Positions 1 through 64,000 of a DNA stretch of 64,000 nt are shown here, piece by piece. How positions within the stretch are numbered: position 1 is the stretch's first letter; every line of letters starts with the position of its first letter. Made by a program: the position numbers and the translations under genes. The notes beneath the pieces are model-generated. The model searched no databases, was not told the DNA's origin, and saw only the letters and a list, made by a program, of their open reading frames with translations. Source of the DNA: Rhodovulum kholense (GTDB lineage: Bacteria; Pseudomonadota; Alphaproteobacteria; Rhodobacterales; Rhodobacteraceae); contig NZ_QAYC01000004.1 of the NCBI RefSeq assembly GCF_003053725.1, positions 248,001 through 312,000 on the forward strand, read 5' to 3'.

Positions 1-1
1 C

Positions 2-844
2 GAAGGCCGGTCTCTGTCGGACATTGCGCGGCTCGACACCATGGTCACTGTGGTCGATGCCGCCAACCTGCTTCGCGACTTCTCGTCTCGCGATTTCCTG
101 GCCGACCGCGGTGAGGACCTCGGCGCTGAGGATGACCGCAGCCTGGTCGACCTTCTGACCGACCAGATCGAGTTTGCCGACGTGATCGTGCTGAACAAGG
201 TCTCTGCCGCCTCGGCCATGGATCTGGCCGCCGCCCGGACGATCCTGCGTGCGCTGAACGCCGATGCCCGGATCGTCGAAACCGATTTCGGCCGCGTCGC
301 GACGACCGACATCCTCGGCACCGGGCGGTTCAGCTTCGAGGCCGCCCACCGCCACCCGACCTGGGTCAAGGAGCTTTACGGCTTTGCCGATCACGTCCCG
401 GAGGATGCGGAATACGGCATCACCAGCTTCGTCTACCGGACCGAGCGGCCGTTCGACCCGACCCGGCTGGCCACGTTCTTCGACACCCCGCTGCCGGGCG
501 TGATCCGGGCAAAGGGGCATTTCTGGATCGCGACGCGGCCGCACTGGGCGGGCGAATTCTCGATGGCGGGTCCGATGGTCGAGGTGCGCGGGCTGGGGCT
601 TTGGTGGGCGGCCGTGCCCGAGGCCCATTGGCCACCCGAAGAGCGCGCGCGCATGGCCGAACGCGTCGCCGGGGAATTCGGCGACCGTCGCCAGGAGCTG
701 GTCTTCATCGGCACGCTCGGGACAATGAACCGTGCCCGTATCACGGCCATGCTCGACCGGTGCCTGGTGCCCGAGACGCGGTTCGAGCCCGAGGCCTGGG
801 CGCGGCTGGCAGACCCGTTTCCGAATTGGGGTCACGGGGCGTGA
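2..844 (+). CDS. COG0523 (CobW/ZagA-type) metallochaperone GTPase, 5' partial
   Basis: The frame is open from the window edge, so the Walker A/CxCC half lies upstream; about 280 residues are visible. The stretch DTMVTVVDAANLL near visible residue 12 and the tail with GLWWAAVPEAHWP, which is the CobW C-terminal domain, identify the COG0523 family. The long linker resembles the ZagA/ZigA zinc-responsive branch more than cobalamin-type CobW. These proteins hydrolyse GTP and are thought to deliver zinc to client enzymes in the cytoplasm. The G4 motif reads NKVS where the family normally has NKxD, so the guanine-reading aspartate is replaced. The next gene overlaps the stop by 4 bp (GTGA). Metal and client cannot be told from sequence. 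Confidence 0.88.
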   Translation, partial: EGRSLSDIARLDTMVTVVDAANLLRDFSSRDFLADRGEDLGAEDDRSLVDLLTDQIEFADVIVLNKVSAASAMDLAAARTILRALNADARIVETDFGRVATTDILGTGRFSFEAAHRHPTWVKELYGFADHVPEDAEYGITSFVYRTERPFDPTRLATFFDTPLPGVIRAKGHFWIATRPHWAGEFSMAGPMVEVRGLGLWWAAVPEAHWPPEERARMAERVAGEFGDRRQELVFIGTLGTMNRARITAMLDRCLVPETRFEPEAWARLADPFPNWGHGA

Positions 845-1089
845 CCGGCAACGCCCGAAGTTCGCTTCGGTCCCGGCGGCGGCTCTGCCCGATGGCGGCG
901 CATGACCGTCTGCCTGCCCCGGCCCGGGCCTGGGCGGCCCGGGCGGTGCTGCCCTGGAGCGCGGCCTCGGTCGCGCGGATCTGGGTCCGCGCGCTGGCCG
1001 AGACCGGGTCGGAAGCCGGAGCGCTGGCGCGTCTGGACGCGGCTGAACGGGCAACGCTCGACCGCGAAGCGGGCGCCCGGCGGCGCTGA
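841..1089 (+). CDS. DUF6525 family small protein
   Basis: An 82-residue basic protein starting at a GTG that overlaps the previous stop as GTGA, which suggests translational coupling. It has the look of the Rhodobacterales DUF6525 family: an N-terminal TGNARSSLRSRRR stretch, then a DRLPAPARAWAARAVLPWS motif and a helical Ala/Arg/Leu-rich tail. No catalytic motif, signal peptide or membrane segment is visible. The function is unknown. Its position behind the metallochaperone gene suggests co-expression but does not establish a shared role. An in-frame upstream start exists inside the preceding gene but would be unlikely. Assignment to the family is from memory of its pattern. Confidence 0.7.
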   Translation: MTGNARSSLRSRRRLCPMAAHDRLPAPARAWAARAVLPWSAASVARIWVRALAETGSEAGALARLDAAERATLDREAGARRR

Positions 1090-1158
1090 CCTCGCCCCTC
1101 GTTGTCGAGACTTCGTGATCCGGACCTGCTTGCCTCCGCCGGGCGAAACCTTATCCTC

Positions 1159-1169
1159 CTAATCATTAG
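1159..1169. promoter_or_regulatory. Candidate MarR operator (CTAAT-C-ATTAG)
   Basis: A perfect 5-bp inverted repeat, CTAATCATTAG, lies 27 bp before the MarR start in an AT-rich island (TAATCATTAGCAGGGTAATTA) that contrasts with the surrounding GC-rich DNA. MarR/EmrR regulators bind such short AT-rich palindromes over their own promoters. Autoregulation of the efflux operon is inferred; there is no direct evidence. Confidence 0.4.
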
Positions 1170-1195
1170 CAGGGTAATTAAAAGGCGATCCGGGG

Positions 1196-1633
1196 ATGCA
1201 GGCCGTTCAGAAGACGTTTCTGCCCGAGGTGTTCCGGCTGGTGCGGGGGATCCGCAAGCGGTTCAATGCGCGCGCCACCGCGCTTGACATGACCTATGCG
1301 CGGGCACAGGCGCTGGTCACCATCGCCGGTTGCGAGGGTCTGACCCAGGTAGAACTGGCCGAGCGGCTGGATATCCGGACGCCCTCGATGAACCGCACCC
1401 TCGATGCGCTCGAGGCGGCGGGTCTGGTCGAACGTCGCTTCTCGGCCGAGGACAAGCGGGTGCGCTGCCTCTATCTGACGGCGGACGCCCGTCGGCAGGC
1501 GCGAGATGTCACGGAGTTCACCGACGATCTGCGGCGTGAGGTCTATCGCGGCATCGATCCGGACGAGCTTGACCGGGCGCTGGCGACGATCCGCAAGATC
1601 CAGCGGAACCTCGATGCGATGGGCGTCCGATGA
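1196..1633 (+). CDS. MarR family transcriptional regulator
   Basis: A 145-residue winged-helix regulator. The MarR core runs from about residue 25 to 120, with the recognition helix in LTQVELAERLDIRTPSMNRT and the wing in VERRFSAEDKRVRCLYLT. The length is typical of MarR/EmrR dimers that release DNA when they bind phenolic or drug-like ligands. The stop overlaps the start of the MFS pump gene by 4 bp, so it most likely controls this efflux operon from the palindrome just upstream. The ligand is unknown. Confidence 0.9.
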   Translation: MQAVQKTFLPEVFRLVRGIRKRFNARATALDMTYARAQALVTIAGCEGLTQVELAERLDIRTPSMNRTLDALEAAGLVERRFSAEDKRVRCLYLTADARRQARDVTEFTDDLRREVYRGIDPDELDRALATIRKIQRNLDAMGVR

Positions 1634-3252
1634 GCGAGACGCCGCCTTCCGCTCCCCCCGTGCCAAAACCTCCGCCTTTCGTGCCGAAACCGCTGCCGCT
1701 GGCCCTGGCCTATATCGGCGCCTCGCTTTTCATCGGCGTCTCGCAATCGCTGGGGCAGGGCTTTCTGGCAGCCAATATCCCGACGCTGGCCGGCGAGCTT
1801 GGTGCCACCCAAAGCCAGACTTCCTGGCTGATCGTGGCCTTCATGGCGCCGCGCGCCTCGTTGCCACTGATGCTGATCAAGATCCGGGCGCAATACGGGC
1901 TGCGCCGCTTTGCGGAAGTGTCCATCGCGCTTTATGCGGCGGTGGCGCTTCTGAGCCTGCTGACCGTCGATCTGCGCTCGGCGCTGGTGGTCGAGCTGCT
2001 GTCGGGGATCTCGGCGGCGCCCTTGTCGACGCTGGCCATCCTCTATGCGCTGGAACCGCTGCCGCAGCGGCTGAAGATGAGGCTGGGCCTGCCATGCGCG
2101 CTGACCTTCATGTCGCTCGGCATGCCGCTGGCGCGGGCGCTCAGCCCAGAGATCCTCACCGATGGCAGCTGGACCAGCATCCTGCTGCTCAAGCTTGGCA
2201 TGTCGATGGTCTGCCTGTTTCTGGTGTTCCGTCTGCCGCTGCCGCATGGCGACCGGGTCCGGGTGATCCGGGGGCTCGATCTGATCTCGTTCGGACTGAT
2301 CGCCGCTGCGTTCGGCGGGCTCGTGTCCTGCTTTACCACCGGCTACATCTATTGGTGGACCGCCGCGCCCTGGATCGGACCGGTGCTGGCGCTGTCGATT
2401 GCCGGGGTGGTGGCGGCGCTGGTGATCGAGCTGCACCGCAAGGCGCCGCTTCTGGACGTGCGCTGGATCACGACGCCCGAGATCCTGCATCTCAGCGCGG
2501 CGCTGCTGGTCTTCCGGATCATCCTGTCCGAACAGACCGCCGGGGCGCCCGGCCTGTTTCAGGCGCTGGGCTACGCGCCCGAACAGATCGCCCCGCTGTT
2601 CTGGGTGATCTCGCTGGCCACCGTGGCCGGCGGCGTCGCCTGCGCGCTGGTGATGAAGATCGAGCGCGTACCGGCGATCCATGTGGTGGCGCTTCTGCTG
2701 ATCGCGGTCGGCTCGGCGCTGGAGGCCCATGCCAATTCCGATGTCAGCCCGGCCCAGCGGATGCTGAGCCAGGGCATGGTCGGCTTTGCCGCGGCGCTGT
2801 TCCTGCCGTCGGCGATGGCGACCGGGCTGGTCAAGGCGTTCAGCAAGGGCCCGCAATATCTGCTGAGCTTCGTCATCGTCTTTCTGTCGAGCCAGATCCT
2901 TGGCGGCACGATCGGCGCGGGGCTCTACCGGACCTTCGTGGCCGCCCGGACCACGGCCCATGCGCAATGGATCGACGCCCAGCTTCAGGTCGGCGACCCG
3001 CTGGTGGCCGCCCGGCTGGCCCGGATCCGGGCGCAGCTGTCATCCAGCGTCGCCGATCCGGGCCAGCTGCAGACCCAGGCGGTCGCCCGGCTGGCCTCGG
3101 ATGTCACCCGCGAGGCGACGGTGTCCGCCTATAACGATGTCTCTGCCTTGATCTCGACGCTTGCCTTCTGCGCGCTTGCCGCGCTTCTGGGGCATATAGC
3201 GCGCGACTGGCTGCGGGCGCGGATGGCCGGACCCGGCCCCGCCGCCAAATGA
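1630..3252 (+). CDS. MFS drug-efflux permease, EmrB/FarB-like (DHA2)
   Basis: A 540-residue polytopic inner-membrane protein of the 14-helix DHA2 group. A proline-rich cytoplasmic N-terminus of about 30 residues comes before the first helix (ALAYIGASLFIGVSQSLGQG). The segment ANIPTLAGELGATQSQTSWL matches the EmrB/FarB region that follows the first helix. The start overlaps the MarR stop (ATGA), and the HlyD adaptor gene follows after 10 bp, giving the classical regulator-pump-adaptor order. It is expected to export hydrophobic toxins by proton antiport through a tripartite channel. No outer-membrane TolC-like gene is present in the window, so that part must be supplied from elsewhere. Confidence 0.9.
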   Translation: MSETPPSAPPVPKPPPFVPKPLPLALAYIGASLFIGVSQSLGQGFLAANIPTLAGELGATQSQTSWLIVAFMAPRASLPLMLIKIRAQYGLRRFAEVSIALYAAVALLSLLTVDLRSALVVELLSGISAAPLSTLAILYALEPLPQRLKMRLGLPCALTFMSLGMPLARALSPEILTDGSWTSILLLKLGMSMVCLFLVFRLPLPHGDRVRVIRGLDLISFGLIAAAFGGLVSCFTTGYIYWWTAAPWIGPVLALSIAGVVAALVIELHRKAPLLDVRWITTPEILHLSAALLVFRIILSEQTAGAPGLFQALGYAPEQIAPLFWVISLATVAGGVACALVMKIERVPAIHVVALLLIAVGSALEAHANSDVSPAQRMLSQGMVGFAAALFLPSAMATGLVKAFSKGPQYLLSFVIVFLSSQILGGTIGAGLYRTFVAARTTAHAQWIDAQLQVGDPLVAARLARIRAQLSSSVADPGQLQTQAVARLASDVTREATVSAYNDVSALISTLAFCALAALLGHIARDWLRARMAGPGPAAK

Positions 3253-3262
3253 GGTTTCTCAC

Positions 3263-4315
3263 GTGCATATCCTGAAACACCACATCCCCACCTTTCTGAT
3301 CGTGCTGATCGGCCTTCTCGGCGTCGTCGTCGTTCTTTACGCGTGGCATCTGCCGCCCTTTGCCGGGGACGAGATCCGTACCGAGAACGCCTATGTGCGG
3401 GGCAATGTCGCGACGCTGTCGCCGCAGATCGCGGGCTATGTGACCGAAGTGCCGGTGTCGGACTTCCAGACCGTGGCGACCGGCGACGTGCTGGTGCGGC
3501 TCGACGACCGGACCGCCCGGCAGACCCTTGCGCGGGCCGAGGCCGAACTGGCCAGCGCCCGGGCCGCGCTGAAGGCCAACGACCAGGACATCAACTCTGC
3601 CCGCGCCACGCTCGACTCGCGCAAGGCCGCGGCCGAGGCCGCCCGTGCCGCGGTCGACACCGCCCGGGCCGAATGGAACCGGCAGGACCGGCTGCGCGAA
3701 AAGGGCGTGATCTCGGCTGCCGATGCCGAGGATTCCCAGCTCAAGCTGCGTCAGGCCGAGGCGGCACTGACCGAGGCGCTCAGCGATGTCGATGTGGCAC
3801 GCGAGGATCTGGGCACCGCCAAGGTGCGCACCGACACGCTCAGCGCCAGCGTCACTGCCGAACTGGCGGCGGTCGAGCTGGCCAAGATCGACCTTGAACA
3901 TACCGCGATCCGTGCGCCCGAAAACGGTCGGCTGGGCCAGATCAATGTGCGGGTGGGGCAATACGTGACCGCGGGCAGTGCGCTGATGTCGCTGGTGTCC
4001 GACCGGATCTGGGTGATCGCCAACGTCAAGGAAACCGACCTGTCCGGGCTGCATCCGGGGCAGGCTGTCCGCTTCGATGTCGATGCGCTGGGCCACCGGC
4101 CGTTCGCGGGCACCGTGTCGATGCTGTCGCCCGCCACCGCCTCGGAATTCAGCGTGCTCGGCAATTCGACCGCGACCGGGAACTTCACCAAGATCGCCCA
4201 GCGGCTTCCGGTCCGGATCGAGATCGATCCCGGCCAGACCGGCGAGGACCGTCTGGCGCCGGGCATGTCGGTCGTCGTGCACGCCCGGCGCGATGGAAAT
4301 CCGGCCCGGCCGTGA
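3263..4315 (+). CDS. HlyD/EmrA-type efflux periplasmic adaptor
   Basis: A 350-residue membrane-fusion protein starting with GTG. One N-terminal anchor (FLIVLIGLLGVVVVLYAW, about residues 11-28) comes first. A lipoyl/barrel-sandwich half motif follows (TENAYVRGNVATLSPQIAGY), then a long Ala/Glu/Arg-rich coiled-coil hairpin at about residues 80-195. The second lipoyl half is at AIRAPENGRLGQINVRVGQY and the beta-barrel is at the end. This is the EmrA layout, linking the MFS pump to an outer-membrane channel. It is the last gene of the MarR-led operon and converges with the carbamoylase gene. Confidence 0.9.
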   Translation: MHILKHHIPTFLIVLIGLLGVVVVLYAWHLPPFAGDEIRTENAYVRGNVATLSPQIAGYVTEVPVSDFQTVATGDVLVRLDDRTARQTLARAEAELASARAALKANDQDINSARATLDSRKAAAEAARAAVDTARAEWNRQDRLREKGVISAADAEDSQLKLRQAEAALTEALSDVDVAREDLGTAKVRTDTLSASVTAELAAVELAKIDLEHTAIRAPENGRLGQINVRVGQYVTAGSALMSLVSDRIWVIANVKETDLSGLHPGQAVRFDVDALGHRPFAGTVSMLSPATASEFSVLGNSTATGNFTKIAQRLPVRIEIDPGQTGEDRLAPGMSVVVHARRDGNPARP

Positions 4316-4330
4316 CGACCGGGCGGCGCG

Positions 4331-5305
4331 TCAGTCGCGGTCGAAGCGGCTGCCTTTGGTGATCGCCTCGCGCTCGGCCGCCCGTGCCTCGGCGCCCTCG
4401 CAGATCGGGCCGTAATCTCCAGGCTCGCGGTGCAGCGCGAAGTTGAAGATGTTCTTGCGCAGCTCGCTGCAGCGGTCGAGGTCGATCTCGGCGGTCACCA
4501 CCTCGTCGCCCCGGGTCTGGGCCATCGCCACGATCTCGCCCGTCGGGGCCACGATGCAGCTGCCGCCGATCAGTTCGCAACCTTCCTCGAGCCCGGCCTT
4601 GGCGGTGCCGATCACCCAGCAGCCATTGGCATAGGCCCCCGCCTGCAGGCTGAGATGGTTGTGGAAATCCTGCAGATGGTCGTGTTCGGGCGCCTGCGGA
4701 TAGTGCTGCGGCGTGTTGTAGCCCAGCATGACCAGTTCGGCGCCCCTCAGCGCCAGAACCCGGAAGGTTTCGGGCCAGCGGCGGTCGTTGCACAGGCACA
4801 TGCCCGCCTTGCCGCCCATGAAGTCGTAGACCGGAAAGCCCAGATCGCCATGTTCGAAATAGCGCTTTTCCAGGTGCTGAAAGCGGCGCCAGTCCTCGGG
4901 ATGGTAATGCCCCGGCAGGTGAACCTTGCGGTAGCGGCCCGCGATCCGGCCCTCGGGATCGACGAGGATCGAGGCGTTGAAGCGCCGCTTGACCCCGCCC
5001 TCTGTCAGCAGTTCGGCAAAGCCCAGATAGAACCCGATGCCCAGTCGCGCCGCGGCATCGAAAAGCGGCCGGGTATCGGCGTTCGGCATCTCGGTTTCAT
5101 AAAAGGCGTCGAGCGCGGCCTCGTCCTCGATCAGCCAGCGCGGAAAGAAGCTGGTCAGCGCCAGTTCGGGGAAGACGACGAGGCGGGCGCCGCGCCGGTG
5201 CGCCTCTTCCATCAGCGCCAGCATGCGCGCAACGGCCGAGCTGCGCGGCTCGGTCCGGGCGATGGGGCCCAGCTGGGCGGCGGCTGCGACGATCTTGCGG
5301 CTCAT
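4331..5305 (-). CDS. hyuC: N-carbamoyl-D-amino acid hydrolase (nitrilase superfamily)
   Basis: A 324-residue carbon-nitrogen hydrolase that would cut N-carbamoyl-D-amino acids to D-amino acid, CO2 and ammonia. The catalytic Glu-Lys-Cys triad falls at Glu47 (VVFPELALTSFFPRW), Lys127 (GRYRKVHLPGH) and Cys172 (GMCLCNDRRWPE), the numbering of the Agrobacterium D-carbamoylase. Family landmarks EGGVKRRFN, FQHLEKRYFEHGDLGFPVYD and RKNIFNFALHR are also present. It is the last gene of a minus-strand operon and overlaps the M20 carbamoylase gene by 4 bp. No hydantoinase accompanies it, so the substrate may not be a hydantoin product. D-specificity is family-based. Confidence 0.87.
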   Translation of the reverse strand: MSRKIVAAAAQLGPIARTEPRSSAVARMLALMEEAHRRGARLVVFPELALTSFFPRWLIEDEAALDAFYETEMPNADTRPLFDAAARLGIGFYLGFAELLTEGGVKRRFNASILVDPEGRIAGRYRKVHLPGHYHPEDWRRFQHLEKRYFEHGDLGFPVYDFMGGKAGMCLCNDRRWPETFRVLALRGAELVMLGYNTPQHYPQAPEHDHLQDFHNHLSLQAGAYANGCWVIGTAKAGLEEGCELIGGSCIVAPTGEIVAMAQTRGDEVVTAEIDLDRCSELRKNIFNFALHREPGDYGPICEGAEARAAEREAITKGSRFDRD

Positions 5306-6558
5306 TCGGTCTGTCCTTTCTGGTCGACCCGGCCCGCGCGGGCCAGCGCCACCTGCGCCAGCAGGCGGACGCCCGGCGCGATCTGCGCGGGCGCGGTGTA
5401 TTCGCGGATGTTGTGGCTGATGCCGTCTTGCGAGGGCACGAAGATCATCGCCGAGGGGCAGCGCGGCGCGAACATCTGCGCGTCATGGCCCGCCCCCGAG
5501 GGCATGCGCCGGTGTGTCAGCCCCAGCGCCGCGGCCCCCGCCTCGACGGCGTCGACCAGCGTTGCGTCGAAGGCCACCGGTTCGAACCGGGCCAGCGTGC
5601 GGCGCGACAGGCGGCAGCCCTCGGCGGCGGCGAAAGCCTCGGCTTGCGCGAAAAGACGGGCCTCGGCCGCTTGCAGCCGGGCCTCGTCGGTGTTGCGCAG
5701 ATCGACGGTCAGCACGGCGCGTTCGGGGATCACGTTGACCAGATCGGGTGTCAGCGCGATCCGGCCCACGGTCGCGACCTGCGGCGGACCGAACGCGTCG
5801 GCGATGGCCCGCGCCTCGGCCGCGATCCGCGCCGCCACCAGCCCCGCGTCATGGCGCAGCGCCATCGGCGTGGTGCCGGCATGGGCGGCCTGCCCCTCGA
5901 CCGTGATCTCGCTCCAGGAAATTCCCTGCACCCCGGTCACGACCCCGATGGCAAGCCCTTCGGCCTCAAGCACCGGGCCCTGCTCGATATGCAGCTCCAG
6001 ATAGGTGTCGGGTGCCAGCGCACCCACCGGGTGGGACCCGGCGGCGCCGATGGCTGCCAGCGCCTCGGCCACGCTGACCCCGTCGATCCCGACCTTGGCC
6101 AGCATCTCGTCCAGGTCGAGCCCGCCCTGCGCGACGCCCGATCCCATCATGTCGGGGGCGAAGCGCGCGCCTTCCTCATTGGTGAAGAAGGCCACGGCCA
6201 GCGGCCTTTCAGTCTCTATTCCGGCTTGGATCGCGCTTTCGATGACCTCGAGCCCGCCCAGAACGCCCAGCACCCCGTCATAGAGCCCGCCGGTCGCGAC
6301 CGTGTCGATATGCGAGCCCATCACCACCGGCGCGCCACCCGACCGCCCCGGCCGGATCGCCCAGCAATTGCCGATCACGTCGGTATGGACGTCAAGCCCG
6401 AGGTCGCGGAACCAGCCGGTGACCAGCGCGCGGCCCTCGGCATCCTCGGGGGTCAGGGCCAGCCGCTTGCAGCCGCCGCCGGGCAGGGCGCCGATCCGGC
6501 CCAGTGCGGCGATCCGGCCCATCAGCCGGTCGAGGTCGATCGTCAGGTCCGCTGTCAT
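5302..6558 (-). CDS. Zn-dependent N-carbamoyl-amino acid hydrolase (M20 amidase/carbamoylase family)
   Basis: A 418-residue hydantoinase/carbamoylase-type amidase of the M20 superfamily, the group of L-carbamoylases, beta-ureidopropionase and allantoate amidohydrolase. Metal ligands can be read in order: His in GSHIDTV, Asp in YDGVLGV, Glu in TNEEGARF, His in LELHIEQGP and His in GISHN. The dimerisation insert contains the family motif GQAAHAGTTPM. It removes a carbamoyl group in the cytoplasm, giving free amine, CO2 and ammonia. It overlaps both neighbours by 4 bp, so its substrate should feed the adjacent diaminopropionate lyase. Allantoate-like substrates cannot be excluded by sequence alone. 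Confidence 0.85.
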   Translation of the reverse strand: MTADLTIDLDRLMGRIAALGRIGALPGGGCKRLALTPEDAEGRALVTGWFRDLGLDVHTDVIGNCWAIRPGRSGGAPVVMGSHIDTVATGGLYDGVLGVLGGLEVIESAIQAGIETERPLAVAFFTNEEGARFAPDMMGSGVAQGGLDLDEMLAKVGIDGVSVAEALAAIGAAGSHPVGALAPDTYLELHIEQGPVLEAEGLAIGVVTGVQGISWSEITVEGQAAHAGTTPMALRHDAGLVAARIAAEARAIADAFGPPQVATVGRIALTPDLVNVIPERAVLTVDLRNTDEARLQAAEARLFAQAEAFAAAEGCRLSRRTLARFEPVAFDATLVDAVEAGAAALGLTHRRMPSGAGHDAQMFAPRCPSAMIFVPSQDGISHNIREYTAPAQIAPGVRLLAQVALARAGRVDQKGQTE

Positions 6559-7796
6559 GCCTCGGCCCTCACCTCGGCGGCCGGGCGCCCGGCCAGTTTC
6601 TCGTAAAGCGCGGGGTCGGTGTCGCCCTCGGTCCCGAAGAGCAGCACCCGCGAGTCCGGCCCCAGACCCAGCGCCGCCGCGGCCTCGGGGTTGGCGGCGG
6701 CAGCCATCAGCGCGGCCAGTCCTGCGACGGCGGATTCGCCCGCGACGATGGCCGGATCGCCCGGCAGGGGACGCGCGAGCCGCCGCATCATCGCCACCGC
6801 ATCCGCGTCCGCGACCGAGACCGCGGCAAAGGCCAGCGGCTTCAGCACCTCCCAGGCCAGAAGCGAGACCTCGCCGCAGGCAAGCCCCGCCATCAGCGTG
6901 TCGAGATCGCCGGTGACGGCGGTGGGCCTGCCCGCGCGGATCGTCTCGACCCAGCAGGCGGAGGCCTCGGGATCGGCCAGGATCGCCTTCGGCGCGGCCG
7001 CGCCATGGCGGCGGCGGAAATGGGCTGCCGCCGCCGCCGCGACGCCGCCGACGCCCGTTTGAACGAAGATATGGGTGGGGGCGGCACCAAGCTGGTCTGC
7101 GGCCTCGGCCGCCATCAGTTCATAGCCCTGCATCACGTCCTTCGGGACCTCGGTATAGCCCGGATAGGAGGTGTCAGAGACCACGAACCAACCCTCGCGG
7201 GTGGCGGTCTGCTGCGCCTCGCGGACGCTGTCGTCGTAATTTCCGGCACAGCGGCGGACCTCGGCGCCATAGGCTTCGATGGCGGCCTTGCGGCCCTCGG
7301 ACACGGTCGCGTGGATGAAGATCGTACAGCGGCAGCCGAACGTGCGCGCGCCCCAGGCGACCGACCGGCCGTGATTGCCGTCGGTAGCGCAGCAGACGGT
7401 GATGGCGGAGACGGTCGCGGCATGATCGCCCGCGAGGATCGCCTCTGCCGTCGGTTCGGCGATGCCCTCGCGGGCCGCGATCTCGCGCGCGAGAAGCCGC
7501 AGCACCGCATAGGCCCCGCCCAGTGCCTTGAAGCTGCCAAGCCCGAAGCGCCCGGCCTCGTCCTTGTAGTGAAGCCTGGCGATCCCGGCCTCGGCCGCAA
7601 GCCCGGGCAGGCTCAGCAGCGGCGTCGGCGCATAGCCAGGCCAGGCGGCGATGGTGGCGCGGGCGCGGGCGAAGGCGGCGTCGTTCAGAACGGCCTCTTG
7701 CGCGGGGCCGTAGCCGGGCGCGCAGTGAGGGTTCAGGACGATCTCGGTCCGGGCGCCCTGGCCCAGCGTGTTGGAGAAGGAAAGCGTCTGGGTCAT
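6555..7796 (-). CDS. dpaL: 2,3-diaminopropionate ammonia-lyase
   Basis: A 413-residue fold-type II PLP enzyme that converts 2,3-diaminopropionate to pyruvate and two ammonia. The PLP lysine is Lys90 in GLGSFKALGGAYAV. The phosphate-binding loop region TDGNHGRSVAWGA, the motif MAGLACGE and the closing stretch TEGDTDPALYEKLAG match E. coli YgeX closely. The start at 7796 has an AGGGG just upstream; an ATG four codons earlier (7808) is also possible. Its stop overlaps the M20 carbamoylase start by 4 bp, and the ABC permease lies just upstream. Pairing this lyase with two carbamoylases is the notable point of the operon. Confidence 0.9.
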   Translation of the reverse strand: MTQTLSFSNTLGQGARTEIVLNPHCAPGYGPAQEAVLNDAAFARARATIAAWPGYAPTPLLSLPGLAAEAGIARLHYKDEAGRFGLGSFKALGGAYAVLRLLAREIAAREGIAEPTAEAILAGDHAATVSAITVCCATDGNHGRSVAWGARTFGCRCTIFIHATVSEGRKAAIEAYGAEVRRCAGNYDDSVREAQQTATREGWFVVSDTSYPGYTEVPKDVMQGYELMAAEAADQLGAAPTHIFVQTGVGGVAAAAAAHFRRRHGAAAPKAILADPEASACWVETIRAGRPTAVTGDLDTLMAGLACGEVSLLAWEVLKPLAFAAVSVADADAVAMMRRLARPLPGDPAIVAGESAVAGLAALMAAAANPEAAAALGLGPDSRVLLFGTEGDTDPALYEKLAGRPAAEVRAEA

Positions 7797-7810
7797 GGTC
7801 CCCTGCATGG

Positions 7811-8584
7811 TCAGTTGAGCCGCCCCGCGCGGTGGCGGATCGCCTCGGCGATCACCACGAGGGCGATGTTGCCCAGCACGATCAGCACGGCGAGCGCGTT
7901 GAGGCTGGGAGAAAGGTCGAAGCGGAAATCGGACGCCACCAGCACCGACAGCGCCTGCTGGCGGCCCGACAGGAACGCGGTCAGCACGTATTCCGACGAG
8001 GACAGCACGAAGGCGATGACCCAGGCGGCCATCAGCCCGTTGCCCATCAGCGGCAGCACCACCCGGCGAAAGCTGCACCAGCCCGAGGCGCCCAGATCGG
8101 CGGCGGCCTCGATCAGGCGGCGGTCGATGCGGATCAGGACCGAGGCGACGATGACCGTGGTGAAGGGCAGGATGATGACCGACTGCCCCGCGATCACTGT
8201 CAGGAGCGAGCGCGACACGCCCAGTTCCTTGAAGAGGATCAGTTGCGCCACGGCAAGGATCAGCCGCGGCACCAGGAAGGGCAGCAGCAGAAGCGCCGCG
8301 AAGAGCACGCGGAAGCGGGTGGCGTAGAAGGTCAGGGCCAGTGCCGCTGCGGCGCCCAGAAGGGTGGTCAGCAGCGCCACCGGAAAGGCCACCGCCAGCG
8401 TGGTCAGGAAGCCGCCTCCCAGACGGCCGTCGCCGAGGATCTCGGCAAACCACTGGCCGGTGACGCCGGTCAGCGGAAAGGCCATGACATCCGAGGCATT
8501 GACCGAGAAGAGCGCGATCATGGCGATCGGCAGATACATGAAGCCGAAGACGAGGCAGACCCAGAGCGTTCCGAGACGGGACAT
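7811..8584 (-). CDS. Polyamine-type ABC transporter permease (PotC/PotI-like)
   Basis: A 257-residue inner-membrane permease with six predicted helices, beginning LGTLWVCLVFGFMYLPIAMIALFSVNASD, as in PotC. The coupling EAA loop is visible as EAAADLGASGWCSFRRVVLP. Its start abuts the stop of the companion permease with no gap. It forms the channel of a PotABCD-type importer whose substrates are usually polyamines, cationic amino acids or opines. The lyase gene in the same operon suggests a diamino acid or its carbamoyl derivative, which is inference. Confidence 0.9.
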   Translation of the reverse strand: MSRLGTLWVCLVFGFMYLPIAMIALFSVNASDVMAFPLTGVTGQWFAEILGDGRLGGGFLTTLAVAFPVALLTTLLGAAAALALTFYATRFRVLFAALLLLPFLVPRLILAVAQLILFKELGVSRSLLTVIAGQSVIILPFTTVIVASVLIRIDRRLIEAAADLGASGWCSFRRVVLPLMGNGLMAAWVIAFVLSSSEYVLTAFLSGRQQALSVLVASDFRFDLSPSLNALAVLIVLGNIALVVIAEAIRHRAGRLN

Positions 8585-9445
8585 TCAGGCGCCCTCCGCC
8601 ACGAGGCTCGACCGCCGGATCAGGGTGGCGCCCGCGCCGAAGCACAGCATCAGGATCGCCAGCATGGTCCAGGCGATGGCCGAGCCCAGCGGCCAGTCGA
8701 AGGCGGTGCCAAAGAGGTCGTTGATGGCCGAGATCACGGTCACGCCCGAGGCCCCGCCCAGAAGCTGCGGCGTCAGATAGTCGCCCACCACCATCACGAA
8801 GACCATCAGCCCGCCCGCGATCAGCCCGGGCGCGGTCAGCGGCAGCGTCACCCGCCGAAATCGGTCCCGCCCGGGGGCGCCCAGGTCGGCTGCGGCCTCC
8901 AGCCAGGCGTCGTCGAGGCTTTCGAAGGCCAGCCACAGCCCGATCACCATGAAGGGCAGGTAGTTGTAGGTCAGCGCGATATGGGTGGCGAGCGGGCTGA
9001 ACAGCAGCCCCTGCAGCGGCGCGTCGATGGCGCCAAGCCAAATCAGGCTGCGGTTGATCGCGCCCTCGGCGCCCAGCAGCACCCGCCAGGCGAAGATGCG
9101 CAGCAGGTCCCCGGAATAAAGCGGCACCAGCAAGAGCGTCAGCAGCATGGTCTTGGCCGCGCCCGCCCGCTTGGCCAGGAACCAGGCGACGGGATAGCCG
9201 ATCACGGCGGTGATCGCGGCAACCAGCAGCCCCGATCCGAAGGCACGCGCGATCAGCCCGCGATAGGTCTCGGACTGCAGGATGCGGGCGTAGTTCTTCA
9301 GGCTCGGATCGTGCGAGATTGTGACGAAATCGACCGAGAAGAAGGAATAGGCAAAGAGGATCGCAAGCGGCGCGAGGCAAAGCGCACCCAGCGCCGCGAC
9401 CACGGGCAGGGCCAGCCAGTTTCCGGCGGATTGCGGGCGCATCAT
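8585..9445 (-). CDS. Polyamine-type ABC transporter permease (PotB/PotH-like)
   Basis: A 286-residue permease with about six helices. It opens with a helix (LPVVAALGALCLAPLAILFA) and a periplasmic loop containing TISHDPSLKNYARI, as in PotB. The EAA coupling loop reads EAAADLGAPGRDRFRRVTLP. The ATG at 9445 overlaps the stop of the ATPase gene as ATGA, which sets the start; a longer upstream reading would run into the ATPase gene. It pairs with the following permease to make the heterodimeric channel. Confidence 0.9.
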   Translation of the reverse strand: MMRPQSAGNWLALPVVAALGALCLAPLAILFAYSFFSVDFVTISHDPSLKNYARILQSETYRGLIARAFGSGLLVAAITAVIGYPVAWFLAKRAGAAKTMLLTLLLVPLYSGDLLRIFAWRVLLGAEGAINRSLIWLGAIDAPLQGLLFSPLATHIALTYNYLPFMVIGLWLAFESLDDAWLEAAADLGAPGRDRFRRVTLPLTAPGLIAGGLMVFVMVVGDYLTPQLLGGASGVTVISAINDLFGTAFDWPLGSAIAWTMLAILMLCFGAGATLIRRSSLVAEGA

Positions 9446-10524
9446 GCGGCCTCCCGCGCGATCCAGACCCGGTCGGGGTCGAAGGACAGCCGCACCGTCT
9501 CGCCCGGGGCGGGGGGCGGCCCGGCATGGGCAACCTGAAAGAGCTGCCCGCCCGCCACGCATTCCAGAAGCCAGTCGGCGCCGCGATAGACCGCGTGGGT
9601 CACTTCGGCGGGCGTGCCGGTGTCCCCCAGCGCCACCTGTTCTGACCGCAGGCACAGCACCGCCCGCGCCCCCACGCTCAGCCCGGCCACCCCGGGCACG
9701 ACATGCCGACCCAGCGCGGTCTCGATGGCATAACCCTTGCCGGCGGGACCGAGGATCCGCCCCGGCAGGCAGGAGGCGCCGCCGATGAAATCGGCCACAT
9801 AGGCGGTGGCGGGGCGGGTGTAGATGTCGCCCGGCGCGCCCTGCTGTTCGATCCGGCCGTCGCGCATCACGACGATCCGGTCCGACAGGGCAAAGGCCTC
9901 TTCCTGGTCGTGGGTCACATGCAGGAAGGTCATGCCCAGCCGCCGTTGCAGGTCCTTCAGCTCGATCTGCATGTCCTTGCGCATCCGGCGGTCGAGCGCC
10001 GACAGCGGCTCGTCCAGCAACAGAAGCCGCGGTTCGTTGACGATGGCGCGGGCTAGCGCCACGCGCTGTTGCTGGCCGCCCGACAGCTGGCGCGGCCGCC
10101 GGTCGGCCATGGCCTCCATCCGGACGGTCGCCAGCGCCTCGCGGGCGCGGGCCTTGATCCTGTCCTTGGGGACCGCCCGATAGCTGAGCCCGAAGGCCAC
10201 GTTTTCCAGAACCGACAGATGCGGGAACAGCGCGTAGCTTTGAAAGACGGTGTTGATCGGACGCCGGTTCGCGGGCAGATCGTCCAGCCGCATCCCGTCC
10301 AGCATCAGCGTGCCCGATCCGATGGCCTCGAAGCCCCCGACCATGCGCAGGAGCGTGGTCTTGCCGCAGCCCGAGGGCCCCAGCAGGGTCACATAGCTTT
10401 CATTGGCCAGCGACAGGTCGATCCCCCGCACCGCCTGAACGGACCCGTAGGACTTGTGCAGCGCGATGACCTCCAGCAGCGGGCGCGTCCGGCGCCCGGC
10501 TGCGGTTTTTGCGGCAACAGCCAT
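9442..10524 (-). CDS. Polyamine-type ABC transporter ATP-binding protein (PotA-like)
   Basis: A 360-residue ATPase: Walker A GPSGCGKTTLL, Q-loop in NTVFQSYALFPHLSV, signature LSGGQQQRVALARA, Walker B LLLLDEPLSALD and the H-loop in FLHVTHDQEEA. The C-terminal 120 residues form a TOBE_2 domain, typical of the Pot/Fbp/Mal group. The start at 10524 comes 2 bp after the binding-protein stop; an open frame extends upstream but only overlaps that gene. It energises import on the cytoplasmic side of the membrane. Confidence 0.92.
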   Translation of the reverse strand: MAVAAKTAAGRRTRPLLEVIALHKSYGSVQAVRGIDLSLANESYVTLLGPSGCGKTTLLRMVGGFEAIGSGTLMLDGMRLDDLPANRRPINTVFQSYALFPHLSVLENVAFGLSYRAVPKDRIKARAREALATVRMEAMADRRPRQLSGGQQQRVALARAIVNEPRLLLLDEPLSALDRRMRKDMQIELKDLQRRLGMTFLHVTHDQEEAFALSDRIVVMRDGRIEQQGAPGDIYTRPATAYVADFIGGASCLPGRILGPAGKGYAIETALGRHVVPGVAGLSVGARAVLCLRSEQVALGDTGTPAEVTHAVYRGADWLLECVAGGQLFQVAHAGPPPAPGETVRLSFDPDRVWIAREAA

Positions 10525-10526
10525 TC

Positions 10527-11594
10527 TCAGCTGGCCTTCACTTCGTTCCAGAGGGCGACCCAGTCGCCATAGCGGGGCGGGTTCTGCTTCCAGACAAAGC
10601 TGTCCATCACCGACAGGTCCTTGACGAAGATCTTGTCCTGCTGCTCGTCGCTCAGCAGGTCGCGCGCGGCCGAGGTCGATTGCGCATAGGGGCCGCCCAC
10701 CGCCAGCATCTTGCCGTAATCGGGGCCCAGCAGGTAGTCGACCAGCGCGAAGGCCGCGTCGAGCCGCGCGCCCTCGACGCCCTTCGGTACCGCGATGGTA
10801 TCGCACCAGCCGATGACGCCTTCCTTCGGCTTGGCCATGCCCATGTCGATGCCCTTGGCGCGAAGCTCGTAATAGGGCGGCACCCAGGAGAAGGCGCAAA
10901 CCACCTCGCCGGTGGCAAAGAGGTTGGTCAGGTCGCCGATCGAGTTCCAGTAGGTGCGGAGCTTCGATTTCTGGATCTTCAGAACCTTCTTCACCTCGGC
11001 CAGCTGGCGGTCGTCCATGGTGAACATCTCGGATTCGGGGATGCCCAGATACATCGCCGCGATCATGATGCCTTCCAGCGCATAGTCGCGCATCGCCAGC
11101 TTGCCGTTATAGGCGTCGCCCTCGAAGAAGACCGACCAGTCGGGCTCGGCTTCCATCAGATCGGCGCGGTAGACGATGGGGTTGATGCCCCAATAGAACG
11201 GGATGCCGTAGGTCTGTCCGTCGACCTTGCCCAGCGGCGTCTGCTTGAAGGTGTCGTAAAGCTTGGCGGCGTTCGGCACCCTGGCAAAGTCGATGGGCTG
11301 CAGCAGGTCCGAGGCGGTGTAATATTCCACCTTGTCGAGCCCGGGCGTGATCAGGTCGACGGAATCGGCGCCGCCCGCGCGCAGCTTGGCGAACTGTTCG
11401 TCATCGGTGCCGATGAAGGTCTTGGTCAGGGAGATGTCGTTGGCGGCGATGAACGGGGCGAGGTAGTCGTCCTTGGCGAGGTTCTCCCAGGTCATCCACA
11501 GGATGCCGGTGGCGGCATCGGCCCGGAAAGCGGGACCGAAGGCGCCGAGCGCCGTCCCGGCCAGGGCCGTCTTCAGAAGGTCTCTGCGGTTCAT
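10527..11594 (-). CDS. ABC transporter substrate-binding protein, PotD/PotF family
   Basis: A 355-residue periplasmic binding protein and the first gene of the operon. The N-terminus MNRRDLLKTALAG with a hydrophobic stretch and an A-x-A site near ADAATG suggests Tat export. Typical PotD/F features follow: ILWMTWENL at the start of the mature part, YGIPFYWGINPIVYRADL in the hinge region and FALVDYLLGPDYG near the end. It should capture the operon's substrate, probably a cationic diamine or amino-acid derivative. A 255-bp regulatory gap separates it from the divergent RpiR gene. Confidence 0.88.
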   Translation of the reverse strand: MNRRDLLKTALAGTALGAFGPAFRADAATGILWMTWENLAKDDYLAPFIAANDISLTKTFIGTDDEQFAKLRAGGADSVDLITPGLDKVEYYTASDLLQPIDFARVPNAAKLYDTFKQTPLGKVDGQTYGIPFYWGINPIVYRADLMEAEPDWSVFFEGDAYNGKLAMRDYALEGIMIAAMYLGIPESEMFTMDDRQLAEVKKVLKIQKSKLRTYWNSIGDLTNLFATGEVVCAFSWVPPYYELRAKGIDMGMAKPKEGVIGWCDTIAVPKGVEGARLDAAFALVDYLLGPDYGKMLAVGGPYAQSTSAARDLLSDEQQDKIFVKDLSVMDSFVWKQNPPRYGDWVALWNEVKAS

Positions 11595-11654
11595 GCGGTG
11601 TCCTTTCGTAGCGGAACGGGAAGGGGCAGGCCGTCCTGGCGTCAGACTGGAAAT

Positions 11655-11668
11655 GAAAATGAATTTTC
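11655..11668. promoter_or_regulatory. Candidate RpiR operator (GAAAAT-GA-ATTTTC)
   Basis: An exact 6-bp inverted repeat, GAAAATGAATTTTC, sits 61 bp before the binding-protein start, in an AT-rich patch that continues as GCAAAATATAAAATAG. The patch stands out against the GC-rich surroundings and would hold the divergent promoters. RpiR-family regulators often bind such AAAT/ATTT palindromes. The rest of the 255-bp gap shows no gene. Confidence 0.45.
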
Positions 11669-11849
11669 GCAAAATATAAAATAGAGAAACTATGATTTCA
11701 TCCCTCATCTGCCGCACGAATGGGCGTCTCGCATCGGGATGCGCCTCGAAATCAAGCGCAAGATGTTTGCCGGGCCGTCCGGACAGGAGCGCCAGAGGTG
11801 GAGTGAAAACAGATTTGCGCCTGAGTCGGTTCTGTGAAAACGTCGCGCC

Positions 11850-12749
11850 ATGACCATGCCCGGCGCGCAAATGGAAGACGGGGCCGAACCGGCCGGATCG
11901 CTGCTCAAGCGGATCCACCGGGCCTATGACGGCCTGCCGGGGGGCGAACGCAAGGTGGCCGACGCGATCCTGTCGGCGCCGCACGAAATGGCGGTCTGGA
12001 CCGCCTCGGAGCTGGCAGCGCAGGCGGGCGTGTCGAACGCCACGGTCAGCCGGATCGTGCAGCGGCTTGGCTATCGCAATTTCGAAAGCGCCCGGCTCGA
12101 TGCGCGCAAGCTGCGCGAGACCGGCTCGCCCCTGTTCATGACCGAAGAGACCGAGCCGGGGCAGGAGGGGCGACCCTTTGCCCGTCTGATCCGGGCCGAG
12201 GCCGACCTGATCGAGGCGACGCTGACACGGGTCGATCCGGCGCTGCTGCGCGAGGCGGCCGGGGCTTTGGGTCAGGCGCGGCGGGTGCGGGTCATGGGCT
12301 TTCGCAACAGCCGGTTTCTGGCCGACTACCTGACAGCCCAGCTGGCCCAGATCCGGCCCGATGTCGCGCCGCTGCTTCTTGATGGGCAGACCGCGGCCGA
12401 GGGTATTGCCGGGCTCGGCCCCGAGGATGTGGCAGTGATCGTCGGGCTCAGGCGGCGCCCGGCGCGGTTCTCGCGGCTGGTGCAGGCGGTGGCCGCGCGC
12501 GGCGCGCGGGTGCTGCTGGTCTGCGATGCCAGCCTGCGCGGCGCCCCGGCCCATGCCGTCTGGACCTTCACCTGCGCGGTGGAAACCCGCACGCCGCGCG
12601 ATTCCTATGCGGGCGCGCTGGCGCTGATGCGGCTTCTGGCGACGGACTGCGCTGCTGCGCTGGGCGAGGCGGGCCTTTCGTACCTGAACGAGGTCGAGAC
12701 CCTGCGCGAGGATCTCGACGAGCTGGAACTGTCCGACCCGGGCACCTGA
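11850..12749 (+). CDS. RpiR/MurR family transcriptional regulator
   Basis: A 299-residue regulator with an N-terminal RpiR helix-turn-helix (SELAAQAGVSNATVSRIVQR, about residues 52-71) and a C-terminal SIS domain from about residue 125 (ARRVRVMGFRNSRFLADYL). SIS domains bind phosphosugars or other small metabolites. It is divergent from the carbamoylase/diaminopropionate operon with a shared AT-rich gap, which is the usual place for the operon's own regulator. Whether it represses or activates, and with what ligand, is not visible. It ends 6 bp before the convergent aldehyde dehydrogenase gene. Confidence 0.88.
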   Translation: MTMPGAQMEDGAEPAGSLLKRIHRAYDGLPGGERKVADAILSAPHEMAVWTASELAAQAGVSNATVSRIVQRLGYRNFESARLDARKLRETGSPLFMTEETEPGQEGRPFARLIRAEADLIEATLTRVDPALLREAAGALGQARRVRVMGFRNSRFLADYLTAQLAQIRPDVAPLLLDGQTAAEGIAGLGPEDVAVIVGLRRRPARFSRLVQAVAARGARVLLVCDASLRGAPAHAVWTFTCAVETRTPRDSYAGALALMRLLATDCAAALGEAGLSYLNEVETLREDLDELELSDPGT

Positions 12750-12755
12750 GCCGCC

Positions 12756-14264
12756 TCAGATGTCGAAGACGACGCCCTGGGCCAGCGGCAGCTCGCGCGA
12801 ATAGTTGATGGTGTTGGTGGCGCGGCGCATGTAGCCCTTCCAGGCGTCCGACCCGCTTTCGCGCCCGCCGCCGGTTTCCTTCTCGCCACCGAAGGCCCCG
12901 CCGATCTCGGCGCCCGACGTGCCGATATTGACGTTGGCGATGCCGCAATCGGACCCGCGGGCCGACAGGAACAGCTCCATCTCGCGCAGATCGGTGGTGA
13001 AGATCGAGGACGACAGCCCGGCGCCCACCGCGTTATGCGCCTCGATCGCCGCGTCGAGGTCGCTGTATTTCATCACGTAGAGGATGGGCGCGAAGGTTTC
13101 TTCCAGAACCGGGCCGGTCTGGTCGGGCATCTCGACCAGCGCGGGGCGGGCGTAGAAGGCGGTGTCGGGGCCGATGGCCACGCGCTCGCCGCCATGAACG
13201 GTTCCGCCCGCCGCGCGCGCGGCTTCCAGCGCGGACTGCATCGCCCGATAGGCGGCGCCGTCGATCAGGGGCCCGACCAGCGCCGCGGTCTCCAGCGGGT
13301 TGCCGACGGTGACCGAGCCATAGGCCCGGATCAGGCCGGGCACGAGCGTGTCATAGACATCCTCATGCACGAAAAGCCGCCGCATCGTGGTGCAGCGCTG
13401 CCCGGCCGTGCCCATCGCCCCAAAGGCCACCGCCCTCAGCGCCATGTCGAGATCGGCCGAGGGGCAGACGATGCCCGCATTGTTGCCCCCCAGTTCCAGG
13501 ATCGCGCGGCCGAAGCGGGCGGCCACCTTCGGCCCGACGATCCGCCCCATCCGGGTCGAGCCGGTTGCCGAGACCAGCGCCACATCGGGGCTGTCGACCA
13601 GCGCCGCGCCGACCTCGGCGCCGCCGATCAGCACCTGTGCCAGCCCCTCGGGCGCCTCGCCGAACCGTGCAAGCGCGCGGTCGAGGATCGCCATCGAGGC
13701 CAGCGCGGTCAGCGGGGTCTTTTCCGAGGGTTTCCAGATCACCGGATCGCCGCAGACCAGCGCCAGCGCCGTGTTCCAGGACCAGACCGCGACCGGAAAG
13801 TTGAAGGCCGAGATCACGCCGACCACCCCCAGCGGGTGCCAGGTTTCCATCATCCGGTGGCCGGGGCGCTCGGTCGCGATGGTCAGCCCGTAAAGCTGGC
13901 GCGAGAGGCCCACCGCGAAATCGCAGATGTCGATCATCTCCTGCACCTCGCCCGCGCCTTCCGAGGGGCTCTTGCCCGCCTCGATCGACACCAGACGGCC
14001 AAGCTCGGCCTTGGCCGCGCGCAATTCCTCGCCGAAAAGCCGGATCAGTTCGCCCCGCCTGGGCGCGGGCACCATGCGCCAGACCCGGAAGGCCGCCTTG
14101 GCGCGGGCGATGGCGGCGGCGGCCTCGTCTGCGGTCGCGGGTGCGGGATCGGCAATCGCTTCGCCGGTGATGGGCGAAAAGCTGGCCATGCCGCCGCCGG
14201 TAAAGGCGCCGCGCGCGACGCCAAGCTGTGCCAGAAGCGCGTCGGTTTCGGTTTTCAGGGTCAT
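12756..14264 (-). CDS. amaB: Aldehyde dehydrogenase, ALDH7/AmaB-like (piperidine-6-carboxylate/aminoadipate semialdehyde dehydrogenase)
   Basis: A 502-residue NAD(P)-dependent aldehyde dehydrogenase. The Rossmann-region motif PLGVVGVISAFNFPVAVWSW, catalytic Glu in LELGGNNAGI and catalytic Cys in GQRCTTMRR are typical of ALDH7. The C-terminal substrate-site stretch NVNIGTSGAEIGGAFGGEK is the antiquitin/AmaB hallmark. It would oxidise alpha-aminoadipate semialdehyde (or its cyclic form, piperidine-6-carboxylate) to alpha-aminoadipate in lysine catabolism. The start at 14264 has AAGGA at good spacing. A flavin oxidase two genes upstream could make the imine. Substrate is inferred from family and context. 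Confidence 0.8.
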   Translation of the reverse strand: MTLKTETDALLAQLGVARGAFTGGGMASFSPITGEAIADPAPATADEAAAAIARAKAAFRVWRMVPAPRRGELIRLFGEELRAAKAELGRLVSIEAGKSPSEGAGEVQEMIDICDFAVGLSRQLYGLTIATERPGHRMMETWHPLGVVGVISAFNFPVAVWSWNTALALVCGDPVIWKPSEKTPLTALASMAILDRALARFGEAPEGLAQVLIGGAEVGAALVDSPDVALVSATGSTRMGRIVGPKVAARFGRAILELGGNNAGIVCPSADLDMALRAVAFGAMGTAGQRCTTMRRLFVHEDVYDTLVPGLIRAYGSVTVGNPLETAALVGPLIDGAAYRAMQSALEAARAAGGTVHGGERVAIGPDTAFYARPALVEMPDQTGPVLEETFAPILYVMKYSDLDAAIEAHNAVGAGLSSSIFTTDLREMELFLSARGSDCGIANVNIGTSGAEIGGAFGGEKETGGGRESGSDAWKGYMRRATNTINYSRELPLAQGVVFDI

Positions 14265-14322
14265 TTGCGATCCTTCCTGCTGGGCTTGGGCCAAGGCCCC
14301 GGACCGGGGCACCGGGCCGGGC

Positions 14323-15744
14323 CTATTCGACGACATAGACAAGGGCGGTCATCGCCAGGGCGAGCGACATGGCGACCAGCGTGAAGCCCCGGTTGACCCT
14401 GAACGTCACATGATGGGGCGGGCGGTTCAATTGCCGACCGGTGATGATCGACATGGCCGAGATCGGCGAGGCCGAGATCGCCAGCGCCCAGGCCAGGCAC
14501 AGCGCAAGCCCCAGCGCATAGGGGTGCTGGGCGCCGACCGGGCTGGCGCCGAACAGTTGCGCGGCCATCACCATGACGATGGAATGGGGGATCATCAGCG
14601 CGCCCGCGGCCGGGATCGCCAGCAGACAGGCGAGGATCACCGCAAGCGGCGGCAGGGACCCGCGCTCGATCAGCGCGTTGATGCCCATCGCCTGCGCCCC
14701 TTGGGCGACTGCCGCGCCGATCACGGCGGCGGCCAGGAAAATGGTGCTTTCGGTCGCCATGCCCTCGGAGGCGGCCGAGACGCGGGCCAGCGTGCCGCCG
14801 CCGGATCGGGGCAGGCCGCGCTCGATCCGGGGCCAGATCACGGCCAGAAGCGGCAGCACGATGCAGGCGGCAACGAGGAAGCTGATGTCCAGCAGGCGGT
14901 GCAGGAGGATCGTCACCGCCACCAGACCCGCCACGGCCGCCAGCACCGCGACCAGCGCGGCGGCCGATCCGGGCGGAGGGGCCTCGGCTGCCTGACCCGA
15001 CGGCGCGGGGGCCTTCCGCGCGTCGAGAAGCGCGGTGCTGACCGCGATGGTCAGGGCCGCGGCCAGGGCCAGCGCCAGGAACAGCACCGGGTCGAGCGTG
15101 GGGATCGAACTGGTGACGATGGCAAAGCCCAGCCCGATGGGCGACCAGACCGTCATCATCAGCGTGCCGCGCAGCGCGGCCAGCGTCATCGCCCCGGTGT
15201 CGATCCGCCGCCGCCCCTCGGCCGCGCGGCGGGCATCGTGATCGGCTGCGATATCCGAGATCATGCCGATGGTGCCGATATTGAACAGCACCGAAATGGC
15301 TTGCGCGCCCAGACTGACCGCGAGGATCCGCACCCGCGCGGTATGGGCAAACAGCGCCTCGGCCGCCCGTCCGATGGCCTTCGAGCCGCGCACCGGCGCC
15401 CGGATCAGCGCCAGCGCCGTCAGGAAAGCCGAAAAGGCCGTGCCCTGCATCAGCGCGTGCCGCATTGCGGGCATCGCCTCGGGCAGCGCCATCGCCACCA
15501 GCGCGACCGACAGTGCGGCGGCGGCAAGAAAGATCCGCGCGATCCGCGACACCCGGTCCAGCCGCAACAGCGCCAGCGCCACCGCCGCGATGGCCGCGAT
15601 GTCCAGAAGCGCGCCCGCGCCGGTCAGCCGTCCGCTGGCAAGCGTCCCCGCGATCAGCGCAGACAGCAGCAGGATCGAGAGGCTCCCCGCGGCGCGGGAC
15701 AGAAGTTGGGGCGGGACCTGATGGGTCAGGTGCAGGCTTGGCAT
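14323..15744 (-). CDS. Polytopic membrane protein, possible transporter
   Basis: A 473-residue hydrophobic protein with roughly 11-13 predicted helices, beginning after a short polar N-terminus with LSILLLSALIAGTLASG. A conserved-looking loop, FNIGTIGMISDI, and the segment ISASPISAMSIITGRQLNRPP near the C-terminus resemble the re-entrant serine/glycine loops of ion-transporter-superfamily carriers, but I cannot place the family. It lies between the flavin oxidase and the aldehyde dehydrogenase on the same strand, so it may import or export their substrate (for instance pipecolate or lysine). That role is inference from position only. Confidence 0.6.
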   Translation of the reverse strand: MPSLHLTHQVPPQLLSRAAGSLSILLLSALIAGTLASGRLTGAGALLDIAAIAAVALALLRLDRVSRIARIFLAAAALSVALVAMALPEAMPAMRHALMQGTAFSAFLTALALIRAPVRGSKAIGRAAEALFAHTARVRILAVSLGAQAISVLFNIGTIGMISDIAADHDARRAAEGRRRIDTGAMTLAALRGTLMMTVWSPIGLGFAIVTSSIPTLDPVLFLALALAAALTIAVSTALLDARKAPAPSGQAAEAPPPGSAAALVAVLAAVAGLVAVTILLHRLLDISFLVAACIVLPLLAVIWPRIERGLPRSGGGTLARVSAASEGMATESTIFLAAAVIGAAVAQGAQAMGINALIERGSLPPLAVILACLLAIPAAGALMIPHSIVMVMAAQLFGASPVGAQHPYALGLALCLAWALAISASPISAMSIITGRQLNRPPHHVTFRVNRGFTLVAMSLALAMTALVYVVE

Positions 15745-15756
15745 GTCTGGGTCTCG

Positions 15757-17043
15757 TCAGTGGTCGGATAGAAGGTGCAGGGCCATGGCCCCGGCGCGGA
15801 AGACCAGCTCGCGCCCCCGGCGAAGCGGCGCGGGCGCGAGCCTCGAGACGGGCAGCGGCATCGCCTCGAGCGGCAGATCGCCCGCGACATGGGCGGCGAT
15901 GGCCTTGCCGAAGACGGTGCCGGGCGCAATGCCCCGGCCGTTATAGCCAGCCATGGCGATTGCATTCTCGCCCGGCAGGTGCAGGCGTGGCAGGTGATCG
16001 CCGGTCATGCCGATCCAGCCGAACCAGTGCGTTGCAAAGCCGATGCCCCTCAGCTGCGGAAAGATCCGGTGCATGGCGCGCAGCGCCCAGGCGCGATGGA
16101 CCGCGAAATCGGGCGTGGCAAGCTGCCCGACCGACCCGAAGACCAGCCGCCCGGCGGCATCGAGCCGGAACGAGGACAGCACCTGCCGCGTATCCCAGCA
16201 GCCCTCGCCCCCCGGCAGGATCGTCGCGCGGATCTCGGGCGGCAGGGGCGGCGTTGCCATGTTGAAATAGGGCAGTCCCACCTGTTCGCGGCGCAGCCCG
16301 GCCGCGACCTGCCGGGTATAGACGTCGGTCGCCAGCACCAGCCATTTCGCGCGGACCTGCCCGGACGGGCTTCGGGCCACCCAGTCGCCCCCCTCGCGGA
16401 CAATTCCGGTCGCCGGGCTTCGGGCATGGATCGCCGCGCCTGCGGCCATTGCGGCCCGGGCGAGCGCGCGCGCATAGGCCAGCGGCTGCACCGTGCCCGC
16501 GCGCCGGTCCCAAAGCGCCCCGGCATAGGACCCGCCGCCGATCCGGTGGTACGCCTCGGCGGCATCCAGCAGCTCGACGGGGGCGCCGCGTGCGCGCCAT
16601 TGCCGGGCGCGCTCGGTCAGCTCTGCCAGCCCGGCCGCGCCGACCCCGCAATGCAGCGTGCCGTTCCGCACCGCCTCGCAGGCGATCCCGTGCCGCGCGA
16701 TCAGGGCAAAGACCTCGGCCGGGGCGGACCCCAGAAGCTCCAGCAGCCGGGGGCCGTAGAGGGGACCCAGCGCCTTCGGCATCTGGTCGGGCAGGGTCCA
16801 CATCCCGGCATTGACCAGCCCGACATTCCGGCCCGAGGCGCCAAAGCCGACCTCTGCCGCCTCAAGCACCACGGCCCGCAGGCCCGCCTCGGCCAGATGC
16901 AGCGCGGCCGACAGCCCGGTATAGCCCGCGCCGACGATGACGCAATCGGCCTCGGCGGGCCCTGTCAGCGGGGGCGTGTCCGCCAAGGCGAGCGCGGGTG
17001 CGGTCTCTTGCCAAAGGCCATGGGAACGGGGGTCGTTCAGCAT
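15757..17043 (-). CDS. FAD-dependent oxidoreductase, DAO family (AmaA-like pipecolate oxidase candidate)
   Basis: A 428-residue flavoprotein with an N-terminal dinucleotide fold (VIVGAGYTGLSAALHLAEAG, about residue 35), the FAD-contact segment GASGRNVGLVNAG and the C-terminal flavin motif AGYNGRGIAPGTVFG. Members oxidise secondary or primary amines of amino acids to imines with oxygen or quinone. With AmaB-like ALDH downstream, the likely reaction is L-pipecolate to piperidine-6-carboxylate, as in Pseudomonas amaAB, but other N-containing substrates are possible. The start at MLNDPRSHGLW is chosen because the upstream open stretch is Arg/Ala-rich and not conserved-looking. It is the first gene of its operon. 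Confidence 0.72.
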   Translation of the reverse strand: MLNDPRSHGLWQETAPALALADTPPLTGPAEADCVIVGAGYTGLSAALHLAEAGLRAVVLEAAEVGFGASGRNVGLVNAGMWTLPDQMPKALGPLYGPRLLELLGSAPAEVFALIARHGIACEAVRNGTLHCGVGAAGLAELTERARQWRARGAPVELLDAAEAYHRIGGGSYAGALWDRRAGTVQPLAYARALARAAMAAGAAIHARSPATGIVREGGDWVARSPSGQVRAKWLVLATDVYTRQVAAGLRREQVGLPYFNMATPPLPPEIRATILPGGEGCWDTRQVLSSFRLDAAGRLVFGSVGQLATPDFAVHRAWALRAMHRIFPQLRGIGFATHWFGWIGMTGDHLPRLHLPGENAIAMAGYNGRGIAPGTVFGKAIAAHVAGDLPLEAMPLPVSRLAPAPLRRGRELVFRAGAMALHLLSDH

Positions 17044-17253
17044 CTCGGGCTCCGGTCGAACGGCGCGGCGGGCAACCTCGTCCCCTCCGACATGCCCCAG
17101 CCGCGCGCGCGTTGCCAGTGCCGGATGCGCCAGAAGCGGCTTTGTCGCCGATCCGGGCCGGTGCCGCTCCGGCATGCGCCGGGTCGGCTTTCCGTTGACA
17201 GCGGCGCCCGGCGGGCGGTCCTATCGCGGGGATTGCCCGCAGGGAGACCCCGC

Positions 17254-18306
17254 ATGACCGACGAGCCCGCGTTGATGTCCTTGGCCCATGGCGGCGGCTG
17301 CGGCTGCAAGATCGCGCCCGGGGTGCTGAGCGAGTTGCTGGCGAAAATGCCCGGCCTGCCGGTGCCGCCCGATCTGCTGATCGGCACCGCCAGTTCCGAC
17401 GATGCCGCAGTCTACCGGCTGAACGACAGCCAGGCGCTGGTCGCGACCACGGATTTCTTCATGCCGGTGGTGAACGACCCCTATGATTTCGGCCGCATCG
17501 CCGCGACCAACGCGTTAAGCGACGTCTATGCCATGGGCGGGCGGCCGATCCTGGCGCTGGCGCTTCTCGGCATGCCCATCGCCAAGCTTTCGACCAATAC
17601 CATCGGCCGTATCCTCGAAGGCGGCGCGGCGGCCTGTGCGGCGGCGGGCATTCCGGTTGCGGGCGGGCACAGCATCGATTCGGTCGAGCCGATCTACGGG
17701 CTGGTGGCGCTGGGCCTCGTCCATCCCGACCGGGTCCGGGCCAATACCGGCGCACGGCCGGGCGATCTGCTGATCCTCGGCAAGCCGCTTGGCACCGGGG
17801 TCATGTCGGCCGCGCTGAAGAAGGGGCTGCTTGATGCGGGCGGCTATGCCCGGATGATCGACACGACGACGCGGCTGAACACGCCCGGCCCCGATCTGGC
17901 CGCGCTTGACGGCGTGCATGCGCTGACCGACGTGACCGGGTTCGGGCTGGCGGGCCATGCGCTGGAACTGGCGCGCGGTGCGGGCTGCCGGGCGGTGCTG
18001 GACTGGGGCGCCGTGCCGGTGATGGACGGCGTGCGCGCGCTGCTGGCGGCGGGTTGCGCGACCGGTGCCTCGGGCCGGAACTGGCAGAGCTATGGCACAA
18101 GCGTCCTGTTGCCCGACGGGTTCGCCGAGGACGACCGCGCGCTTCTGACCGACCCGCAGACCAGCGGCGGGCTTCTGGTCAGCACGGCCCCCGAGGCCGA
18201 AGACGCGGTGCTGGAGATCTTCGCCCGGCACGGCTTCGAGGCGGCCAGGCGGATCGGGCGGATCGAGGCCGCGGATGGCGCAGCCCCGGGGGTCGCGCTG
18301 ACCTGA
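17254..18306 (+). CDS. selD: Selenide, water dikinase
   Basis: A 350-residue ATP-dependent enzyme that makes selenophosphate for selenocysteine or 2-selenouridine. The N-terminal active site HGGGCGCK holds Cys16 and Lys19 (Cys17 and Lys20 in E. coli), with cysteine rather than selenocysteine. Further matches are DDAAVYRL, ATTDFFMPVVNDPYDFGRIA, AGGHSIDSVEPIYGL and DPQTSGGLL. AGGGAG seven bases before the ATG supports the start. No selA, selB, selC or mnmH is nearby, so the gene's selenium pathway cannot be told here. It converges with the Lrp gene with a 3-bp gap. Confidence 0.95.
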   Translation: MTDEPALMSLAHGGGCGCKIAPGVLSELLAKMPGLPVPPDLLIGTASSDDAAVYRLNDSQALVATTDFFMPVVNDPYDFGRIAATNALSDVYAMGGRPILALALLGMPIAKLSTNTIGRILEGGAAACAAAGIPVAGGHSIDSVEPIYGLVALGLVHPDRVRANTGARPGDLLILGKPLGTGVMSAALKKGLLDAGGYARMIDTTTRLNTPGPDLAALDGVHALTDVTGFGLAGHALELARGAGCRAVLDWGAVPVMDGVRALLAAGCATGASGRNWQSYGTSVLLPDGFAEDDRALLTDPQTSGGLLVSTAPEAEDAVLEIFARHGFEAARRIGRIEAADGAAPGVALT

Positions 18307-18309
18307 GCG

Positions 18310-18825
18310 TCACAGATAGCTGGTCGGCACGGCGGTGGTGAATTTCAGCTCTTCCATCGAGATCGAGGAATTGATCTGCGAGAAATCGAGCCGCTCGATC
18401 ATCGTCTTGTAGACCCGGTCATAGGTCGAGATATCGGGCACCACGACCTTGAGGATGTAGTCCGTTGCCCCGGTCAGCCGGTAAGCCTCGACGATCTCGG
18501 GGATGTCGTCGATCAGCGCCCGGAAGCTGTTCAGCCATGAGGCTTCGTGCCGGGGCGCGGTGATGCCGATGAAGACCGTCATGCCGACATTGGCGCGGGC
18601 ATGATCGACGACCGCGACCCGACCCTTGATCACGCCCGCCTCTTCCAGCCGCTTGATCCGCCGCCAGCAGGGGGTGGGGCTGAGCCCCACGATATCGGCC
18701 AGCGCGTTCACCGCCAGATCGGCGTCGCGCTGCAGGATCTCGAGGATCTTGCGGTCGATCTCGTCGAAATCGGGCATCTCGGCCGATTTCCGGTCCGCCC
18801 CGCGGGTCTTGCGGCCGGTGCTCAT
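18310..18825 (-). CDS. Lrp/AsnC family transcriptional regulator
   Basis: A 171-residue regulator: helix-turn-helix at about residues 18-75 (DEIDRKILEILQRDADLAVN, then GLSPTPCWRRIKRLEEAGVI) and a C-terminal RAM effector domain (about 85-165) with the ligand loop LTGATDYILKVVV. The ATG at 18825 overlaps the VOC gene stop as ATGA, which sets the start; a later Met 16 codons in is the alternative and would remove a charged tail. It closes a three-gene operon divergent from the ABC/ATC-hydrolase operon. Lrp proteins sense amino acids, so it probably controls that operon; this is inferred. Confidence 0.9.
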   Translation of the reverse strand: MSTGRKTRGADRKSAEMPDFDEIDRKILEILQRDADLAVNALADIVGLSPTPCWRRIKRLEEAGVIKGRVAVVDHARANVGMTVFIGITAPRHEASWLNSFRALIDDIPEIVEAYRLTGATDYILKVVVPDISTYDRVYKTMIERLDFSQINSSISMEELKFTTAVPTSYL

Positions 18826-19682
18826 GCGGGAACGAACTCCAGCACTGCCCCGGCGCAATCGGCGGGCGCCAAAGCCAGACCGTCGGCGGTTTCGACCGGC
18901 GCGAGTCCGGCCCCGGCCAGGCAGGCTGCCGTCGCCGCCATGTCGTCGGACTTGAGCGCAAGCCCGGCAAATCCCTCGGCGGGCGCCGCGGACAGGTCGA
19001 GCCCGGGGAAGCGCGCGGCCAGAGCGGCCCCGGTCAGGCAGAGGATCGGCGCCGAGTTCAAGCCGGTCTCGACCCTGGCCCCGCCTTCGATGGGCAGAAC
19101 CGCTCCGGCGGCGAACAGCCGGGCCAGCCGGGTTGCCGCGGCCTCGGGATCGGCGCTTTGGGCGAATATCGCGGCCAGACCGCAAGCGCGGTTCGGATGA
19201 GTCAGAAGCTCGGGCAGCCAGACGGTTTCGCGGGTCTTGTGCTGACACATGAAGACCAGCCCGAAGGGCAGCTCGGCCTCGGCGTAGGGCAGGGTGGCGA
19301 AGGCCGCGGGCGCGGTGCCGCCGCCCGGCAACGGCACCGGACGTTCGAAATGGCCAACCTCGCCGGTCGCGATCCCCAGCGCGTCCAGCGCGGTCTTGGC
19401 GGCGTCGGCATCGTCGATCCGGCAGGCGACCGCGCGCAGCCCCTCGCCCTCGCGCGCCAGAGCCTCGCGCCGGGGCGCGTTGCCCTTGGTGGGCGTCACG
19501 ATGCCCAGCAGCTCCATGTAATCGGCGGGGAACATGAGGGTGTAGTTCGCGGTGCCCTTGGCCGCGCTGTGCAGGCCCTTCGGCGACAGCGTGAAGCCCA
19601 GGCGGCGGTAGGCCTCGGCCGACCGGTCGAGATCCTCGACCAGCAGGAAGACGTGATCGACGCCTTTTACGGGATGGCTCAT
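18822..19682 (-). CDS. VOC superfamily (glyoxalase-like) protein
   Basis: A 286-residue protein beginning HPVKGVDHVFLLVEDLDRSA, the first beta-alpha-beta unit of a vicinal-oxygen-chelate fold. The ligand-like residues are His in VDHVF and Glu in YMELLGI. A second, weaker module covers about residues 160-286. The layout matches the Glyoxalase_3-type hydrolase/isomerase-like group. No specific reaction can be assigned. It lies between the SDR and Lrp genes, 28 bp after the SDR stop, and may act on a carbonyl or thiol intermediate of the divergent pathway. The start at 19682 has GGAGC close upstream. Confidence 0.75.
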   Translation of the reverse strand: MSHPVKGVDHVFLLVEDLDRSAEAYRRLGFTLSPKGLHSAAKGTANYTLMFPADYMELLGIVTPTKGNAPRREALAREGEGLRAVACRIDDADAAKTALDALGIATGEVGHFERPVPLPGGGTAPAAFATLPYAEAELPFGLVFMCQHKTRETVWLPELLTHPNRACGLAAIFAQSADPEAAATRLARLFAAGAVLPIEGGARVETGLNSAPILCLTGAALAARFPGLDLSAAPAEGFAGLALKSDDMAATAACLAGAGLAPVETADGLALAPADCAGAVLEFVPA

Positions 19683-19710
19683 CGGAAGCTCCTTCAGTTC
19701 AACGGGCGGG

Positions 19711-20433
19711 TCAGCGGGGCGCGCGCAGCACCGGCGCAAAGGTGATTTCATGGATCGCGACATTGGGGTTCATGCCCGCGACCTGCAGCGCCAGTGCCGC
19801 CACATCCTCGGGCTGGATCACCTCGGCCGCGCGGGCCGGGTCGAAGCCGGGCCGTCCGTTCAGCAGGGGCGTTGCCACCTCGCCGGGACACAGCGCGGTC
19901 GAGCGAATGCCGTTTTCGCCCTCCTGCGCGTTGAGGCTGGCGCTGAGATCGGTCAGCGCGTGTTTCGAGGCGCCATAGGGCACGCCCGCGACCGGCGCAT
20001 GGAACCGCCCGGCCCAGGACGAGGTATGGATCATCACGCCGGATTTCTGCCGCCGCATCGGCCCCAGCGCCGCGGCGATGACATTCAGCGCGCCGGTCAG
20101 GTTGGTGGCGATCACCCGGTCCCAGCTGTCCCAGTCAAGCTCGTCCCAGCGCCGGAGCGGCACGTTCAGCCCTGCATTGTTGCACAGCACGTCGATCCGC
20201 CCCGCCCACTGGACGATCTCTTCGGCAATTGACAGAATGCGCGCCCGGTCGGTGACATCGCCGGCAAGGACCCGCAGCCGGTCGCCGGAGCCGCCAAGTT
20301 CCTCGGCCAGCGCGGTCAGGCGGTCCTCCGAACGCGCGGTCAGCGCGATGCGGTAGCCCGCCCCGGCGAAAGCCCGCGCCATGGCCGCGCCAATTCCGGA
20401 ACCGGCGCCCGTGATCCAGACACAGTTCTGCAT
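19711..20433 (-). CDS. SDR family oxidoreductase
   Basis: A 240-residue classical short-chain dehydrogenase: cofactor motif TGAGSGIGAAMA at residues 9-20, NNAG at about 89-92, catalytic Ser in HTSSWAGRF and catalytic YGASK. The lack of an acidic residue at the end of strand 2 (LTARSEDRL) suggests NADP preference. The size is usual. It is the first gene of the SDR-VOC-Lrp operon and is divergent from the ABC importer. The substrate is unknown. Confidence 0.85.
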   Translation of the reverse strand: MQNCVWITGAGSGIGAAMARAFAGAGYRIALTARSEDRLTALAEELGGSGDRLRVLAGDVTDRARILSIAEEIVQWAGRIDVLCNNAGLNVPLRRWDELDWDSWDRVIATNLTGALNVIAAALGPMRRQKSGVMIHTSSWAGRFHAPVAGVPYGASKHALTDLSASLNAQEGENGIRSTALCPGEVATPLLNGRPGFDPARAAEVIQPEDVAALALQVAGMNPNVAIHEITFAPVLRAPR

Positions 20434-20524
20434 ATTTGTTCACCCTCTCTGCGAATATGGGGGAATGTTTTCGCGCAGTATAGCCAAAAAGGTAGGATGT
20501 CCTTCCGAAAATCATCGTTGGGGC

Positions 20525-20535
20525 GCAAAATTTGC
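20525..20535. promoter_or_regulatory. Candidate operator (GCAAA-A-TTTGC) in divergent gap
   Basis: A perfect 5-bp inverted repeat, GCAAAATTTGC, lies in the 196-bp gap between the SDR-VOC-Lrp operon and the ABC operon. Lrp-type regulators favour AT-centred palindromes of this kind. The gap also has an AT-rich patch (GCCAAAAAGGTAGG) and otherwise no gene. Assignment to the Lrp protein is inference. Confidence 0.35.
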
Positions 20536-20629
20536 ATTGACGTTGCTGTCGGGTTGCCGCTTTTTGGTCGGGCGGACGCTTCCGGGGCGCATGCCCGGAT
20601 GGCAAGACCATAACAACAGGGATTTCGAC

Positions 20630-22237
20630 ATGATCACGACCAGCAGATCGGCCTGCGGATCGGCATGGGGCTGGCTTCTGGCCGGGGCTGCCGTCTCGGC
20701 CCTGGCGGGACCCGCCGCGGCACAGGAGCCGCGGCACGGCGGCACCGCCATCATCCACATGCCCTCGGAACAGCGCATCCTGAACCCCGCGCTGCGGGCC
20801 TCGACCGGGGTCTACAACATCACCGGCAAGATCATGGAGCCGCTGATCGACAAGTCCTATGACGGCCCCGTGGGGGTGCTGGCGACGGACTGGTCCTCGA
20901 CCGAGGACGGGCTGCACATCACGGTCAAGCTGCGCGAGGGCGTCAACTGGCACGACGGCGAGCCCTTCACCTGCGACGACGTCGCCTTTTCGGCGATGGA
21001 GCTTTGGAAGCCGCTGCTCAACTATTCCTCGACGCTGCAGCAGTACCTCGAGTCGGTCGACTGCACCGATCCCCATACGGCCGTGTTCAACTATTCCCAG
21101 CCGATGCCGCTGGACCTGTTCGTCGCTGCAATGCCCGATCTTGGCCATCCGGTGCCCAAGCATCTTTACGAGGGCACCGACATCATGCGGAACGAGCACA
21201 ATACCGCGCCGGTCGGCACCGGGCCGTTCAAGTTCGTCGAGTACAAGCGCGGGCAATACGTGATCGCCGAGCGCAACGACGATTACTGGCGCGGCAAGGA
21301 ATACCCCTATCTCGACCGCATCGTCTGGCGCTTCATCCCCGACAAGTCGGCGGCGGCGGCGGCCATCGAGGCGGGCGAGATCCACGAATCCGGCTTCAAC
21401 GGCGTCTCGATGGCCGATATCGAGCGGTTCTCGAAGATGGACGGCTTCGATGTCGGGACCCAAGGCTACGAGAACAACGTCGCCCACTCGACCGTCGAGT
21501 TCAATCACCGCAACCCGATCCTCGCCGATCTTAAGGTGCGGCAGGCGATCTATCACGGGCTCGACATCGACTATGCGATCAAGACCATCATGCGCGGCTA
21601 TGCCAAGCCGGGCCGGGGTCCGATCCCGTCCGCGGGCGGCGCGAACTACACCGATGACGTGACCACCTATGCCTACGATCCCGAGCTGGCCAAGAAGATG
21701 CTGGACGAGGCCGGCTATCCCGAAGGGCCCGACGGCATCCGGTTCAAGCTGCGCCACCGGCCTGCGCCCTGGGGCGAATATACCCAGCTCTGGGCCGAGT
21801 ATTTCGCCCAGGCGATGAAGGAGATCGGCATCGAGGTCGAGATCCTGACCAATGACGCGCCGGGCTTCTTGAATGGGGTCTATCGCGACCACGATTTCGA
21901 CACCGCGAACGGCTGGCACCAGTTCCGGTCGGACCCGGCGGTGTCGACCATGGTCTGGCTGCGCTCGGGCTCGCCCGCGGGAACGCCCTGGTCGAACCAG
22001 TTCGGCTGGCAGTCCGACGAGATGGACCGGATGATCGACGAGGCCCAGGCGGAGCTCGACCCCGACCAGCGGGCCGCGGACTATCACGCGATCCAGAAGC
22101 TCGCGATGGAAGAGATCCCGGTGATCTTCGCGATCGAGCATCCCTTCATCTCGGTCACCTCGCAGAAGCTGCACAACCACCACAACACCCCGCGCTGGAA
22201 CTCGTCGAGCTGGTACGATCTCTGGCTCGAGAAGTGA
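20630..22237 (+). CDS. ABC transporter substrate-binding protein (SBP_bac_5, peptide/opine type)
   Basis: A 535-residue periplasmic binding protein with a Sec signal peptide (GWLLAGAAVSALAGPAAAQE, cleavage likely after AAA/Q). The family-5 core has the typical ATDWSSTEDGLHITVKLREG and GVNWHDGEPFTCDDVAFSA segments near the N-terminus and NTAPVGTGPFKFVEY in the middle. The ATG at 20630 has AGGGA seven bases upstream; an open frame continues upstream but only into the divergent promoter region. It leads a plus-strand operon with permeases, a double ATPase and catabolic enzymes, so it should bind that pathway's substrate. Confidence 0.92.
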   Translation: MITTSRSACGSAWGWLLAGAAVSALAGPAAAQEPRHGGTAIIHMPSEQRILNPALRASTGVYNITGKIMEPLIDKSYDGPVGVLATDWSSTEDGLHITVKLREGVNWHDGEPFTCDDVAFSAMELWKPLLNYSSTLQQYLESVDCTDPHTAVFNYSQPMPLDLFVAAMPDLGHPVPKHLYEGTDIMRNEHNTAPVGTGPFKFVEYKRGQYVIAERNDDYWRGKEYPYLDRIVWRFIPDKSAAAAAIEAGEIHESGFNGVSMADIERFSKMDGFDVGTQGYENNVAHSTVEFNHRNPILADLKVRQAIYHGLDIDYAIKTIMRGYAKPGRGPIPSAGGANYTDDVTTYAYDPELAKKMLDEAGYPEGPDGIRFKLRHRPAPWGEYTQLWAEYFAQAMKEIGIEVEILTNDAPGFLNGVYRDHDFDTANGWHQFRSDPAVSTMVWLRSGSPAGTPWSNQFGWQSDEMDRMIDEAQAELDPDQRAADYHAIQKLAMEEIPVIFAIEHPFISVTSQKLHNHHNTPRWNSSSWYDLWLEK

Positions 22238-22301
22238 TCCGATGACCCCGGGTCCGGGCGGCGCGACCGTCCGGGCCTGGCCCCCTTCCGGAACCCCCGA
22301 C

Positions 22302-23285
22302 ATGCAACTGACCCAAGTCCTTTCCTATGCGCTGCGGCGGCTTTTGCAGGCCGTGCCGGTGGTGATCCTGATCATGGTGGGCACCTTCCTGCTGCTGAAG
22401 CTGGCGCCCGGCGATACCGTCGATGCGCTGGTCGGCGACATGGGCGGGGCCGATGCCGCCTATATCGCGCGGCTGCGCGCCGAATACGGGCTGGACCAAC
22501 CGGTCTGGGTCCAGCTCGGACGCTACATGGCCAAGCTGATCCAGTTCGATTTCGGCTGGTCCTTCGTCTACGAACAGCCGGTAGCGGCGATCCTGTGGGA
22601 ACGGCTGGGCACCACGCTGATGCTGATGGGCACCTCCCTTTCGCTGGCGTTCTCGATCGGCGTGGGCCTCGGCGCCATCGCCGCCCGGCGCGCCTATTCG
22701 CTGACCGACAACGCGATCTCGACGCTGGGGCTGATCTTCTACGCGACGCCCAGCTTCTTTCTGTCGCTGATGATGATCCTCTTGTTCTCGGTCAAGCTGG
22801 GCTGGCTGCCGGTCAGCGGGCTGAGCGATGTCGCGGCCTTCTATACCGGCTGGGACCATGTGCTTGACGTCGCGCTGCACCTGATCATGCCCACGGCGGC
22901 GCTGTCGCTGATCTACCTGTCCTTCTATCTGCGGCTGATGCGGGCCAGCGTGCTTGAGGTTGCCGATCTGGACTTCGTGCGGACCGCGCGGGCCAAGGGT
23001 GCGGGCGAGACCCGGCTGATGATCCATCACATCATGCGCAACGCGCTTCTGCCGGTGGTCACGCTGCTGGGGCTGCAATTCTCGACCGTGCTGGGCGGCT
23101 CGGTGGTGGTCGAGACCATCTTCGCGCTGCCGGGCCTTGGCCAGCTGGCCTATCAGTCGGTGATCCAGCGCGACATGAACATGCTGATGGGCATCATCTT
23201 CCTCTGTGCGATCATCGTCGTCATCGTGAACTTCCTCACCGACCTGCTGTACGCCCGCCTCGATTCAAGGATCGCCCTGAAATGA
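22302..23285 (+). CDS. ABC transporter permease (DppB-like)
   Basis: A 327-residue permease with six helices. It starts QLTQVLSYALRRLLQAVPVVI, the normal DppB opening before helix 1; an ATG 20 codons earlier (22242) would add a proline/glycine-rich tail that DppB proteins lack. The periplasmic loop GDTVDALVGDMGGADAAYIA and the coupling loop RTARAKGAGETRLMIHHIMR are typical. It overlaps the next permease gene by 4 bp. It forms half of the channel of the peptide-type importer. Confidence 0.9.
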   Translation: MQLTQVLSYALRRLLQAVPVVILIMVGTFLLLKLAPGDTVDALVGDMGGADAAYIARLRAEYGLDQPVWVQLGRYMAKLIQFDFGWSFVYEQPVAAILWERLGTTLMLMGTSLSLAFSIGVGLGAIAARRAYSLTDNAISTLGLIFYATPSFFLSLMMILLFSVKLGWLPVSGLSDVAAFYTGWDHVLDVALHLIMPTAALSLIYLSFYLRLMRASVLEVADLDFVRTARAKGAGETRLMIHHIMRNALLPVVTLLGLQFSTVLGGSVVVETIFALPGLGQLAYQSVIQRDMNMLMGIIFLCAIIVVIVNFLTDLLYARLDSRIALK

Positions 23286-24160
23286 CCGCCGCGACCACAG
23301 ACCTGCCGCGCGCCGAACCCGCACCCGCCGTCGCGCTCTGGCGCCGTTTCGCCCGCAACCGCGCCGCCCTGCTGGGGCTGGTGCTGTTCGGGGCCGTGCT
23401 CGTGATGGCCGCGACGGCCGGGCTGATCGAGCCCACCGACCCGCTCCGCCGCGCGGGAGACCCGCTGACGAAGCCCTTCACCGACTGGGCCGTGCCGCTT
23501 GGCACCGATCAGCTCGGCCGCGATATCCTGGCCCAGCTGTTCCACGGGGCGCGGATCTCGCTGCTGGTGGGCGTTCTGGCGACACTGCTGTCGATTGCCA
23601 TCGGGGTTGTCGTGGGCGCGCTGGCGGGCTTTTTCGGCGGCTGGGTCGACGACGTGCTGATGCGCGTGACCGAGGCCTTCCAGACCATCCCCAACTTCGT
23701 GCTTTTGCTGGCGCTGGTGGCGATCCTGGGGTCATCCATCGAGTATATCACGCTGGCCATCGCCATCGTGTCCTGGACCGCGCCCGCGCGGATGGTGCGG
23801 GCCGAGTTCCTGTCGCTGCGAAGCCGCGAATTCGTCGATGCGGCGCGCAATCTGGGCGTCTCGAACGGGGCGCTGATCTTTCGCGAGATCCTGCCCAACG
23901 CGCTGCCGCCGGTGATCGTCTACGCCTCGGTCATCATGGCGCTGTCGATCCTTCTGGAAAGCGCGCTGGCCTTTCTGGGGCTCGGCGATCCCAACCATGC
24001 CAGCTGGGGCAACATGATCGGGCAGGGCCGCGCGGTGTTGCGCACCGACTGGTACTGCGCCGTCATTCCCGGCATCGCCATCGTGCTGACGGTGCTGTCC
24101 TTCTCGCTTCTGGGCGAGGGGCTGAACGACGCGCTCAATCCGAGGCAGAAGAAACAATGA
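23282..24160 (+). CDS. ABC transporter permease (DppC-like)
   Basis: A 292-residue permease with an N-terminal cytoplasmic segment, first helix AALLGLVLFGAVLVMAATAG, the DppC-specific LGTDQLGRDILAQLFHGARI motif and coupling loop DAARNLGVSNGALIFREILP. The tail LLGEGLNDALNPR is the usual DppC ending. Overlaps of 4 bp with both neighbours mark a tightly coupled operon. Confidence 0.93.
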   Translation: MTAATTDLPRAEPAPAVALWRRFARNRAALLGLVLFGAVLVMAATAGLIEPTDPLRRAGDPLTKPFTDWAVPLGTDQLGRDILAQLFHGARISLLVGVLATLLSIAIGVVVGALAGFFGGWVDDVLMRVTEAFQTIPNFVLLLALVAILGSSIEYITLAIAIVSWTAPARMVRAEFLSLRSREFVDAARNLGVSNGALIFREILPNALPPVIVYASVIMALSILLESALAFLGLGDPNHASWGNMIGQGRAVLRTDWYCAVIPGIAIVLTVLSFSLLGEGLNDALNPRQKKQ

Positions 24161-25794
24161 CCGATCCCGTTCTCGACATCCGTGGCCTCAGGATCGCCCT
24201 GCCCAAGGGGGCAGACCGGCCCTTTGCGCTGTCGGGCCTGGACCTGAGCGTGAACCCCGGCGAGATCGTCTGTCTCGTCGGCGAAAGCGGGTCCGGCAAG
24301 TCGCTGACCGCGGGCGCGATCATGCGGCTTCTGCCCGAACCCCATGTCCGCGTCGCCGACGGTTCGATCCGCTTCGAGGGGCAGGACCTGCTGGCGCTGT
24401 CCGAGCGCGAGATGAAGCAGATCCGCGGCGACCGCATCGCCCAGATCTTCCAGGAGCCGATGACCGCGCTGAACCCGCAGAAGACCGTGGGCTGGCAGAT
24501 CGACGAGGTGCTGCGGCTGCACACCGGGCTGGGCCGCAAGGCGCGGCGCGCCCGCGTGCTGGAACTGCTCGATCTGGTGCATATCCCGGACCCCCGGTCG
24601 GTCTATCATGCCTATCCGCATCAGGTTTCGGGCGGGCAGCGGCAGCGGGTGATGATCGCCATGGCGCTGGCCTGCGAGCCGAAACTGATCATCGCCGACG
24701 AGCCGACCACGGCGCTCGATGTCACCACGCAGCTGCAGATCCTCAAGCTGATCCGCGAGCTGCAGGAAAAGGAAGGCGCGGGCATTCTGTTCATCACCCA
24801 CGATTTCGGCGTGGTGGCCGAGATTGCCGACCGGGTGGTGGTGCTGAGCAAGGGCGAGATGGTCGAACAGGGCACCGCGGCCGAGGTGCTGAACCGGCCG
24901 AAACATCCCTATACCCGCGCGCTGATCGGCGCGATCCCGGCACTGGTGCCGCCGCGCCCGCGCGATTTCCGGGATGCGCCGGTGGTCCTGAGGGCCGAGG
25001 GACTGGTCAAGACCTTCGCCGCGCGCGGCAGCCTGATCTCGGGCAAGCGCGCGCCGGTGACGGCGGTCGACAACCTGTCCTTCACCTTGCGCCGGGGCGA
25101 GACGCTGGGCGTCGTCGGAGAAAGCGGCTCGGGCAAGACCACCGTGTCGCGGATCGTGACCCGGCTGCTGGAATCCGATTGCGGCGCGGTCGAGGTCGAC
25201 GGCACCGACCTGCTGGCCTGTTCGCCGCGCGAGCTGCGCGAGATGCGGCGCCATATCCAGATGGTGTTCCAGGACCCTATGGCCTCGCTGAACCCGCGCA
25301 AGCGGGTCGAAGATCTGATCGCCCAGGGGCCCATCGTCCATGGCGCCGACCCCAAGGCCGCCCGCGCCCGCGCGCGCGAATTGCTGGAACTCGTGGAACT
25401 CTCGCCCGCCGCCGCCACGCGCTATCCGCATGAATTCTCGGGCGGGCAGCGCCAGCGGATCGGCATCGCAAGGGCGCTGGCGATGGAGCCCAAGGTGATC
25501 GTTGCCGACGAACCCGTCTCGGCGCTTGACGTCTCGGTGCAGGCGCAGGTGCTGAAGCTTCTGGCCGACCTGCGCGACCGGCTCGACCTGTCGGTTCTGT
25601 TCGTGACCCACGATCTGAGGGTGGCGGCCCAGCTGTGCGACCGGGTGATCGTGATGCAGAAGGGCCGGATCGTCGAGACCGGCGTCACTGCCGAGCTTTT
25701 TGCCGCGCCGAGCCATCCCTATACGCAACAGCTTCTGGCCTCGATCCCGGGTCGCGGCTGGACGCCGCCCGACCTGGCAACGGACGCCGCCTGA
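24157..25794 (+). CDS. Double ATPase of a dipeptide-type ABC importer (DppD-DppF fused)
   Basis: A 545-residue protein with two complete nucleotide-binding domains. NBD1 (about 1-265) has [27 protein letters not shown] and [15 protein letters not shown]2 (about 280-540) has [27 protein letters not shown] and [12 protein letters not shown]. Both keep the Q- and H-loops and end in the oligopeptide-transporter C-terminal extension ([20 protein letters not shown] and the matching [16 protein letters not shown]). The fused arrangement is common in rhizobia and Rhodobacterales importers for peptides and opines. It powers import of the operon's substrate. Confidence 0.93.
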
Positions 25795-25805
25795 AGGACT
25801 ATCCC

Positions 25806-27452
25806 ATGTCACTGCATTTCGAAGACATCCGCCGTGCCCTGATCGGGGAGGGCGCCGCCATTCCCGGCCCGTTCGGCCCGCGCGCCCTGATCTATGCCGA
25901 TTATGTCGCCTCGGGCCGGGCGCTGGGCTTTGTCGAGGACGCGATCCGGCGCCATGTGCTGCCGGCCTACGGCAACACCCACACCGAAACCTCCTATACC
26001 GGCCGCCGGACCACCGAGCTGCGTGAACTGGCGCGCGCGGCGGTGCGCGAGGGCATGGGCGCGGACGAGGCCCATGCCGTTATCTTCTGCGGTGCGGGCA
26101 GTACCGGCGCCGCCGACAAGCTGGTCCGGGCGCTGCAGATGGGCGGGCGCGCCGGGCAGCTCGGCCCCGAGGCGGTGGTCTTCGTCGGTCCCTATGAGCA
26201 TCACTCGAACGACCTGCCCTGGCGCGAAAGCGGGGCGAAGCTGGTCCGTATTCCGCTGGATGCGGCGGGGGCGCTCTGCCTCGGGACGCTGGAACGCGAA
26301 ATCGCGGCCCATGCTGATGCGGCCCTTATGGTGGGGGCCTTCTCGGCTGCCTCGAACGTGACCGGTATCCGCACCGATATCCGCGCGGTCGCACGGCTCT
26401 TGCACGCGGCGGGCGGCTGGTGCGTGATCGACTTTGCCGCCGCCGCCCCCTATGTCGCGATCCGGATGGCCGAAAGCGCACCCGGCGCGGGCGACCGGAT
26501 CGACGCGGCGCTGGTCTCGCCGCACAAGTTTCCGGGCGGACCGGGGGCCTCGGGCCTGCTGATCGCCGACCGGGCGCTGCTGAGCACGCCCCGGCCCACG
26601 GTGGTCGGCGGCGGCACGGTCAGCTTCGTCAGCGCGGCCGAGCAATGCTATGTCGAGGCGGTCGAGGCGCGCGAAGAGGCGGGCACGCCCTCGATCGTCG
26701 GCAATATCCGCGCGGGCATGGTGCTGGCGCTGAAGACCGAGCTTGGCGCCGAGGCCATCGAGGCCCGCGAAGGCGAATTGCGCGTGCGCCTCGAGGCCGC
26801 GCTGGCCGCCGAGCCGGGGATCGAGCTTCTGGGGCCGCGGAACGCGCCCCGGCTGGGGATCTTCTCGTTCAACATCCGGATCGGCGCACGGCATCTGCAT
26901 CACGGGTTCGTCGTGGCGCTGCTGAACGATCTTTTCGGCATCCAGGCGCGCGGCGGCTGTTCCTGCGCCGGGCCCTACGGCCACCATCTGCTGGAGATCG
27001 ACGACGCCCGCAGCCACCGCTTTTCCGAGGCCGTCGCACGCGGCCATACCGCGTTCCGACCCGGCTGGGTGCGGCTTGGCGTGAACTATTTCTTCTCGGA
27101 CGAGGATATCGACCGGTTGGCCCGGGCGCTGGTCTTCATTGCGCAAAACGGGCTGGCGCTCTTGCCGCTGTACCGGCTGGACGTTGCGCATGGGGTCTGG
27201 CGCGCGCTGGGCGCCGAGCCCGCGCCGCCGCCCGGCAACCTTTCGGACCTCTGGGCGCTGCCCGAGGACGACGCGGCCGCCCCCGATTTCGAGACCTGCC
27301 TTGCCGAGGCGGCCCGTCTGGCCGAAAACGGCCGGGCCGCGGCCCCCACCGCCGCCGGCACCGCTCTTGATGCCGATGACGAGGCCTTGCGCTGGTTCTG
27401 GCTGCCCGACGAGGCCCATGCCGCGCTGACCGACGAGGAGACCCCTGCATGA
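25806..27452 (+). CDS. Class V aminotransferase-fold PLP enzyme (cysteine desulfurase/lyase-like)
   Basis: A 548-residue fold-type I PLP protein. The start follows AAGGACT. The class V core (about 20-440) shows IYADYVASGRAL near the N-terminus, the His of the cofactor-stacking region in YEHHSNDLPWRE, Asp in VIDFAAAAPY and the PLP lysine in SPHKFPGGPGASGL. The motif RGGCSCAGPYGHHLL carries cysteines where desulfurases keep their catalytic Cys, and about 100 extra residues follow the core. This suggests a C-S lyase or desulfurase acting on a cysteine-like product; aminotransfer is less likely. It overlaps the flavin oxidase gene by 4 bp in the importer operon. Substrate unknown. Confidence 0.75.
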   Translation: MSLHFEDIRRALIGEGAAIPGPFGPRALIYADYVASGRALGFVEDAIRRHVLPAYGNTHTETSYTGRRTTELRELARAAVREGMGADEAHAVIFCGAGSTGAADKLVRALQMGGRAGQLGPEAVVFVGPYEHHSNDLPWRESGAKLVRIPLDAAGALCLGTLEREIAAHADAALMVGAFSAASNVTGIRTDIRAVARLLHAAGGWCVIDFAAAAPYVAIRMAESAPGAGDRIDAALVSPHKFPGGPGASGLLIADRALLSTPRPTVVGGGTVSFVSAAEQCYVEAVEAREEAGTPSIVGNIRAGMVLALKTELGAEAIEAREGELRVRLEAALAAEPGIELLGPRNAPRLGIFSFNIRIGARHLHHGFVVALLNDLFGIQARGGCSCAGPYGHHLLEIDDARSHRFSEAVARGHTAFRPGWVRLGVNYFFSDEDIDRLARALVFIAQNGLALLPLYRLDVAHGVWRALGAEPAPPPGNLSDLWALPEDDAAAPDFETCLAEAARLAENGRAAAPTAAGTALDADDEALRWFWLPDEAHAALTDEETPA

Positions 27453-28753
27453 CCGATCCCGTGACCTTCCCGCCCTCGCTCTGGGCCGATACCGCGCCCG
27501 CCCGGACCCCGGCGCCCCCGCTCTCGGGCAGTGTCGAGGCGGATACCGTCATCATCGGCGGCGGGTTCACCGGGCTGTCGGCGGCGCTCCATCTGGCGCG
27601 CGAGGGCAAGCGGGTCGTGCTGCTGGAAGGTCAGGCCGTGGGTTGGGGCGCCTCGGGGCGCAACAATGGCCAGGTGATCCCGACCCTGACCGCGGCCGAG
27701 CCCGATGCCTGGGTCGCGCGGTTCGGCGAGACCGGGCGGCGCTTTGCCGAACTGATCGGCGGCTCGGCCGGGCTGCTCTTCGACATCGTCCGCCGCGAAG
27801 GTCTGAAGGCCGAGGCCGAACAGACCGGCTGGTTCCAGCCCGCCCATTCGCCGGGCCGCGTCAAGCTGAGCGAAAAGCGGGTCGAGGCCTGGCAAAGGTT
27901 CGGCTTCGACGTCTCGCTGAAGGACGCAAGGGAAACCGCCGAGATCCTGGGCACCGACTTCTGGCATGGCGGGATGTATGCGCCCTCGGGCGGGCATATC
28001 AACCCGCTGGCGCTGGCCCGCGAACTGGCCCGCGCGGCCGAAAGCCATGGCGCGGTGATCCATGAACAAAGCCCGGTGATATGGTTCGAGCGGCAGGGCG
28101 CCGAATGGGTCGCGGCGACCGCGACCGGCAAGGTCCGGGCGCGCGCGCTGATCCTAGCCAGCAACGCCTATACGGGCAAGCTGGCGGGCGGGCTGGCGCC
28201 GAAGATCGCGCGCAGCTTCATTCCCGTCCATTCCTGGCAGATGGCGACCGAACCGCTGGGCGAGAACCTGCGTGCAAGGATCCTGCCCGGGCGGCAGGCG
28301 GTGTCGGACACGCGGGGCGATCTGCGCTTCTTCCGCTACGACGCCCGCAACCGGCTGATCACCGGTGCCGCGATCATTCCGGGCTGGAACGATGCCGGGC
28401 GGGCCGAGGCCAAGGCCGCGCAGAACCTGGCCGAGGCTTTCCCCGAGCTTGGCGTGCCGCAGATGACCCATGTCTGGTCGGGCTATCTGTCGATGAACTG
28501 GGACCGCTTCCCGCGCATCCACCGGCTTGGCCCCGACGGCTGGGCCTGGGTCGGCTGCAACGGGCGCGGCGTCGCGCTGGGCACCGCGCTTGGCCGCGAG
28601 ATGGCGCGCGCCGTCGCGGGCGAGGACCCGCGCGGGCTGGCGCTGCCGGTGACCGAGCCGCAGGCCTTCCCCTATCACGCGCTGCTGACCCGCATGGCCC
28701 CGGCCTATCTGGCCTGGCTGCGCCGCAAGGACCTGACCGAACCCGATCTCTGA
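27449..28753 (+). CDS. FAD-dependent amine/amino-acid oxidoreductase (DAO family, PuuB-like)
   Basis: A 434-residue flavoprotein: Rossmann motif VIIGGGFTGLSAALHLAREG (about residue 34), FAD-contact GWGASGRNNGQVIP and C-terminal flavin motif WVGCNGRGVALGTALG. It has the same architecture as the flavin oxidase at 15757-17043, so the two are paralogues in separate catabolic clusters. Related enzymes oxidise gamma-glutamylputrescine, sarcosine-like amines or D-amino acids. It sits between the PLP enzyme and the ATC-hydrolase gene, so it may oxidise the amine of the imported compound or its product. The exact substrate cannot be read from sequence. Confidence 0.82.
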   Translation: MTDPVTFPPSLWADTAPARTPAPPLSGSVEADTVIIGGGFTGLSAALHLAREGKRVVLLEGQAVGWGASGRNNGQVIPTLTAAEPDAWVARFGETGRRFAELIGGSAGLLFDIVRREGLKAEAEQTGWFQPAHSPGRVKLSEKRVEAWQRFGFDVSLKDARETAEILGTDFWHGGMYAPSGGHINPLALARELARAAESHGAVIHEQSPVIWFERQGAEWVAATATGKVRARALILASNAYTGKLAGGLAPKIARSFIPVHSWQMATEPLGENLRARILPGRQAVSDTRGDLRFFRYDARNRLITGAAIIPGWNDAGRAEAKAAQNLAEAFPELGVPQMTHVWSGYLSMNWDRFPRIHRLGPDGWAWVGCNGRGVALGTALGREMARAVAGEDPRGLALPVTEPQAFPYHALLTRMAPAYLAWLRRKDLTEPDL

Positions 28754-28769
28754 GCGAGGAGCCAAGAGA

Positions 28770-29240
28770 ATGAACGACCTGCCGATCCTCGAACGCCGCC
28801 GCATCGAGGCGATGATCCTGAAACATGTCTTCGACGTGATCTCGGAACGCGCGGGCCGGGCCGAGGCCGAGGCGGTGATCGGCGAGACCTGCTCGCGCTC
28901 GGCGATCGAGCAGGGCCGGGCGCTGGCCGCCGGTCTCGACCACGCCCCGGATCTGGTGGACTACGCCGCGATCCTGCCGAACTGGACGAAGGAAGACGCG
29001 CTGGAAATCGAGCCGCTGGAGATGTCGTCGGAAAAGATGGATTTCAACGTCACCCGCTGCCGCTATGCCGAGATGTATCGCGAGATGGGGATCGGCGATA
29101 TCGGCCATCTCTTGTCCTGCAACCGCGATGGCGATTTTTGCATCGGCTACAATCCCGAGATCGAGATGACCCGCACCCAGACGATCATGAAGGGCGCGAC
29201 CCACTGCGATTTCCGGTATCGCATGAAGAAGAAGGACTGA
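28770..29240 (+). CDS. L-2-amino-thiazoline-4-carboxylic acid hydrolase family protein
   Basis: A 156-residue cytoplasmic protein matching the ATC_hydrolase family pattern: DFNVTRCRYAEMYREMGIGD in the middle, then a CNRDGDFCIGYNPEIEMTRT stretch and the tail MKGATHCDFRYRM. Conserved Cys, Asp and Arg residues in these segments are the likely active site. The characterised Pseudomonas members open the 2-aminothiazoline ring of ATC to a carbamoyl-cysteine on the way to L-cysteine. Here an M20 amidohydrolase gene starts 3 bp later, which fits a ring-opening then decarbamoylation pair. Many family members are uncharacterised, so the substrate is uncertain. Confidence 0.75.
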   Translation: MNDLPILERRRIEAMILKHVFDVISERAGRAEAEAVIGETCSRSAIEQGRALAAGLDHAPDLVDYAAILPNWTKEDALEIEPLEMSSEKMDFNVTRCRYAEMYREMGIGDIGHLLSCNRDGDFCIGYNPEIEMTRTQTIMKGATHCDFRYRMKKKD

Positions 29241-29243
29241 AGG

Positions 29244-30416
29244 ATGGCCGTCGAGAACTGGGTCGCAAAGCATATCTCGGAACTGGTCGAATTCCGCCAC
29301 GACCTGCACCGCCATCCCGAGCTTCTGTACGATCTGCCGCGCACCTCGGCGAAGGTGGCCGAGGCGCTGCGCGCGGCGGGAGTCGACGAGGTGCATGAAG
29401 GGATCGGCAGCACCGGCGTCGTCGGCGTGATCCGGGGCCAGAGCAATGCCTCGGGGCGCATGATCGGGCTGCGCTCGGACATGGACGCGCTGCCGATCCG
29501 CGAGGAAACCGGCGCCGACTGGGCTTCGACCGTGCCGGGCAAGATGCATGCCTGCGGCCATGACGGGCACACCACCATGCTGCTGGGCGCGGCGCGGCAT
29601 CTGGCCGACAGCCGGGCCTTCGACGGCACCGTGATCGTGATCTTCCAGCCCGCCGAAGAGGGGGGCGCGGGCGCGAAGGCGATGATCGAGGACGGGCTTT
29701 TCGCCCGCTGGCCCTGCGACGAGGTCTACGGGATGCACAACCGCCCCGGCCTGCCGGTCGGGCAGTTCACCATCGCGCCGGGGCCGATCATGGCCTCGGT
29801 CGACGAGGTCAGGATCACCGTTTCGGGCCGGGGCGGCCATGCCGGGCGGCCGAACACCACCATCGACCCGATGCCGGTCGCGGCGGCGGTGATCCAGGCG
29901 GTGCAGACCCTGACCTCGCGCACCATCGACCCGATCGACAGCGCGGCGGTGTCGCTGTGTTCGATCCACGGGGGCGATGCGTTCAACGTGATCCCGCAGG
30001 ACATCTCGATCACCGGCACCGTGCGCAACCTGCGCGAGGAGGTGCGCAACCATATCGAGGCGCGGCTCAAGCAGATGGTCGAGGGCATCGCCGCGGCCTG
30101 CGATGCGACCGGCCGGGTCGAGTATATCCGCCACTATCCGGTGACGGTGAACCACGCGGCCCAGACCGATCTGGCCGCCACCGCCGCGCGTGCGGTCGCG
30201 GGCGAGGGCGCGGTCACGACCGACATGCCGCCGACCCTCGGGGGCGAGGATTTCTCGTTCATGCTGAACGAGGTGCCGGGCGCGCTGATCAATATCGGCA
30301 ACGGGCCGAGCGAGGGCCTGCACCACCCGCGCTACGATTTCAACGACGAGGCCATCGGCTGGGGCTGTTCCTACTGGACCACGCTGGTCCGCCAGCGCCT
30401 GCCGGTCGCGGGCTGA
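29244..30416 (+). CDS. M20 family metallo-amidohydrolase (hippurate hydrolase/HipO type)
   Basis: A 390-residue M20D peptidase-family enzyme. Metal-site motifs are GLRSDMDALPIREETG, MHACGHDGHTTMLLGAARHL and FQPAEEGGAGAKAMIEDG, with the C-terminal His in GLHHPRYDFND. The dimerisation domain contains GRGGHAGRPNTTIDPM. Such enzymes cleave N-acyl, N-carbamoyl or short peptide bonds of amino acids. As the last gene of the operon, directly behind the ATC-hydrolase gene, it is a good candidate to release the free amino acid. HipO-type enzymes more often remove acyl groups, so an N-acyl substrate remains possible. Confidence 0.85.
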   Translation: MAVENWVAKHISELVEFRHDLHRHPELLYDLPRTSAKVAEALRAAGVDEVHEGIGSTGVVGVIRGQSNASGRMIGLRSDMDALPIREETGADWASTVPGKMHACGHDGHTTMLLGAARHLADSRAFDGTVIVIFQPAEEGGAGAKAMIEDGLFARWPCDEVYGMHNRPGLPVGQFTIAPGPIMASVDEVRITVSGRGGHAGRPNTTIDPMPVAAAVIQAVQTLTSRTIDPIDSAAVSLCSIHGGDAFNVIPQDISITGTVRNLREEVRNHIEARLKQMVEGIAAACDATGRVEYIRHYPVTVNHAAQTDLAATAARAVAGEGAVTTDMPPTLGGEDFSFMLNEVPGALINIGNGPSEGLHHPRYDFNDEAIGWGCSYWTTLVRQRLPVAG

Positions 30417-30531
30417 TCTCCCTTCGGCGAACGGGCGTCTGGGCAATCCCTCTGTCCGGGCTAGATCCCGCCGCATAGGCCCCCGCTTTGGCCGAGCCGG
30501 GGCCCCGGATCGGCAGGGAGGGACCTTTGCC

Positions 30532-31629
30532 ATGACGATGAAGAGACGGGCGGTGTTGACTGCAGGGGCTGCGATGGCGCTTGGGATGGCGCTGCCGCGC
30601 CCGGCTGCGGCCCGGTTCGCCCCCGAGCCCTCGGGCTGGCGCCGGTTCGAAATCACGACCCGGCTGGCGATCCCGCGGGTGGGAAAACCGGTCCGCGCCT
30701 GGGTGCCGGTGCCCGCGATGACCGAGGGCGACTGGATGCAGGCGGGCGCCGCGCGATGGACCACCAATGCCCAGCGCGCGGGCCTCAAGACCGACGGCGC
30801 CACCGGCGCACGGTTTGTCGAGGCGGTGTGGCCCGCCGCCGACGCGCCTGCCGACCTGGTGGTCACGGCCGTTGCCTCGGCGCAGGACCGGGCCGTCGAT
30901 CTGTCGCGCCCGCGGGATCTTCCGCCCCTGTCCGAGGCCGAACGCGCCCGCCACACCGCCCCGACCGCGCTGATCCCGACCGACGGCATCGTCCACGAGA
31001 CGGCGATGGACATCGTCGGCGACGCGGACAGCGATCTGGAAAAGGCGCGGCGGATCTACGACTGGGTGGTCGACAGCACCGAACGCAATCCCAAGACCCG
31101 GGGCTGCGGGCTGGGCGACGTGGCATCGATGCTGAAAAGCGGCGACCTGACCGGGAAATGCGCCGATCTCAACGCGCTTTTCGTGGGGCTCGCCCGGGCC
31201 GCCGGGCTGCCGGCGCGCGATCTTTACGGCCTTCGCGTGGCGCCCTCGGCCTTTGGCTACAAGAGCCTCGGCGCGGGGTCGTCCGATGTGACCAAGGCCC
31301 AGCATTGCCGGGCGGATGTCTATCTGGACGGCTTCGGCTGGGTGCCCGCCGATCCGGCCGATGTGCGCAAGGTCGTGCTCGAGGAGCCGCCAAAGACCCT
31401 GACGCTGGCCGATCCGGAAGTGCAGGCGGTGCGTGCCGGTCTGTTCGGTGCCTGGGAGGGCAACTGGATCGCCCTCAACGCCGCCCATGACGTGACGCTG
31501 CCCGGATCGGCGAACGGGCCGCTGCCGTTCCTGATGTATCCGCAGGCCGAATCCGCCGGGCGGCGGCGCGACGAGCTGGAGCCGTCAGGCTTTGCCTATA
31601 CCATCACCGTGCGCGAACTCGGCGCCTGA
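30532..31629 (+). CDS. Exported transglutaminase-like domain protein
   Basis: A 365-residue protein with a probable Tat/Sec signal (KRRAVLTAGAAMALGMALPRPAAA). The transglutaminase-like cysteine-protease core lies in the second half: catalytic Cys in GDLTGKCADLNALFVGLARA, His in KAQHCRADVYLDG and Asp in WVPADPADVRK. This is the bacterial TgpA/LapG-like core of exported proteins of unknown substrate. AGGGAGG precedes the ATG. It stands alone, 115 bp after the M20 gene, and converges with the GGDEF-EAL gene. The reaction (protease, amidase or cross-linker) cannot be chosen from sequence. Confidence 0.82.
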   Translation: MTMKRRAVLTAGAAMALGMALPRPAAARFAPEPSGWRRFEITTRLAIPRVGKPVRAWVPVPAMTEGDWMQAGAARWTTNAQRAGLKTDGATGARFVEAVWPAADAPADLVVTAVASAQDRAVDLSRPRDLPPLSEAERARHTAPTALIPTDGIVHETAMDIVGDADSDLEKARRIYDWVVDSTERNPKTRGCGLGDVASMLKSGDLTGKCADLNALFVGLARAAGLPARDLYGLRVAPSAFGYKSLGAGSSDVTKAQHCRADVYLDGFGWVPADPADVRKVVLEEPPKTLTLADPEVQAVRAGLFGAWEGNWIALNAAHDVTLPGSANGPLPFLMYPQAESAGRRRDELEPSGFAYTITVRELGA

Positions 31630-31659
31630 GGCTTCCGCGACGCGCACTACCGATGCGAA

Positions 31660-31723
31660 ACGGGGCGGCGCGTTGCACCGCCCCGTGGGCTTGTCCGTCT
31701 TGGCCCGGACGCAGGGTCCGGGC
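31660..31723. terminator. Two hairpins in convergent gap, probable terminators
   Basis: The 121-bp gap between the transglutaminase-like and GGDEF-EAL genes has a 9-bp perfect stem (ACGGGGCGG/CCGCCCCGT, 31660-31686) followed on the minus strand by TTTCG. A second 8-bp stem follows (GCCCGGAC/GTCCGGGC, 31703-31723). The first suits termination of the minus-strand gene. The T-tract is short, so efficiency is uncertain. Confidence 0.45.
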
Positions 31724-31750
31724 GGGCGGTCTTCCCCGCCTCGCGCCGTC

Positions 31751-34051
31751 TTACGCGGCGACGAGGGATTCGAAGGCCGGGATCTCGAGCCCCGGGCTGA
31801 CCAGGAAGCCCTGGCCGAAACCGCAGCCGTTCTGGGCCAGCCAGGCCAGTTGGTCTTCGTTCTCGATGCCCTCGGCCACGGTCGTCAGCTGCAGGCTTTC
31901 GGCCAGCGCCAGCATGGCGCGCACGATGCTGTCCGAGGCTCCGTCGCGGGCGTTCAGCTGGGCGATGAAGCTGCGGTCGATCTTCAGTTCGCTCGGGCGC
32001 AGCTTCTGCAGATAGGCCAGCGACGAATAGCCGGTGCCGAAATCGTCGATCGAGATCCGCACGCCCGCATCGGCCAGATTGGCGAGGTTCCGGGTGGCCT
32101 CGGTGGTGCAGTTCATCAGCCCGGTTTCGGTGATTTCCAGCAGCAGAAGCTCGGGCGGGATGTCGTGATAGTCGAGCAGCGCCAGAACCGTCGGCACCAG
32201 TTCGGTGGTCTGCAGCGACCGCGCCGAGATGTTGACCGAAATCGGAACCTGCAGGCCCCGCCGGATCCAGTCGCCCTGTTGCCGGGCGAAAAGCTTGAGC
32301 ACCCGCAGGTCGAGCGCATTGTAAAGCCCGTTGGCCTCGGCCAGCGGCACGAATTCGGCCGGAGAGATGTCTCCAAGCTGCGGATCGCGCCAGCGCAAGA
32401 GCGCCTCGGCACCGACGATCCGGCCGCGGTCGGCAATGTCGAACTTGGGCTGGAACACCAGACGGAAGCTGTCCTCGCACAGGGCCTTGCGCAGCGCGCT
32501 GAACACCTGAAGGCGACGCTCGCTGGTAAAGCGGAGGCTTTCCTTGAAATGGAAGACCCGGTCGCGGCCATTCGATTTCGCGGAATACAGCGCCATGTCG
32601 GCGGCCCGCAGAAGATCCTCGGCAGTGCCTGCGTCGCGCGGATAATGGCTGAGCCCGATGCTGCAGGTCAGCAGCACGCGGGTGCCCCCGATTTCATAGG
32701 GCGAGCGGATTTCGCCCAGCGTCCGGTGCAGGATCTGTTCGGCCTCTTCCGGCGCGGCGTCGGACATGAACAGCAGGAATTCGTCGCCGCCGAACCGGCC
32801 GACGCAGGCCCGGTCGCCCATCGCCTCTTCGAGGCGGCCGGCAAAGGCCGACAGGATGGCATCGCCCACCTCGTGGCCCATGCCGTCATTGATGTCCTTG
32901 AAGGCGTCGATATCGAGAAAGCCCAGCACCAGCCCCTTGCTCGTCGGGTCGAGCTGCGCCATGGCCGAGCGCAGATGCTCGAGGAAGCACTGGCGATTGT
33001 TGAGCCCGGTCAGCGGGTCGCGATTGGCCAGGTCGTTGGCGATGCTGAACGCGGCGAACAGTTCGTTATGGCCGGCCATCAGCGCGCTGACATCGGTCGA
33101 GGTGCCGCCGACGGCAAAGACCTTGCCGCTTTCGTCGCGCAGCGGGAATTTCTGGATCAGGAAGCTGCGCCGGTTGTCCGGGGTCGGGGCGAAACTGCCA
33201 TGGTTGCTGGCCGGTTTGCCCGAGATCAGCACCTCGATATCGAGCGCACGCGAGCCCAGAAGCCCGTCGAAATCGCGCCGCTGGTCGACCGACAGGCCCT
33301 TGCGGTTGCCGATCAGGGCACTGGTCGCCTGGTTGCTGAAGATCAGGTTCCCGGTCAGGTCGAAGGCGTGGAAGAGCGTCGAGGTCGCGTCGCTCAGCAT
33401 CTGCCGACAGCGCAGATCGCGTTCCTGGCGGTCGTCGGCATGGCGGTCGACCAGCAGCATTTGAACCCGGTCGCCGTCATGGGCGCAGGACGGCAGCCGC
33501 GCCAGATGGGCGTGATAGGACAGATGCACCCCGTCGCCGGGGCGTCCGACATGGACGGGCACGATCGCCGTGGGCTGGGGGAAGGCTTCGGTCCGGGACT
33601 GGCTCCCGGAGAGGTAGGCATGCACGCGGCTGCGGGAATCCTGGTCCAGCATCCGGTAGATCGAGCGGTTGTAGAGGTGATCGACGGAGGGAAAGCCGAA
33701 GACCGCAGCGGCCGAGTCGTTGGCCTCGCGGACCACCCCGGCCCGGTCCAGCACGACCGCGGGCAGCGGCAGGTGTTCGAAAAGGGCGAGGTATTTCTGA
33801 CGCTCCCTCTCCGAGGCGGCATGCGCCTCGAGCAACTCCTGGTTCTGAAGTTCAAGTTCGGCCTGCACCAGTTCCAGATGGTCAGCGCTGGTCTGCACGC
33901 TGCCCGGTGCCAGAATGCTCCAGTCTTCGGCCGCCGCCCGGCGCCGAACGCGGGACGGCGGCTCGGAGGGCTGGGGGGAAGCCCTCTCGAAGTCACTCGT
34001 CCCACCGCTTTCCGCAGCCGGCAGGGGAACCGGCGCATCGTGTCGTCCCAT
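31751..34051 (-). CDS. PAS-GGDEF-EAL cyclic-di-GMP signalling protein
   Basis: A 766-residue soluble protein. A short N-terminal coiled stretch (LELVQAELELQNQELLEAHA) comes before two PAS regions (about 85-205 and 215-330). Then come GGDEF (about 345-500, motif RFGGDEFLL) and EAL (about 510-760, GAEALLRW). EAL catalytic residues are all present: EITETGL, DDFGTGYSSL, KIDRSF, AEGIE and FGQGF. Both synthase and phosphodiesterase may therefore be active. A GTG nine codons upstream (34078) is an alternative start; the chosen ATG has GAGGA 11 bases before it. The next gene downstream is convergent; the CheB-CheR fusion lies upstream on the same strand. Confidence 0.9.
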   Translation of the reverse strand: MGRHDAPVPLPAAESGGTSDFERASPQPSEPPSRVRRRAAAEDWSILAPGSVQTSADHLELVQAELELQNQELLEAHAASERERQKYLALFEHLPLPAVVLDRAGVVREANDSAAAVFGFPSVDHLYNRSIYRMLDQDSRSRVHAYLSGSQSRTEAFPQPTAIVPVHVGRPGDGVHLSYHAHLARLPSCAHDGDRVQMLLVDRHADDRQERDLRCRQMLSDATSTLFHAFDLTGNLIFSNQATSALIGNRKGLSVDQRRDFDGLLGSRALDIEVLISGKPASNHGSFAPTPDNRRSFLIQKFPLRDESGKVFAVGGTSTDVSALMAGHNELFAAFSIANDLANRDPLTGLNNRQCFLEHLRSAMAQLDPTSKGLVLGFLDIDAFKDINDGMGHEVGDAILSAFAGRLEEAMGDRACVGRFGGDEFLLFMSDAAPEEAEQILHRTLGEIRSPYEIGGTRVLLTCSIGLSHYPRDAGTAEDLLRAADMALYSAKSNGRDRVFHFKESLRFTSERRLQVFSALRKALCEDSFRLVFQPKFDIADRGRIVGAEALLRWRDPQLGDISPAEFVPLAEANGLYNALDLRVLKLFARQQGDWIRRGLQVPISVNISARSLQTTELVPTVLALLDYHDIPPELLLLEITETGLMNCTTEATRNLANLADAGVRISIDDFGTGYSSLAYLQKLRPSELKIDRSFIAQLNARDGASDSIVRAMLALAESLQLTTVAEGIENEDQLAWLAQNGCGFGQGFLVSPGLEIPAFESLVAA

Positions 34052-34177
34052 TTCTGGCACAGTCCTCGGTGCAGTCACGCCAACGGTCCGGACTGTCGTT
34101 CGACAATGCTAACGAACCATTAAACAACCTTAGCGCGACAGGGAAATCCGGCAGTGTTTTTTGAGGGTTAGCGGTCG

Positions 34178-34209
34178 TGACGTTGCGTCGTTTGGAGGAC
34201 GCAACGTCA
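34178..34209. repeat. 12-bp perfect inverted repeat (hairpin) at the end of the CheB-CheR gene
   Basis: TGACGTTGCGTC and GACGCAACGTCA form a perfect 12-bp stem with an 8-base loop. It overlaps the stop codon of the CheB-CheR fusion gene and lies 127-158 bp before the GGDEF-EAL start. There is no adjacent T-tract in either direction, so a simple intrinsic terminator is doubtful. It could stabilise mRNA ends, act as a factor-binding palindrome or weaken readthrough. Confidence 0.6.
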
Positions 34210-37200
34210 ACCCTGTTTCATATTCCGGAACCAGGAGGTGATTTCGATGTGGCTGACCACGGCGCCGAACTCGCTTCCGGCCACGGTCGCGGCGGTCATG
34301 TAGAACCAGCGCTGTTCGCTCGGCGAATGGCAGGGGTATTCAAGCGCGAAATAAGTCTGGCTGCCCTCGAGAATCGACTTCAGCCCCTCAAGCGCGCGCA
34401 GGGCGATTCGCTGGTCTTCGGGGTCCCACGGCACCGGCTGGCCCGGCATGGGAGACCGGCAGACATCGAGATAGTTCGCGCCCGGGCCGCAGCGTTCCAG
34501 CCCGGAATCGCCATTGGCGCGGGCAAAGCGGGTCCAGGCCTTGTTGGTCAGGACGATGGTGCCGTCGAAATCCAGCACCGCGATATGTTCGGGCAGGGCG
34601 TCGATGACCCCCTGCAAGCGCGCCAGGTCGCGATAGACGGTCACGTTGGTCAGGGTGACGACCGCCCCGCGATGGCCGGAGGACTGCACCGCATAGGGCA
34701 TGATCCGCACCCGGTAGAGCGCCCCGTCCTCGGCCACGGCCTCGCGCTCGAAGCTGACCTCGGTGCGGATGGTGTCGCGGATGTCGTCCAGCAGGGCGGG
34801 GTATTTCAGCCTGTGGGCGATGTCGCCCAACGGCCGCCCGACATCGCTTTCGCGCAGCTTGAAGACCGAACAGGCATCGGGCGAGAACCGGGTGATCAGC
34901 AGCGCCTCGTCGAGGAACACGGTCGCCACCCCGACGGCGCGGATCATGCTGGTCAGATCGGCGTTCAGCCGGTTCAGCATGGCCATCTTTTCCTGGTATT
35001 CGGCGTTGACCGTGTTGATCTCTTCGTTGACCGACTGCAATTCCTCGTTCGAGCTTTGCAGCTCTTCGTTCGAGGCCATCAGCTCTTCGTTGGTCGATTG
35101 CAGTTCTTCGTTCGAGGTTTCGAGTTCCTGGATCGTCGTTTGCAGATCGGCCCGGGTCGAGTCGAGCTGACGTTCGAGGATGTCGATCCGGGCCTGCGCC
35201 ACCGCGGTCAGGTCGATCTGCTTCTCGCCCTCGGGCGTTGTCCGGGGCTCGCGCTCGATCTTCTCGAAGCTGAGCAGAACGCAGGCGCCAAGCTCGGAGC
35301 TTGCGAAGGGAATGGCATGCAGCCGCAGCACGCTGGCAGTGTCCTCCAGCCGCACCTCGATCTGTTCAGAGGCATGGGCCTGGGCGGTCTCGATCGCCTG
35401 ATGGATCAGGACGCTGGCCATCGCCACAAGGGTCTTGGGCAGCAGCCGCACCAGTTCCAGACTGGCCGCGCCCGACCGGGTCAGCAGGAAGGGACGCAGG
35501 TCGCCGAAGAAATGGATCGCCTCAAGCTTGTCGTTGACCAGGATCGACGGCGGCGCCCAGGCGTCGAGCAGGGCGTTGATTGCCATGTCGGTCAGGCTTT
35601 CGCGCACCGGACCGCGGGTCCCGAAGGCACGCGCGCTCATCACCGGGCGGCTGTCCCTGTCAGCGGCGAACTGACGGGACTTCAGGCCGTGATCGAACGG
35701 GGTCGAGGATTTCAGCGCCGACAGGTCGAACTGTCCCGAGGGCCGCGCCGAGACCCGGACGAAGACCTTGTGCTTGGAATCGATCGGCTGGAACCCGTTC
35801 TGCAGGCTGGACAGCGTCTCGCTGCTGCCGAGGAACAGGAACCCGGCCTTGCGGATCGCGTATTGCAGCCGCAACAGCGCGTCCTTCTGGGCGTCCTGGC
35901 GGAAATAGATCAGCGTGTTGCGGCAGCTGACCAGGTCCATCCGGGTGAAGGGCGGGTTCGACAGCAGGTCGTGCCGGGCAAAGACCAGCGATTGCCGCAA
36001 CTCGTTCGACACCTGCACCGTGTCGCCATTGGCGATGAAATACCGTTCCATCCGCCCGGGGCTGATCTCGGCCCCGACCGAGGCCGGATAGATGCCCGCC
36101 GAGGCGAATTGCAGGCTGTCCTGGCTGACATCGGTGGCGAACACCTTGACCATCGGCGCACGCCCGGCCCGCTGAAACGCCTCGTGCAGCAGGATCGCGA
36201 TCGAATAGGCCTCTTCGCCGGTCGAGCAGCCGGCGACCCAGGCGCGCGCGGTCTGGTCGGGGCCCAGAGACTCGACGATCCGCGGGACGACGGTTTCCTC
36301 GAGCACCCGGAAGGCGTCTTCGTCACGGAAGAAGCGGGTGACGGAAATCAGCAGCTCACGGTTCAGCGCCGTGACCTCGCCCGGCGAGGACAGCATCAGG
36401 TCGACATAGCTTTGCAGATCGGGCTGGCCCAGAACCTGCATCCGCCGACCGATCCGCCGCAGGATGGTCGAGCCCTTGTAGAGCCGGTAATTGGTGCCGG
36501 TCGCGTCCTCGAGCGCCTGGAAGATCACCTCCAGCGAGTCGGTTTCGCCCGAAGATCCGTCCGATCCGGCGGCACTCTGGCCGGTCTCGGCATCCTGTTC
36601 CGGGCCGAACGGGATCTTAGGCGGGCGGCTGCGGTGTTCCAGAACCCGCCGCGCCAGGTCGCTGACCGGCAGTTCGGCATCGACCACCCCGGCGCGGCGC
36701 ACGCTCATCGGCATGCCGTCGAAATTGGCCTCCTTGGTGTCCTGGATCAGGACCAGACCGCCTGCGGCATTGATCGCGATGGCGCCGCGCGTGCCGTCCG
36801 AGCCGGTGCCCGACAGCACGATGCCGCTGGCCCGGTCGCCGCAATCTTCCGCGAGGGACGAAAAGAAGATGTCGATGGGAAGCGACAATCCCTCATTGCG
36901 CGGGGCCAGCCGCAGCACACCGCGATCGATGCGCATCACCGTGCCCGGCGGGATCAGGTAGACATGGTTCGCCGCGACCCGCGTGTCGGTCTCGATCATG
37001 CTGACCGGCATCGCCGTGCGCCGCGCCAGAAGCCCTGCCATCAGGCTTTTGTGCTTGGGCGACAGGTGCTGAATCACGACAAAGGCGGCGCCGGACTCCG
37101 AGGGACAGTTTTCGAAGAAGGTCTCGAGGGCGGACAGGCCACCGGCCGAGGCACCGATGCCGACGATCGGAGGAGCGGCCTGGGGATCTGTCTCGTCGGG

Positions 37201-37278
37201 AAGTGACCGGGGGTCGGCTTCGGTGCCCATCAGGAATGTGTGCCCCGTTTTTTCATGTCTGCGCTTGCGGTTGCGCAT
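34207..37278 (-). CDS. CheB-CheR-PAS fusion protein (no kinase domain)
   Basis: A 1023-residue chemosensory-type fusion. The CheB methylesterase (about 35-215) keeps its triad: Ser in GIGASAGGLSALE, His in VIQHLSPKHKS and Asp in SGTGSDGTRGA. The CheR methyltransferase (about 240-510) has VTRFFRDEDAF and the SAM site WVAGCSTGEEAYSIA. A central domain (about 545-690), a long repeated Glu/Asn coiled coil (NEELQSTNEELMASNEEL and following, about 715-775) and two PAS regions complete it. Unlike many relatives it ends in PAS without a histidine kinase. Met17 (37230) is an alternative start. Ligand and partner kinase are not visible; the GGDEF-EAL gene follows downstream. Confidence 0.9.
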   Translation of the reverse strand: MRNRKRRHEKTGHTFLMGTEADPRSLPDETDPQAAPPIVGIGASAGGLSALETFFENCPSESGAAFVVIQHLSPKHKSLMAGLLARRTAMPVSMIETDTRVAANHVYLIPPGTVMRIDRGVLRLAPRNEGLSLPIDIFFSSLAEDCGDRASGIVLSGTGSDGTRGAIAINAAGGLVLIQDTKEANFDGMPMSVRRAGVVDAELPVSDLARRVLEHRSRPPKIPFGPEQDAETGQSAAGSDGSSGETDSLEVIFQALEDATGTNYRLYKGSTILRRIGRRMQVLGQPDLQSYVDLMLSSPGEVTALNRELLISVTRFFRDEDAFRVLEETVVPRIVESLGPDQTARAWVAGCSTGEEAYSIAILLHEAFQRAGRAPMVKVFATDVSQDSLQFASAGIYPASVGAEISPGRMERYFIANGDTVQVSNELRQSLVFARHDLLSNPPFTRMDLVSCRNTLIYFRQDAQKDALLRLQYAIRKAGFLFLGSSETLSSLQNGFQPIDSKHKVFVRVSARPSGQFDLSALKSSTPFDHGLKSRQFAADRDSRPVMSARAFGTRGPVRESLTDMAINALLDAWAPPSILVNDKLEAIHFFGDLRPFLLTRSGAASLELVRLLPKTLVAMASVLIHQAIETAQAHASEQIEVRLEDTASVLRLHAIPFASSELGACVLLSFEKIEREPRTTPEGEKQIDLTAVAQARIDILERQLDSTRADLQTTIQELETSNEELQSTNEELMASNEELQSSNEELQSVNEEINTVNAEYQEKMAMLNRLNADLTSMIRAVGVATVFLDEALLITRFSPDACSVFKLRESDVGRPLGDIAHRLKYPALLDDIRDTIRTEVSFEREAVAEDGALYRVRIMPYAVQSSGHRGAVVTLTNVTVYRDLARLQGVIDALPEHIAVLDFDGTIVLTNKAWTRFARANGDSGLERCGPGANYLDVCRSPMPGQPVPWDPEDQRIALRALEGLKSILEGSQTYFALEYPCHSPSEQRWFYMTAATVAGSEFGAVVSHIEITSWFRNMKQG

Positions 37279-37613
37279 TTAAATGAAGTGTTAACTTCAT
37301 CCTCGCGAGGGTTCTCGCATACGACTTGCAGTTGATCAACCGGTTTCGGCTGCGGAAATTTGCAGCACTCAAGCGCGGACCCCAGGCGGGCCGGTCATGG
37401 TTCCGATTTGAAACGGAAAGCCCGGTGCCGGGACGCGGTCGTAACGTTAGGTCAGTCGTTGCGGATCGCCCGGTCCGTGCTGCGGCCGAATAGGCGCAAG
37501 CCACGGAAAAGATAGCCATGCATTGGACGGGGATGCCCGAAAACCGAAAGGCACCGACCGTGTCCCGGCCGATGCCATCGGATAGGCTGCCTTGGGCTTG
37601 GCGTACGGCGGCG
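37279..37613. other. 335-bp intergenic region between CheB-CheR and carD
   Basis: No credible gene is visible. It contains the palindrome at 37283-37300, a perfect GTTGATCAAC at 37331-37340 and the AT-richer promoter-like start of the minus-strand CheB-CheR gene. The rest, toward the carD stop, has no hairpin with a T-tract that I could find. An open frame on the plus strand here runs antisense through carD and is judged spurious. Confidence 0.6.
37283..37300. promoter_or_regulatory. 7-bp inverted repeat at the CheB-CheR start (ATGAAGT-GTTA-ACTTCAT)
   Basis: Perfect arms ATGAAGT and ACTTCAT with a GTTA spacer end 4 bases before the first ATG of the CheB-CheR gene. The position suits an operator or a small leader hairpin, especially if translation starts at the second Met (37230). 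The binding protein is unknown. Confidence 0.4.
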
Positions 37614-38123
37614 TCAGGCTGCGCGCGACACCAGAACCTCGTCGACCTGCTTCTGCGCGCCGACCTCGTCCATGCCGGACACGGCCGCGACTTCGCGGGT
37701 CAGACGTTCCAGCGCGGCTTCGTACAGCTGGCGTTCGGAATAGCTCTGCTCGCGCTGGTCGTCGGCGCGGTGCAGGTCGCGCACGACCTCGGCGATCGAG
37801 ATCAGGTCGCCCGAATTAATCTTCTGTTCGTATTCCTGGGCGCGGCGCGACCACATGGCCCGCTTGACCTTGGCCTTGCCCTTCAGGGTTGCCATCGCCT
37901 TCGACACCACATCGGGCGTCGAGAGCGAGCGCATGCCCACCTCGGTCGCCTTGTTGGTCGGCACGCGCAGGGTCATCTTGTCTTTCTCGAAGGAGATGAC
38001 GAAAAGTTCGAGCGGGATGCCAGCGATTTCCTGCTCCTCGATCGACACGATCTTGCCCACGCCATGAGCGGGGTAGACCACGTAATCGTTGGGGCGGAAC
38101 TCGGATTTCTTGGTCTTGGTCAT
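37614..38123 (-). CDS. carD: CarD family transcriptional regulator
   Basis: A 169-residue RNA-polymerase-binding protein. The N-terminal RID (Tudor-like) domain reads FRPNDYVVYPAHGVGKIVSI, and the helical DNA-binding part has SRRAQEYEQKINSGDLISIA, as in mycobacterial and Rhodobacter CarD. It stabilises open complexes at sigma-70 promoters, including those of rRNA genes, and is usually essential in this group. The start at 38123 has AGGA nine bases upstream. The gene follows fdxA on the same strand but is separated by terminator-like hairpins, so it probably has its own promoter. Confidence 0.95.
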   Translation of the reverse strand: MTKTKKSEFRPNDYVVYPAHGVGKIVSIEEQEIAGIPLELFVISFEKDKMTLRVPTNKATEVGMRSLSTPDVVSKAMATLKGKAKVKRAMWSRRAQEYEQKINSGDLISIAEVVRDLHRADDQREQSYSERQLYEAALERLTREVAAVSGMDEVGAQKQVDEVLVSRAA

Positions 38124-38212
38124 ACAGCACTTCCTCGCATGGACCGCAGGGGCAACGACAAGAAAAGGTCCGGACCTCGCGATGCCCGGCTTATCCATTT
38201 CCCTTGGCGCTG

Positions 38213-38251
38213 AAAAACCACCCCGCAGAAGGCGGATTCTGCGTGTGGTTT
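38213..38251 (-). terminator. Terminator-like hairpin upstream of carD
   Basis: On the minus strand two 6-bp stem segments (AAACCA/TGGTTT and GCAGAA/TTCTGC) separated by a small internal loop close on GGCGGA and run into TTTTT. It lies 90 bp before the carD start and 147 bp after the fdxA stop, so it is either a second fdxA terminator or a leader element of carD. Confidence 0.6.
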
Positions 38252-38289
38252 GAAGATTCGGTCTGCCATTTGTAAAGGAAGCATAACAC

Positions 38290-38332
38290 AAAAAACGCCC
38301 CACGGAAAGCGGCATGCTGGTTCCGTTGGGGC
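38290..38332 (-). terminator. fdxA intrinsic terminator
   Basis: On the minus strand GCCCCAACGGAA pairs with TTCCGTGGGGC (one bulged A) and is followed by GTTTTTTG. This is a strong rho-independent terminator 66 bp after the fdxA stop. Confidence 0.8.
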
Positions 38333-38397
38333 AAGCGCATGAATGTGCGGGCAATTTCCCGCTTAAGCTGTGGGCGGCAGGGGTTAACGGCGCCCCG

Positions 38398-38736
<339 letters not shown>

Positions 38737-38787
38737 GGGCGAACTCTCGATTTTCCGATCTGGGTGGACCTAAACCACGACTGCCGA

Positions 38788-39165
38788 TCATTCAAGCGGC
38801 GGTTTGCGGCTTCGGTCAAGGTCGCGGCGCTGTTTCTTCGTCGGACGGCCTCCACCCTCGTATTTAGGCGTTGCGGGCGGCGTTTCCTTGATCGGGGTCA
38901 AGTCCTCGTAGAGGGTGCGCGCCTCGGTCGCGGGGCCGCGTCGCTCGCCCAGCGCCAGCACCCGGACCACGCGGATCTCGTGGCCCTGGGGAAAGGTCAG
39001 CGTGTCGCCGGGGCCGATCTGCGCGGCGGGCTTGTCGGTTTTGGTGCCGTTCACGCGCACATGGGCGCCGGCCACCAGTTTGGTGGCCAGCGTGCGCGTC
39101 TTGAAGAAGCGGGCCTGCCAGAGCCACTTGTCCAGACGGAGGGTCGGACGCGGGGCCTCGGTCAC
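38788..39165 (-). CDS. S4-domain RNA-binding protein (Hsp15/HslR-like)
   Basis: A 125-residue basic protein with an S4 domain at about residues 8-70 (LRLDKWLWQARFFKTRTLAT, then HVRVNGTKTDKPAAQIGPGD) and a lysine/arginine-rich tail (KKQRRDLDRSRKPP). HslR in E. coli binds 50S subunits carrying stalled peptidyl-tRNA. It starts 6 bp after the helicase stop, consistent with an RNA-related pair. Confidence 0.9.
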   Translation of the reverse strand: MTEAPRPTLRLDKWLWQARFFKTRTLATKLVAGAHVRVNGTKTDKPAAQIGPGDTLTFPQGHEIRVVRVLALGERRGPATEARTLYEDLTPIKETPPATPKYEGGGRPTKKQRRDLDRSRKPPLE

Positions 39166-39171
39166 GCGGGG

Positions 39172-42135
39172 CTACTTCTTGGTCTTCAGCCCCATCAGCG
39201 CGGCGGCGAAGGGGTTGTCGGGGTCGATGGGCTTTTCCTTGCGGGGCGGACGGGCCTCGAAGGTCTTGGGTCCGTCATGGCGCGGGCCGCCCTTGCCGCC
39301 CGGCTTGCCACCGCCGCCATGCTTGCCACCCTTGCCGCCATGCTTGCCGCCGCCCTTGCCGCCACGGCCGCGCGGGCCGTCGCCCTGCCCACGGTCCTGA
39401 CCGCCCTGCGCGCCATCGCCGCGCGGACGCCCGCCGCCGGGCCGCCGCCGGGGCGCCCAGGTGAAGGTGTAGAAAACCTCCATCTCGGCGTCCTCTGCGG
39501 GTGCGGCCTCTGTTTCGGTCGCCGGTTCAGCCGCGGTCTCGGGCTCGGCATCCACCGCAGAATCGGCCCCGGTGTCCGCCACGGAATCGACGTTGGCGTC
39601 GGGCGCGGGAGAGTCGGGCGCTGCATTGGGCATCGGCTCTGTCGCGGCCTCGGAAGAGGGCGCCTCGGGCGTCGCGTCGGCAGGCTGATCGGCCGGCGCA
39701 TCGGCAGCCGCCTCCGTAGGCGTATCCTTGGCCGGAGCCTCGGCGGCGGGTGCCGCCTTGACCTTGGGCCGCTCGCCCTTCTCGGCGCGGTAGCCGAGGC
39801 CCTGCATCAGATCGGCGAACTGTTCCAGCGTGGTGCCGGTGATCGACAGCATGTCGGCCTTGGCCTCGAAGCCGCCCCGGGTGTCTTCCGACCGAAGCTG
39901 GTCGGCCAGCCGTTCCAGCATGTCGATCCGGATCGCGCGGGTGCCGGCCGGGCGATAGCCCGCCAGCCGGTAGACCTCTTCGGTCACACCGGGAACCACC
40001 GGGATCGTCACCAGCCCGGGCGGCGGGCTTTCGGGGAATTCGTCCAGATTGCGCGCCAGCGACCACAGCACCAGCCGCAGACGGGTGGGCGCGGGCTTCA
40101 GCAAGAGCGGCATGAAGATCGTGAACTGGCCGAAGCGGATCCCGTGCTTGCGCAGCGCGGCGCGGGCCTCCTGGTCCAGATCCTTGACCTCCTGGGCCAC
40201 GCCGTCGCGCGCCAGAACGCCCATCGCCTCGACGATGCGGAAAGCAAAGCCCCGGGTCAGCCCGGTCAGCGTCTCGTCGCGCTGCAGGTTCAGCAGCGGC
40301 TCGAACAGGGTAGCGACCCGGCGGTCGATGAAATGCTGCAGCCGCCGACGGACCTTCTCGATCACGTCGGGCCCGGCCTCCTCGTCGACGAAGGCGTCTA
40401 TGCCCGGCTTCAGCGGATCGGCACCCGCCACCAGCTTGCCCACCGCATGCGCGCCCCACATCAGCCCGCCCTGCTCGGTGAAATCGAGCTCGGTATCGGG
40501 CGCGTTGTAGAAGCGGTCGGCGCGCAGGTGGAATTCGGGAGCCAGCGCCACCAGCGCCGCCTGGCGCAGGGTCTTGGCTTCATCGGGGCTGGCGGACGCA
40601 TCCTGACGGAAGCGGAAGCCCTCCAGACGGCCGACGAATTGCCCCTCGACCGTCACCTCACCCTTGTCGTTCACCTCGGCCACAAGGCTCTCCTTCTGTT
40701 TCAACCGGCGGAGCAGAACGGAGGTCCGCCGGTCTACGAATCTTTGCGTCAATGCGCCGTGCAGCGCGTCCGACAGGCGGTCCTCTACCGCGCGCGTCTG
40801 TTCGCGCCAATGCGGTTCGTCGGCGACCCACCCCGTGCGCTGGGCGACATACGTCCAGGTGCGGATATAGGCCAGACGTTTCGACAACGTGTCAATGTCG
40901 CCATCTGTCCGGTCGATGCGCTTGACCTGTCGCGCCATCCAGTCGTCCGGGACCCGGCCCGCCCCGTACAGAAAGCCGAAGATCCGTTCCAGCAGACCGG
41001 CATGTTCTGCGGCCGAAATCCCCCGGAAATCCGGTATTCGGCAGACATCCCAAAGAAGTTTCACGTCCCGGGAATCGCGGATCCGGGCGCGAAGATCGGG
41101 CAGCCCCGAGAGCGATTTGAGGGCCTGCAGGTCGTCCGATTCCCGCACCCGGGTCAGCCAATCGCCCTCTGCGTGTGTCTCGAGCGCGGCAATCAGCCGC
41201 TCCGGTGTTCCGAAGTCGAGCCTGGAATTGCGCCATTGCAGCCGGGCGACCGGGTCGAACCGGTTCTCGACGATGGCCTCGGCCACCTCGGCGGGCAGCG
41301 GCCGCGCCTCGCCGGTGACGCCGAAGCTGCCGGCCTGGGTATGTCGCCCGGCGCGGCCCGCGATCTGTGCCAGCTCGTTCGGCCAGAGCGGCCGCATCCG
41401 GCGGCCGTCGAACTTGTCGAGCGCCGAGAAAGCCACATGCTTGATGTCGAGGTTGAGCCCCATGCCGATGGCGTCGGTCGCGACCAGATAATCGACGTCG
41501 CCATTCTGGTAGAGTTCGACCTGGGCGTTGCGGGTCCGGGGCGAGAGCGCCCCCATCACCACGGCGCAGCCGCCCTTCTGGCGCCGGATCAGCTCGGCGA
41601 TGGCATAGACGTTCTCGACCGAAAAGCCGACGATGGCCGAACGGGGCGGCATCCGGCTGATCTTCTTGGACCCGGCATAGACCAGTTCGGAGAACCGCTC
41701 GCGCCGCATGAACTGGACCTTCGGGACCATCGCGGCGATGGCGTTGCGCATGGTGTCGGCGCCCAGAAACAGCGTTTCGTGCTGGCCGCGGGCATGAAGC
41801 AGCCGGTCGGTGAAGACATGGCCGCGTTCGGGATCGGCACAAAGCTGGATCTCGTCGATGGCCAGAAAGTCGGCGCCGGTGGCCTCGGGCATCGCCTCGA
41901 CGGTGGCCACCCAGTACTGGGTGCGGTCGGGCACGATCCGTTCCTCGCCGGTGACGAGCGCTACCACCGACGGCCCCCGCAGCGCGACGATCCGGTCATA
42001 GACCTCGCGCGCGAGCAGGCGCAGAGGCAGGCCGATCACACCGGTACGGTGGGCCAGCATCCGCTCGATCGCGTAATGGGTCTTGCCGGTATTGGTGGGC
42101 CCGAGGACCGCGGTGATCCTCGACTGCGCTGTCAT
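39172..42135 (-). CDS. Suv3-like DExH helicase with low-complexity C-terminus
   Basis: A 987-residue superfamily 2 helicase. Walker A GPTNTGKTHYAIERM (about residue 12), DExH box DEIQ, motif ATDAIGMGLNLD and motif VI QIAGRAGR match the Suv3/bacterial Suv3-like group that unwinds RNA. Helicase plus accessory domains fill about residues 1-780. The tail is unusual: an Ala/Glu/Pro/Asp-rich acidic linker (about 790-895), then a Gly/Lys/Arg-rich RGG-like stretch (about 905-960) and a short lysine-rich end. Such tails bind RNA or drive condensation. It probably works in RNA turnover with the S4 protein gene that follows. The substrate RNA is unknown. Confidence 0.9.
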   Translation of the reverse strand: MTAQSRITAVLGPTNTGKTHYAIERMLAHRTGVIGLPLRLLAREVYDRIVALRGPSVVALVTGEERIVPDRTQYWVATVEAMPEATGADFLAIDEIQLCADPERGHVFTDRLLHARGQHETLFLGADTMRNAIAAMVPKVQFMRRERFSELVYAGSKKISRMPPRSAIVGFSVENVYAIAELIRRQKGGCAVVMGALSPRTRNAQVELYQNGDVDYLVATDAIGMGLNLDIKHVAFSALDKFDGRRMRPLWPNELAQIAGRAGRHTQAGSFGVTGEARPLPAEVAEAIVENRFDPVARLQWRNSRLDFGTPERLIAALETHAEGDWLTRVRESDDLQALKSLSGLPDLRARIRDSRDVKLLWDVCRIPDFRGISAAEHAGLLERIFGFLYGAGRVPDDWMARQVKRIDRTDGDIDTLSKRLAYIRTWTYVAQRTGWVADEPHWREQTRAVEDRLSDALHGALTQRFVDRRTSVLLRRLKQKESLVAEVNDKGEVTVEGQFVGRLEGFRFRQDASASPDEAKTLRQAALVALAPEFHLRADRFYNAPDTELDFTEQGGLMWGAHAVGKLVAGADPLKPGIDAFVDEEAGPDVIEKVRRRLQHFIDRRVATLFEPLLNLQRDETLTGLTRGFAFRIVEAMGVLARDGVAQEVKDLDQEARAALRKHGIRFGQFTIFMPLLLKPAPTRLRLVLWSLARNLDEFPESPPPGLVTIPVVPGVTEEVYRLAGYRPAGTRAIRIDMLERLADQLRSEDTRGGFEAKADMLSITGTTLEQFADLMQGLGYRAEKGERPKVKAAPAAEAPAKDTPTEAAADAPADQPADATPEAPSSEAATEPMPNAAPDSPAPDANVDSVADTGADSAVDAEPETAAEPATETEAAPAEDAEMEVFYTFTWAPRRRPGGGRPRGDGAQGGQDRGQGDGPRGRGGKGGGKHGGKGGKHGGGGKPGGKGGPRHDGPKTFEARPPRKEKPIDPDNPFAAALMGLKTKK

Positions 42136-42158
42136 CCTTCAGCCCCTTCGCCCGTCGT

Positions 42159-42719
42159 TCAGAGGGTCCGGCCGGAGGTGACGATCTCGAGCCGGTGCAC
42201 GGCCTCTTCTAGGTCAGGATCGTGGGGATGTATAGCATGGGCGGCGCGATAGGCGCCCAGCGCCGCCGCGTCGTGCCCGGTCTCTTCGAGGATGGTGCCA
42301 AGCCCGGTCAGCGCGCCGAAATGGCGGGGGTTCAGCTCCAGCGTATGGGCCAGGTCGGACAGAGCGGGCCCGTAAAGCCCCGACCGGTAATAGGCCAGCG
42401 CCCGCGAATTGTAGGCTTCGGCGAAATCGGGGGCATGATCGACCAGCGCGGTCAGATGTTCGATGGCGGTGCCGAAGGCCTCGGCCTCGATGGCATCGCG
42501 CCCGCGCTTCAGCAGAAGGTCCATCGAGGCCGACCCCGATTTCGACCATTCGGTCCAAAGCGCATCCTCGACCCGCTGCCAGTTCGGCAGGTCGGGCAGC
42601 TTCAACTCCTCCAGCAGCTCGTCGGCGCGGGCGGAATCGGCAAGGCCCCGCTCAGCGAACAGCGCTGCCGCGGAAAATACCGCCAAGGCAAGATTGAGAA
42701 TGCGCAGCGTTTTGGCCAT
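42159..42719 (-). CDS. Exported tetratricopeptide-repeat protein
   Basis: A 186-residue protein with a signal peptide (AKTLRILNLALAVFSAAALFAE) and at least two TPR units: AFGTAIEHLTALVDHAPDFA with AEAYNSRALAYYRSGLYGPA, and the following ALSDLAHTLELNPRHFGALT. It is periplasmic by prediction and likely a protein-interaction scaffold. The ATG at 42719 is preferred to one 18 codons earlier because it starts the signal peptide. It is divergent from the SCP2 gene. Confidence 0.85.
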   Translation of the reverse strand: MAKTLRILNLALAVFSAAALFAERGLADSARADELLEELKLPDLPNWQRVEDALWTEWSKSGSASMDLLLKRGRDAIEAEAFGTAIEHLTALVDHAPDFAEAYNSRALAYYRSGLYGPALSDLAHTLELNPRHFGALTGLGTILEETGHDAAALGAYRAAHAIHPHDPDLEEAVHRLEIVTSGRTL

Positions 42720-42790
42720 AACGTCCCCCAGAATAGCGCAACAGGCGGAAAAGGCGACATGCCCCGCAATCACAAATCGGAGGATCCCGA

Positions 42791-43078
42791 ATGAGCGACA
42801 CGCTGGACAAGGCCGTCGAGGCCCTGAACGCCAAATTGTCGGGCGGCTTCAATGGCGTTGCCAAGTTCGCCATCGAGGATACCGGCGACATCATCGTCGA
42901 TTCCGACGGCGCCCATGCGGGCGATGCCGAGGCGGATGTGACGCTGTCGGCCAGCCTCGAGACCTTCCGGGCGATGATGGAGGGCGAGCTGAACCCGACC
43001 ACGGCCTTCATGACCGGCAAGCTCAAGATCGAGGGCGACATGGGCAAGGCGATGCAGCTGGCCCAGATCTTCACCTGA
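42791..43078 (+). CDS. SCP2 sterol-binding domain protein
   Basis: A 95-residue single-domain protein with the SCP2 fold: VAKFAIEDTGDIIVDSDG, then DVTLSASLETFRAMMEGELN and the closing AFMTGKLKIEGDMGKAMQLA. These domains bind lipids or acyl chains in a hydrophobic tunnel. GGAGG lies about 10 bases upstream. The alpha/beta hydrolase gene follows after 5 bp, suggesting a shared lipid-related task. Confidence 0.93.
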   Translation: MSDTLDKAVEALNAKLSGGFNGVAKFAIEDTGDIIVDSDGAHAGDAEADVTLSASLETFRAMMEGELNPTTAFMTGKLKIEGDMGKAMQLAQIFT

Positions 43079-43083
43079 TCGCA

Positions 43084-44034
43084 ATGGACGAGGCGCCGCT
43101 TTACGCGGAGGTGGCGGGGGGGCCCGAGGGCGGCCGCGCCTTCTGGTTGCGGACCGAGGACGGGGTGCGGATCCGGATCGGTGTCTGGGGCCGCGAGGCG
43201 CCGGCTGGCACCGTTCTGCTGTTTTGCGGCCGCACCGAATATGCCGAGAAATACGGCGCCGCGGCGGCTGCCCTTCAGGCCCGCGGCTTTGCCACGCTGG
43301 TCATCGACTGGCGCGGGCAGGGATTGGCCGACCGGACGCTTGCGAACCGCTCGTTGGGCCATGTCGCGCGGTTCGCGGATTTCCAGGCCGATGTGCGGGC
43401 GGTGCGCAAGGCCGCCGAGGCGCTGGGCCTGCCCCGGCCCTATCACATGTTGGCCCATTCGATGGGCGGCGCCATCGGATTGCGTGCGCTGATCGAGGGG
43501 CTCGACGTGGCGACGGCAGTCTTTTCGGCGCCGATGTGGGGCATTCGCATCAGTGCCGCGATCGCACCCCTGGCCTGGGCGCTGACCGGGCTTGCGCCCC
43601 GGCTGGGGCTCGGGCCGGTCCGGGTGCCCGGCACCGGGGGCACGACCTATGTGCTGGCTACGCCCTTCGAGACGAACGATCTGACCGGCGACCGCGAGAT
43701 GTACGAGATGCTGCGCCGCCAGCTGACCGCGCATCCCGATCTTTCCATCGCGGGGCCGACGCTGACATGGCTGGGCGAGGCGCTGTCCGAGGCGGCTTGG
43801 CTGGCGCGGCAGCCCTCTCCGGCGGTGCCGGCCCTGACCTTCCTTGGGGGGCGCGAACGGATCGTCGATTCGGCCGCGATCCGGCGGCGCATGGCCGACT
43901 GGCCGGGTGGACGGCTCGAGCTGATCGAGGACGGGCGCCACGAGATGATGATGGAACCGCCCGCCATCCGCGACCGGCTGTTCGACCAGGCCGCGGCGCA
44001 TTTCCGCGCCCAGGTTTGCGCCCAGTCCGGCTGA
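43084..44034 (+). CDS. Alpha/beta hydrolase (lysophospholipase/PldB-like, S33)
   Basis: A 316-residue serine hydrolase. The nucleophile elbow is AHSMGGAIGLRAL, the oxyanion region FCGRTEYAEKYG, the acid probably Asp in GGRERIVDS and the catalytic His in EDGRHEMMME near the C-terminus. The WRGQGLADR stretch is typical of monoglyceride/lysophospholipid lipases. It has no signal peptide, so it acts on cytoplasmic or inner-membrane lipids. The SCP2 gene lies 5 bp upstream. Confidence 0.88.
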   Translation: MDEAPLYAEVAGGPEGGRAFWLRTEDGVRIRIGVWGREAPAGTVLLFCGRTEYAEKYGAAAAALQARGFATLVIDWRGQGLADRTLANRSLGHVARFADFQADVRAVRKAAEALGLPRPYHMLAHSMGGAIGLRALIEGLDVATAVFSAPMWGIRISAAIAPLAWALTGLAPRLGLGPVRVPGTGGTTYVLATPFETNDLTGDREMYEMLRRQLTAHPDLSIAGPTLTWLGEALSEAAWLARQPSPAVPALTFLGGRERIVDSAAIRRRMADWPGGRLELIEDGRHEMMMEPPAIRDRLFDQAAAHFRAQVCAQSG

Positions 44035-44064
44035 GCGCGGCGGCCCCCGGGGGCCGCGGCGGCG

Positions 44065-44292
44065 TCAGTGGACGTTGACCGGCGCCAGGTCGTTCTGGCG
44101 TGCCAGCTGAAAGGCGAGCTTGCGGTCCCGCACCAGCGCGAGACGGTCGCCATTGACGTCGTGGACGGCGTAAAGCTCGTCCAGTCCCAGGGCCTGACGC
44201 TGCACCTCTTCGGGCAGGTCGGCGACCTTGACGGGCCGCACATAGACGATGCGCTCGCCGCCTTCGGGCAGAAGATCGTATTTCTCGTTCAT
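44065..44292 (-). CDS. DUF1150 family protein
   Basis: A 75-residue protein with the DUF1150 pattern: GGERIVYVRPVKVADLPEEV, then LYAVHDVNGDRLALVRDRKL and the tail FQLARQNDLAPVNVH. The family is common in Rhodobacterales and usually follows an hsp20 gene. Function is unknown. It starts 11 bp after the Hsp20 stop, so the two are cotranscribed. Confidence 0.93.
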   Translation of the reverse strand: MNEKYDLLPEGGERIVYVRPVKVADLPEEVQRQALGLDELYAVHDVNGDRLALVRDRKLAFQLARQNDLAPVNVH

Positions 44293-44303
44293 GACCGTTT
44301 ACC

Positions 44304-44717
44304 TCACGCTCTGGAAATCCGGATCGTCTGGACAACGCTGTCCGGTACCGCCCGGTTCAGATCGACATGCAGAAGACCGTTTTCCATGGTCGCCCCCGTC
44401 ACCTCGACCCCGTCGGCCAGCACGAAGCTGCGCTGGAACTGCCGGGCCGCGATGCCGCGATGCAGGAACACGCGCTCGGCGCAGTCCTCGACCTGACGGC
44501 CGCGGATTACCAGTTGCCGGTCCTCGACGGTGATCGCCATGTCCTCGTCGCGAAAGCCCGCGACGGCCAGCGTGATCCGGTAGCCGGTTTCCGAGGTCTG
44601 TTCGATGTTGAAGGGCGGGTAGCCTTCGTTGCCGGATTTGGCGGTCCGCTCGACAAGGCGTTCGAGTTGCTCGAATCCCAGAAGGAAGGGATACGAACCG
44701 AGGGTGAGTTTCGTCAT
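44304..44717 (-). CDS. Hsp20/alpha-crystallin small heat-shock protein
   Basis: A 137-residue IbpA-type small chaperone. The crystallin domain (about residues 35-125) shows YPPFNIEQTSETGYRITLAV, RQLVIRGRQ and FLHRGIAARQFQRSFVLADG. A C-terminal I-x-I motif is present (IRIS). It holds unfolding proteins in the cytoplasm. The leader holds a CTTGAA and a CCATTTA element about 10 bp apart, too close for a clear heat-shock promoter, and no obvious ROSE thermometer. Confidence 0.93.
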   Translation of the reverse strand: MTKLTLGSYPFLLGFEQLERLVERTAKSGNEGYPPFNIEQTSETGYRITLAVAGFRDEDMAITVEDRQLVIRGRQVEDCAERVFLHRGIAARQFQRSFVLADGVEVTGATMENGLLHVDLNRAVPDSVVQTIRISRA

Positions 44718-44873
44718 TGGGCAAGTCCTTGAACAAGCGACCTGTAAGTTCCGGGACCCCGCATCCGCGGCGGTCCGACCCAGGATATGGGAACCGGGGC
44801 GGCTTCCCGCAAGGGCATTAAATGGCTATGTTAACACTTCAAGGAACCGCATCGACTCAGCCCCGGGAACCAG

Positions 44874-45092
44874 ATGAACATCGCCAGCGAGATGAATTCG
44901 GACGAGGTCTTGCGCGTCAAACTGGAGGTCCTGCGGCGCGAGCACCGGGATCTCGACGACGCGATTCACGCGCTTCAGGAAAAGGGGACCGGCGACAGCC
45001 TGACCCTTAAGCGGCTGAAAAAGCAGAAGCTTGCCCTGAAGGACCGCATCGCGCTGATCGAAGATCAGCTGACGCCGGACATCATCGCCTAG
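44874..45092 (+). CDS. DUF465/YdcH family protein
   Basis: A 72-residue helical protein. The YdcH/DUF465 helix pair runs [20 protein letters not shown]-like at residues 14-34 (here [20 protein letters not shown]) and [20 protein letters not shown] at about 43-62, a coiled-coil hairpin. Function is unknown. It lies upstream of purE on the same strand with a 64-bp gap. Confidence 0.9.
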
Positions 45093-45156
45093 CCGCATTG
45101 CGTCGCCGTCGCGCACGGTTATAGTGCCCGCTCGCGAAACGAGGGGGCCGTACCGC

Positions 45157-45645
45157 ATGGGCGACGTGAAAGTGGGCATCATCATGGGCAGCCAGTCGGA
45201 CTGGTCCACCATGAAAGAGGCAGCCGACATCCTGGACGCGCTGGAGGTGCCCTACGAGGCGCGCATCGTCTCGGCCCACCGGACGCCCGACCGGCTCTGG
45301 ACCTATGGCAAGACCGCGGTCGAGCGGGGTTTGCAGGTCATCATCGCGGGCGCGGGCGGCGCGGCCCATCTGCCGGGCATGATGGCGTCGAAGACGCGGG
45401 TGCCGGTGATCGGCGTGCCGGTCCAGACCCGGGCGCTGTCGGGCGTCGACAGCCTTTATTCCATCCTGCAGATGCCCAAGGGCTTTCCGGTCGCGACCAT
45501 GGCCATCGGCGCGGCGGGGGCCGCCAATGCCGGGCTGATGGCTGCGGGCATCCTCGCGCTGAACGATCCCGCTCTGGCCGACCGGCTCGACCGCTGGCGC
45601 GCCGATCTGTCGGCCTCGATCCCCGAGGTTCCGGCCGATGAGTGA
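45157..45645 (+). CDS. purE: 5-(carboxyamino)imidazole ribonucleotide mutase PurE
   Basis: A 162-residue class I PurE that moves the carboxylate of N5-CAIR to give CAIR in purine synthesis. Active-site motifs are [13 protein letters not shown] at the start, SAHRTPDR (catalytic His) and [12 protein letters not shown]. The ATG at 45157 (MGDVKV) has a G-rich leader; one codon set upstream would add 11 residues not typical of PurE. It overlaps purK by 8 bp, and PurK supplies its substrate. Confidence 0.97.
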
Positions 45646-46732
45646 ACCTCGCGCCGCCGCCCCTCTCGCCCCCGGCGCCACCATCGGCATTCTCGGCGGC
45701 GGCCAGCTTGGCCGGATGCTGTCGGTCGCGGCCTCGCGGCTGGGCTTTCGCTGTCATGTCTTCGAACCCGCACCCGAGCCGCCCGCCGGTCAGGTCGCGG
45801 CCCATGTGACGACCGCGCCCTACGAGGACACGGCGGCGCTGGCGCGGTTCGCCGCCTCGGTCGATGTCGTTACCTACGAATTCGAGAACATCCCCACCGC
45901 CGCGCTCGATGCCATCGAGGCTGTTGTGCCGATCCGCCCGGGCCGGAAGGCGCTGGCCGTCAGCCAGGACCGGCTGGTCGAGAAATCCTTCCTGAACGGG
46001 CTTGGGCTGGCGACCGCGCCCTTCGCCGCGGTCGATGACGAGGTCGATCTGGCCGAGGCGCTGGACGAGATCGGCGTGCCCGGCATCCTGAAGACCCGCC
46101 GTTTCGGTTATGACGGCAAGGGGCAGGCCCGCATCATGGGCCCCGAGGACGGCCCGGCGGCGCTGGCCGACATGAGCGGCGCGCCGGCGATCTTCGAGGG
46201 TTTCGTGGAGTTTTCGTCCGAGATTTCGGTGATCGCGGCGCGGGGCGCCTCGGGCGAGGTCGCCTGTTTCGACCCGGGCGCCAACGTCCATCGCGACGGC
46301 ATCCTGCGGACAACGACCGTGCCCGCGCCGCTGACCGTCGCGCAGCGCACCGATGCGGTGCTGCTGGCGGGGCGCATCCTGAATGCGCTCGATTATGTGG
46401 GGGTGATGGGGGTCGAGCTTTTCGTGACGAAAGCCGGTCTGATCGTCAACGAGATCGCGCCCCGGGTGCATAATTCCGGGCACTGGACCCAGAACGGCTG
46501 TGTCATCGACCAGTTCGAACAGCATATCCGTGCCGTTGCGGGCTGGCCGCTGGGCGACGGGGCGCGCCATTCCGACATCGTGATGGAGAACCTGATCGGG
46601 GAGGACATGGACCGCCTGCCCGATCTGGCCGCCGATCCGAAGGTCGCGCTGCATCTCTACGGCAAGACCGAAACCCGCGCGGGCCGCAAGATGGGCCATA
46701 CCAATCGCTGGGTCGGCCCGGCCGCGTCCTGA
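45638..46732 (+). CDS. purK: 5-(carboxyamino)imidazole ribonucleotide synthase PurK
   Basis: A 364-residue ATP-grasp enzyme that carboxylates AIR to N5-CAIR with bicarbonate and ATP. The glycine-rich start [15 protein letters not shown], the YEFENIP segment, the ATP-grasp motifs [15 protein letters not shown] and [14 protein letters not shown], and [16 protein letters not shown] are all typical. It overlaps purE by 8 bp and ends 12 bp before the convergent holin-like gene. Confidence 0.97.
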
Positions 46733-46744
46733 ACGCAGCCGGGT

Positions 46745-47101
46745 TTAGTGCCGCGCATCGCCGTTGGGCGCACGCGCGGCGCGACCGGCTTCCAGCCCGG
46801 CCGCAAAGCCTTCCGCCATGTGCACGAAGGGCGTGTAAGGATCGGCCGGGGCTGCGGGTCGCGCAGGCGGGCTCCGGCGCAGGCTGAGACCCCAGAAGAT
46901 CAGCCCCACCCCCAGATAGGCCGCGCCGATCACGGTGGCGGCGAAGACCGCGCCATGACCGGCGCTGAGCACAAGCCACGCCGCCCCTGTCAGGAAGGCG
47001 GCGCCGACGCCCGCGCAGAGGCTGCCCGCGGTGCCGAGCGCCAGCCGGTGCGAAAAGGCCCGCGCCCGGCGTTCGGCTTCGTCGAGGGGCAGCGAGAACA
47101 T
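46745..47101 (-). CDS. Phage-holin-X (YqjE)-like membrane protein
   Basis: A 118-residue protein with two transmembrane helices (about 22-45, [20 protein letters not shown], and about 52-75, [20 protein letters not shown]) between polar ends, like YqjE/holin-X family proteins. Its ATG shares one base with the stop of the DUF883 gene (TGATG), so the pair is translated together. YqjD/YqjE-type pairs are stress-induced membrane proteins; here an EcfG-type promoter precedes the DUF883 gene. Not a phage gene despite the family name. Confidence 0.75.
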
Positions 47102-47427
47102 CAGCGGCGACCCGTCATCAGCCCGACGAGAAAGCCGAGGCCCACGGCGATGCCCATCGCCGCGGCGGGCTGGCGGCGGACCGCATCGGCCGCCTGTTCG
47201 CCCATTTCCATCCCGCGGCTCTGCATCTCGGCGACCGTGGCCTCGCCGCGGTCGCGCAGCGCCGCCGCGCGGTTCTGCACCGTATCGCGCATGTCGTTCT
47301 TCTTGGCCGCGCTCAGATCCCCCAGCGTGCGGGCGATCTGGGCGATGTCGTCCTTCAGCGCGTCGATCTGGACCTCGAGATCCTGAACGCTGGCGCTGCC
47401 GTTCCGTGCCTGAGCCGATTGTGCCAT
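47101..47427 (-). CDS. DUF883/ElaB/YqjD-like stress membrane protein
   Basis: A 108-residue protein: a long amphipathic helix rich in Ala/Asp/Gln ([20 protein letters not shown] and following) and one C-terminal anchor ([20 protein letters not shown]) ending in a GRR tail. That is the YqjD/ElaB layout; E. coli members anchor ribosomes to the inner membrane in stationary phase. An exact GGAAC-N17-CGTT promoter lies at 47470-47495 on this strand, so it is a probable direct EcfG target. Confidence 0.85.
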
Positions 47428-47469
47428 GACGGCCTCCTTTCGGTTGCTTGGTATCGCATACGCGCAAGA

Positions 47470-47495
47470 AACGCCGCCGCGCCGGACAGGGTTCC
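47470..47495 (-). promoter_or_regulatory. EcfG-type promoter for DUF883 operon (GGAAC-N17-CGTT)
   Basis: On the minus strand GGAAC (47495-47491) and CGTT (47473-47470) are exact consensus boxes 17 bp apart, 43 bp before the DUF883 start. This is the general-stress sigma-factor consensus of alphaproteobacteria. Confidence 0.85.
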
Positions 47496-47544
47496 GTCCG
47501 GTCGCGGCGCGATCACGCTTGCGAGAGACCCACTGTACAGGCCG

Positions 47545-47569
47545 GGAACCACTCGGCCCCGGCGACGTT
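47545..47569 (+). promoter_or_regulatory. EcfG-type promoter for DUF1328 gene (GGAAC-N16-CGTT)
   Basis: GGAAC at 47545-47549 and CGTT at 47566-47569 are exact boxes 16 bp apart, 35 bp before the DUF1328 ATG. With the minus-strand site at 47470 it makes a divergent pair of stress promoters. Confidence 0.85.
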
Positions 47570-47604
47570 GGGTCAGCACAACCGGACATGAAAGGAGCCT
47601 TGAA

Positions 47605-47775
47605 ATGCTGTATTGGGCACTCGTTTTTCTTGTCGTCGCCCTGATCGCCGCCGCCTTCGGGTTCGGGGGCATCGCATCGGCCTCGGCCGGGATCGCACAG
47701 ATCCTGTTCTTCGTCTTCCTCGTTCTCTTCGTCGTCGCGCTGGTGGCGCGGGCGCTGCGGGGTCGCATGCCCTAA
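47605..47775 (+). CDS. DUF1328 (YtjA-like) small membrane protein
   Basis: A 56-residue protein of two hydrophobic helices: [20 protein letters not shown] and then [20 protein letters not shown], ending in a basic [15 protein letters not shown] lies 8 bases before the ATG. This is the DUF1328 family, often stress-induced and of unknown function. It is preceded by an exact EcfG-type promoter and followed by two hairpins. Confidence 0.92.
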
Positions 47776-47798
47776 GATGAAGACACTGAAGACTGCAC

Positions 47799-47865
47799 GC
47801 CGCCCGCGGGCCCGCGCGGGCGGCACGAAAGACCCCGTCGGAGATCCCGGCGGGGTCGATTGTTT
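47799..47865. terminator. Tandem hairpins between DUF1328 and phyR
   Basis: The first stem is GCCGCCCGCG/CGCGGGCGGC (47799-47824). The second is an 11-bp stem with one G-T pair (GACCCCGTCGG/CCGGCGGGGTC, 47831-47857) followed by GATTGTTT. They lie in the convergent gap, so they probably terminate DUF1328 and, in reverse, phyR. The T-tracts are modest. Confidence 0.6.
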
Positions 47866-47911
47866 CAGGTCAGTCGCAGCGGATGCACCGGGTGCTCCGC
47901 CGCAAGGCAGG

Positions 47912-48730
47912 TCAGGCGCCGAGCGTTTCGGTGCTCGAGAAGAACATCGCCTGGCTGACGGCCGAGCGCACCTGATCCTCGGTATAGGGTTTCGAGATCA
48001 GGAAGGCAGGCTCCGGCCGCTCGCCGGTCAGCAGCCGTTCGGGGAAGGCGGTGATGAACACCACCGGGCGGTCGCCCAGCTCGGCAAGGATGTCGTTCAC
48101 CGCGTCGATGCCCGAGGATTTGTCGGCCAGCTGGATGTCGGCGAGGATCAGGTCCGGCGGCGTCTGTTTCGCCAGATTGACCGCGCCGCGCCGGGTCCGG
48201 CCGATGCCGGTGACCTCGTGGCCCAGACCCTGGACGATGGCCGAGATGTCGATGGCGATGATCGCCTCGTCCTCGATGACCAGCACACGCCCGGCGATGC
48301 TGCGGGCCATCTCGTCCCGCGCGATGCCGATCAGGGCGGCGGCCTCGTCGCCCGGAATGCCCATCACGGCGCCCACCTCGTCATTGGTGAAGCCCTCGAT
48401 GGAATGCAGCAAAAGCGCCTCGCGCGTATTGCGCGTCAGGGACGCCAGCCGGGATTGCGCCCGCGCCTCGATGCCCGAGACCGGTTCGGGTTCGCCGATC
48501 CGTCCGCCAGACGACGACCAGATGCCGTAGAACGCCTTGAACAGGGAGACCTTGGGCGGCAGGCCCTGTTCGAAGATCCCGCGATCTGCAAGGATCGCCT
48601 CGAGCGTCGCGATCGCATAGGCGTCGCCGCTGGTCTGGCTGCCGGTCAGCGCCCGCGCGTAGCGTCTGAGATAGGGAAGTTCCGCCCCGATCACCCGGGA
48701 AAGATCTTCAGAGGGATTTGGATGCGTCAT
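47912..48730 (-). CDS. phyR: General stress response anti-anti-sigma regulator PhyR
   Basis: A 272-residue two-domain regulator. The N-terminal sigma-like domain (about 1-140; TRNTREALLLHSIEGFTNDE resembles sigma region 4) mimics EcfG and binds NepR. The C-terminal receiver has phospho-acceptor Asp198 (LILADIQLAD), an acidic pair at VIEDEA and Lys247 (FLISKPYT); the FITAFPERLLTG loop belongs to the stress-response receiver group. When phosphorylated it titrates NepR and frees EcfG. It is divergent from nepR-ecfG and has its own EcfG promoter, overlapping theirs. Confidence 0.97.
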   Translation of the reverse strand: MTHPNPSEDLSRVIGAELPYLRRYARALTGSQTSGDAYAIATLEAILADRGIFEQGLPPKVSLFKAFYGIWSSSGGRIGEPEPVSGIEARAQSRLASLTRNTREALLLHSIEGFTNDEVGAVMGIPGDEAAALIGIARDEMARSIAGRVLVIEDEAIIAIDISAIVQGLGHEVTGIGRTRRGAVNLAKQTPPDLILADIQLADKSSGIDAVNDILAELGDRPVVFITAFPERLLTGERPEPAFLISKPYTEDQVRSAVSQAMFFSSTETLGA

Positions 48731-48759
48731 GCGCGACCTCGAAAAAACTGTTGTTCATG

Positions 48760-48785
48760 GGAACCGAACGTCGCGACGGCGCGTT
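48760..48785 (+). promoter_or_regulatory. EcfG-type promoter for nepR-ecfG-kinase operon (GGAAC-N17-CGTT)
   Basis: GGAAC at 48760-48764 and CGTT at 48782-48785, exact boxes 17 bp apart, 38 bp before the nepR ATG. This implies positive autoregulation of ecfG. Confidence 0.9.
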
Positions 48786-48792
48786 TGGTTCC
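48767..48792 (-). promoter_or_regulatory. EcfG-type promoter for phyR, overlapping the nepR promoter
   Basis: On the minus strand GGAAC (48792-48788) and CGTT (48770-48767) are exact boxes 17 bp apart, 36 bp before the phyR ATG. It overlaps the plus-strand promoter over 48767-48785, so the two cannot be occupied by polymerase at once. Confidence 0.9.
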
Positions 48793-48823
48793 GCAGTCTG
48801 AGAGTTAGGGCGGGCCGACCGGA

Positions 48824-48997
48824 ATGGCAAAGAAGGACCGTAGGGGTCATATGCAAGAGCAGATCGACGAAAACTTGCGGCGCGTCTATGCGCAAGCCGT
48901 CGAGGAACAGGTCCCCGACCGGTTTCTCAAGCTGCTGGAACAGCTGCGCGGCGATGGCGAAGACGTGGCCAAGGCAAATAACGGTGACACTAAGTGA
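48824..48997 (+). CDS. nepR: NepR family anti-sigma factor
   Basis: A 57-residue protein. The family core IDENLRRVYAQAVEEQVPDR followed by FLKLLEQLR fits NepR, whose helices wrap EcfG and are traded to phosphorylated PhyR. The N-terminus is basic (AKKDRRGHMQ); an internal Met10 could also start it. Its TGA overlaps the ecfG GTG start by 4 bp, which ties the amounts of anti-sigma and sigma factor together. Confidence 0.95.
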   Translation: MAKKDRRGHMQEQIDENLRRVYAQAVEEQVPDRFLKLLEQLRGDGEDVAKANNGDTK

Positions 48998-49548
48998 GTG
49001 CGGTGTCGGATCCCAGGGAAGAACTGGTGACCCACCTCCCGGCGATGCGGGCCTTCGCGCTCAGCCTGACCCGCAACGCCGCCACGGCCGATGACCTGGT
49101 GCAGGACGCCATAGTCAAGGCTTGGGCCAATTTCGACAAGTTCGAGGCCGGCACCAACCTGCGGGCCTGGCTGTTCACCATCCTGCGCAACACCTATTAT
49201 TCGATGCACCGCAAGCGACGCCGCGAGGTCGAGGACCCGGATGGCGCGCTGGCCGCGCATCTGTCGGAAAAGCCGCATCATGACGGCCGTCTGGCGATGG
49301 AGGACTTCAAGGTCGCCTTCGCCAAGCTGCCCGACGAACAGCGCGAGGCGCTGATCCTGGTGGGGGCCGAGGGCTTTTCCTACGAAGAGGCGGCGGCCAC
49401 CTGCGGCTGCGCCGTCGGCACCATCAAGAGCCGGGTGAACCGGGCGCGGGTGCGACTGGCCGAGCTGATGCATCTGAACGATACCGACGATCTGTCGATG
49501 ACCGATCCGGTGACCCTGGCGGGTCTGTCGTCCAAGCGGCTCGCATGA
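48994..49548 (+). CDS. ecfG: General stress ECF sigma factor EcfG
   Basis: A 184-residue ECF15-type sigma factor starting with GTG. Region 2 lies at about 15-85 (RNAATADDLVQDAIVKAWAN then LRAWLFTILRNTYYSMHRKR), and region 4 at about 105-165 (AFAKLPDEQREALILVGAEG, then SYEEAAATCGCAVGTIKSRV). It directs transcription from GGAAC/CGTT promoters, five of which can be read around this locus. The ATGA overlap with the histidine kinase gene makes one operon. Confidence 0.96.
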   Translation: MSAVSDPREELVTHLPAMRAFALSLTRNAATADDLVQDAIVKAWANFDKFEAGTNLRAWLFTILRNTYYSMHRKRRREVEDPDGALAAHLSEKPHHDGRLAMEDFKVAFAKLPDEQREALILVGAEGFSYEEAAATCGCAVGTIKSRVNRARVRLAELMHLNDTDDLSMTDPVTLAGLSSKRLA

Positions 49549-51374
49549 CCGACACTCTCAAGGCGCGGATCTCCGCGCGTCGCCTGACCAAGAGTCTTGC
49601 CCTCTGGCTGATCGGGGCGCTGACGGTGGCCATGCTGCCGCTGGGGCTGATCTCGGTCTCGCAGACCTCGAATGTTCTGCGCGAGACCGAGCGGCTGTCC
49701 GGGGTGGCGCTGATGGACCGGACCCAGCGCGCCGCCTCTCGGACCCAGGCGCTGATCCAGGAAGCCTTCGGTGCCGCCCGGACCGTGGCGGCGGCGAATG
49801 TGCTTTTCGAGGGCGGGGGCGTTTCCTGCGACTCGGTGCTGGCGCGGCTGGTCAAGGACAGTCCGATCTATCTTTTCGCGGGCTTCGTCGATACCGAGGG
49901 CCAGATCACCTGTTCCTCGACCGGCGAGCGGCGGCGGATTCTGGACGAATCCTATTTCCTGAACCTGCTGCGCGATCCGCAGCCGCGCGTCGACACCCGG
50001 CTGAGCGTGCCGCTGCGGGGGGCGCGGGTGGTCCGTGTCAGCGTGCCGGTCTACGAGGCCTCCGACCTGCGGGGCTTCGTGGTGATCTCGATCCCCTATG
50101 CGGCGGCCTATTATACGCTGGACGATGGCGGCGCCGAGGTCGATCTGCTGGTCTTCGACCGCGAGGGCGAGTTCCTGACCGCCGAAGCGGCCAAGCGGGA
50201 TGACGGCACTGACGTCGGGCGGCTGGAGGACAGCGCGACGCCCGAGTCCTTCGAAGAGGTTCTGCCGCGCAACCGCACGCTCGATCTGCTTGCGGCCGAG
50301 GGGCGGCAGTCGTTCCGCGGCACGAACCGGCTGGGAGAGATCCGCGATTTCGCCGTGGTTCCGGTGATCGACGACCGCGTCTTCGTGATGGGCAGCTGGG
50401 CGCCCGGGCGCAACAGCCTGGTGCCGACGGCGGGCCGGACCATGGCCCTGTATTTCCCGATCCTGATGTGGGGGGCGGGAATCGTGGTGGCCTATTTCGC
50501 GGTCCACCGGCTGGTGATCCGGCATATCAAGCGGCTGCAAAGCTGGATGCGGCTTTACGCCAGCGGGCACACGGATTTCGCCCATGCCCGGCTCGATCAT
50601 GCCCCGCATGAACTTGAGGTCGTGGCCGAAGCATTTCGCAGCATGACCCGGCGGCTGGCGGAACAGGACCGCGCGCTGGAAGAGGATCTGGCCGAGAAGA
50701 CGATCCTGCTGAAGGAGGTCCATCACAGGGTCAAGAACAACCTCCAGCTCATCACCTCGATCATGAACATGCAGATCCGCAACGCCCGCAGCGCCGAGGC
50801 GCGGCGGCTGCTGAAACGGGTGCAGGACCGGGTGATGGCGCTGGCCGCGATCCACCGCTATCTCTACATGGCGCGCAAGCTGTCGATGGTCCGCGCCGAC
50901 CGTCTGCTTGACGACATCATCCGCCAGCTGGTCGTGGTCGGCGATATCGACGGCACCGACAAGGGCGTCAAGATCGCCACCCAGTTCAGCCCGGTCGAGG
51001 TCAATCCCGACCAGTCGGTGCCGCTGTCGCTTCTGGCGACCGAGGCCGCGATCAACGCCGTCAAGTATTGCCGGCCGCCGCCCTCGGGCGGGCCCGCCTG
51101 GATCACCATGGCATTGCAGATGCTGGACGATGGCCGGGTTTGCCTGAGCGTGGTCAATTCCCGCAGCGAGGACCCCGAGCCTGCGGACGAGCCGGGCGTG
51201 ACGGAAAGTTCGGGCATGGGCCGGCAGCTGATCTCGTCCTTCGCGGCGCAGCTCGATGCTGAATTCGAGGCTCATTCCGAGCCCGACCGTTACGAGGTGC
51301 ACCTGACCTTCCGGCCGCTGCCGGCCTCGACCGAGGAGGAAGACGAGCCCGAGTCCGAAGAAGCGGCAGAATAA
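49545..51374 (+). CDS. Membrane sensor histidine kinase of the general stress system (HisKA_2/HWE type)
   Basis: A 609-residue kinase. One helix at about 17-38 and another at about 299-322 enclose a periplasmic sensor of about 260 residues. A HAMP-like linker and coil follow. The phospho-acceptor motif LLKEVHHRVKNNLQ has its conserved His at residue 394. The ATP-binding part contains LLATEAAINAVKY (N-box) and GMGRQLISSF. A Glu/Asp-rich tail ends it. This is the kinase class that phosphorylates PhyR, and it overlaps ecfG by 4 bp. The signal sensed is unknown. The relationship to named PhyK/PakF proteins is not resolved. Confidence 0.9.
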   Translation: MTDTLKARISARRLTKSLALWLIGALTVAMLPLGLISVSQTSNVLRETERLSGVALMDRTQRAASRTQALIQEAFGAARTVAAANVLFEGGGVSCDSVLARLVKDSPIYLFAGFVDTEGQITCSSTGERRRILDESYFLNLLRDPQPRVDTRLSVPLRGARVVRVSVPVYEASDLRGFVVISIPYAAAYYTLDDGGAEVDLLVFDREGEFLTAEAAKRDDGTDVGRLEDSATPESFEEVLPRNRTLDLLAAEGRQSFRGTNRLGEIRDFAVVPVIDDRVFVMGSWAPGRNSLVPTAGRTMALYFPILMWGAGIVVAYFAVHRLVIRHIKRLQSWMRLYASGHTDFAHARLDHAPHELEVVAEAFRSMTRRLAEQDRALEEDLAEKTILLKEVHHRVKNNLQLITSIMNMQIRNARSAEARRLLKRVQDRVMALAAIHRYLYMARKLSMVRADRLLDDIIRQLVVVGDIDGTDKGVKIATQFSPVEVNPDQSVPLSLLATEAAINAVKYCRPPPSGGPAWITMALQMLDDGRVCLSVVNSRSEDPEPADEPGVTESSGMGRQLISSFAAQLDAEFEAHSEPDRYEVHLTFRPLPASTEEEDEPESEEAAE

Positions 51375-51385
51375 GCTGATCGCAG

Positions 51386-51411
51386 GGAACCCTAACGGCA
51401 TGAGAGGCGTT
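51386..51411 (+). promoter_or_regulatory. EcfG-type promoter for entericidin gene (GGAAC-N17-CGTT)
   Basis: GGAAC at 51386-51390 and CGTT at 51408-51411 are exact boxes 17 bp apart, 29 bp before the ATG. It lies just after the kinase stop, giving the small lipoprotein its own stress promoter. Confidence 0.85.
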
Positions 51412-51440
51412 GGCTTTCCGTAATTGAAACAGGAGGTTCC

Positions 51441-51581
51441 ATGACCCGTATCGTTGTTTTCTGCCTGACCGCGGCTGCGCTTCTCGGGGTTGCTGCCTGC
51501 GAAACCGTCGAGGGCGCAGGCCAGGATATCGAGAAGGCCGGCGGCGCGATTTCGCAAGAGGCGCGCGAGGCTCAGAACTGA
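51441..51581 (+). CDS. Entericidin A/B family lipoprotein
   Basis: A 46-residue lipoprotein: signal ending LLGVAAC with the lipidated Cys at about residue 20, then a short helix (ETVEGAGQDIEKAGGAISQE). AGGAGG lies 5 bases before the ATG. Entericidins are small stress-induced membrane lipoproteins; EcnB is linked to osmotic and stationary-phase lysis in E. coli. The gene has its own EcfG promoter and a strong terminator. Confidence 0.93.
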   Translation: MTRIVVFCLTAAALLGVAACETVEGAGQDIEKAGGAISQEAREAQN

Positions 51582-51587
51582 TTGGCG

Positions 51588-51618
51588 AAAGGCGGGCTTC
51601 GGCCCGCCTTTTCGTTTT
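51588..51618 (+). terminator. Entericidin terminator
   Basis: A 10-bp stem, AAAGGCGGGC/GCCCGCCTTT, closes on a TTCG tetraloop and is followed by TCGTTTT. It is a clear rho-independent terminator 7 bp after the stop, and being nearly symmetric it may also serve the convergent exoD gene. Confidence 0.88.
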
Positions 51619-51646
51619 CCGCCCGGTCTCGAAACGGATCGGCGTT

Positions 51647-52264
51647 TCAGCCCAGAACACCCGCGATCACGGCCCCTGCCGCGACGAAGGGCGCTAGTCC
51701 GATCAGCGCCAGCAGGCCGTCGCGGGCCAGCATGGCCACCGACAGGGTCACCACAGCCGCCCCCAGCAGCGACGAGCTGAACGGTACCAGTTCCAGAAAC
51801 GGCATCGAGAGCCCCGCCAGCAGGCACAGCGCCTGCAGCATCTTGACCAGCGGCGGCGTCACCAGAAACCGCAGCCGCGGCCGCGCCGCCCATTCCAGCC
51901 AGCGCGCCGGGCGGCGCAGCCAGTCGACGGCGTTGCGCGCCCGCTTGGCCCGGATCTCGCGTCGCATCAGCCAGCCGGGCGCCCAGAGATGGCGCTTGCC
52001 GATCACCATCTGCCCGGCGACCAGCGCGATCGCGAGGCCGCAAAAGCTGGAAAATCCGGGAATCCCGCTCAGCGGCGAGACCACCGCGAGCGCCGGCACC
52101 ATCATCAGCGGCAGGAACGACCCGGAGCCCAGCGCCTCGAACAGGCGGCGCACGGTCACGCGGTCGCCCCGCGCAGCCTGCTCGACCGCGTCGAGGATGG
52201 TCGAGACCGGTGCCTCGCGCAGCGCGCTCGGCCCGTCATGGGTGTAGTCTTCGGTTCGGGCCAT
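51647..52264 (-). CDS. exoD: ExoD family membrane protein
   Basis: A 205-residue inner-membrane protein with four to five helices. ExoD features are the N-terminal LDAVEQAARGDRVTVRRLFE, then the SGSFLPLMMVPALAVVSPLS and LWAPGWLMRREI segments and a helical C-terminus. ExoD affects exopolysaccharide and alkaline tolerance in rhizobia; mechanism unknown. The start at 52264 has GAGAGGA six bases upstream; a longer frame by 20 codons is less likely. It converges with the entericidin gene. Confidence 0.88.
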   Translation of the reverse strand: MARTEDYTHDGPSALREAPVSTILDAVEQAARGDRVTVRRLFEALGSGSFLPLMMVPALAVVSPLSGIPGFSSFCGLAIALVAGQMVIGKRHLWAPGWLMRREIRAKRARNAVDWLRRPARWLEWAARPRLRFLVTPPLVKMLQALCLLAGLSMPFLELVPFSSSLLGAAVVTLSVAMLARDGLLALIGLAPFVAAGAVIAGVLG

Positions 52265-52566
52265 GGGGTCCTCTCGGCTTGCGGTTGCGCTTGACGGGTC
52301 GCGGTTCTTACCGGACCCGGTCACTCAACGCCCGGATGCCGGTTTCGTTCGCTGGACCGGATCGGGCCTTATTGGGGCGGTTCCATGTTCTTTTTTCGTT
52401 CTGGCGGCTTCAATCGCCGGTCTTTGAACGAAAGTCTTGATATTGAACAGAGACCGACATCTGCACGACATCGTTCCGCTTAACGGCACCTTCAGGCGTC
52501 AAAGCCAGAGTGGCATGACGGGATTACGTAAGGGAAGGTATCGGAGTCACGCCGTTGGAGAGTGCC
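52265..52566. other. 302-bp leader region between exoD and the PAS-GGDEF-EAL locus
   Basis: No gene is visible. It is less GC-rich than its surroundings, with a T-rich run (CTTTTTTCG) near 52390 and a small palindrome, TTACGTAA, at 52524-52531. A weak site for the exoD side, CGAAC-N16-CGTT on the minus strand at 52327-52351, deviates from the stress consensus at one key base. Confidence 0.5.
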
Positions 52567-53061
52567 ATGCCAAACTCCGTCTCGGTGGGCCGATCCCCGC
52601 GCTGTGCGGTGCCGGTCCCCCGCGCACCGACCCGATGTGGTCCGGCTCTTTCCGGTCGGGCCCCTTTGGCAGCACCGGCAGGGGGCGAAACCGAGCGGGC
52701 CGACGGTCCGACTTGTCCGAAGATCGCCTGGACCCCTCCTGCCCCATTGCAGGCGCGTCGCCCCACTGCCCCCGACCTCGCCTTGCGCGTCCGGCAGATG
52801 GCGCAGGATCCGCACGCTGTTCGTGCGGGGCACGACCTCCGTCGCGGGGACCTGTCTTCCGAAGCGTCGGGCCGGGTCCCCGGGCCGATCGCGCCCCTGG
52901 CCGATCCCGAGCGGCCCGGGCTTCGGGGCGCGGTCCCCGGCATCGCCGCCGGGGGGATCGCACCCGCGGCGCAGGCGGGCCGTCCTGACCGGCCCGGCCC
53001 GGCCGGGCTGCCCATGGCACCTGCGGCACGCGGATGGCCGCCCCGATGGCCGCCCGCATGA
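52567..53061 (+). CDS. Hypothetical Pro/Arg-rich open frame, uncertain
   Basis: A 164-residue frame that starts at an ATG with GGAGAG five bases upstream and ends in an ATGA overlap with the ATG of the PAS-GGDEF-EAL gene, the coupling seen throughout this window. Composition is Pro/Arg/Gly/Ala-rich with no domain, signal or membrane segment I recognise. GC-rich DNA makes such frames by chance, and overlapping frames exist on the other strand. It may be a small real protein or just a leader. I see no family. Confidence 0.3.
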   Translation: MPNSVSVGRSPRCAVPVPRAPTRCGPALSGRAPLAAPAGGETERADGPTCPKIAWTPPAPLQARRPTAPDLALRVRQMAQDPHAVRAGHDLRRGDLSSEASGRVPGPIAPLADPERPGLRGAVPGIAAGGIAPAAQAGRPDRPGPAGLPMAPAARGWPPRWPPA

Positions 53062-56000
53062 GCAAGGAGCGCGATCCCCGCATGACCCTGCGCCGCGCCG
53101 GGAGCCCCGTGGGCCCGGCGGCGCTCCGTGCGCGGCTGGCCGATCTTGTGGCCGCGCTGGCCGTACCCGCCTGGGCCACCGCTGCCGATGGCCAGGTCCT
53201 TGTGGCGAATGCCGCCGCTGCGGCGCTGCTCGAACGTCCGGCGGCGGACTGGGCCGGGCTTGGCGACGATGCGCTGCTGCCCGAACGCTGCGCCCGGCGC
53301 CTGCAAGGCGCGCGCGCCACGCTTTTGCGCGAGGGGCGCGCCCGGGTCCGCTATCGAGGCGGGTTCCTGACCGGGACCGGACGGTTCCGGCTGCTAGACT
53401 GTTCGCTGACCCGGCTTTCGGGGATCGCCAGCGCCGTGCTGGTGCAGGCCGAACCGGTCGGGCTCTGCGGCGCCGGGGCTGATCCGCGTGCCAGAGAAGA
53501 CGACGACGCGGGGATCGAGTCCGGCGTCGAGGTTGTCGCCTGGCTGCCGCCGGGCATGTCGCGCCACCATGAGGTGCTGCAGCGCGCGGCCGAGGCGGCG
53601 GGCTTCGCGCAATGGTATCTCGATCCCGCCCGGCGCCGGATCTGGGTCGCCGACGGGGTTCCGGCGCTTTTGGGATTTGCCCCGGGCGAGGTCGCCCTCG
53701 ACTCGTCCTGGCTGCGGGCGCGGCTGCATCCCGAAGACCGCCCGGCGATGCGCGCGGTGGCGGCGCAGCTGATCCGGGGCGGCGTCGAAAGCGTGCGGAT
53801 CGACTGCCGCCTGCGCCATCGCGACGGCAGGTATCTCTGGGTCGAGGCGACCACCCGCCGGATCGTTGCCACGCCGGGCCGCCGGACCATTCTGTGCGGC
53901 AGCTTGTCGGACGTGACCCATTTCAAGGACCACGAGGCCCGGCTTCAGCAGGCTCTCTTCGAGGCGCGCCGCGCCCGAACCGAGGCCGCGAAGACCGAAG
54001 GTCTGATGCGGATCGCCACCGAGGGTGCGGGGTTCGGGCACTGGACCTTTGACCCGGCCACCGGGACCTACTGGCTCAGCGATGCCTGTTTCCGGTCGCT
54101 GGGGTATCGGCCGGGCAGCATCGATACCAGCCGGATCGGGTTCCGCGAGGTGATCCATCCCGACGATGCGGGGGCCGCGCACGCCGCGCTCGAGGCGCTT
54201 CTGGCGGGGGAATGCGAGCTTCTGCACATCGATTCCCGGATGCGCACCGCCGATGGCAGCTGGCGCTGGCACGAAACGACCGCCCGGCTGGTGCCGCTGG
54301 CCGAGGTCGGCCTGCCGCCGCTGGTCTGCGGCATCAGCCGCGACATCACCGCCCGCAAGACCCACGAACAGGACCTGGCCCGCGCGCTCGAGGCCGCGCG
54401 CCGGGCCCGCGACGAGGCCGAGGCGGCGCGCGGCAAGCTTCACCTTCAGGCCACGATCCTCAGGGTTTCCACCGAATACAGCAATGTCGTGCCCTGGCAT
54501 GCGATCCCCGCGCTGGGCCTGGTGCGGGCGGATGCGCATCTGGCGGCGATGCTGGGGTACCCGCCCGGGCACCGGATCGGGTCGGCCGAATTCCGGGACA
54601 TGATCCATCCCGACGACGCGCCCGAGGCGCTGGGCCTCGTCGACGCGCTTTACCGCCGCGAGACCGAGGCGTTCTCGGCCGAATTCCGGGTGCGCCGCGG
54701 CGATGACGGCTGGTGCTGGGTCGCGTCCAAGGCGCGCTGGCTGGACGGTGCGGGGTCCGGCCTGCCCGACATGGTCTGCGGCACCCTGACCGAGATCACG
54801 GCGATCAAGGCCAACGAGGCGCGGCTGGCCGAGGCGCTTGCCGCGGCCGAAACCGCCCGGAAAGAGGCCCGCGCCAGCGAACAGATGCTGCGCACCGCCG
54901 CGATCTGCGGCGACATGGGTGCCTGGTCGATCTGCGCCGAGCGCGGCGAGGCCTGGATGACGGAAGAGGGATTCCGGCAACTGGGCTACGAGCCCGGCGA
55001 TTTCGTGCCTGACGATGCGGGCTGGCGCGGCCTCATCCATCCCGACGACCTGCCGGCGGCCGCCATCGCGATGGACGCGGTGATCGAGGGCCGGGCCGAG
55101 GTCTACGACTTCGACCACCGCATTCGACACAAGGACGGGTCCTATCACTGGTACCGCACCGTGGCGCGGCTCATCGACCGCCGCGCCGAGGGGCTGCCGC
55201 TGCTGATGGCGGGCGCCCATACCTGCATCGACCGCCAGAAGCAGAACGAGGCGCGCCTGTCCGAGGCGCTGGCCGAGGCCGAGGCCGCACGGGCCGAATC
55301 GCAGACCCGCGAAGAGATGTTGCGCACCTCGGCGCTGTGCAGCGGCATCGCCCATTGGGTCGTCTGCCCCGACACCGGCGAAGGCTGGATACCGGAAGGC
55401 ACCTACGGGCTTCTGGGCTACGCGCCCGACGCCTTCCCGCCCGAGAACCGCTGCTGGCGCGGTCTGATCCATCCCGAGGACAGCGACTCGGCCATCGAGG
55501 AGATGCGCGATCTGCTTGAGTTCCGGGCGGACGGCTATACCCACGAACACCGGTTGCGGCATGCCGATGGCAGCTATCACTGGTATCGCACTGTCGCGCG
55601 CCGGGTCGACCGCAGCGCGACCGACCAGCCCGACCTGATCGCCGGGGCGCTCGTCAGCATCGACCACGTCAAGGAGAACGAACGCCGCCTCGCCGAGGCC
55701 GCCGAGGCCGCGCATCTGGCGGGCGAACGGCTGAACACCCTTGCCGACAACGCGCCGGGCGCGCTTTTCATCTTTCGCGTGACGCCCGCCGGGCAGTTCG
55801 ACCTGCCCTATTTCAGCGCCAAGCTGCCCGCGCTGATGGGCCTGACCCGGGCCGAGATCGAGGCCGATTCAGAGGCGCTTCTCAGACGGGTCGATCCCGA
55901 TCATATCCAGGATCTGCGCCTGGCGATCTCGAAGTCGCGGCGCGGGCTGACCCCGTTCGAGATGCGGTTGCGGGTCAGGATGCCCGAGGGCGAGTTCCGG

Positions 56001-57863
56001 TGGGTACTGGTCTCGTCGCTGCCGTTCCGTCGCGAGGGCGGGATCGTTGTCTGGTTTGGCAACGTCTTCGACATCACCGAAAAACTGGCCGTCGAACGGC
56101 GCGCCGCCGAGGCCGCGGAAGAGGTGCGCCGGGCCCATGAACGGCTGCGCTCGGTGGCCCTAATTGCGCCGGTCGGATTATACGAATTTCGCCGCAAGCC
56201 CGATGGCAGCACAGATTTTCCTTATACCAGCCCGCAGTTCGAAGAGATCATGGGCCTGACCCGGGCAGAGATCGACATGCTGGACGGCAACGTCATGAAA
56301 CGGGTCGATCCGGAGGATCTGCAGCGGGTGGCCGACAGCACCGATGCGAGCGCCCGCGATCTCAGCCTCTGGAGCCAGCGGTTCCGCATCCGTCACCCCG
56401 CGCGCGGGCAGGTCTGGCTGTCGGGTGCCGCAGCCCCGCGCCGCCAGGATGACGGCACCATCGTCTGGGCGGGGGCGTTGCATGACGTCACCGCCGATGT
56501 GCGGCGCGAGGCGGAGTTGCGTCAGGCGCATCAACTGGCCGAGACGATGCGGGCCGAGAACGAGCATCAGGCGCTGCATGACGGGCTGACCGGGTTGCCC
56601 AACCGCCGCTACTACGACCAGATCCTCGCCGAGCGGATCGAGGCGGCGCGAACCGGCGACGGGCCGCACGACGCGGTGTTGATCCGGGTTGATCTGGACC
56701 ACTTCAAATATGTCAATGACACGCTGGGCCACGAGGCGGGCGACCGGGTGCTGATCCGGGTCGCCGAGGTGCTGCGCGGGGCCCTGCGCGCCGCCGATTT
56801 CGCGGCACGCATCGGCGGCGATGAATTCTCGATCCTGCTCGGGCCGGGCATGAGCGCCGAAAACGCTCGCGAGGTGGTCGAACGGGTGCAGGTCGCGCTG
56901 GCCCGCCCGTTGACCTATGAGGGACGGCTTTGCCGGTTCGGCGCCAGCTTCGGCATCGCCCATACCGAAGACATCGACGCGATGGGGGCCGAGCTGCAGC
57001 TGTTCGCCGATGCCGCACTTTACCGCGCCAAGGAGGGCGGGCGGAACCGGATGGAGTTCTTCACCTCCGATCTGCACCGGAACATCCTCAACGACCGCGA
57101 GATCGGCGCCGAATTGCACGAGGCGCTGGAGCGCGACGAATTCGTGCCCTTCTTCCAGCCGCAGGTCTCGGCCGAGGACGGGCATCTGGTGGGGGCCGAG
57201 ACCTTGTTGCGCTGGCGCCATCCCGAAAAGGGCTTGCTGGCGCCCGATGCCTTCATGCATGTGGCCGAACAGCTGCGGATCGTGGCCGAGATCGACCGGA
57301 TCATGATGCAGAAGGCGCGCGGCGCGCTGGAACGCTGGCGGGCGCAGGGGCTGGTGCTGCCCAAGATCAGCTTCAATGTCAGTTCGGGTCGGATGCACGA
57401 CCCGGATGTGGTGTCGCTGGCGCGCTCGATGGTCGGCAGCGGCACCAAGGTGACCTTCGAGCTTTTGGAATCGATCCTTGTCGAGGAGGAAAGCGACGCC
57501 TTCCGCTTCCACCTCGCCCAGATCCGCGACGCCGGGATCGACATCGAGATCGACGATTTCGGGTCGGGTCATGCCTCGATCATCGGATTGATGGAGATCG
57601 CGCCGCAGGCGCTGAAGGTGGACCGGCGGATCGTGCGTCCGGTGGCCACCGACATGCGTGCGCGCAATCTGGTGCGCGCCATCATCGAAATCGCCGAGAC
57701 GCTGGGCATCGCCACCGTGGTCGAAGGCGTCGAAACGGCCGAACAGGCCACGGTCCTGCGCGGCATCGGCTGCAACATCTTCCAAGGATATCTTTTCGCC
57801 AAGCCTCTGTCCGAGGACGATTTTCTTGCCTACGCTCTGGCGCATCCGGAGAAGCGGGCCTGA
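53058..57863 (+). CDS. Giant multi-PAS GGDEF-EAL cyclic-di-GMP protein
   Basis: A 1601-residue soluble protein with about eight PAS domains in a row (about 15-1150), each ending in a linking helix, then GGDEF (about 1180-1335, RIGGDEFSILLG) and EAL (about 1345-1600). The EAL signature reads ETL, but the other metal and catalytic residues remain (NVSSGRM, ELLESI, DDFGSGHA, KVDRRIV, VEGVET, FQGYLFAKP). Two middle PAS units share DGSYHWYRTVAR almost exactly, pointing to recent duplication. No transmembrane segment or haem motif was found. In-frame ATGs at 53034 and 53082 are alternative starts. Confidence 0.92.
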   Translation: MSKERDPRMTLRRAGSPVGPAALRARLADLVAALAVPAWATAADGQVLVANAAAAALLERPAADWAGLGDDALLPERCARRLQGARATLLREGRARVRYRGGFLTGTGRFRLLDCSLTRLSGIASAVLVQAEPVGLCGAGADPRAREDDDAGIESGVEVVAWLPPGMSRHHEVLQRAAEAAGFAQWYLDPARRRIWVADGVPALLGFAPGEVALDSSWLRARLHPEDRPAMRAVAAQLIRGGVESVRIDCRLRHRDGRYLWVEATTRRIVATPGRRTILCGSLSDVTHFKDHEARLQQALFEARRARTEAAKTEGLMRIATEGAGFGHWTFDPATGTYWLSDACFRSLGYRPGSIDTSRIGFREVIHPDDAGAAHAALEALLAGECELLHIDSRMRTADGSWRWHETTARLVPLAEVGLPPLVCGISRDITARKTHEQDLARALEAARRARDEAEAARGKLHLQATILRVSTEYSNVVPWHAIPALGLVRADAHLAAMLGYPPGHRIGSAEFRDMIHPDDAPEALGLVDALYRRETEAFSAEFRVRRGDDGWCWVASKARWLDGAGSGLPDMVCGTLTEITAIKANEARLAEALAAAETARKEARASEQMLRTAAICGDMGAWSICAERGEAWMTEEGFRQLGYEPGDFVPDDAGWRGLIHPDDLPAAAIAMDAVIEGRAEVYDFDHRIRHKDGSYHWYRTVARLIDRRAEGLPLLMAGAHTCIDRQKQNEARLSEALAEAEAARAESQTREEMLRTSALCSGIAHWVVCPDTGEGWIPEGTYGLLGYAPDAFPPENRCWRGLIHPEDSDSAIEEMRDLLEFRADGYTHEHRLRHADGSYHWYRTVARRVDRSATDQPDLIAGALVSIDHVKENERRLAEAAEAAHLAGERLNTLADNAPGALFIFRVTPAGQFDLPYFSAKLPALMGLTRAEIEADSEALLRRVDPDHIQDLRLAISKSRRGLTPFEMRLRVRMPEGEFRWVLVSSLPFRREGGIVVWFGNVFDITEKLAVERRAAEAAEEVRRAHERLRSVALIAPVGLYEFRRKPDGSTDFPYTSPQFEEIMGLTRAEIDMLDGNVMKRVDPEDLQRVADSTDASARDLSLWSQRFRIRHPARGQVWLSGAAAPRRQDDGTIVWAGALHDVTADVRREAELRQAHQLAETMRAENEHQALHDGLTGLPNRRYYDQILAERIEAARTGDGPHDAVLIRVDLDHFKYVNDTLGHEAGDRVLIRVAEVLRGALRAADFAARIGGDEFSILLGPGMSAENAREVVERVQVALARPLTYEGRLCRFGASFGIAHTEDIDAMGAELQLFADAALYRAKEGGRNRMEFFTSDLHRNILNDREIGAELHEALERDEFVPFFQPQVSAEDGHLVGAETLLRWRHPEKGLLAPDAFMHVAEQLRIVAEIDRIMMQKARGALERWRAQGLVLPKISFNVSSGRMHDPDVVSLARSMVGSGTKVTFELLESILVEEESDAFRFHLAQIRDAGIDIEIDDFGSGHASIIGLMEIAPQALKVDRRIVRPVATDMRARNLVRAIIEIAETLGIATVVEGVETAEQATVLRGIGCNIFQGYLFAKPLSEDDFLAYALAHPEKRA

Positions 57864-57920
57864 CGATGGGCCAGGTCCGCACGCGCCCGGGCCGTTGTCT
57901 CTGGCGTGCGGCGCGGCCCG

Positions 57921-59138
57921 CTAGACCGCGAGGCGGCGGCGCATCTCGGCGATGGCGGCGGCACGGCCTTCAAGGTTGTAGAACGAGCCCTTGACCTGAA
58001 TCGTCGACAGCGCCCGCTGGAAGCTTCGGAAATAGTCGGTGTCGACCGGGTCGGGCGCGGTCCAGAACCGGTCGAGCCCGCGGCGATGGGTCAGGCCCGG
58101 CAGGTCATACACCGCACGGCCCATGGCGCAGACCGGCACACCCATCCGCAGCGCATGGATGCCGACCGTCGAATTGACCAGCACCACCCCGCGCGAGCCG
58201 CCGATCAGCGCCCCCAGATCGCCGCCGCGGATCACGTGCACCCGCTCGGCGATGCCGTGCCGCCGGGCCAGCCGCGGAATGCGCGAGAACCAGCGCCCAA
58301 GCTCGCTGTCCAGCGGATGCAGCTTGACCACCAGATGCCGGTCCGCGGGCGCGGTCGCGGCGAAGGATTGCAGCGTCTCGTCGAGAAACGAGATCAGGTC
58401 GGGATAATCCGACGAGGCGCGGATCTGGTAGTCGACCTCCAGCTGCATCGCGACCAGGTTGAACGGCGTGCCCTCGGCGACAAGCCGTTCGGTCAGGGCC
58501 ACGGCCGCGCGTTCGCGGTGGCGGCCGCGCACCAGCCCGGGCAGCCAGCTGAGATATTCGATCACCGGCCAGTGCGGCCGGTCGGACACATGCAGTGGGT
58601 AGAACGGCCGCCCGAAGCTTTGCAGCAGCGCAAAGCTGACCTCGTTGAAGGCCTCGACCCCGAAGCCGAAGGGATAGAGGTTGCGCATGTCGGGCGCCTC
58701 AACGCCCTCGGCCAGCGCCTCGATCTCGCTGCGGGTCTTCGGAAAGGTCGAGAGCGCGCCCATCCCCTCGGGTTCCAGCGTCAGCCAGTCGGGGCGCAGA
58801 TAGCCGAACTCGATCGCCCAGCAACGGCGGCGCAGCCTGCGGCCTTCTTCCAGCGCGATGGCGTGATAGGGCAGGCGGTCGGCGTAATAAAGGATGTCGG
58901 TCACGCCCTCGCGTTCGATCAGGCGAAAGACGAAGCGGCGCCAGCGGTTCAGCCCGCCCTGAAACTCGATGGCCGGGCGACGGCCCCAGAAGATCCGGTC
59001 GGCGAGGCAGAAATTGACCTTGACCACCCGGTGGCCGTCCGCTTCGAGCCCGGCGGCCAGATCGCGCCAGAATCCGGACGGGTGGCCCTGCAGCATCAGG
59101 AACACGCGCCCCTTGCAAGCCTCGGGATCGAGTGCCAC
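57921..59138 (-). CDS. KpsS/RkpJ-like capsular polysaccharide protein, copy 1
   Basis: A 405-residue member of the capsule synthesis/export (PF05159-like) family; KpsS and KpsC members are beta-Kdo transferases that build the lipid-linked capsule starter. Landmarks are GRVFLMLQGHPSGFWRDLA, CWAIEFGYLRPDWLTLEPEG, VVLVNSTVGIHALRMGVPVC and AMGRAVYDLPGLTHR, the last being the family hallmark. The start is unsure: open frame continues to an ATG at 59288, overlapping the divergent paralogue; the GTG at 59138 leaves a 10-residue leader, like its paralogue. Divergent partner of the next gene. Confidence 0.82.
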   Translation of the reverse strand: MALDPEACKGRVFLMLQGHPSGFWRDLAAGLEADGHRVVKVNFCLADRIFWGRRPAIEFQGGLNRWRRFVFRLIEREGVTDILYYADRLPYHAIALEEGRRLRRRCWAIEFGYLRPDWLTLEPEGMGALSTFPKTRSEIEALAEGVEAPDMRNLYPFGFGVEAFNEVSFALLQSFGRPFYPLHVSDRPHWPVIEYLSWLPGLVRGRHRERAAVALTERLVAEGTPFNLVAMQLEVDYQIRASSDYPDLISFLDETLQSFAATAPADRHLVVKLHPLDSELGRWFSRIPRLARRHGIAERVHVIRGGDLGALIGGSRGVVLVNSTVGIHALRMGVPVCAMGRAVYDLPGLTHRRGLDRFWTAPDPVDTDYFRSFQRALSTIQVKGSFYNLEGRAAAIAEMRRRLAV

Positions 59139-59203
59139 AACCTGCGCGTGCTTTTGCGGCCGAAGGCCTCTGGGTGCGACGAACTGGCTTTGGAACTCCG
59201 TCA

Positions 59204-60436
59204 ATGTCTCTGTCCCGTTTTCCGCTGGCTGGCCGGAGGATCGTTTTCCTGCAGGGACCCTCGTCGCCGTTCTTTCGTCAGGTTGCAATGGCCTGCGCCC
59301 GACTGGGGGCAGAGGTCCTGCGGGTTGGTCTTGCCCCGGGCGACCGCCTGTACTGGGGGGCGGGCTGCGGTCGTTACATCGCCTATCGGGGGCCGGCAGA
59401 GCGCTTCGGCGAGGTCCTTGCCGACCTCATCCTGCGCGAAGATCCGACGGATCTCGTGATGCTTGGCGACGGACGTAAATATCACGTTAACGCTGTTTCG
59501 GCGGCAAAGGTTGCCGGCGGAATCACGCCATGGGTGATCGAGCAGGGCTATCTGCGCCCCGGCCTGATCTCGGTCGAGCCCTGGGGCACCGGCGGCCGCT
59601 CGGCGATCCCGGCCCGGTTCGCGGCGACCGAGGGCTCCCGGCCAGACCTGCCCATGCCCGACCCCGCGCCGGGGTCCTTCCTGCGCTATGCCGGTTTCGA
59701 CGTGGCCTATCATCTGGCCAATGTCCTGCTTGGACCCGTCTTCTACCCGCGCTACCGGCACTATGCGCTGGACAGCCCCTGGGCCGAATGGCGCGGCTGG
59801 ATCCTCAAGGCCCTGCGGGCGCGGGCGCGCGCCCGGCAGACCGACGCGGCGTTGGCGCGGATCGCGGCCCATGCCGGGCCGGTCTTCCTGGTGCCCTTGC
59901 AGCTCGATACCGATTTCCAGATCCGCGACCACGGCACCGGCCGCCCGCAGGAGCAGGATCTGGCGGCGATCATGGCTTCTTTCGCGGCCCATGCGCCCTC
60001 CGATGCGCTGCTGGCGATCAAGGAACACCCGCTCGACAACGGGCTCAGGCGCTGGGACCGGCGCGCGGAGCGGCTGGCCCGGGCCGCCGGAATCGGCGAC
60101 CGCGTCGCGGTCTTTACCGGCGGGCGGGTCGAGGCGCTTTACCCCGCGCTTGCGGGCATCGTGACGATCAACAGCACGGTCGGGCTGTCCGCGCTGCTGG
60201 AGGGTGTGCCGGTCAAGGTGCTGGGCCGCGCCGTCTACGACCTGCCGGGACTGACCGCGCGTGTCGGGCTTGACGCCTTCTGGACCGCGCCCGAGCGGCC
60301 CGATCCGGCCGAGGCCGACCGGTTTCGCCGGTTTCTGCGCCATGATTACCATGTGCCGGGTGCCTTCGACGGGCCCGACGCGCGGCGGGGCGCCGAGGCG
60401 CTGGCCCGCTTCATCGCCGGGGAGAGACCGCAATGA
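59204..60436 (+). CDS. KpsS/RkpJ-like capsular polysaccharide protein, copy 2
   Basis: A 410-residue paralogue of the divergent gene. Shared blocks are RRIVFLQGPSSPFFRQVAMA, TPWVIEQGYLRPGLISVEPW, VPLQLDTDFQIRDHGTG, TINSTVGLSALLEGVPVKVL and GRAVYDLPGLTARVGLDAFW. ATG at 59204 is used; in-frame codons upstream fall inside the neighbouring gene's leader. It overlaps the SDR gene by 4 bp. With PKS, oxoamine synthase and SDR genes it forms an rkp-1-like capsule set. Whether it is a KpsC-like half or a KpsS-like enzyme is not decidable here. Confidence 0.85.
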   Translation: MSLSRFPLAGRRIVFLQGPSSPFFRQVAMACARLGAEVLRVGLAPGDRLYWGAGCGRYIAYRGPAERFGEVLADLILREDPTDLVMLGDGRKYHVNAVSAAKVAGGITPWVIEQGYLRPGLISVEPWGTGGRSAIPARFAATEGSRPDLPMPDPAPGSFLRYAGFDVAYHLANVLLGPVFYPRYRHYALDSPWAEWRGWILKALRARARARQTDAALARIAAHAGPVFLVPLQLDTDFQIRDHGTGRPQEQDLAAIMASFAAHAPSDALLAIKEHPLDNGLRRWDRRAERLARAAGIGDRVAVFTGGRVEALYPALAGIVTINSTVGLSALLEGVPVKVLGRAVYDLPGLTARVGLDAFWTAPERPDPAEADRFRRFLRHDYHVPGAFDGPDARRGAEALARFIAGERPQ

Positions 60437-61227
60437 CCGATCCGATCCGATCCGTGGTGCTGACCGGAGCAAGCGGCGGGCTTGGCCGGGCGCTGGCTGC
60501 CGAACTGGCCGCGCCGGGGTGCCACATGCTGCTGATGGGGCGCGACCCTGCGCGGCTGGCCGCCGCCGCCGAGGCCGCCCGTGCGCGCGGCGCCGAGGTT
60601 CAGACCGCGGAGGTGGCCCTGACCGAGACCGCCGCGCTGACCGGCTGCCTGCAGGTGTTCGACGCGGCCCATCCCGTCGATCTGCTGATCGCCAATGCAG
60701 GGGTGAAGACCGGCAATCGCGACGGGATCGAGCCGGGTGCCCAGGCCGAACGGGTGATTGCCGTCAACCTGACCGCAACGATCCACGCGGTGCAGGCGCT
60801 GCTGCCCGCCATGTGCGCGCGGCGCCGGGGCCGCATCGCCATCGTGGGCTCGCTGGCCGCGATCGCGCCGCATGGCGATCTTCTGTCCTACAGCGCCACC
60901 AAGGCGGGGTTGCAGGCCTATGCCACCGCGCTGCGGCGCAGCCTCAAGGGCAGCGGGGTCCGGGTCACGACCGTCATTCCGGGCTTCATGGACACGCCGA
61001 TGACCGACCGCCAGAAGGGCCCCGCGCCGATGCTGATGTCGCCGGGTCGCGCCGCGCGGATCGTCGCGCGCGGGCTTGAACGCGGCCGGACCACCATCGC
61101 CTTTCCGCTGCCGCTGATTATTGGCGCCTGGCTTGGCGAACGGCTGCCCGCGCCGCTCGCTGACCGGATCATGGCCCATTACCGGGCCGAGATCCTGCCC
61201 GATCCCGACGAGGCGGCGGGCGGCTAG
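60433..61227 (+). CDS. SDR family oxidoreductase (RkpH-like)
   Basis: A 264-residue short-chain dehydrogenase: TGASGGLGRALAAEL cofactor motif at residues 11-25, NAG at about 92, catalytic Ser in IAIVGSLAAIAP and YSATK, with an NADP-type MGRDP at strand 2. The C-terminus has a hydrophobic helix (IAFPLPLIIGAWLGERLP), suggesting membrane-linked lipid substrates. It overlaps the RkpJ-like gene by 4 bp. In Sinorhizobium rkpH encodes an SDR of the same kind in capsule synthesis; here it would reduce the ketone made by the oxoamine synthase. It converges with that gene. Confidence 0.8.
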   Translation: MTDPIRSVVLTGASGGLGRALAAELAAPGCHMLLMGRDPARLAAAAEAARARGAEVQTAEVALTETAALTGCLQVFDAAHPVDLLIANAGVKTGNRDGIEPGAQAERVIAVNLTATIHAVQALLPAMCARRRGRIAIVGSLAAIAPHGDLLSYSATKAGLQAYATALRRSLKGSGVRVTTVIPGFMDTPMTDRQKGPAPMLMSPGRAARIVARGLERGRTTIAFPLPLIIGAWLGERLPAPLADRIMAHYRAEILPDPDEAAGG

Positions 61228-61234
61228 GACAAGC

Positions 61235-62545
61235 TCAGAAGCTGGCACCGCCGACCTCCCGGATGCGGGCTGCGGCCGAGGCCACGGCGGCGTCGATGGC
61301 GGCTTCGGAATGGTCCGCGTTGATGAAGAAGCGCAGCCGCGCCTTCTGGTTCGGCACGGCGGGCGCGATGATCGGAAAGGCCTGAACCCCGTCCTCGAAG
61401 ACCTTGTTCGAGGCCAGCGTCGCCTTGAGACTGTCCCCCACGATCAGCGGCACAACGGCGTAACCCTGGCCAAGCCCGCAATCGAGCCCGGCGGCCCTTG
61501 CCCTGTCCAGAAACCGGGCCGAGCGCGCCCGGAGCCGGGCCACCCGTTCGGGCTCGGCCTCGAGGATCTCCAGCGCGGTCAGGGCGGCGGCGGTATTCGG
61601 CACCGACAGGCCCACCGAATAGACAAAGCCCGGCGCGGTATGGCGCAGGATCTCGATGACGGCTTCCGAGCCGGCAAGGAACCCGCCGCAGGAACAGAAG
61701 GTCTTCGACAGGGTGCCCATCAGCAGATCGACCCGCCCGGGCGCGATTCCGGCCTCTTCGCAGATGCCGCGCCCCGTGGCGCCCAGAACGCCCACCGAAT
61801 GCGCCTCGTCGACCATCAGCCAGGCCTCGAACCGCTCTTTTATGCGCACCAAAGCGGCCAGATCGGGGATGTCGCCATCCATCGAGTAAAGCCCCTCGAC
61901 CACGATCAGCACGCGGTCGTAACGCTCGCGGTTGCGCGACAGCCAGTCTTCCAGCCAGGCGCAGTCGTTATGCGGCACCGACACATGGTCGGCGCCCGAG
62001 GCACGCAGCCCCTCGAAGACCGAGTTATGGGCAAAGCTGTCGACCAGAACCACGTCGCCCGGGCCGGTCAGGGTGCGGATCGCGGCCAGGTTGGTGGCAT
62101 GGCCCGAGACGGTGGCCAGCGCCGCCTCGGTTCCCAGAAACCGGGACAGCCCGGTTTCCAGCTTCCGGTGCAGGCTGAGATCGCCGCCGACCAGCCGCGA
62201 GGCCCGGGCCGAGACCCCGAATTCGGCCACCGCCGTGCCGACCGCCGCCGCGACGCGCGGATCGCCGTTGATCGAGAGGTAGTCGTAGCCCGAGAAATTC
62301 TCGATCCAGCGGTCGCCGATCCGCACCCGGGTGGCCTCGACCGCCCCGGTTTCGCGGAAGAACGGGTTCGCAAGATCCAGCGCGGCGGCTGCGCTGCGCG
62401 CCACCGCCACCTGACGATAGCCCGGATGGGTGGTGAAATCGGCCCGGCCCGGCCCGGCCTTGGCCGGTCCCGGCGGGACAACCCCGCGCGGCGTTCCCGC
62501 ATGAAGGGCGCGCAGGCGGTCCAGCGTGTCGCGTGTCCCTGTCAT
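61235..62545 (-). CDS. Alpha-oxoamine synthase (RkpG-like, AONS/KBL family)
   Basis: A 436-residue PLP enzyme of the 8-amino-7-oxononanoate synthase/serine palmitoyltransferase group, with about 60 extra N-terminal residues. Family motifs are YDYLSINGDPRVAAAVGTAV, SRLVGGDLSLHRKLE, DEAHSVGVLGATGRG and PLP lysine in MGTLSKTFCSCGGFLAG. It joins an acyl thioester and an amino acid with loss of CO2. The PKS/FAS gene ends 1 bp upstream, so the acyl donor is probably its ACP, as in PKS-terminating oxoamine synthases. RkpG of Sinorhizobium is the closest known context. The amino acid used is unknown. Confidence 0.85.
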   Translation of the reverse strand: MTGTRDTLDRLRALHAGTPRGVVPPGPAKAGPGRADFTTHPGYRQVAVARSAAAALDLANPFFRETGAVEATRVRIGDRWIENFSGYDYLSINGDPRVAAAVGTAVAEFGVSARASRLVGGDLSLHRKLETGLSRFLGTEAALATVSGHATNLAAIRTLTGPGDVVLVDSFAHNSVFEGLRASGADHVSVPHNDCAWLEDWLSRNRERYDRVLIVVEGLYSMDGDIPDLAALVRIKERFEAWLMVDEAHSVGVLGATGRGICEEAGIAPGRVDLLMGTLSKTFCSCGGFLAGSEAVIEILRHTAPGFVYSVGLSVPNTAAALTALEILEAEPERVARLRARSARFLDRARAAGLDCGLGQGYAVVPLIVGDSLKATLASNKVFEDGVQAFPIIAPAVPNQKARLRFFINADHSEAAIDAAVASAAARIREVGGASF

Positions 62546-62546
62546 A

Positions 62547-64000
62547 TCAACGGCCTCCCGCACTGCCCTGGGCGAGCTTCCTGATCTCGTCCAGCTGGCT
62601 CTTGTCGAGCGTCCCGTCGGCCAGGTGACGGCGGGCCATTTCCTCGACCACGGCATCCTCGGCCTCGGGGGCGCCGCTGGCCTCGATGATCCGGTTGACG
62701 AGCCCGGTCAGCGTCAGCCCCTCGTCGATCGACATGACCGGCACGGTCACGCCCAGCCGCTCTTCGGCGGCCATGCGCAGGTTGATCGCCATCAGGCTGT
62801 CGAAGCCCATCAGCTCCAGCGGCTGGCGCGGGTCGATGTCGCCCGGCGCCGCGCGCATCAGCTGGGCCGCCTCCTCGACCAGCAGCCGGGTCAGCACCTT
62901 GCGCGCCTCCTTTGGCCCCTTGGCCTGCAGCAGCGCGGCCAGATCGAAGCTGCCGGGTCCGGCGGCGCTGGCCCGGATGTCGATCAGGTCGAACAGCGGG
63001 CTGCCCAGCACCGGCAGCGTGCCGGCCATCCGCGACCAGTCCATCGGGGCGACGGTCAGGGTCGGGCCTGAGGCCCCGGCGGCCAGCACCTGTCTCAGAC
63101 GGCGCAAAGCGGCTTCGGTCGTCATAGGCGGCAGCCGCTTGGCCAGCGTCTCGCGCAGCCCGGTTTCGCGCGCCAGATAGCCCGCATCGGCAATCGGCCC
63201 CCAGGCGATGGCCAGCCCCGGCAGACCGGCTTCGTGCCGCGCGCGGGCAAGGCCCTCAAGCCCCCGGTTGGCCGCCACATAGGGCGCCTGCGCGGGGTTG
63301 CCGAACCGCGCCGCGATGGAACTGAAGACCCAGAAGTGATCGAGCGCATCGCCGCGCGTCAGCCGGTCAAGGATCTGACCGCCGACAAGCTTCGGCCTCA
63401 GCACCGCCGCCAGTCGCGTCTCGTCGAGATCGGCCAGCAGCGCGTCGTCGAAGATCGCGGCGGCATGGACCACCCCGCGCAGCGGCACCTCTGCCGTGCG
63501 GATCTGCGCCAGCGCCGCGTCAAGCGCGGCGGTATCGGTCGCGTCGCAGGCCAGCGCCTCGGCCGGGACGCCGAGGCCCTCCAGCGTTTCGGGCGCGACC
63601 GCGCCGCTCCGGCTCATCAGCCACAGGTGCTCGGCGCCCTGCGCGGCCAGCCAGCGCCCGGTTTCCAGCCCGAAGCCCCGGGTGCCGCCCACGACCAGCC
63701 AGCCGCCCCGGATCGGTGCGGCCGCCGGGCGGGCCGGGCCCCGGTCTTTCGGCGCGCACAACACGATCTTGCCGACATGGGCCGCGCGCTGCATCGTGCG
63801 GATCGCTTCGGCCACGTCCTCGGCCGGGTAGGCAGTGACCGGCAGTGGCTGATAGACCCCCTCGGCGAAGGCCTCGCGCAGGCGTTCAAGTGTGCGCCGC
63901 GCCGCATCGGGCCGGTGCAGCAGCAACTGGTCGGCATCGACCGCATGAAAGCCGATATTGTTGCGCATGGCATGCAGCGCGATGACGTTGTTTTCGTAAA
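62547..64000 (-). CDS. Modular polyketide/fatty-acid synthase, C-terminal part (RkpA-like), partial
   Basis: The frame runs off the window on its N-terminal side; about 484 codons are visible. They show the end of an enoyl-reductase domain (RNNIGFHAVDADQLLLH, then EDVAEAIRTMQRAAHVGKIV), a ketoreductase (GGTRGFGLETGRWLA, catalytic Ser in WVFSSIAARFG and YVAANRGLEG) and a C-terminal acyl carrier protein with phosphopantetheine serine in LELMGFDSLMAINLR. No thioesterase follows, matching release by the oxoamine synthase next door. Domain order resembles fully reducing type I PKS or the Sinorhizobium RkpA synthase. The KS and AT lie outside the window. Confidence 0.85.
   Translation of the reverse strand, partial: YENNVIALHAMRNNIGFHAVDADQLLLHRPDAARRTLERLREAFAEGVYQPLPVTAYPAEDVAEAIRTMQRAAHVGKIVLCAPKDRGPARPAAAPIRGGWLVVGGTRGFGLETGRWLAAQGAEHLWLMSRSGAVAPETLEGLGVPAEALACDATDTAALDAALAQIRTAEVPLRGVVHAAAIFDDALLADLDETRLAAVLRPKLVGGQILDRLTRGDALDHFWVFSSIAARFGNPAQAPYVAANRGLEGLARARHEAGLPGLAIAWGPIADAGYLARETGLRETLAKRLPPMTTEAALRRLRQVLAAGASGPTLTVAPMDWSRMAGTLPVLGSPLFDLIDIRASAAGPGSFDLAALLQAKGPKEARKVLTRLLVEEAAQLMRAAPGDIDPRQPLELMGFDSLMAINLRMAAEERLGVTVPVMSIDEGLTLTGLVNRIIEASGAPEAEDAVVEEMARRHLADGTLDKSQLDEIRKLAQGSAGGR

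Follow-up and report, generated by a model that had tools for sequence, protein, structure and literature searches.

In the 64-kb window, i.e. the whole stretch of DNA that was analysed, the gene calls place seven tightly packed genes on the minus strand, running from position 11594 to 4331 (Table 1). Their junctions range from 4-base overlaps to a 2-base gap, with a 14-base gap if the second ATG is the start of DpaL. The Pfam models CN_hydrolase, Peptidase_M20, PALP, BPD_transp_1 (twice), ABC_tran and SBP_bac_8 exceed their cut-offs in the operon. Gene calls, Pfam and curated models thus confirm what a sequence-only reading of this DNA had proposed: an operon that unites an importer, DpaL and hydrolases of the M20 and the nitrilase type. 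The same reading had stated that a hydantoinase is missing. This holds for the operon of the window, the host genome having one elsewhere, but not for the relatives L106, L115 and L130.

Table 1. Features of the operon and of the region upstream of it (positions in the window)
Feature	Position	Strand	Family or model
PotD-type solute-binding protein	10527..11594	-	SBP_bac_8
PotA-type ABC ATPase	9442..10524	-	ABC_tran + TOBE_2; top model PotA, under cut-off
PotB-type permease	8585..9445	-	BPD_transp_1
PotC-type permease	7811..8584	-	BPD_transp_1
DpaL, 2,3-diaminopropionate ammonia-lyase family	6555..7808	-	NF006058, 480.9 vs 276
M20 hydantoinase/carbamoylase-family hydrolase	5302..6558	-	TIGR01879, 401.5 vs 204
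Nitrilase-superfamily D-carbamoylase (N-carbamoyl-D-amino-acid hydrolase type)	4331..5305	-	446 bits to 2ggk
Divergent RpiR/MurR-type regulator	11850..12749	+	HTH_6 + SIS
Predicted operator, TGAAA-N6-TTTCA, 1 mismatch	11654..11669	.	
Second predicted operator, 1 mismatch, start 31 bases after first	11685..11700	.	

Family membership of the three enzymes

DpaL exceeds the cut-offs of two curated models, NF006058 (Table 1) and TIGR01747 (288.5 vs 274). It has the family and the catalytic residues in common with E. coli DpaL/YgeX (4d9g), K94, D143 and D212 being aligned with K77, D120 and D189 of that enzyme, and it differs from it by falling short of the TIGR03528 cut-off (320.6 vs 532.25). We take K77 to be the PLP lysine, and D120 and D189 to be the aspartates serving the D and L isomers; the E. 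coli relative has been reported to take both enantiomers.

The solved enzymes that match the nitrilase-type protein best are N-carbamoyl-D-amino-acid hydrolases (446 bits and 303 residues for 2ggk). Like 1fo6 and 2ggk, which it matches over the full length, it contains E47, K127 and C172; these residues do not vary among six aligned sequences, that of the window among them, and we take them to be the Glu-Lys-Cys triad of these hydrolases. Unlike them, it accompanies DpaL and an M20 enzyme, with no hydantoinase in the operon, and it belongs to D-carbamoylase branches that are linked to DpaL. An assignment as the N-carbamoylputrescine amidase AguB was ruled out (TIGR03381, 114.5 vs 410.25).

The M20 protein exceeds the hydantoinase/carbamoylase model TIGR01879. 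With solved members of this family (the L-carbamoylases 3n5f and 8apz and the N-carbamoyl-beta-alanine amidohydrolase 8c46) it reaches 268-333 bits. Since the beta type (333 bits) stands against the L-carbamoylases (305 for 8apz, and 268), kinship does not separate the two specificities. The protein differs from these enzymes in having no close solved member, and it is distinct from the other M20 paralogue of the host genome, which is 43% identical to it and scores 756-808 with 8c46, 8aq0 and 8apz. That paralogue and the dihydropyrimidinase homologue adjoining it on contig C5, a cluster with a probable role in pyrimidine metabolism, rule out the operon M20 enzyme as the pyrimidine-type beta-ureidopropionase of the host.

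Recurrence of the enzyme trio and its neighbours

The survey covered the best 80 of at least 592 DpaL relatives in public genomes (loci L051-L130; the Seohaeicola stretches L037 and L130 are identical and were counted once among the 80). DpaL, M20 and D-carbamoylase occur together in 41 of these 80 loci, in every case on a single strand and in the order DpaL, M20, D-carbamoylase, and the trio loci are spread over several proteobacterial classes. The sequence-only reading had joined DpaL to two non-homologous carbamoylase families and had suggested a neighbourhood survey as a check: their co-occurrence bears the claim out, the three genes recurring as a unit. Moreover, the pairwise distances of the three proteins correlate (r 0.77-0.80) among 42 trios, i.e. 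38 of the 41, L031, L032 and L034, and the window, all free of internal stops and with the L031 M20 protein aligning in part; none of 2000 permutations reaches such values.

Other arrangements were found as well. Neither carbamoylase lies near DpaL in 23 of the 80 best loci, two of which (L087 and L110) stop within 1.1 kb past DpaL. Six loci have only M20 beside DpaL, three of them (L096, L114, L118) ending inside M20 at a contig edge, and 11 loci are M20-less. Of 20 stretches selected by their best DpaL match from the 198 genomes of the family, four contain the trio (L031, L032, L034, L037) and two contain DpaL with D-carbamoylase (L035, L038); no D-carbamoylase was seen in the other 14, the gene caller being blank for L049 and L050. 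In the D-carbamoylase tree, the DpaL-linked members cluster (7 changes vs 35.4 when shuffled; 65 of 111 rows). A hydantoinase is encoded by 22 of 33 family genomes with a D-carbamoylase vs 13 of the 165 others (198 genomes; Fisher p 1.4e-12), a co-occurrence to which we give little weight because many such D-carbamoylases adjoin hydantoinases and not DpaL.

The importer type varies among the trio loci: Pot, TRAP, Dpp-type, His-type and MFS systems were observed. In the window, neither the PotD-type protein (76.4 bits, cut-off 582) nor the PotA-type ATPase (375.8, cut-off 482) reaches its equivalog model. The binding pocket of the PotD-type protein is partly kept in the alignment, and its orthologues in four other trio loci are 69-89% identical.

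A regulator gene of the RpiR type and two palindromes in the intergenic gap, absent from the sequence-only reading, lie upstream of the operon. Such a gene is located within 10 kb in 33 of the 41 trio loci, and the palindrome TGAAA-N6-TTTCA recurs next to it in relatives. With at most one mismatch, the motif has two matches in the window (0.24 expected), and 33 of 39 loci contain such a match in the 400 bases preceding the regulator gene; the motif was itself derived from three of the loci counted. The host genome also holds a cassette with a TRAP importer and a D-hydantoinase (C16:58968-63300, in L165); a shared operator linking it to the operon was sought, and that stretch lacks the motif even when one mismatch is allowed.

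Several relatives have additional enzymes. A D-hydantoinase exceeds TIGR02033 in the trio loci L106 and L130. A YgeY homologue adjoins eight trio loci; in the two tested, it exceeds NF009555 but scores 231.9 and 231.8 with another YgeY model, whose cut-off is 321.5. D-aminoacylase relatives occur near six of the 41 trios, with a close relative in L117. It is these additions, of a D-hydantoinase, a YgeY homologue or a D-aminoacylase, that would tie the cluster to the ureido-diaminopropionate chemistry of reductive urate breakdown described in 2025.

Relation to urate breakdown and possible substrates

The reductive urate cluster (xdhD-ygfM-ygfK-ssnA-hyuA-ygeW-yqeA-ygeY-ygeX in E. coli, with a C. 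difficile variant containing UacX and UacY) is the known system closest to this scheme. According to its description (PMC12507026), 2,3-diureidopropionate and albizziin are intermediates en route to DpaL, and both ureido groups are removed, via YgeW or UacY and via YgeY; the C. difficile route relies on UacY to cleave off the 2-ureido group hydrolytically. Which ureido group YgeY cleaves is disputed, and the stereochemistry and order of the cleavages have been raised as questions (PMC12990295). The final removal of a carbamoyl group from ureido-diaminopropionate, followed by the DpaL/YgeX lyase, would be shared with the operon, as would hydrolysis of the 2-ureido group in the C. difficile variant (PMC12507026). 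In contrast to the urate cluster, a D-carbamoylase and a hydantoinase/carbamoylase-family M20 enzyme would perform the carbamoyl steps in the window, and the importer lies inside the operon. A full reductive urate set is ruled out for the host genome, in which the best scores for SsnA (108.9 vs 455.5; one of 14 control genomes passes), YgfK (254.2 vs 835.3) and YgeY (131.1 vs 321, NF009555) are all under the cut-offs. The operon would therefore be a scavenging lower half. The ureido-diaminopropionate pathway of the sequence-only reading is partly supported, by the recurring trio, by the published intermediates and by the D-hydantoinase or YgeY homologue of some relatives; a hydrolytic counterpart, however, was already known with UacY (PMC12507026).

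Judged from its genes, the operon would serve the regulated breakdown of N-carbamoylated 2,3-diaminopropionate; we infer all enzyme activities, the substrate and the inducer, and give this reading a probability of about 0.47. The importer would take up a ureido-diaminopropionate, with 3-amino-2-ureidopropionate or a similar compound as the likeliest candidate, the D-carbamoylase would, going by its family, strip the D form of its 2-ureido group to yield D-diaminopropionate, and the M20 enzyme would remove the carbamoyl group that the D-carbamoylase cannot. DpaL would then convert diaminopropionate to pyruvate and ammonia, and the RpiR-type regulator is predicted to control the operon at the TGAAA-N6-TTTCA palindromes. 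In favour of this reading are the trio with its constant order and correlated distances, the kinship and the DpaL-linked branches of the D-carbamoylase, the enzymes added in relatives, the recurring operator and the published chemistry (PMC12507026). Against it are the 23 of 80 loci with neither carbamoylase near DpaL, among them L052, L055, L056 and L060, whose DpaL proteins group with the window's part of the tree, and the presence of the same D-carbamoylase family in hydantoinase loci. M20 would somewhat more probably attack the L form at its 2-ureido group than a 3-ureido group, and the pair would then cover both enantiomers. This L/D division is slightly favoured, on weak evidence, over a division by position. 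It is favoured by the dispensability of M20, by YgeY homologues beside M20, and by racemase-family genes in four of the 11 M20-less loci vs none of the 41 trios; this last count is nearly one event because the gene touches the D-carbamoylase in two Roseibium loci only, lying 6-9 kb away on the opposite strand in L057 and L095. Against it, an M20 L-carbamoylase would leave no enzyme of the window operon assigned to the 3-ureido group, the target of YgeY is disputed (PMC12990295), and the YgeY homologues tested fall short of the second model.

The division by position, as first proposed, has both hydrolases work on 2,3-diureidopropionate ahead of DpaL, the D-carbamoylase at the 2-ureido and M20 at the 3-ureido group, the operon being a purely hydrolytic lower half of the reductive urate route. 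We consider it rather unlikely. In its favour, the published route does remove both groups (PMC12507026), an N-carbamoyl-beta-alanine amidohydrolase is among the two best solved matches of M20, and PF01425 amidases, present in three of 11 M20-less loci and none of the 41 trios, could stand in for M20 on the 3-ureido group. L104, with the order TRAP, DpaL, M20, distant D-aminoacylase-like protein (Pfam 29.3 vs 29.7, just under), RpiR, has that protein in the place of the D-carbamoylase. However, the YgeY homologues accompanying M20 in eight trios would be redundant if YgeY cleaves the 3-ureido group, the kinship of M20 points to neither specificity, and a polyamine-type importer would be better suited to a substrate that retains a free amine than to diureidopropionate, importers differing elsewhere.

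It is doubtful that the pair serves general scavenging of N-carbamoyl amino acids derived from hydantoins, with DpaL acting on, e.g., serine analogues. Members of the D-carbamoylase family do also occur beside hydantoinases and racemase-family genes, and the D-aminoacylase relatives would suit such a role, but the DpaL-linked D-carbamoylases have their own branches, DpaL retains the residues of a diaminopropionate enzyme, and the 10 annotated of 25 recurring neighbour families include no amino-acid oxidase or dehydrogenase. That the two hydrolases act on acyl or peptide-like derivatives of diaminopropionate rather than on ureido groups is very improbable: both superfamilies contain other amidases and five of the 41 trio loci have Dpp-type importers, but carbamoyl hydrolases are among the closest solved relatives of both enzymes and hydantoinases belong to the clusters of some relatives.

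Returning to ureido-diaminopropionate catabolism, it is tempting to speculate, though we think it rather unlikely, that the operon represents a widespread aerobic scavenging of ureido-diaminopropionates or the corresponding hydantoins, maybe leaked by anaerobic urate degraders, with stereo-complementary non-homologous carbamoylases, a stereo-indifferent lyase and its own RpiR-type regulator and operator. The literature searched contained no description of such a pathway. If it exists, aerobic bacteria of soil and sea would possess the lower half of the new reductive urate route on its own, built from other enzymes, and cross-feeding may link anaerobic and aerobic purine nitrogen cycling. D-carbamoylases are familiar mainly as industrial biocatalysts, and one branch of them would acquire a natural role. 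Finally, these enzymes would offer a way to test in which order, and with which stereochemistry, the ureido groups are cleaved during urate breakdown, as asked in PMC12990295.

The operon, its enzymes and the host genome

The operon comprises seven genes whose junctions range from 4-base overlaps to 2-base gaps (see the table). By sequence comparison, its nitrilase-superfamily enzyme specifically resembles N-carbamoyl-D-amino-acid hydrolases (best match to 2ggk, 446 bits across 303 residues), and we refer to it as D-carbamoylase; N-carbamoylputrescine amidase was rejected as its identity (114.5 bits, cut-off 410.25). It is the only close D-carbamoylase of the host genome, the next matches being 30-32% identical. 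The M20 hydrolase belongs to a different subfamily from its paralogue on host contig C5, since it reaches 333 bits at most against solved carbamoylases, as compared to 756-808 bits of the paralogue with the solved proteins 8c46, 8aq0 and 8apz. The latter is 43% identical to the operon M20 and adjoins a dihydropyrimidinase homologue, and the two probably form a pyrimidine cluster. The PotD-type binding protein scores only 76.4 bits with the PotD model. Of the residues that we take to be polyamine ligands, three tryptophans and two acidic residues are retained, whereas a tyrosine and a further acidic residue differ; this partial conservation hints at a ligand that carries a free amine but is not a polyamine.

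Coordinates of the operon and of other features in the window and the host genome
Feature	Location	Strand or orientation	Remarks
Operon, in transcription direction: PotD-, PotA-, PotB- and PotC-type importer, DpaL, M20 hydrolase (hydantoinase/carbamoylase family), nitrilase-superfamily enzyme	window 11594-4331	minus	seven genes
RpiR-type regulator with SIS domain	window 11850-12749	divergent from operon	
L-piperidine-6-carboxylate dehydrogenase	window 12756-14342	minus	803.4, cut-off 730
Pipecolate-oxidase-like protein	window 15757-17175	minus	419.9, cut-off 600
TRAP transporter and D-hydantoinase cassette	contig C16, 8969-13301 of stretch L165		GntR-type regulator adjoining
TGAAA-N6-TTTCA-like sites	C5:100046 and C5:100135		spacing of 89 bases; may form a further RpiR-type operator

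The two genes beyond the regulator, between which lies one gene for a protein without Pfam match, probably serve lysine/pipecolate catabolism. Profile searches of the host genome for SsnA (108.9, cut-off 455.5), YgfK (254.2, cut-off 835.3) and YgeY (131.1, cut-off 321) remained below the cut-offs, which one of 14 control genomes exceeded in each search. Contig C16 carries a D-hydantoinase that is 63% identical to the one of Seohaeicola.

Recurrence of the trio

Using an alignment of DpaL to scan contigs of public genomes and taking the best 80 of at least 592 relatives (loci L051-L130), we found both carbamoylase families within 9-10 kb of DpaL in 41 loci. The association noticed in the sequence-only reading is confirmed and extends beyond what that reading could show. 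Among the same 80 loci, 11 have the D-carbamoylase without M20, six have M20 alone (three of them truncated by a contig end) and 22 have neither; with M20 required within 4 kb of DpaL, the last two classes become five and 23. Without exception, the 41 trios have DpaL followed by M20 and then by the D-carbamoylase, all on the same strand, with median gaps between the matched stretches of 30 and 46 bases, and only L079 and L080 have an importer between M20 and D-carbamoylase. Judging from organism names in the record titles, the loci represent alpha-, beta- and gammaproteobacteria. The pairwise distances of the three proteins in 42 trios are correlated (r 0.79, 0.77 and 0.80; none of 2000 permutations as high), which shows co-inheritance, with figures inflated by common descent.

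In a quick tree of 89 DpaL rows, the trio label requires 13 changes, compared to 29.9 in shuffles. The rows closest to the window DpaL are those of Tropicimonas L051, with 76% identity and the Pot importer and trio arranged alike, the family genome L032 (TRAP transporter and trio) and Octadecabacter L053. Four loci whose DpaL groups in this region of the tree (L052, L055, L056, L060) yet lack a carbamoylase within 9-10 kb, their annotated neighbours appearing unrelated, and this argues against a strict link. A D-carbamoylase was detected at the chosen threshold in 33 of 198 family genomes; among 30 of these loci, six have DpaL within 1.5 kb, including the window's, and seven a hydantoinase. 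In a FastTree of 111 D-carbamoylases, which contains some long branches, the 65 DpaL-linked ones need seven changes as compared to 35.4 when shuffled.

Other DpaL genes have different surroundings. Those of the family stretches L041-L044 are next to a recurring gene pair, about 390 and 250 codons long, in L041 an M24 creatinase-type and an arylmalonate-decarboxylase-like gene, a different operon type. Roseomonas-type DpaL loci (L088, L091, L093, L097, L099, L108, L116, L121, L129) lack the trio carbamoylases within 10 kb; TctC-like genes are found around most and amidase genes around some of them.

Regulation and exchangeable partners

Of the 41 trio loci, 33 have an RpiR-type gene within 10 kb; the same applies to none of the 11 D-carbamoylase-only, two of the five M20-only and one of the 23 other loci. 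In the gap between operon and regulator, GAAAATTCATTTTC is invariant in an alignment of the window, L051 and L053. Exact matches to a broader form, TGAAA-N6-TTTCA, are present in 21 of 36 loci picked for having trio and regulator, as compared to a single match in the 412,336 bases that cover 22 trio-less DpaL loci. Allowing one mismatch, 33 of 39 loci (19 exact) have it upstream of the regulator gene at a distance of no more than about 400 bases, with 54 matches in about 17,900 upstream bases against 21 in the rest of the 800,316 bases; L034 has two regulators, and the other one was used, so that its two sites are counted as lying outside the upstream stretch. The window has two such predicted operator sites with starts 31 bases apart, where 0.24 are expected, and a pair was reached in one of 100 shuffles. 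Genome-wide, the host has 34 matches with at most one mismatch as compared to 10 for the reversed pattern, suggesting that other regulators may use similar sites.

The importer type swaps among the trio loci: in the 10-kb surroundings of these 41 loci we counted Pot-type (4), TRAP (9), His-type ABC (9), Dpp-type (5) and MFS (6) importers, in overlapping classes whose counts depend on the queries chosen. Moreover, additional enzymes are present in relatives. A D-hydantoinase (TIGR02033, cut-off 393.25) follows PotC in Seohaeicola (516.5) and the trio in a Phyllobacteriaceae bin (550.3); Marinicella L115 has a shorter match below this cut-off (369.5) in the Seohaeicola arrangement, and in Roseibium L066 (529.1) and L069 a hydantoinase is located about 8 kb away. 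Among the 80 loci, D-aminoacylase-family genes lie near six trios, one D-carbamoylase-only locus and three others; the L117 protein is close to a solved D-aminoacylase (542.6 bits), and the place of the D-carbamoylase in L104 is taken by a distant member that narrowly misses the Pfam cut-off (29.3, cut-off 29.7).

Possible division of labour between the carbamoylases

The sequence-only reading had proposed a hydrolytic ureido-diaminopropionate pathway with two carbamoylases and DpaL. This proposal is partly supported: it is right in kind and its intermediates are real, as reductive urate breakdown yields 2,3-diureidopropionate according to Li et al. (PMC12507026); papers of 2025 had partly anticipated it, and its detail is uncertain. 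The same source assigns removal of the 2-ureido group to phosphorolysis by YgeW or hydrolysis by C. difficile UacY, so that a hydrolytic variant was already known. It also assigns the 3-ureido group to YgeY, and reports pyruvate formation from albizziin with YgeY and YgeX as well as equal activity of YgeX on both isomers. According to a commentary (PMC12990295), a second study (Liu et al., Nature Microbiology 2025) instead assigns cleavage of the 3-ureido group to YgeW, the order of cleavage is unsettled, and R configuration has been proposed. In the literature searched, which included few subscription papers, we found neither a D-carbamoylase in such a role nor a paper joining diaminopropionate ammonia-lyase with N-carbamoyl-D-amino acid, or diaminopropionate with carbamoylase.

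We lean slightly towards M20 and D-carbamoylase acting on opposite enantiomers rather than on different ureido groups. A YgeY homologue stands alongside M20 in eight of the 41 trios, which speaks for the enantiomer pair; the two that were tested exceed the NF009555 cut-off of 321 (L068, 409.2; L079, 368.8) and fall below the other YgeY model, TIGR03526 (231.9 and 231.8, cut-off 321.5). This argument fails if YgeY cleaves the 2-ureido group, and a division by position, with each enzyme taking a different ureido group, would then gain ground. In 12 of 12 genomes with DpaL and D-carbamoylase and no adjoining M20, several of them metagenome bins, there are only M20 paralogues of at most 47% identity, so that the M20 step is dispensable, again in favour of the enantiomer pair. 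In favour of the division by position, PF01425 amidases could replace M20, as they are present in three of the 11 M20-less loci and in none of the 41 trios (p 0.0075); they also occur in seven of the 23 loci with neither carbamoylase. Also for the enantiomer pair, four of the 11 D-carbamoylase-only loci have a racemase-family gene at a distance of up to 10 kb, as compared to none of the 41 trios (Fisher p 0.0012). This count is weak because only in the two Roseibium loci does the gene, of the Asp/Glu/hydantoin racemase family, directly follow the D-carbamoylase; in L057 and L095 it is 6-9 kb away on the opposite strand. Finally, two stretches without DpaL (L174, L175) have an M20 gene (42-43%) immediately before a D-carbamoylase gene, which might be another D/L carbamoylase pair.
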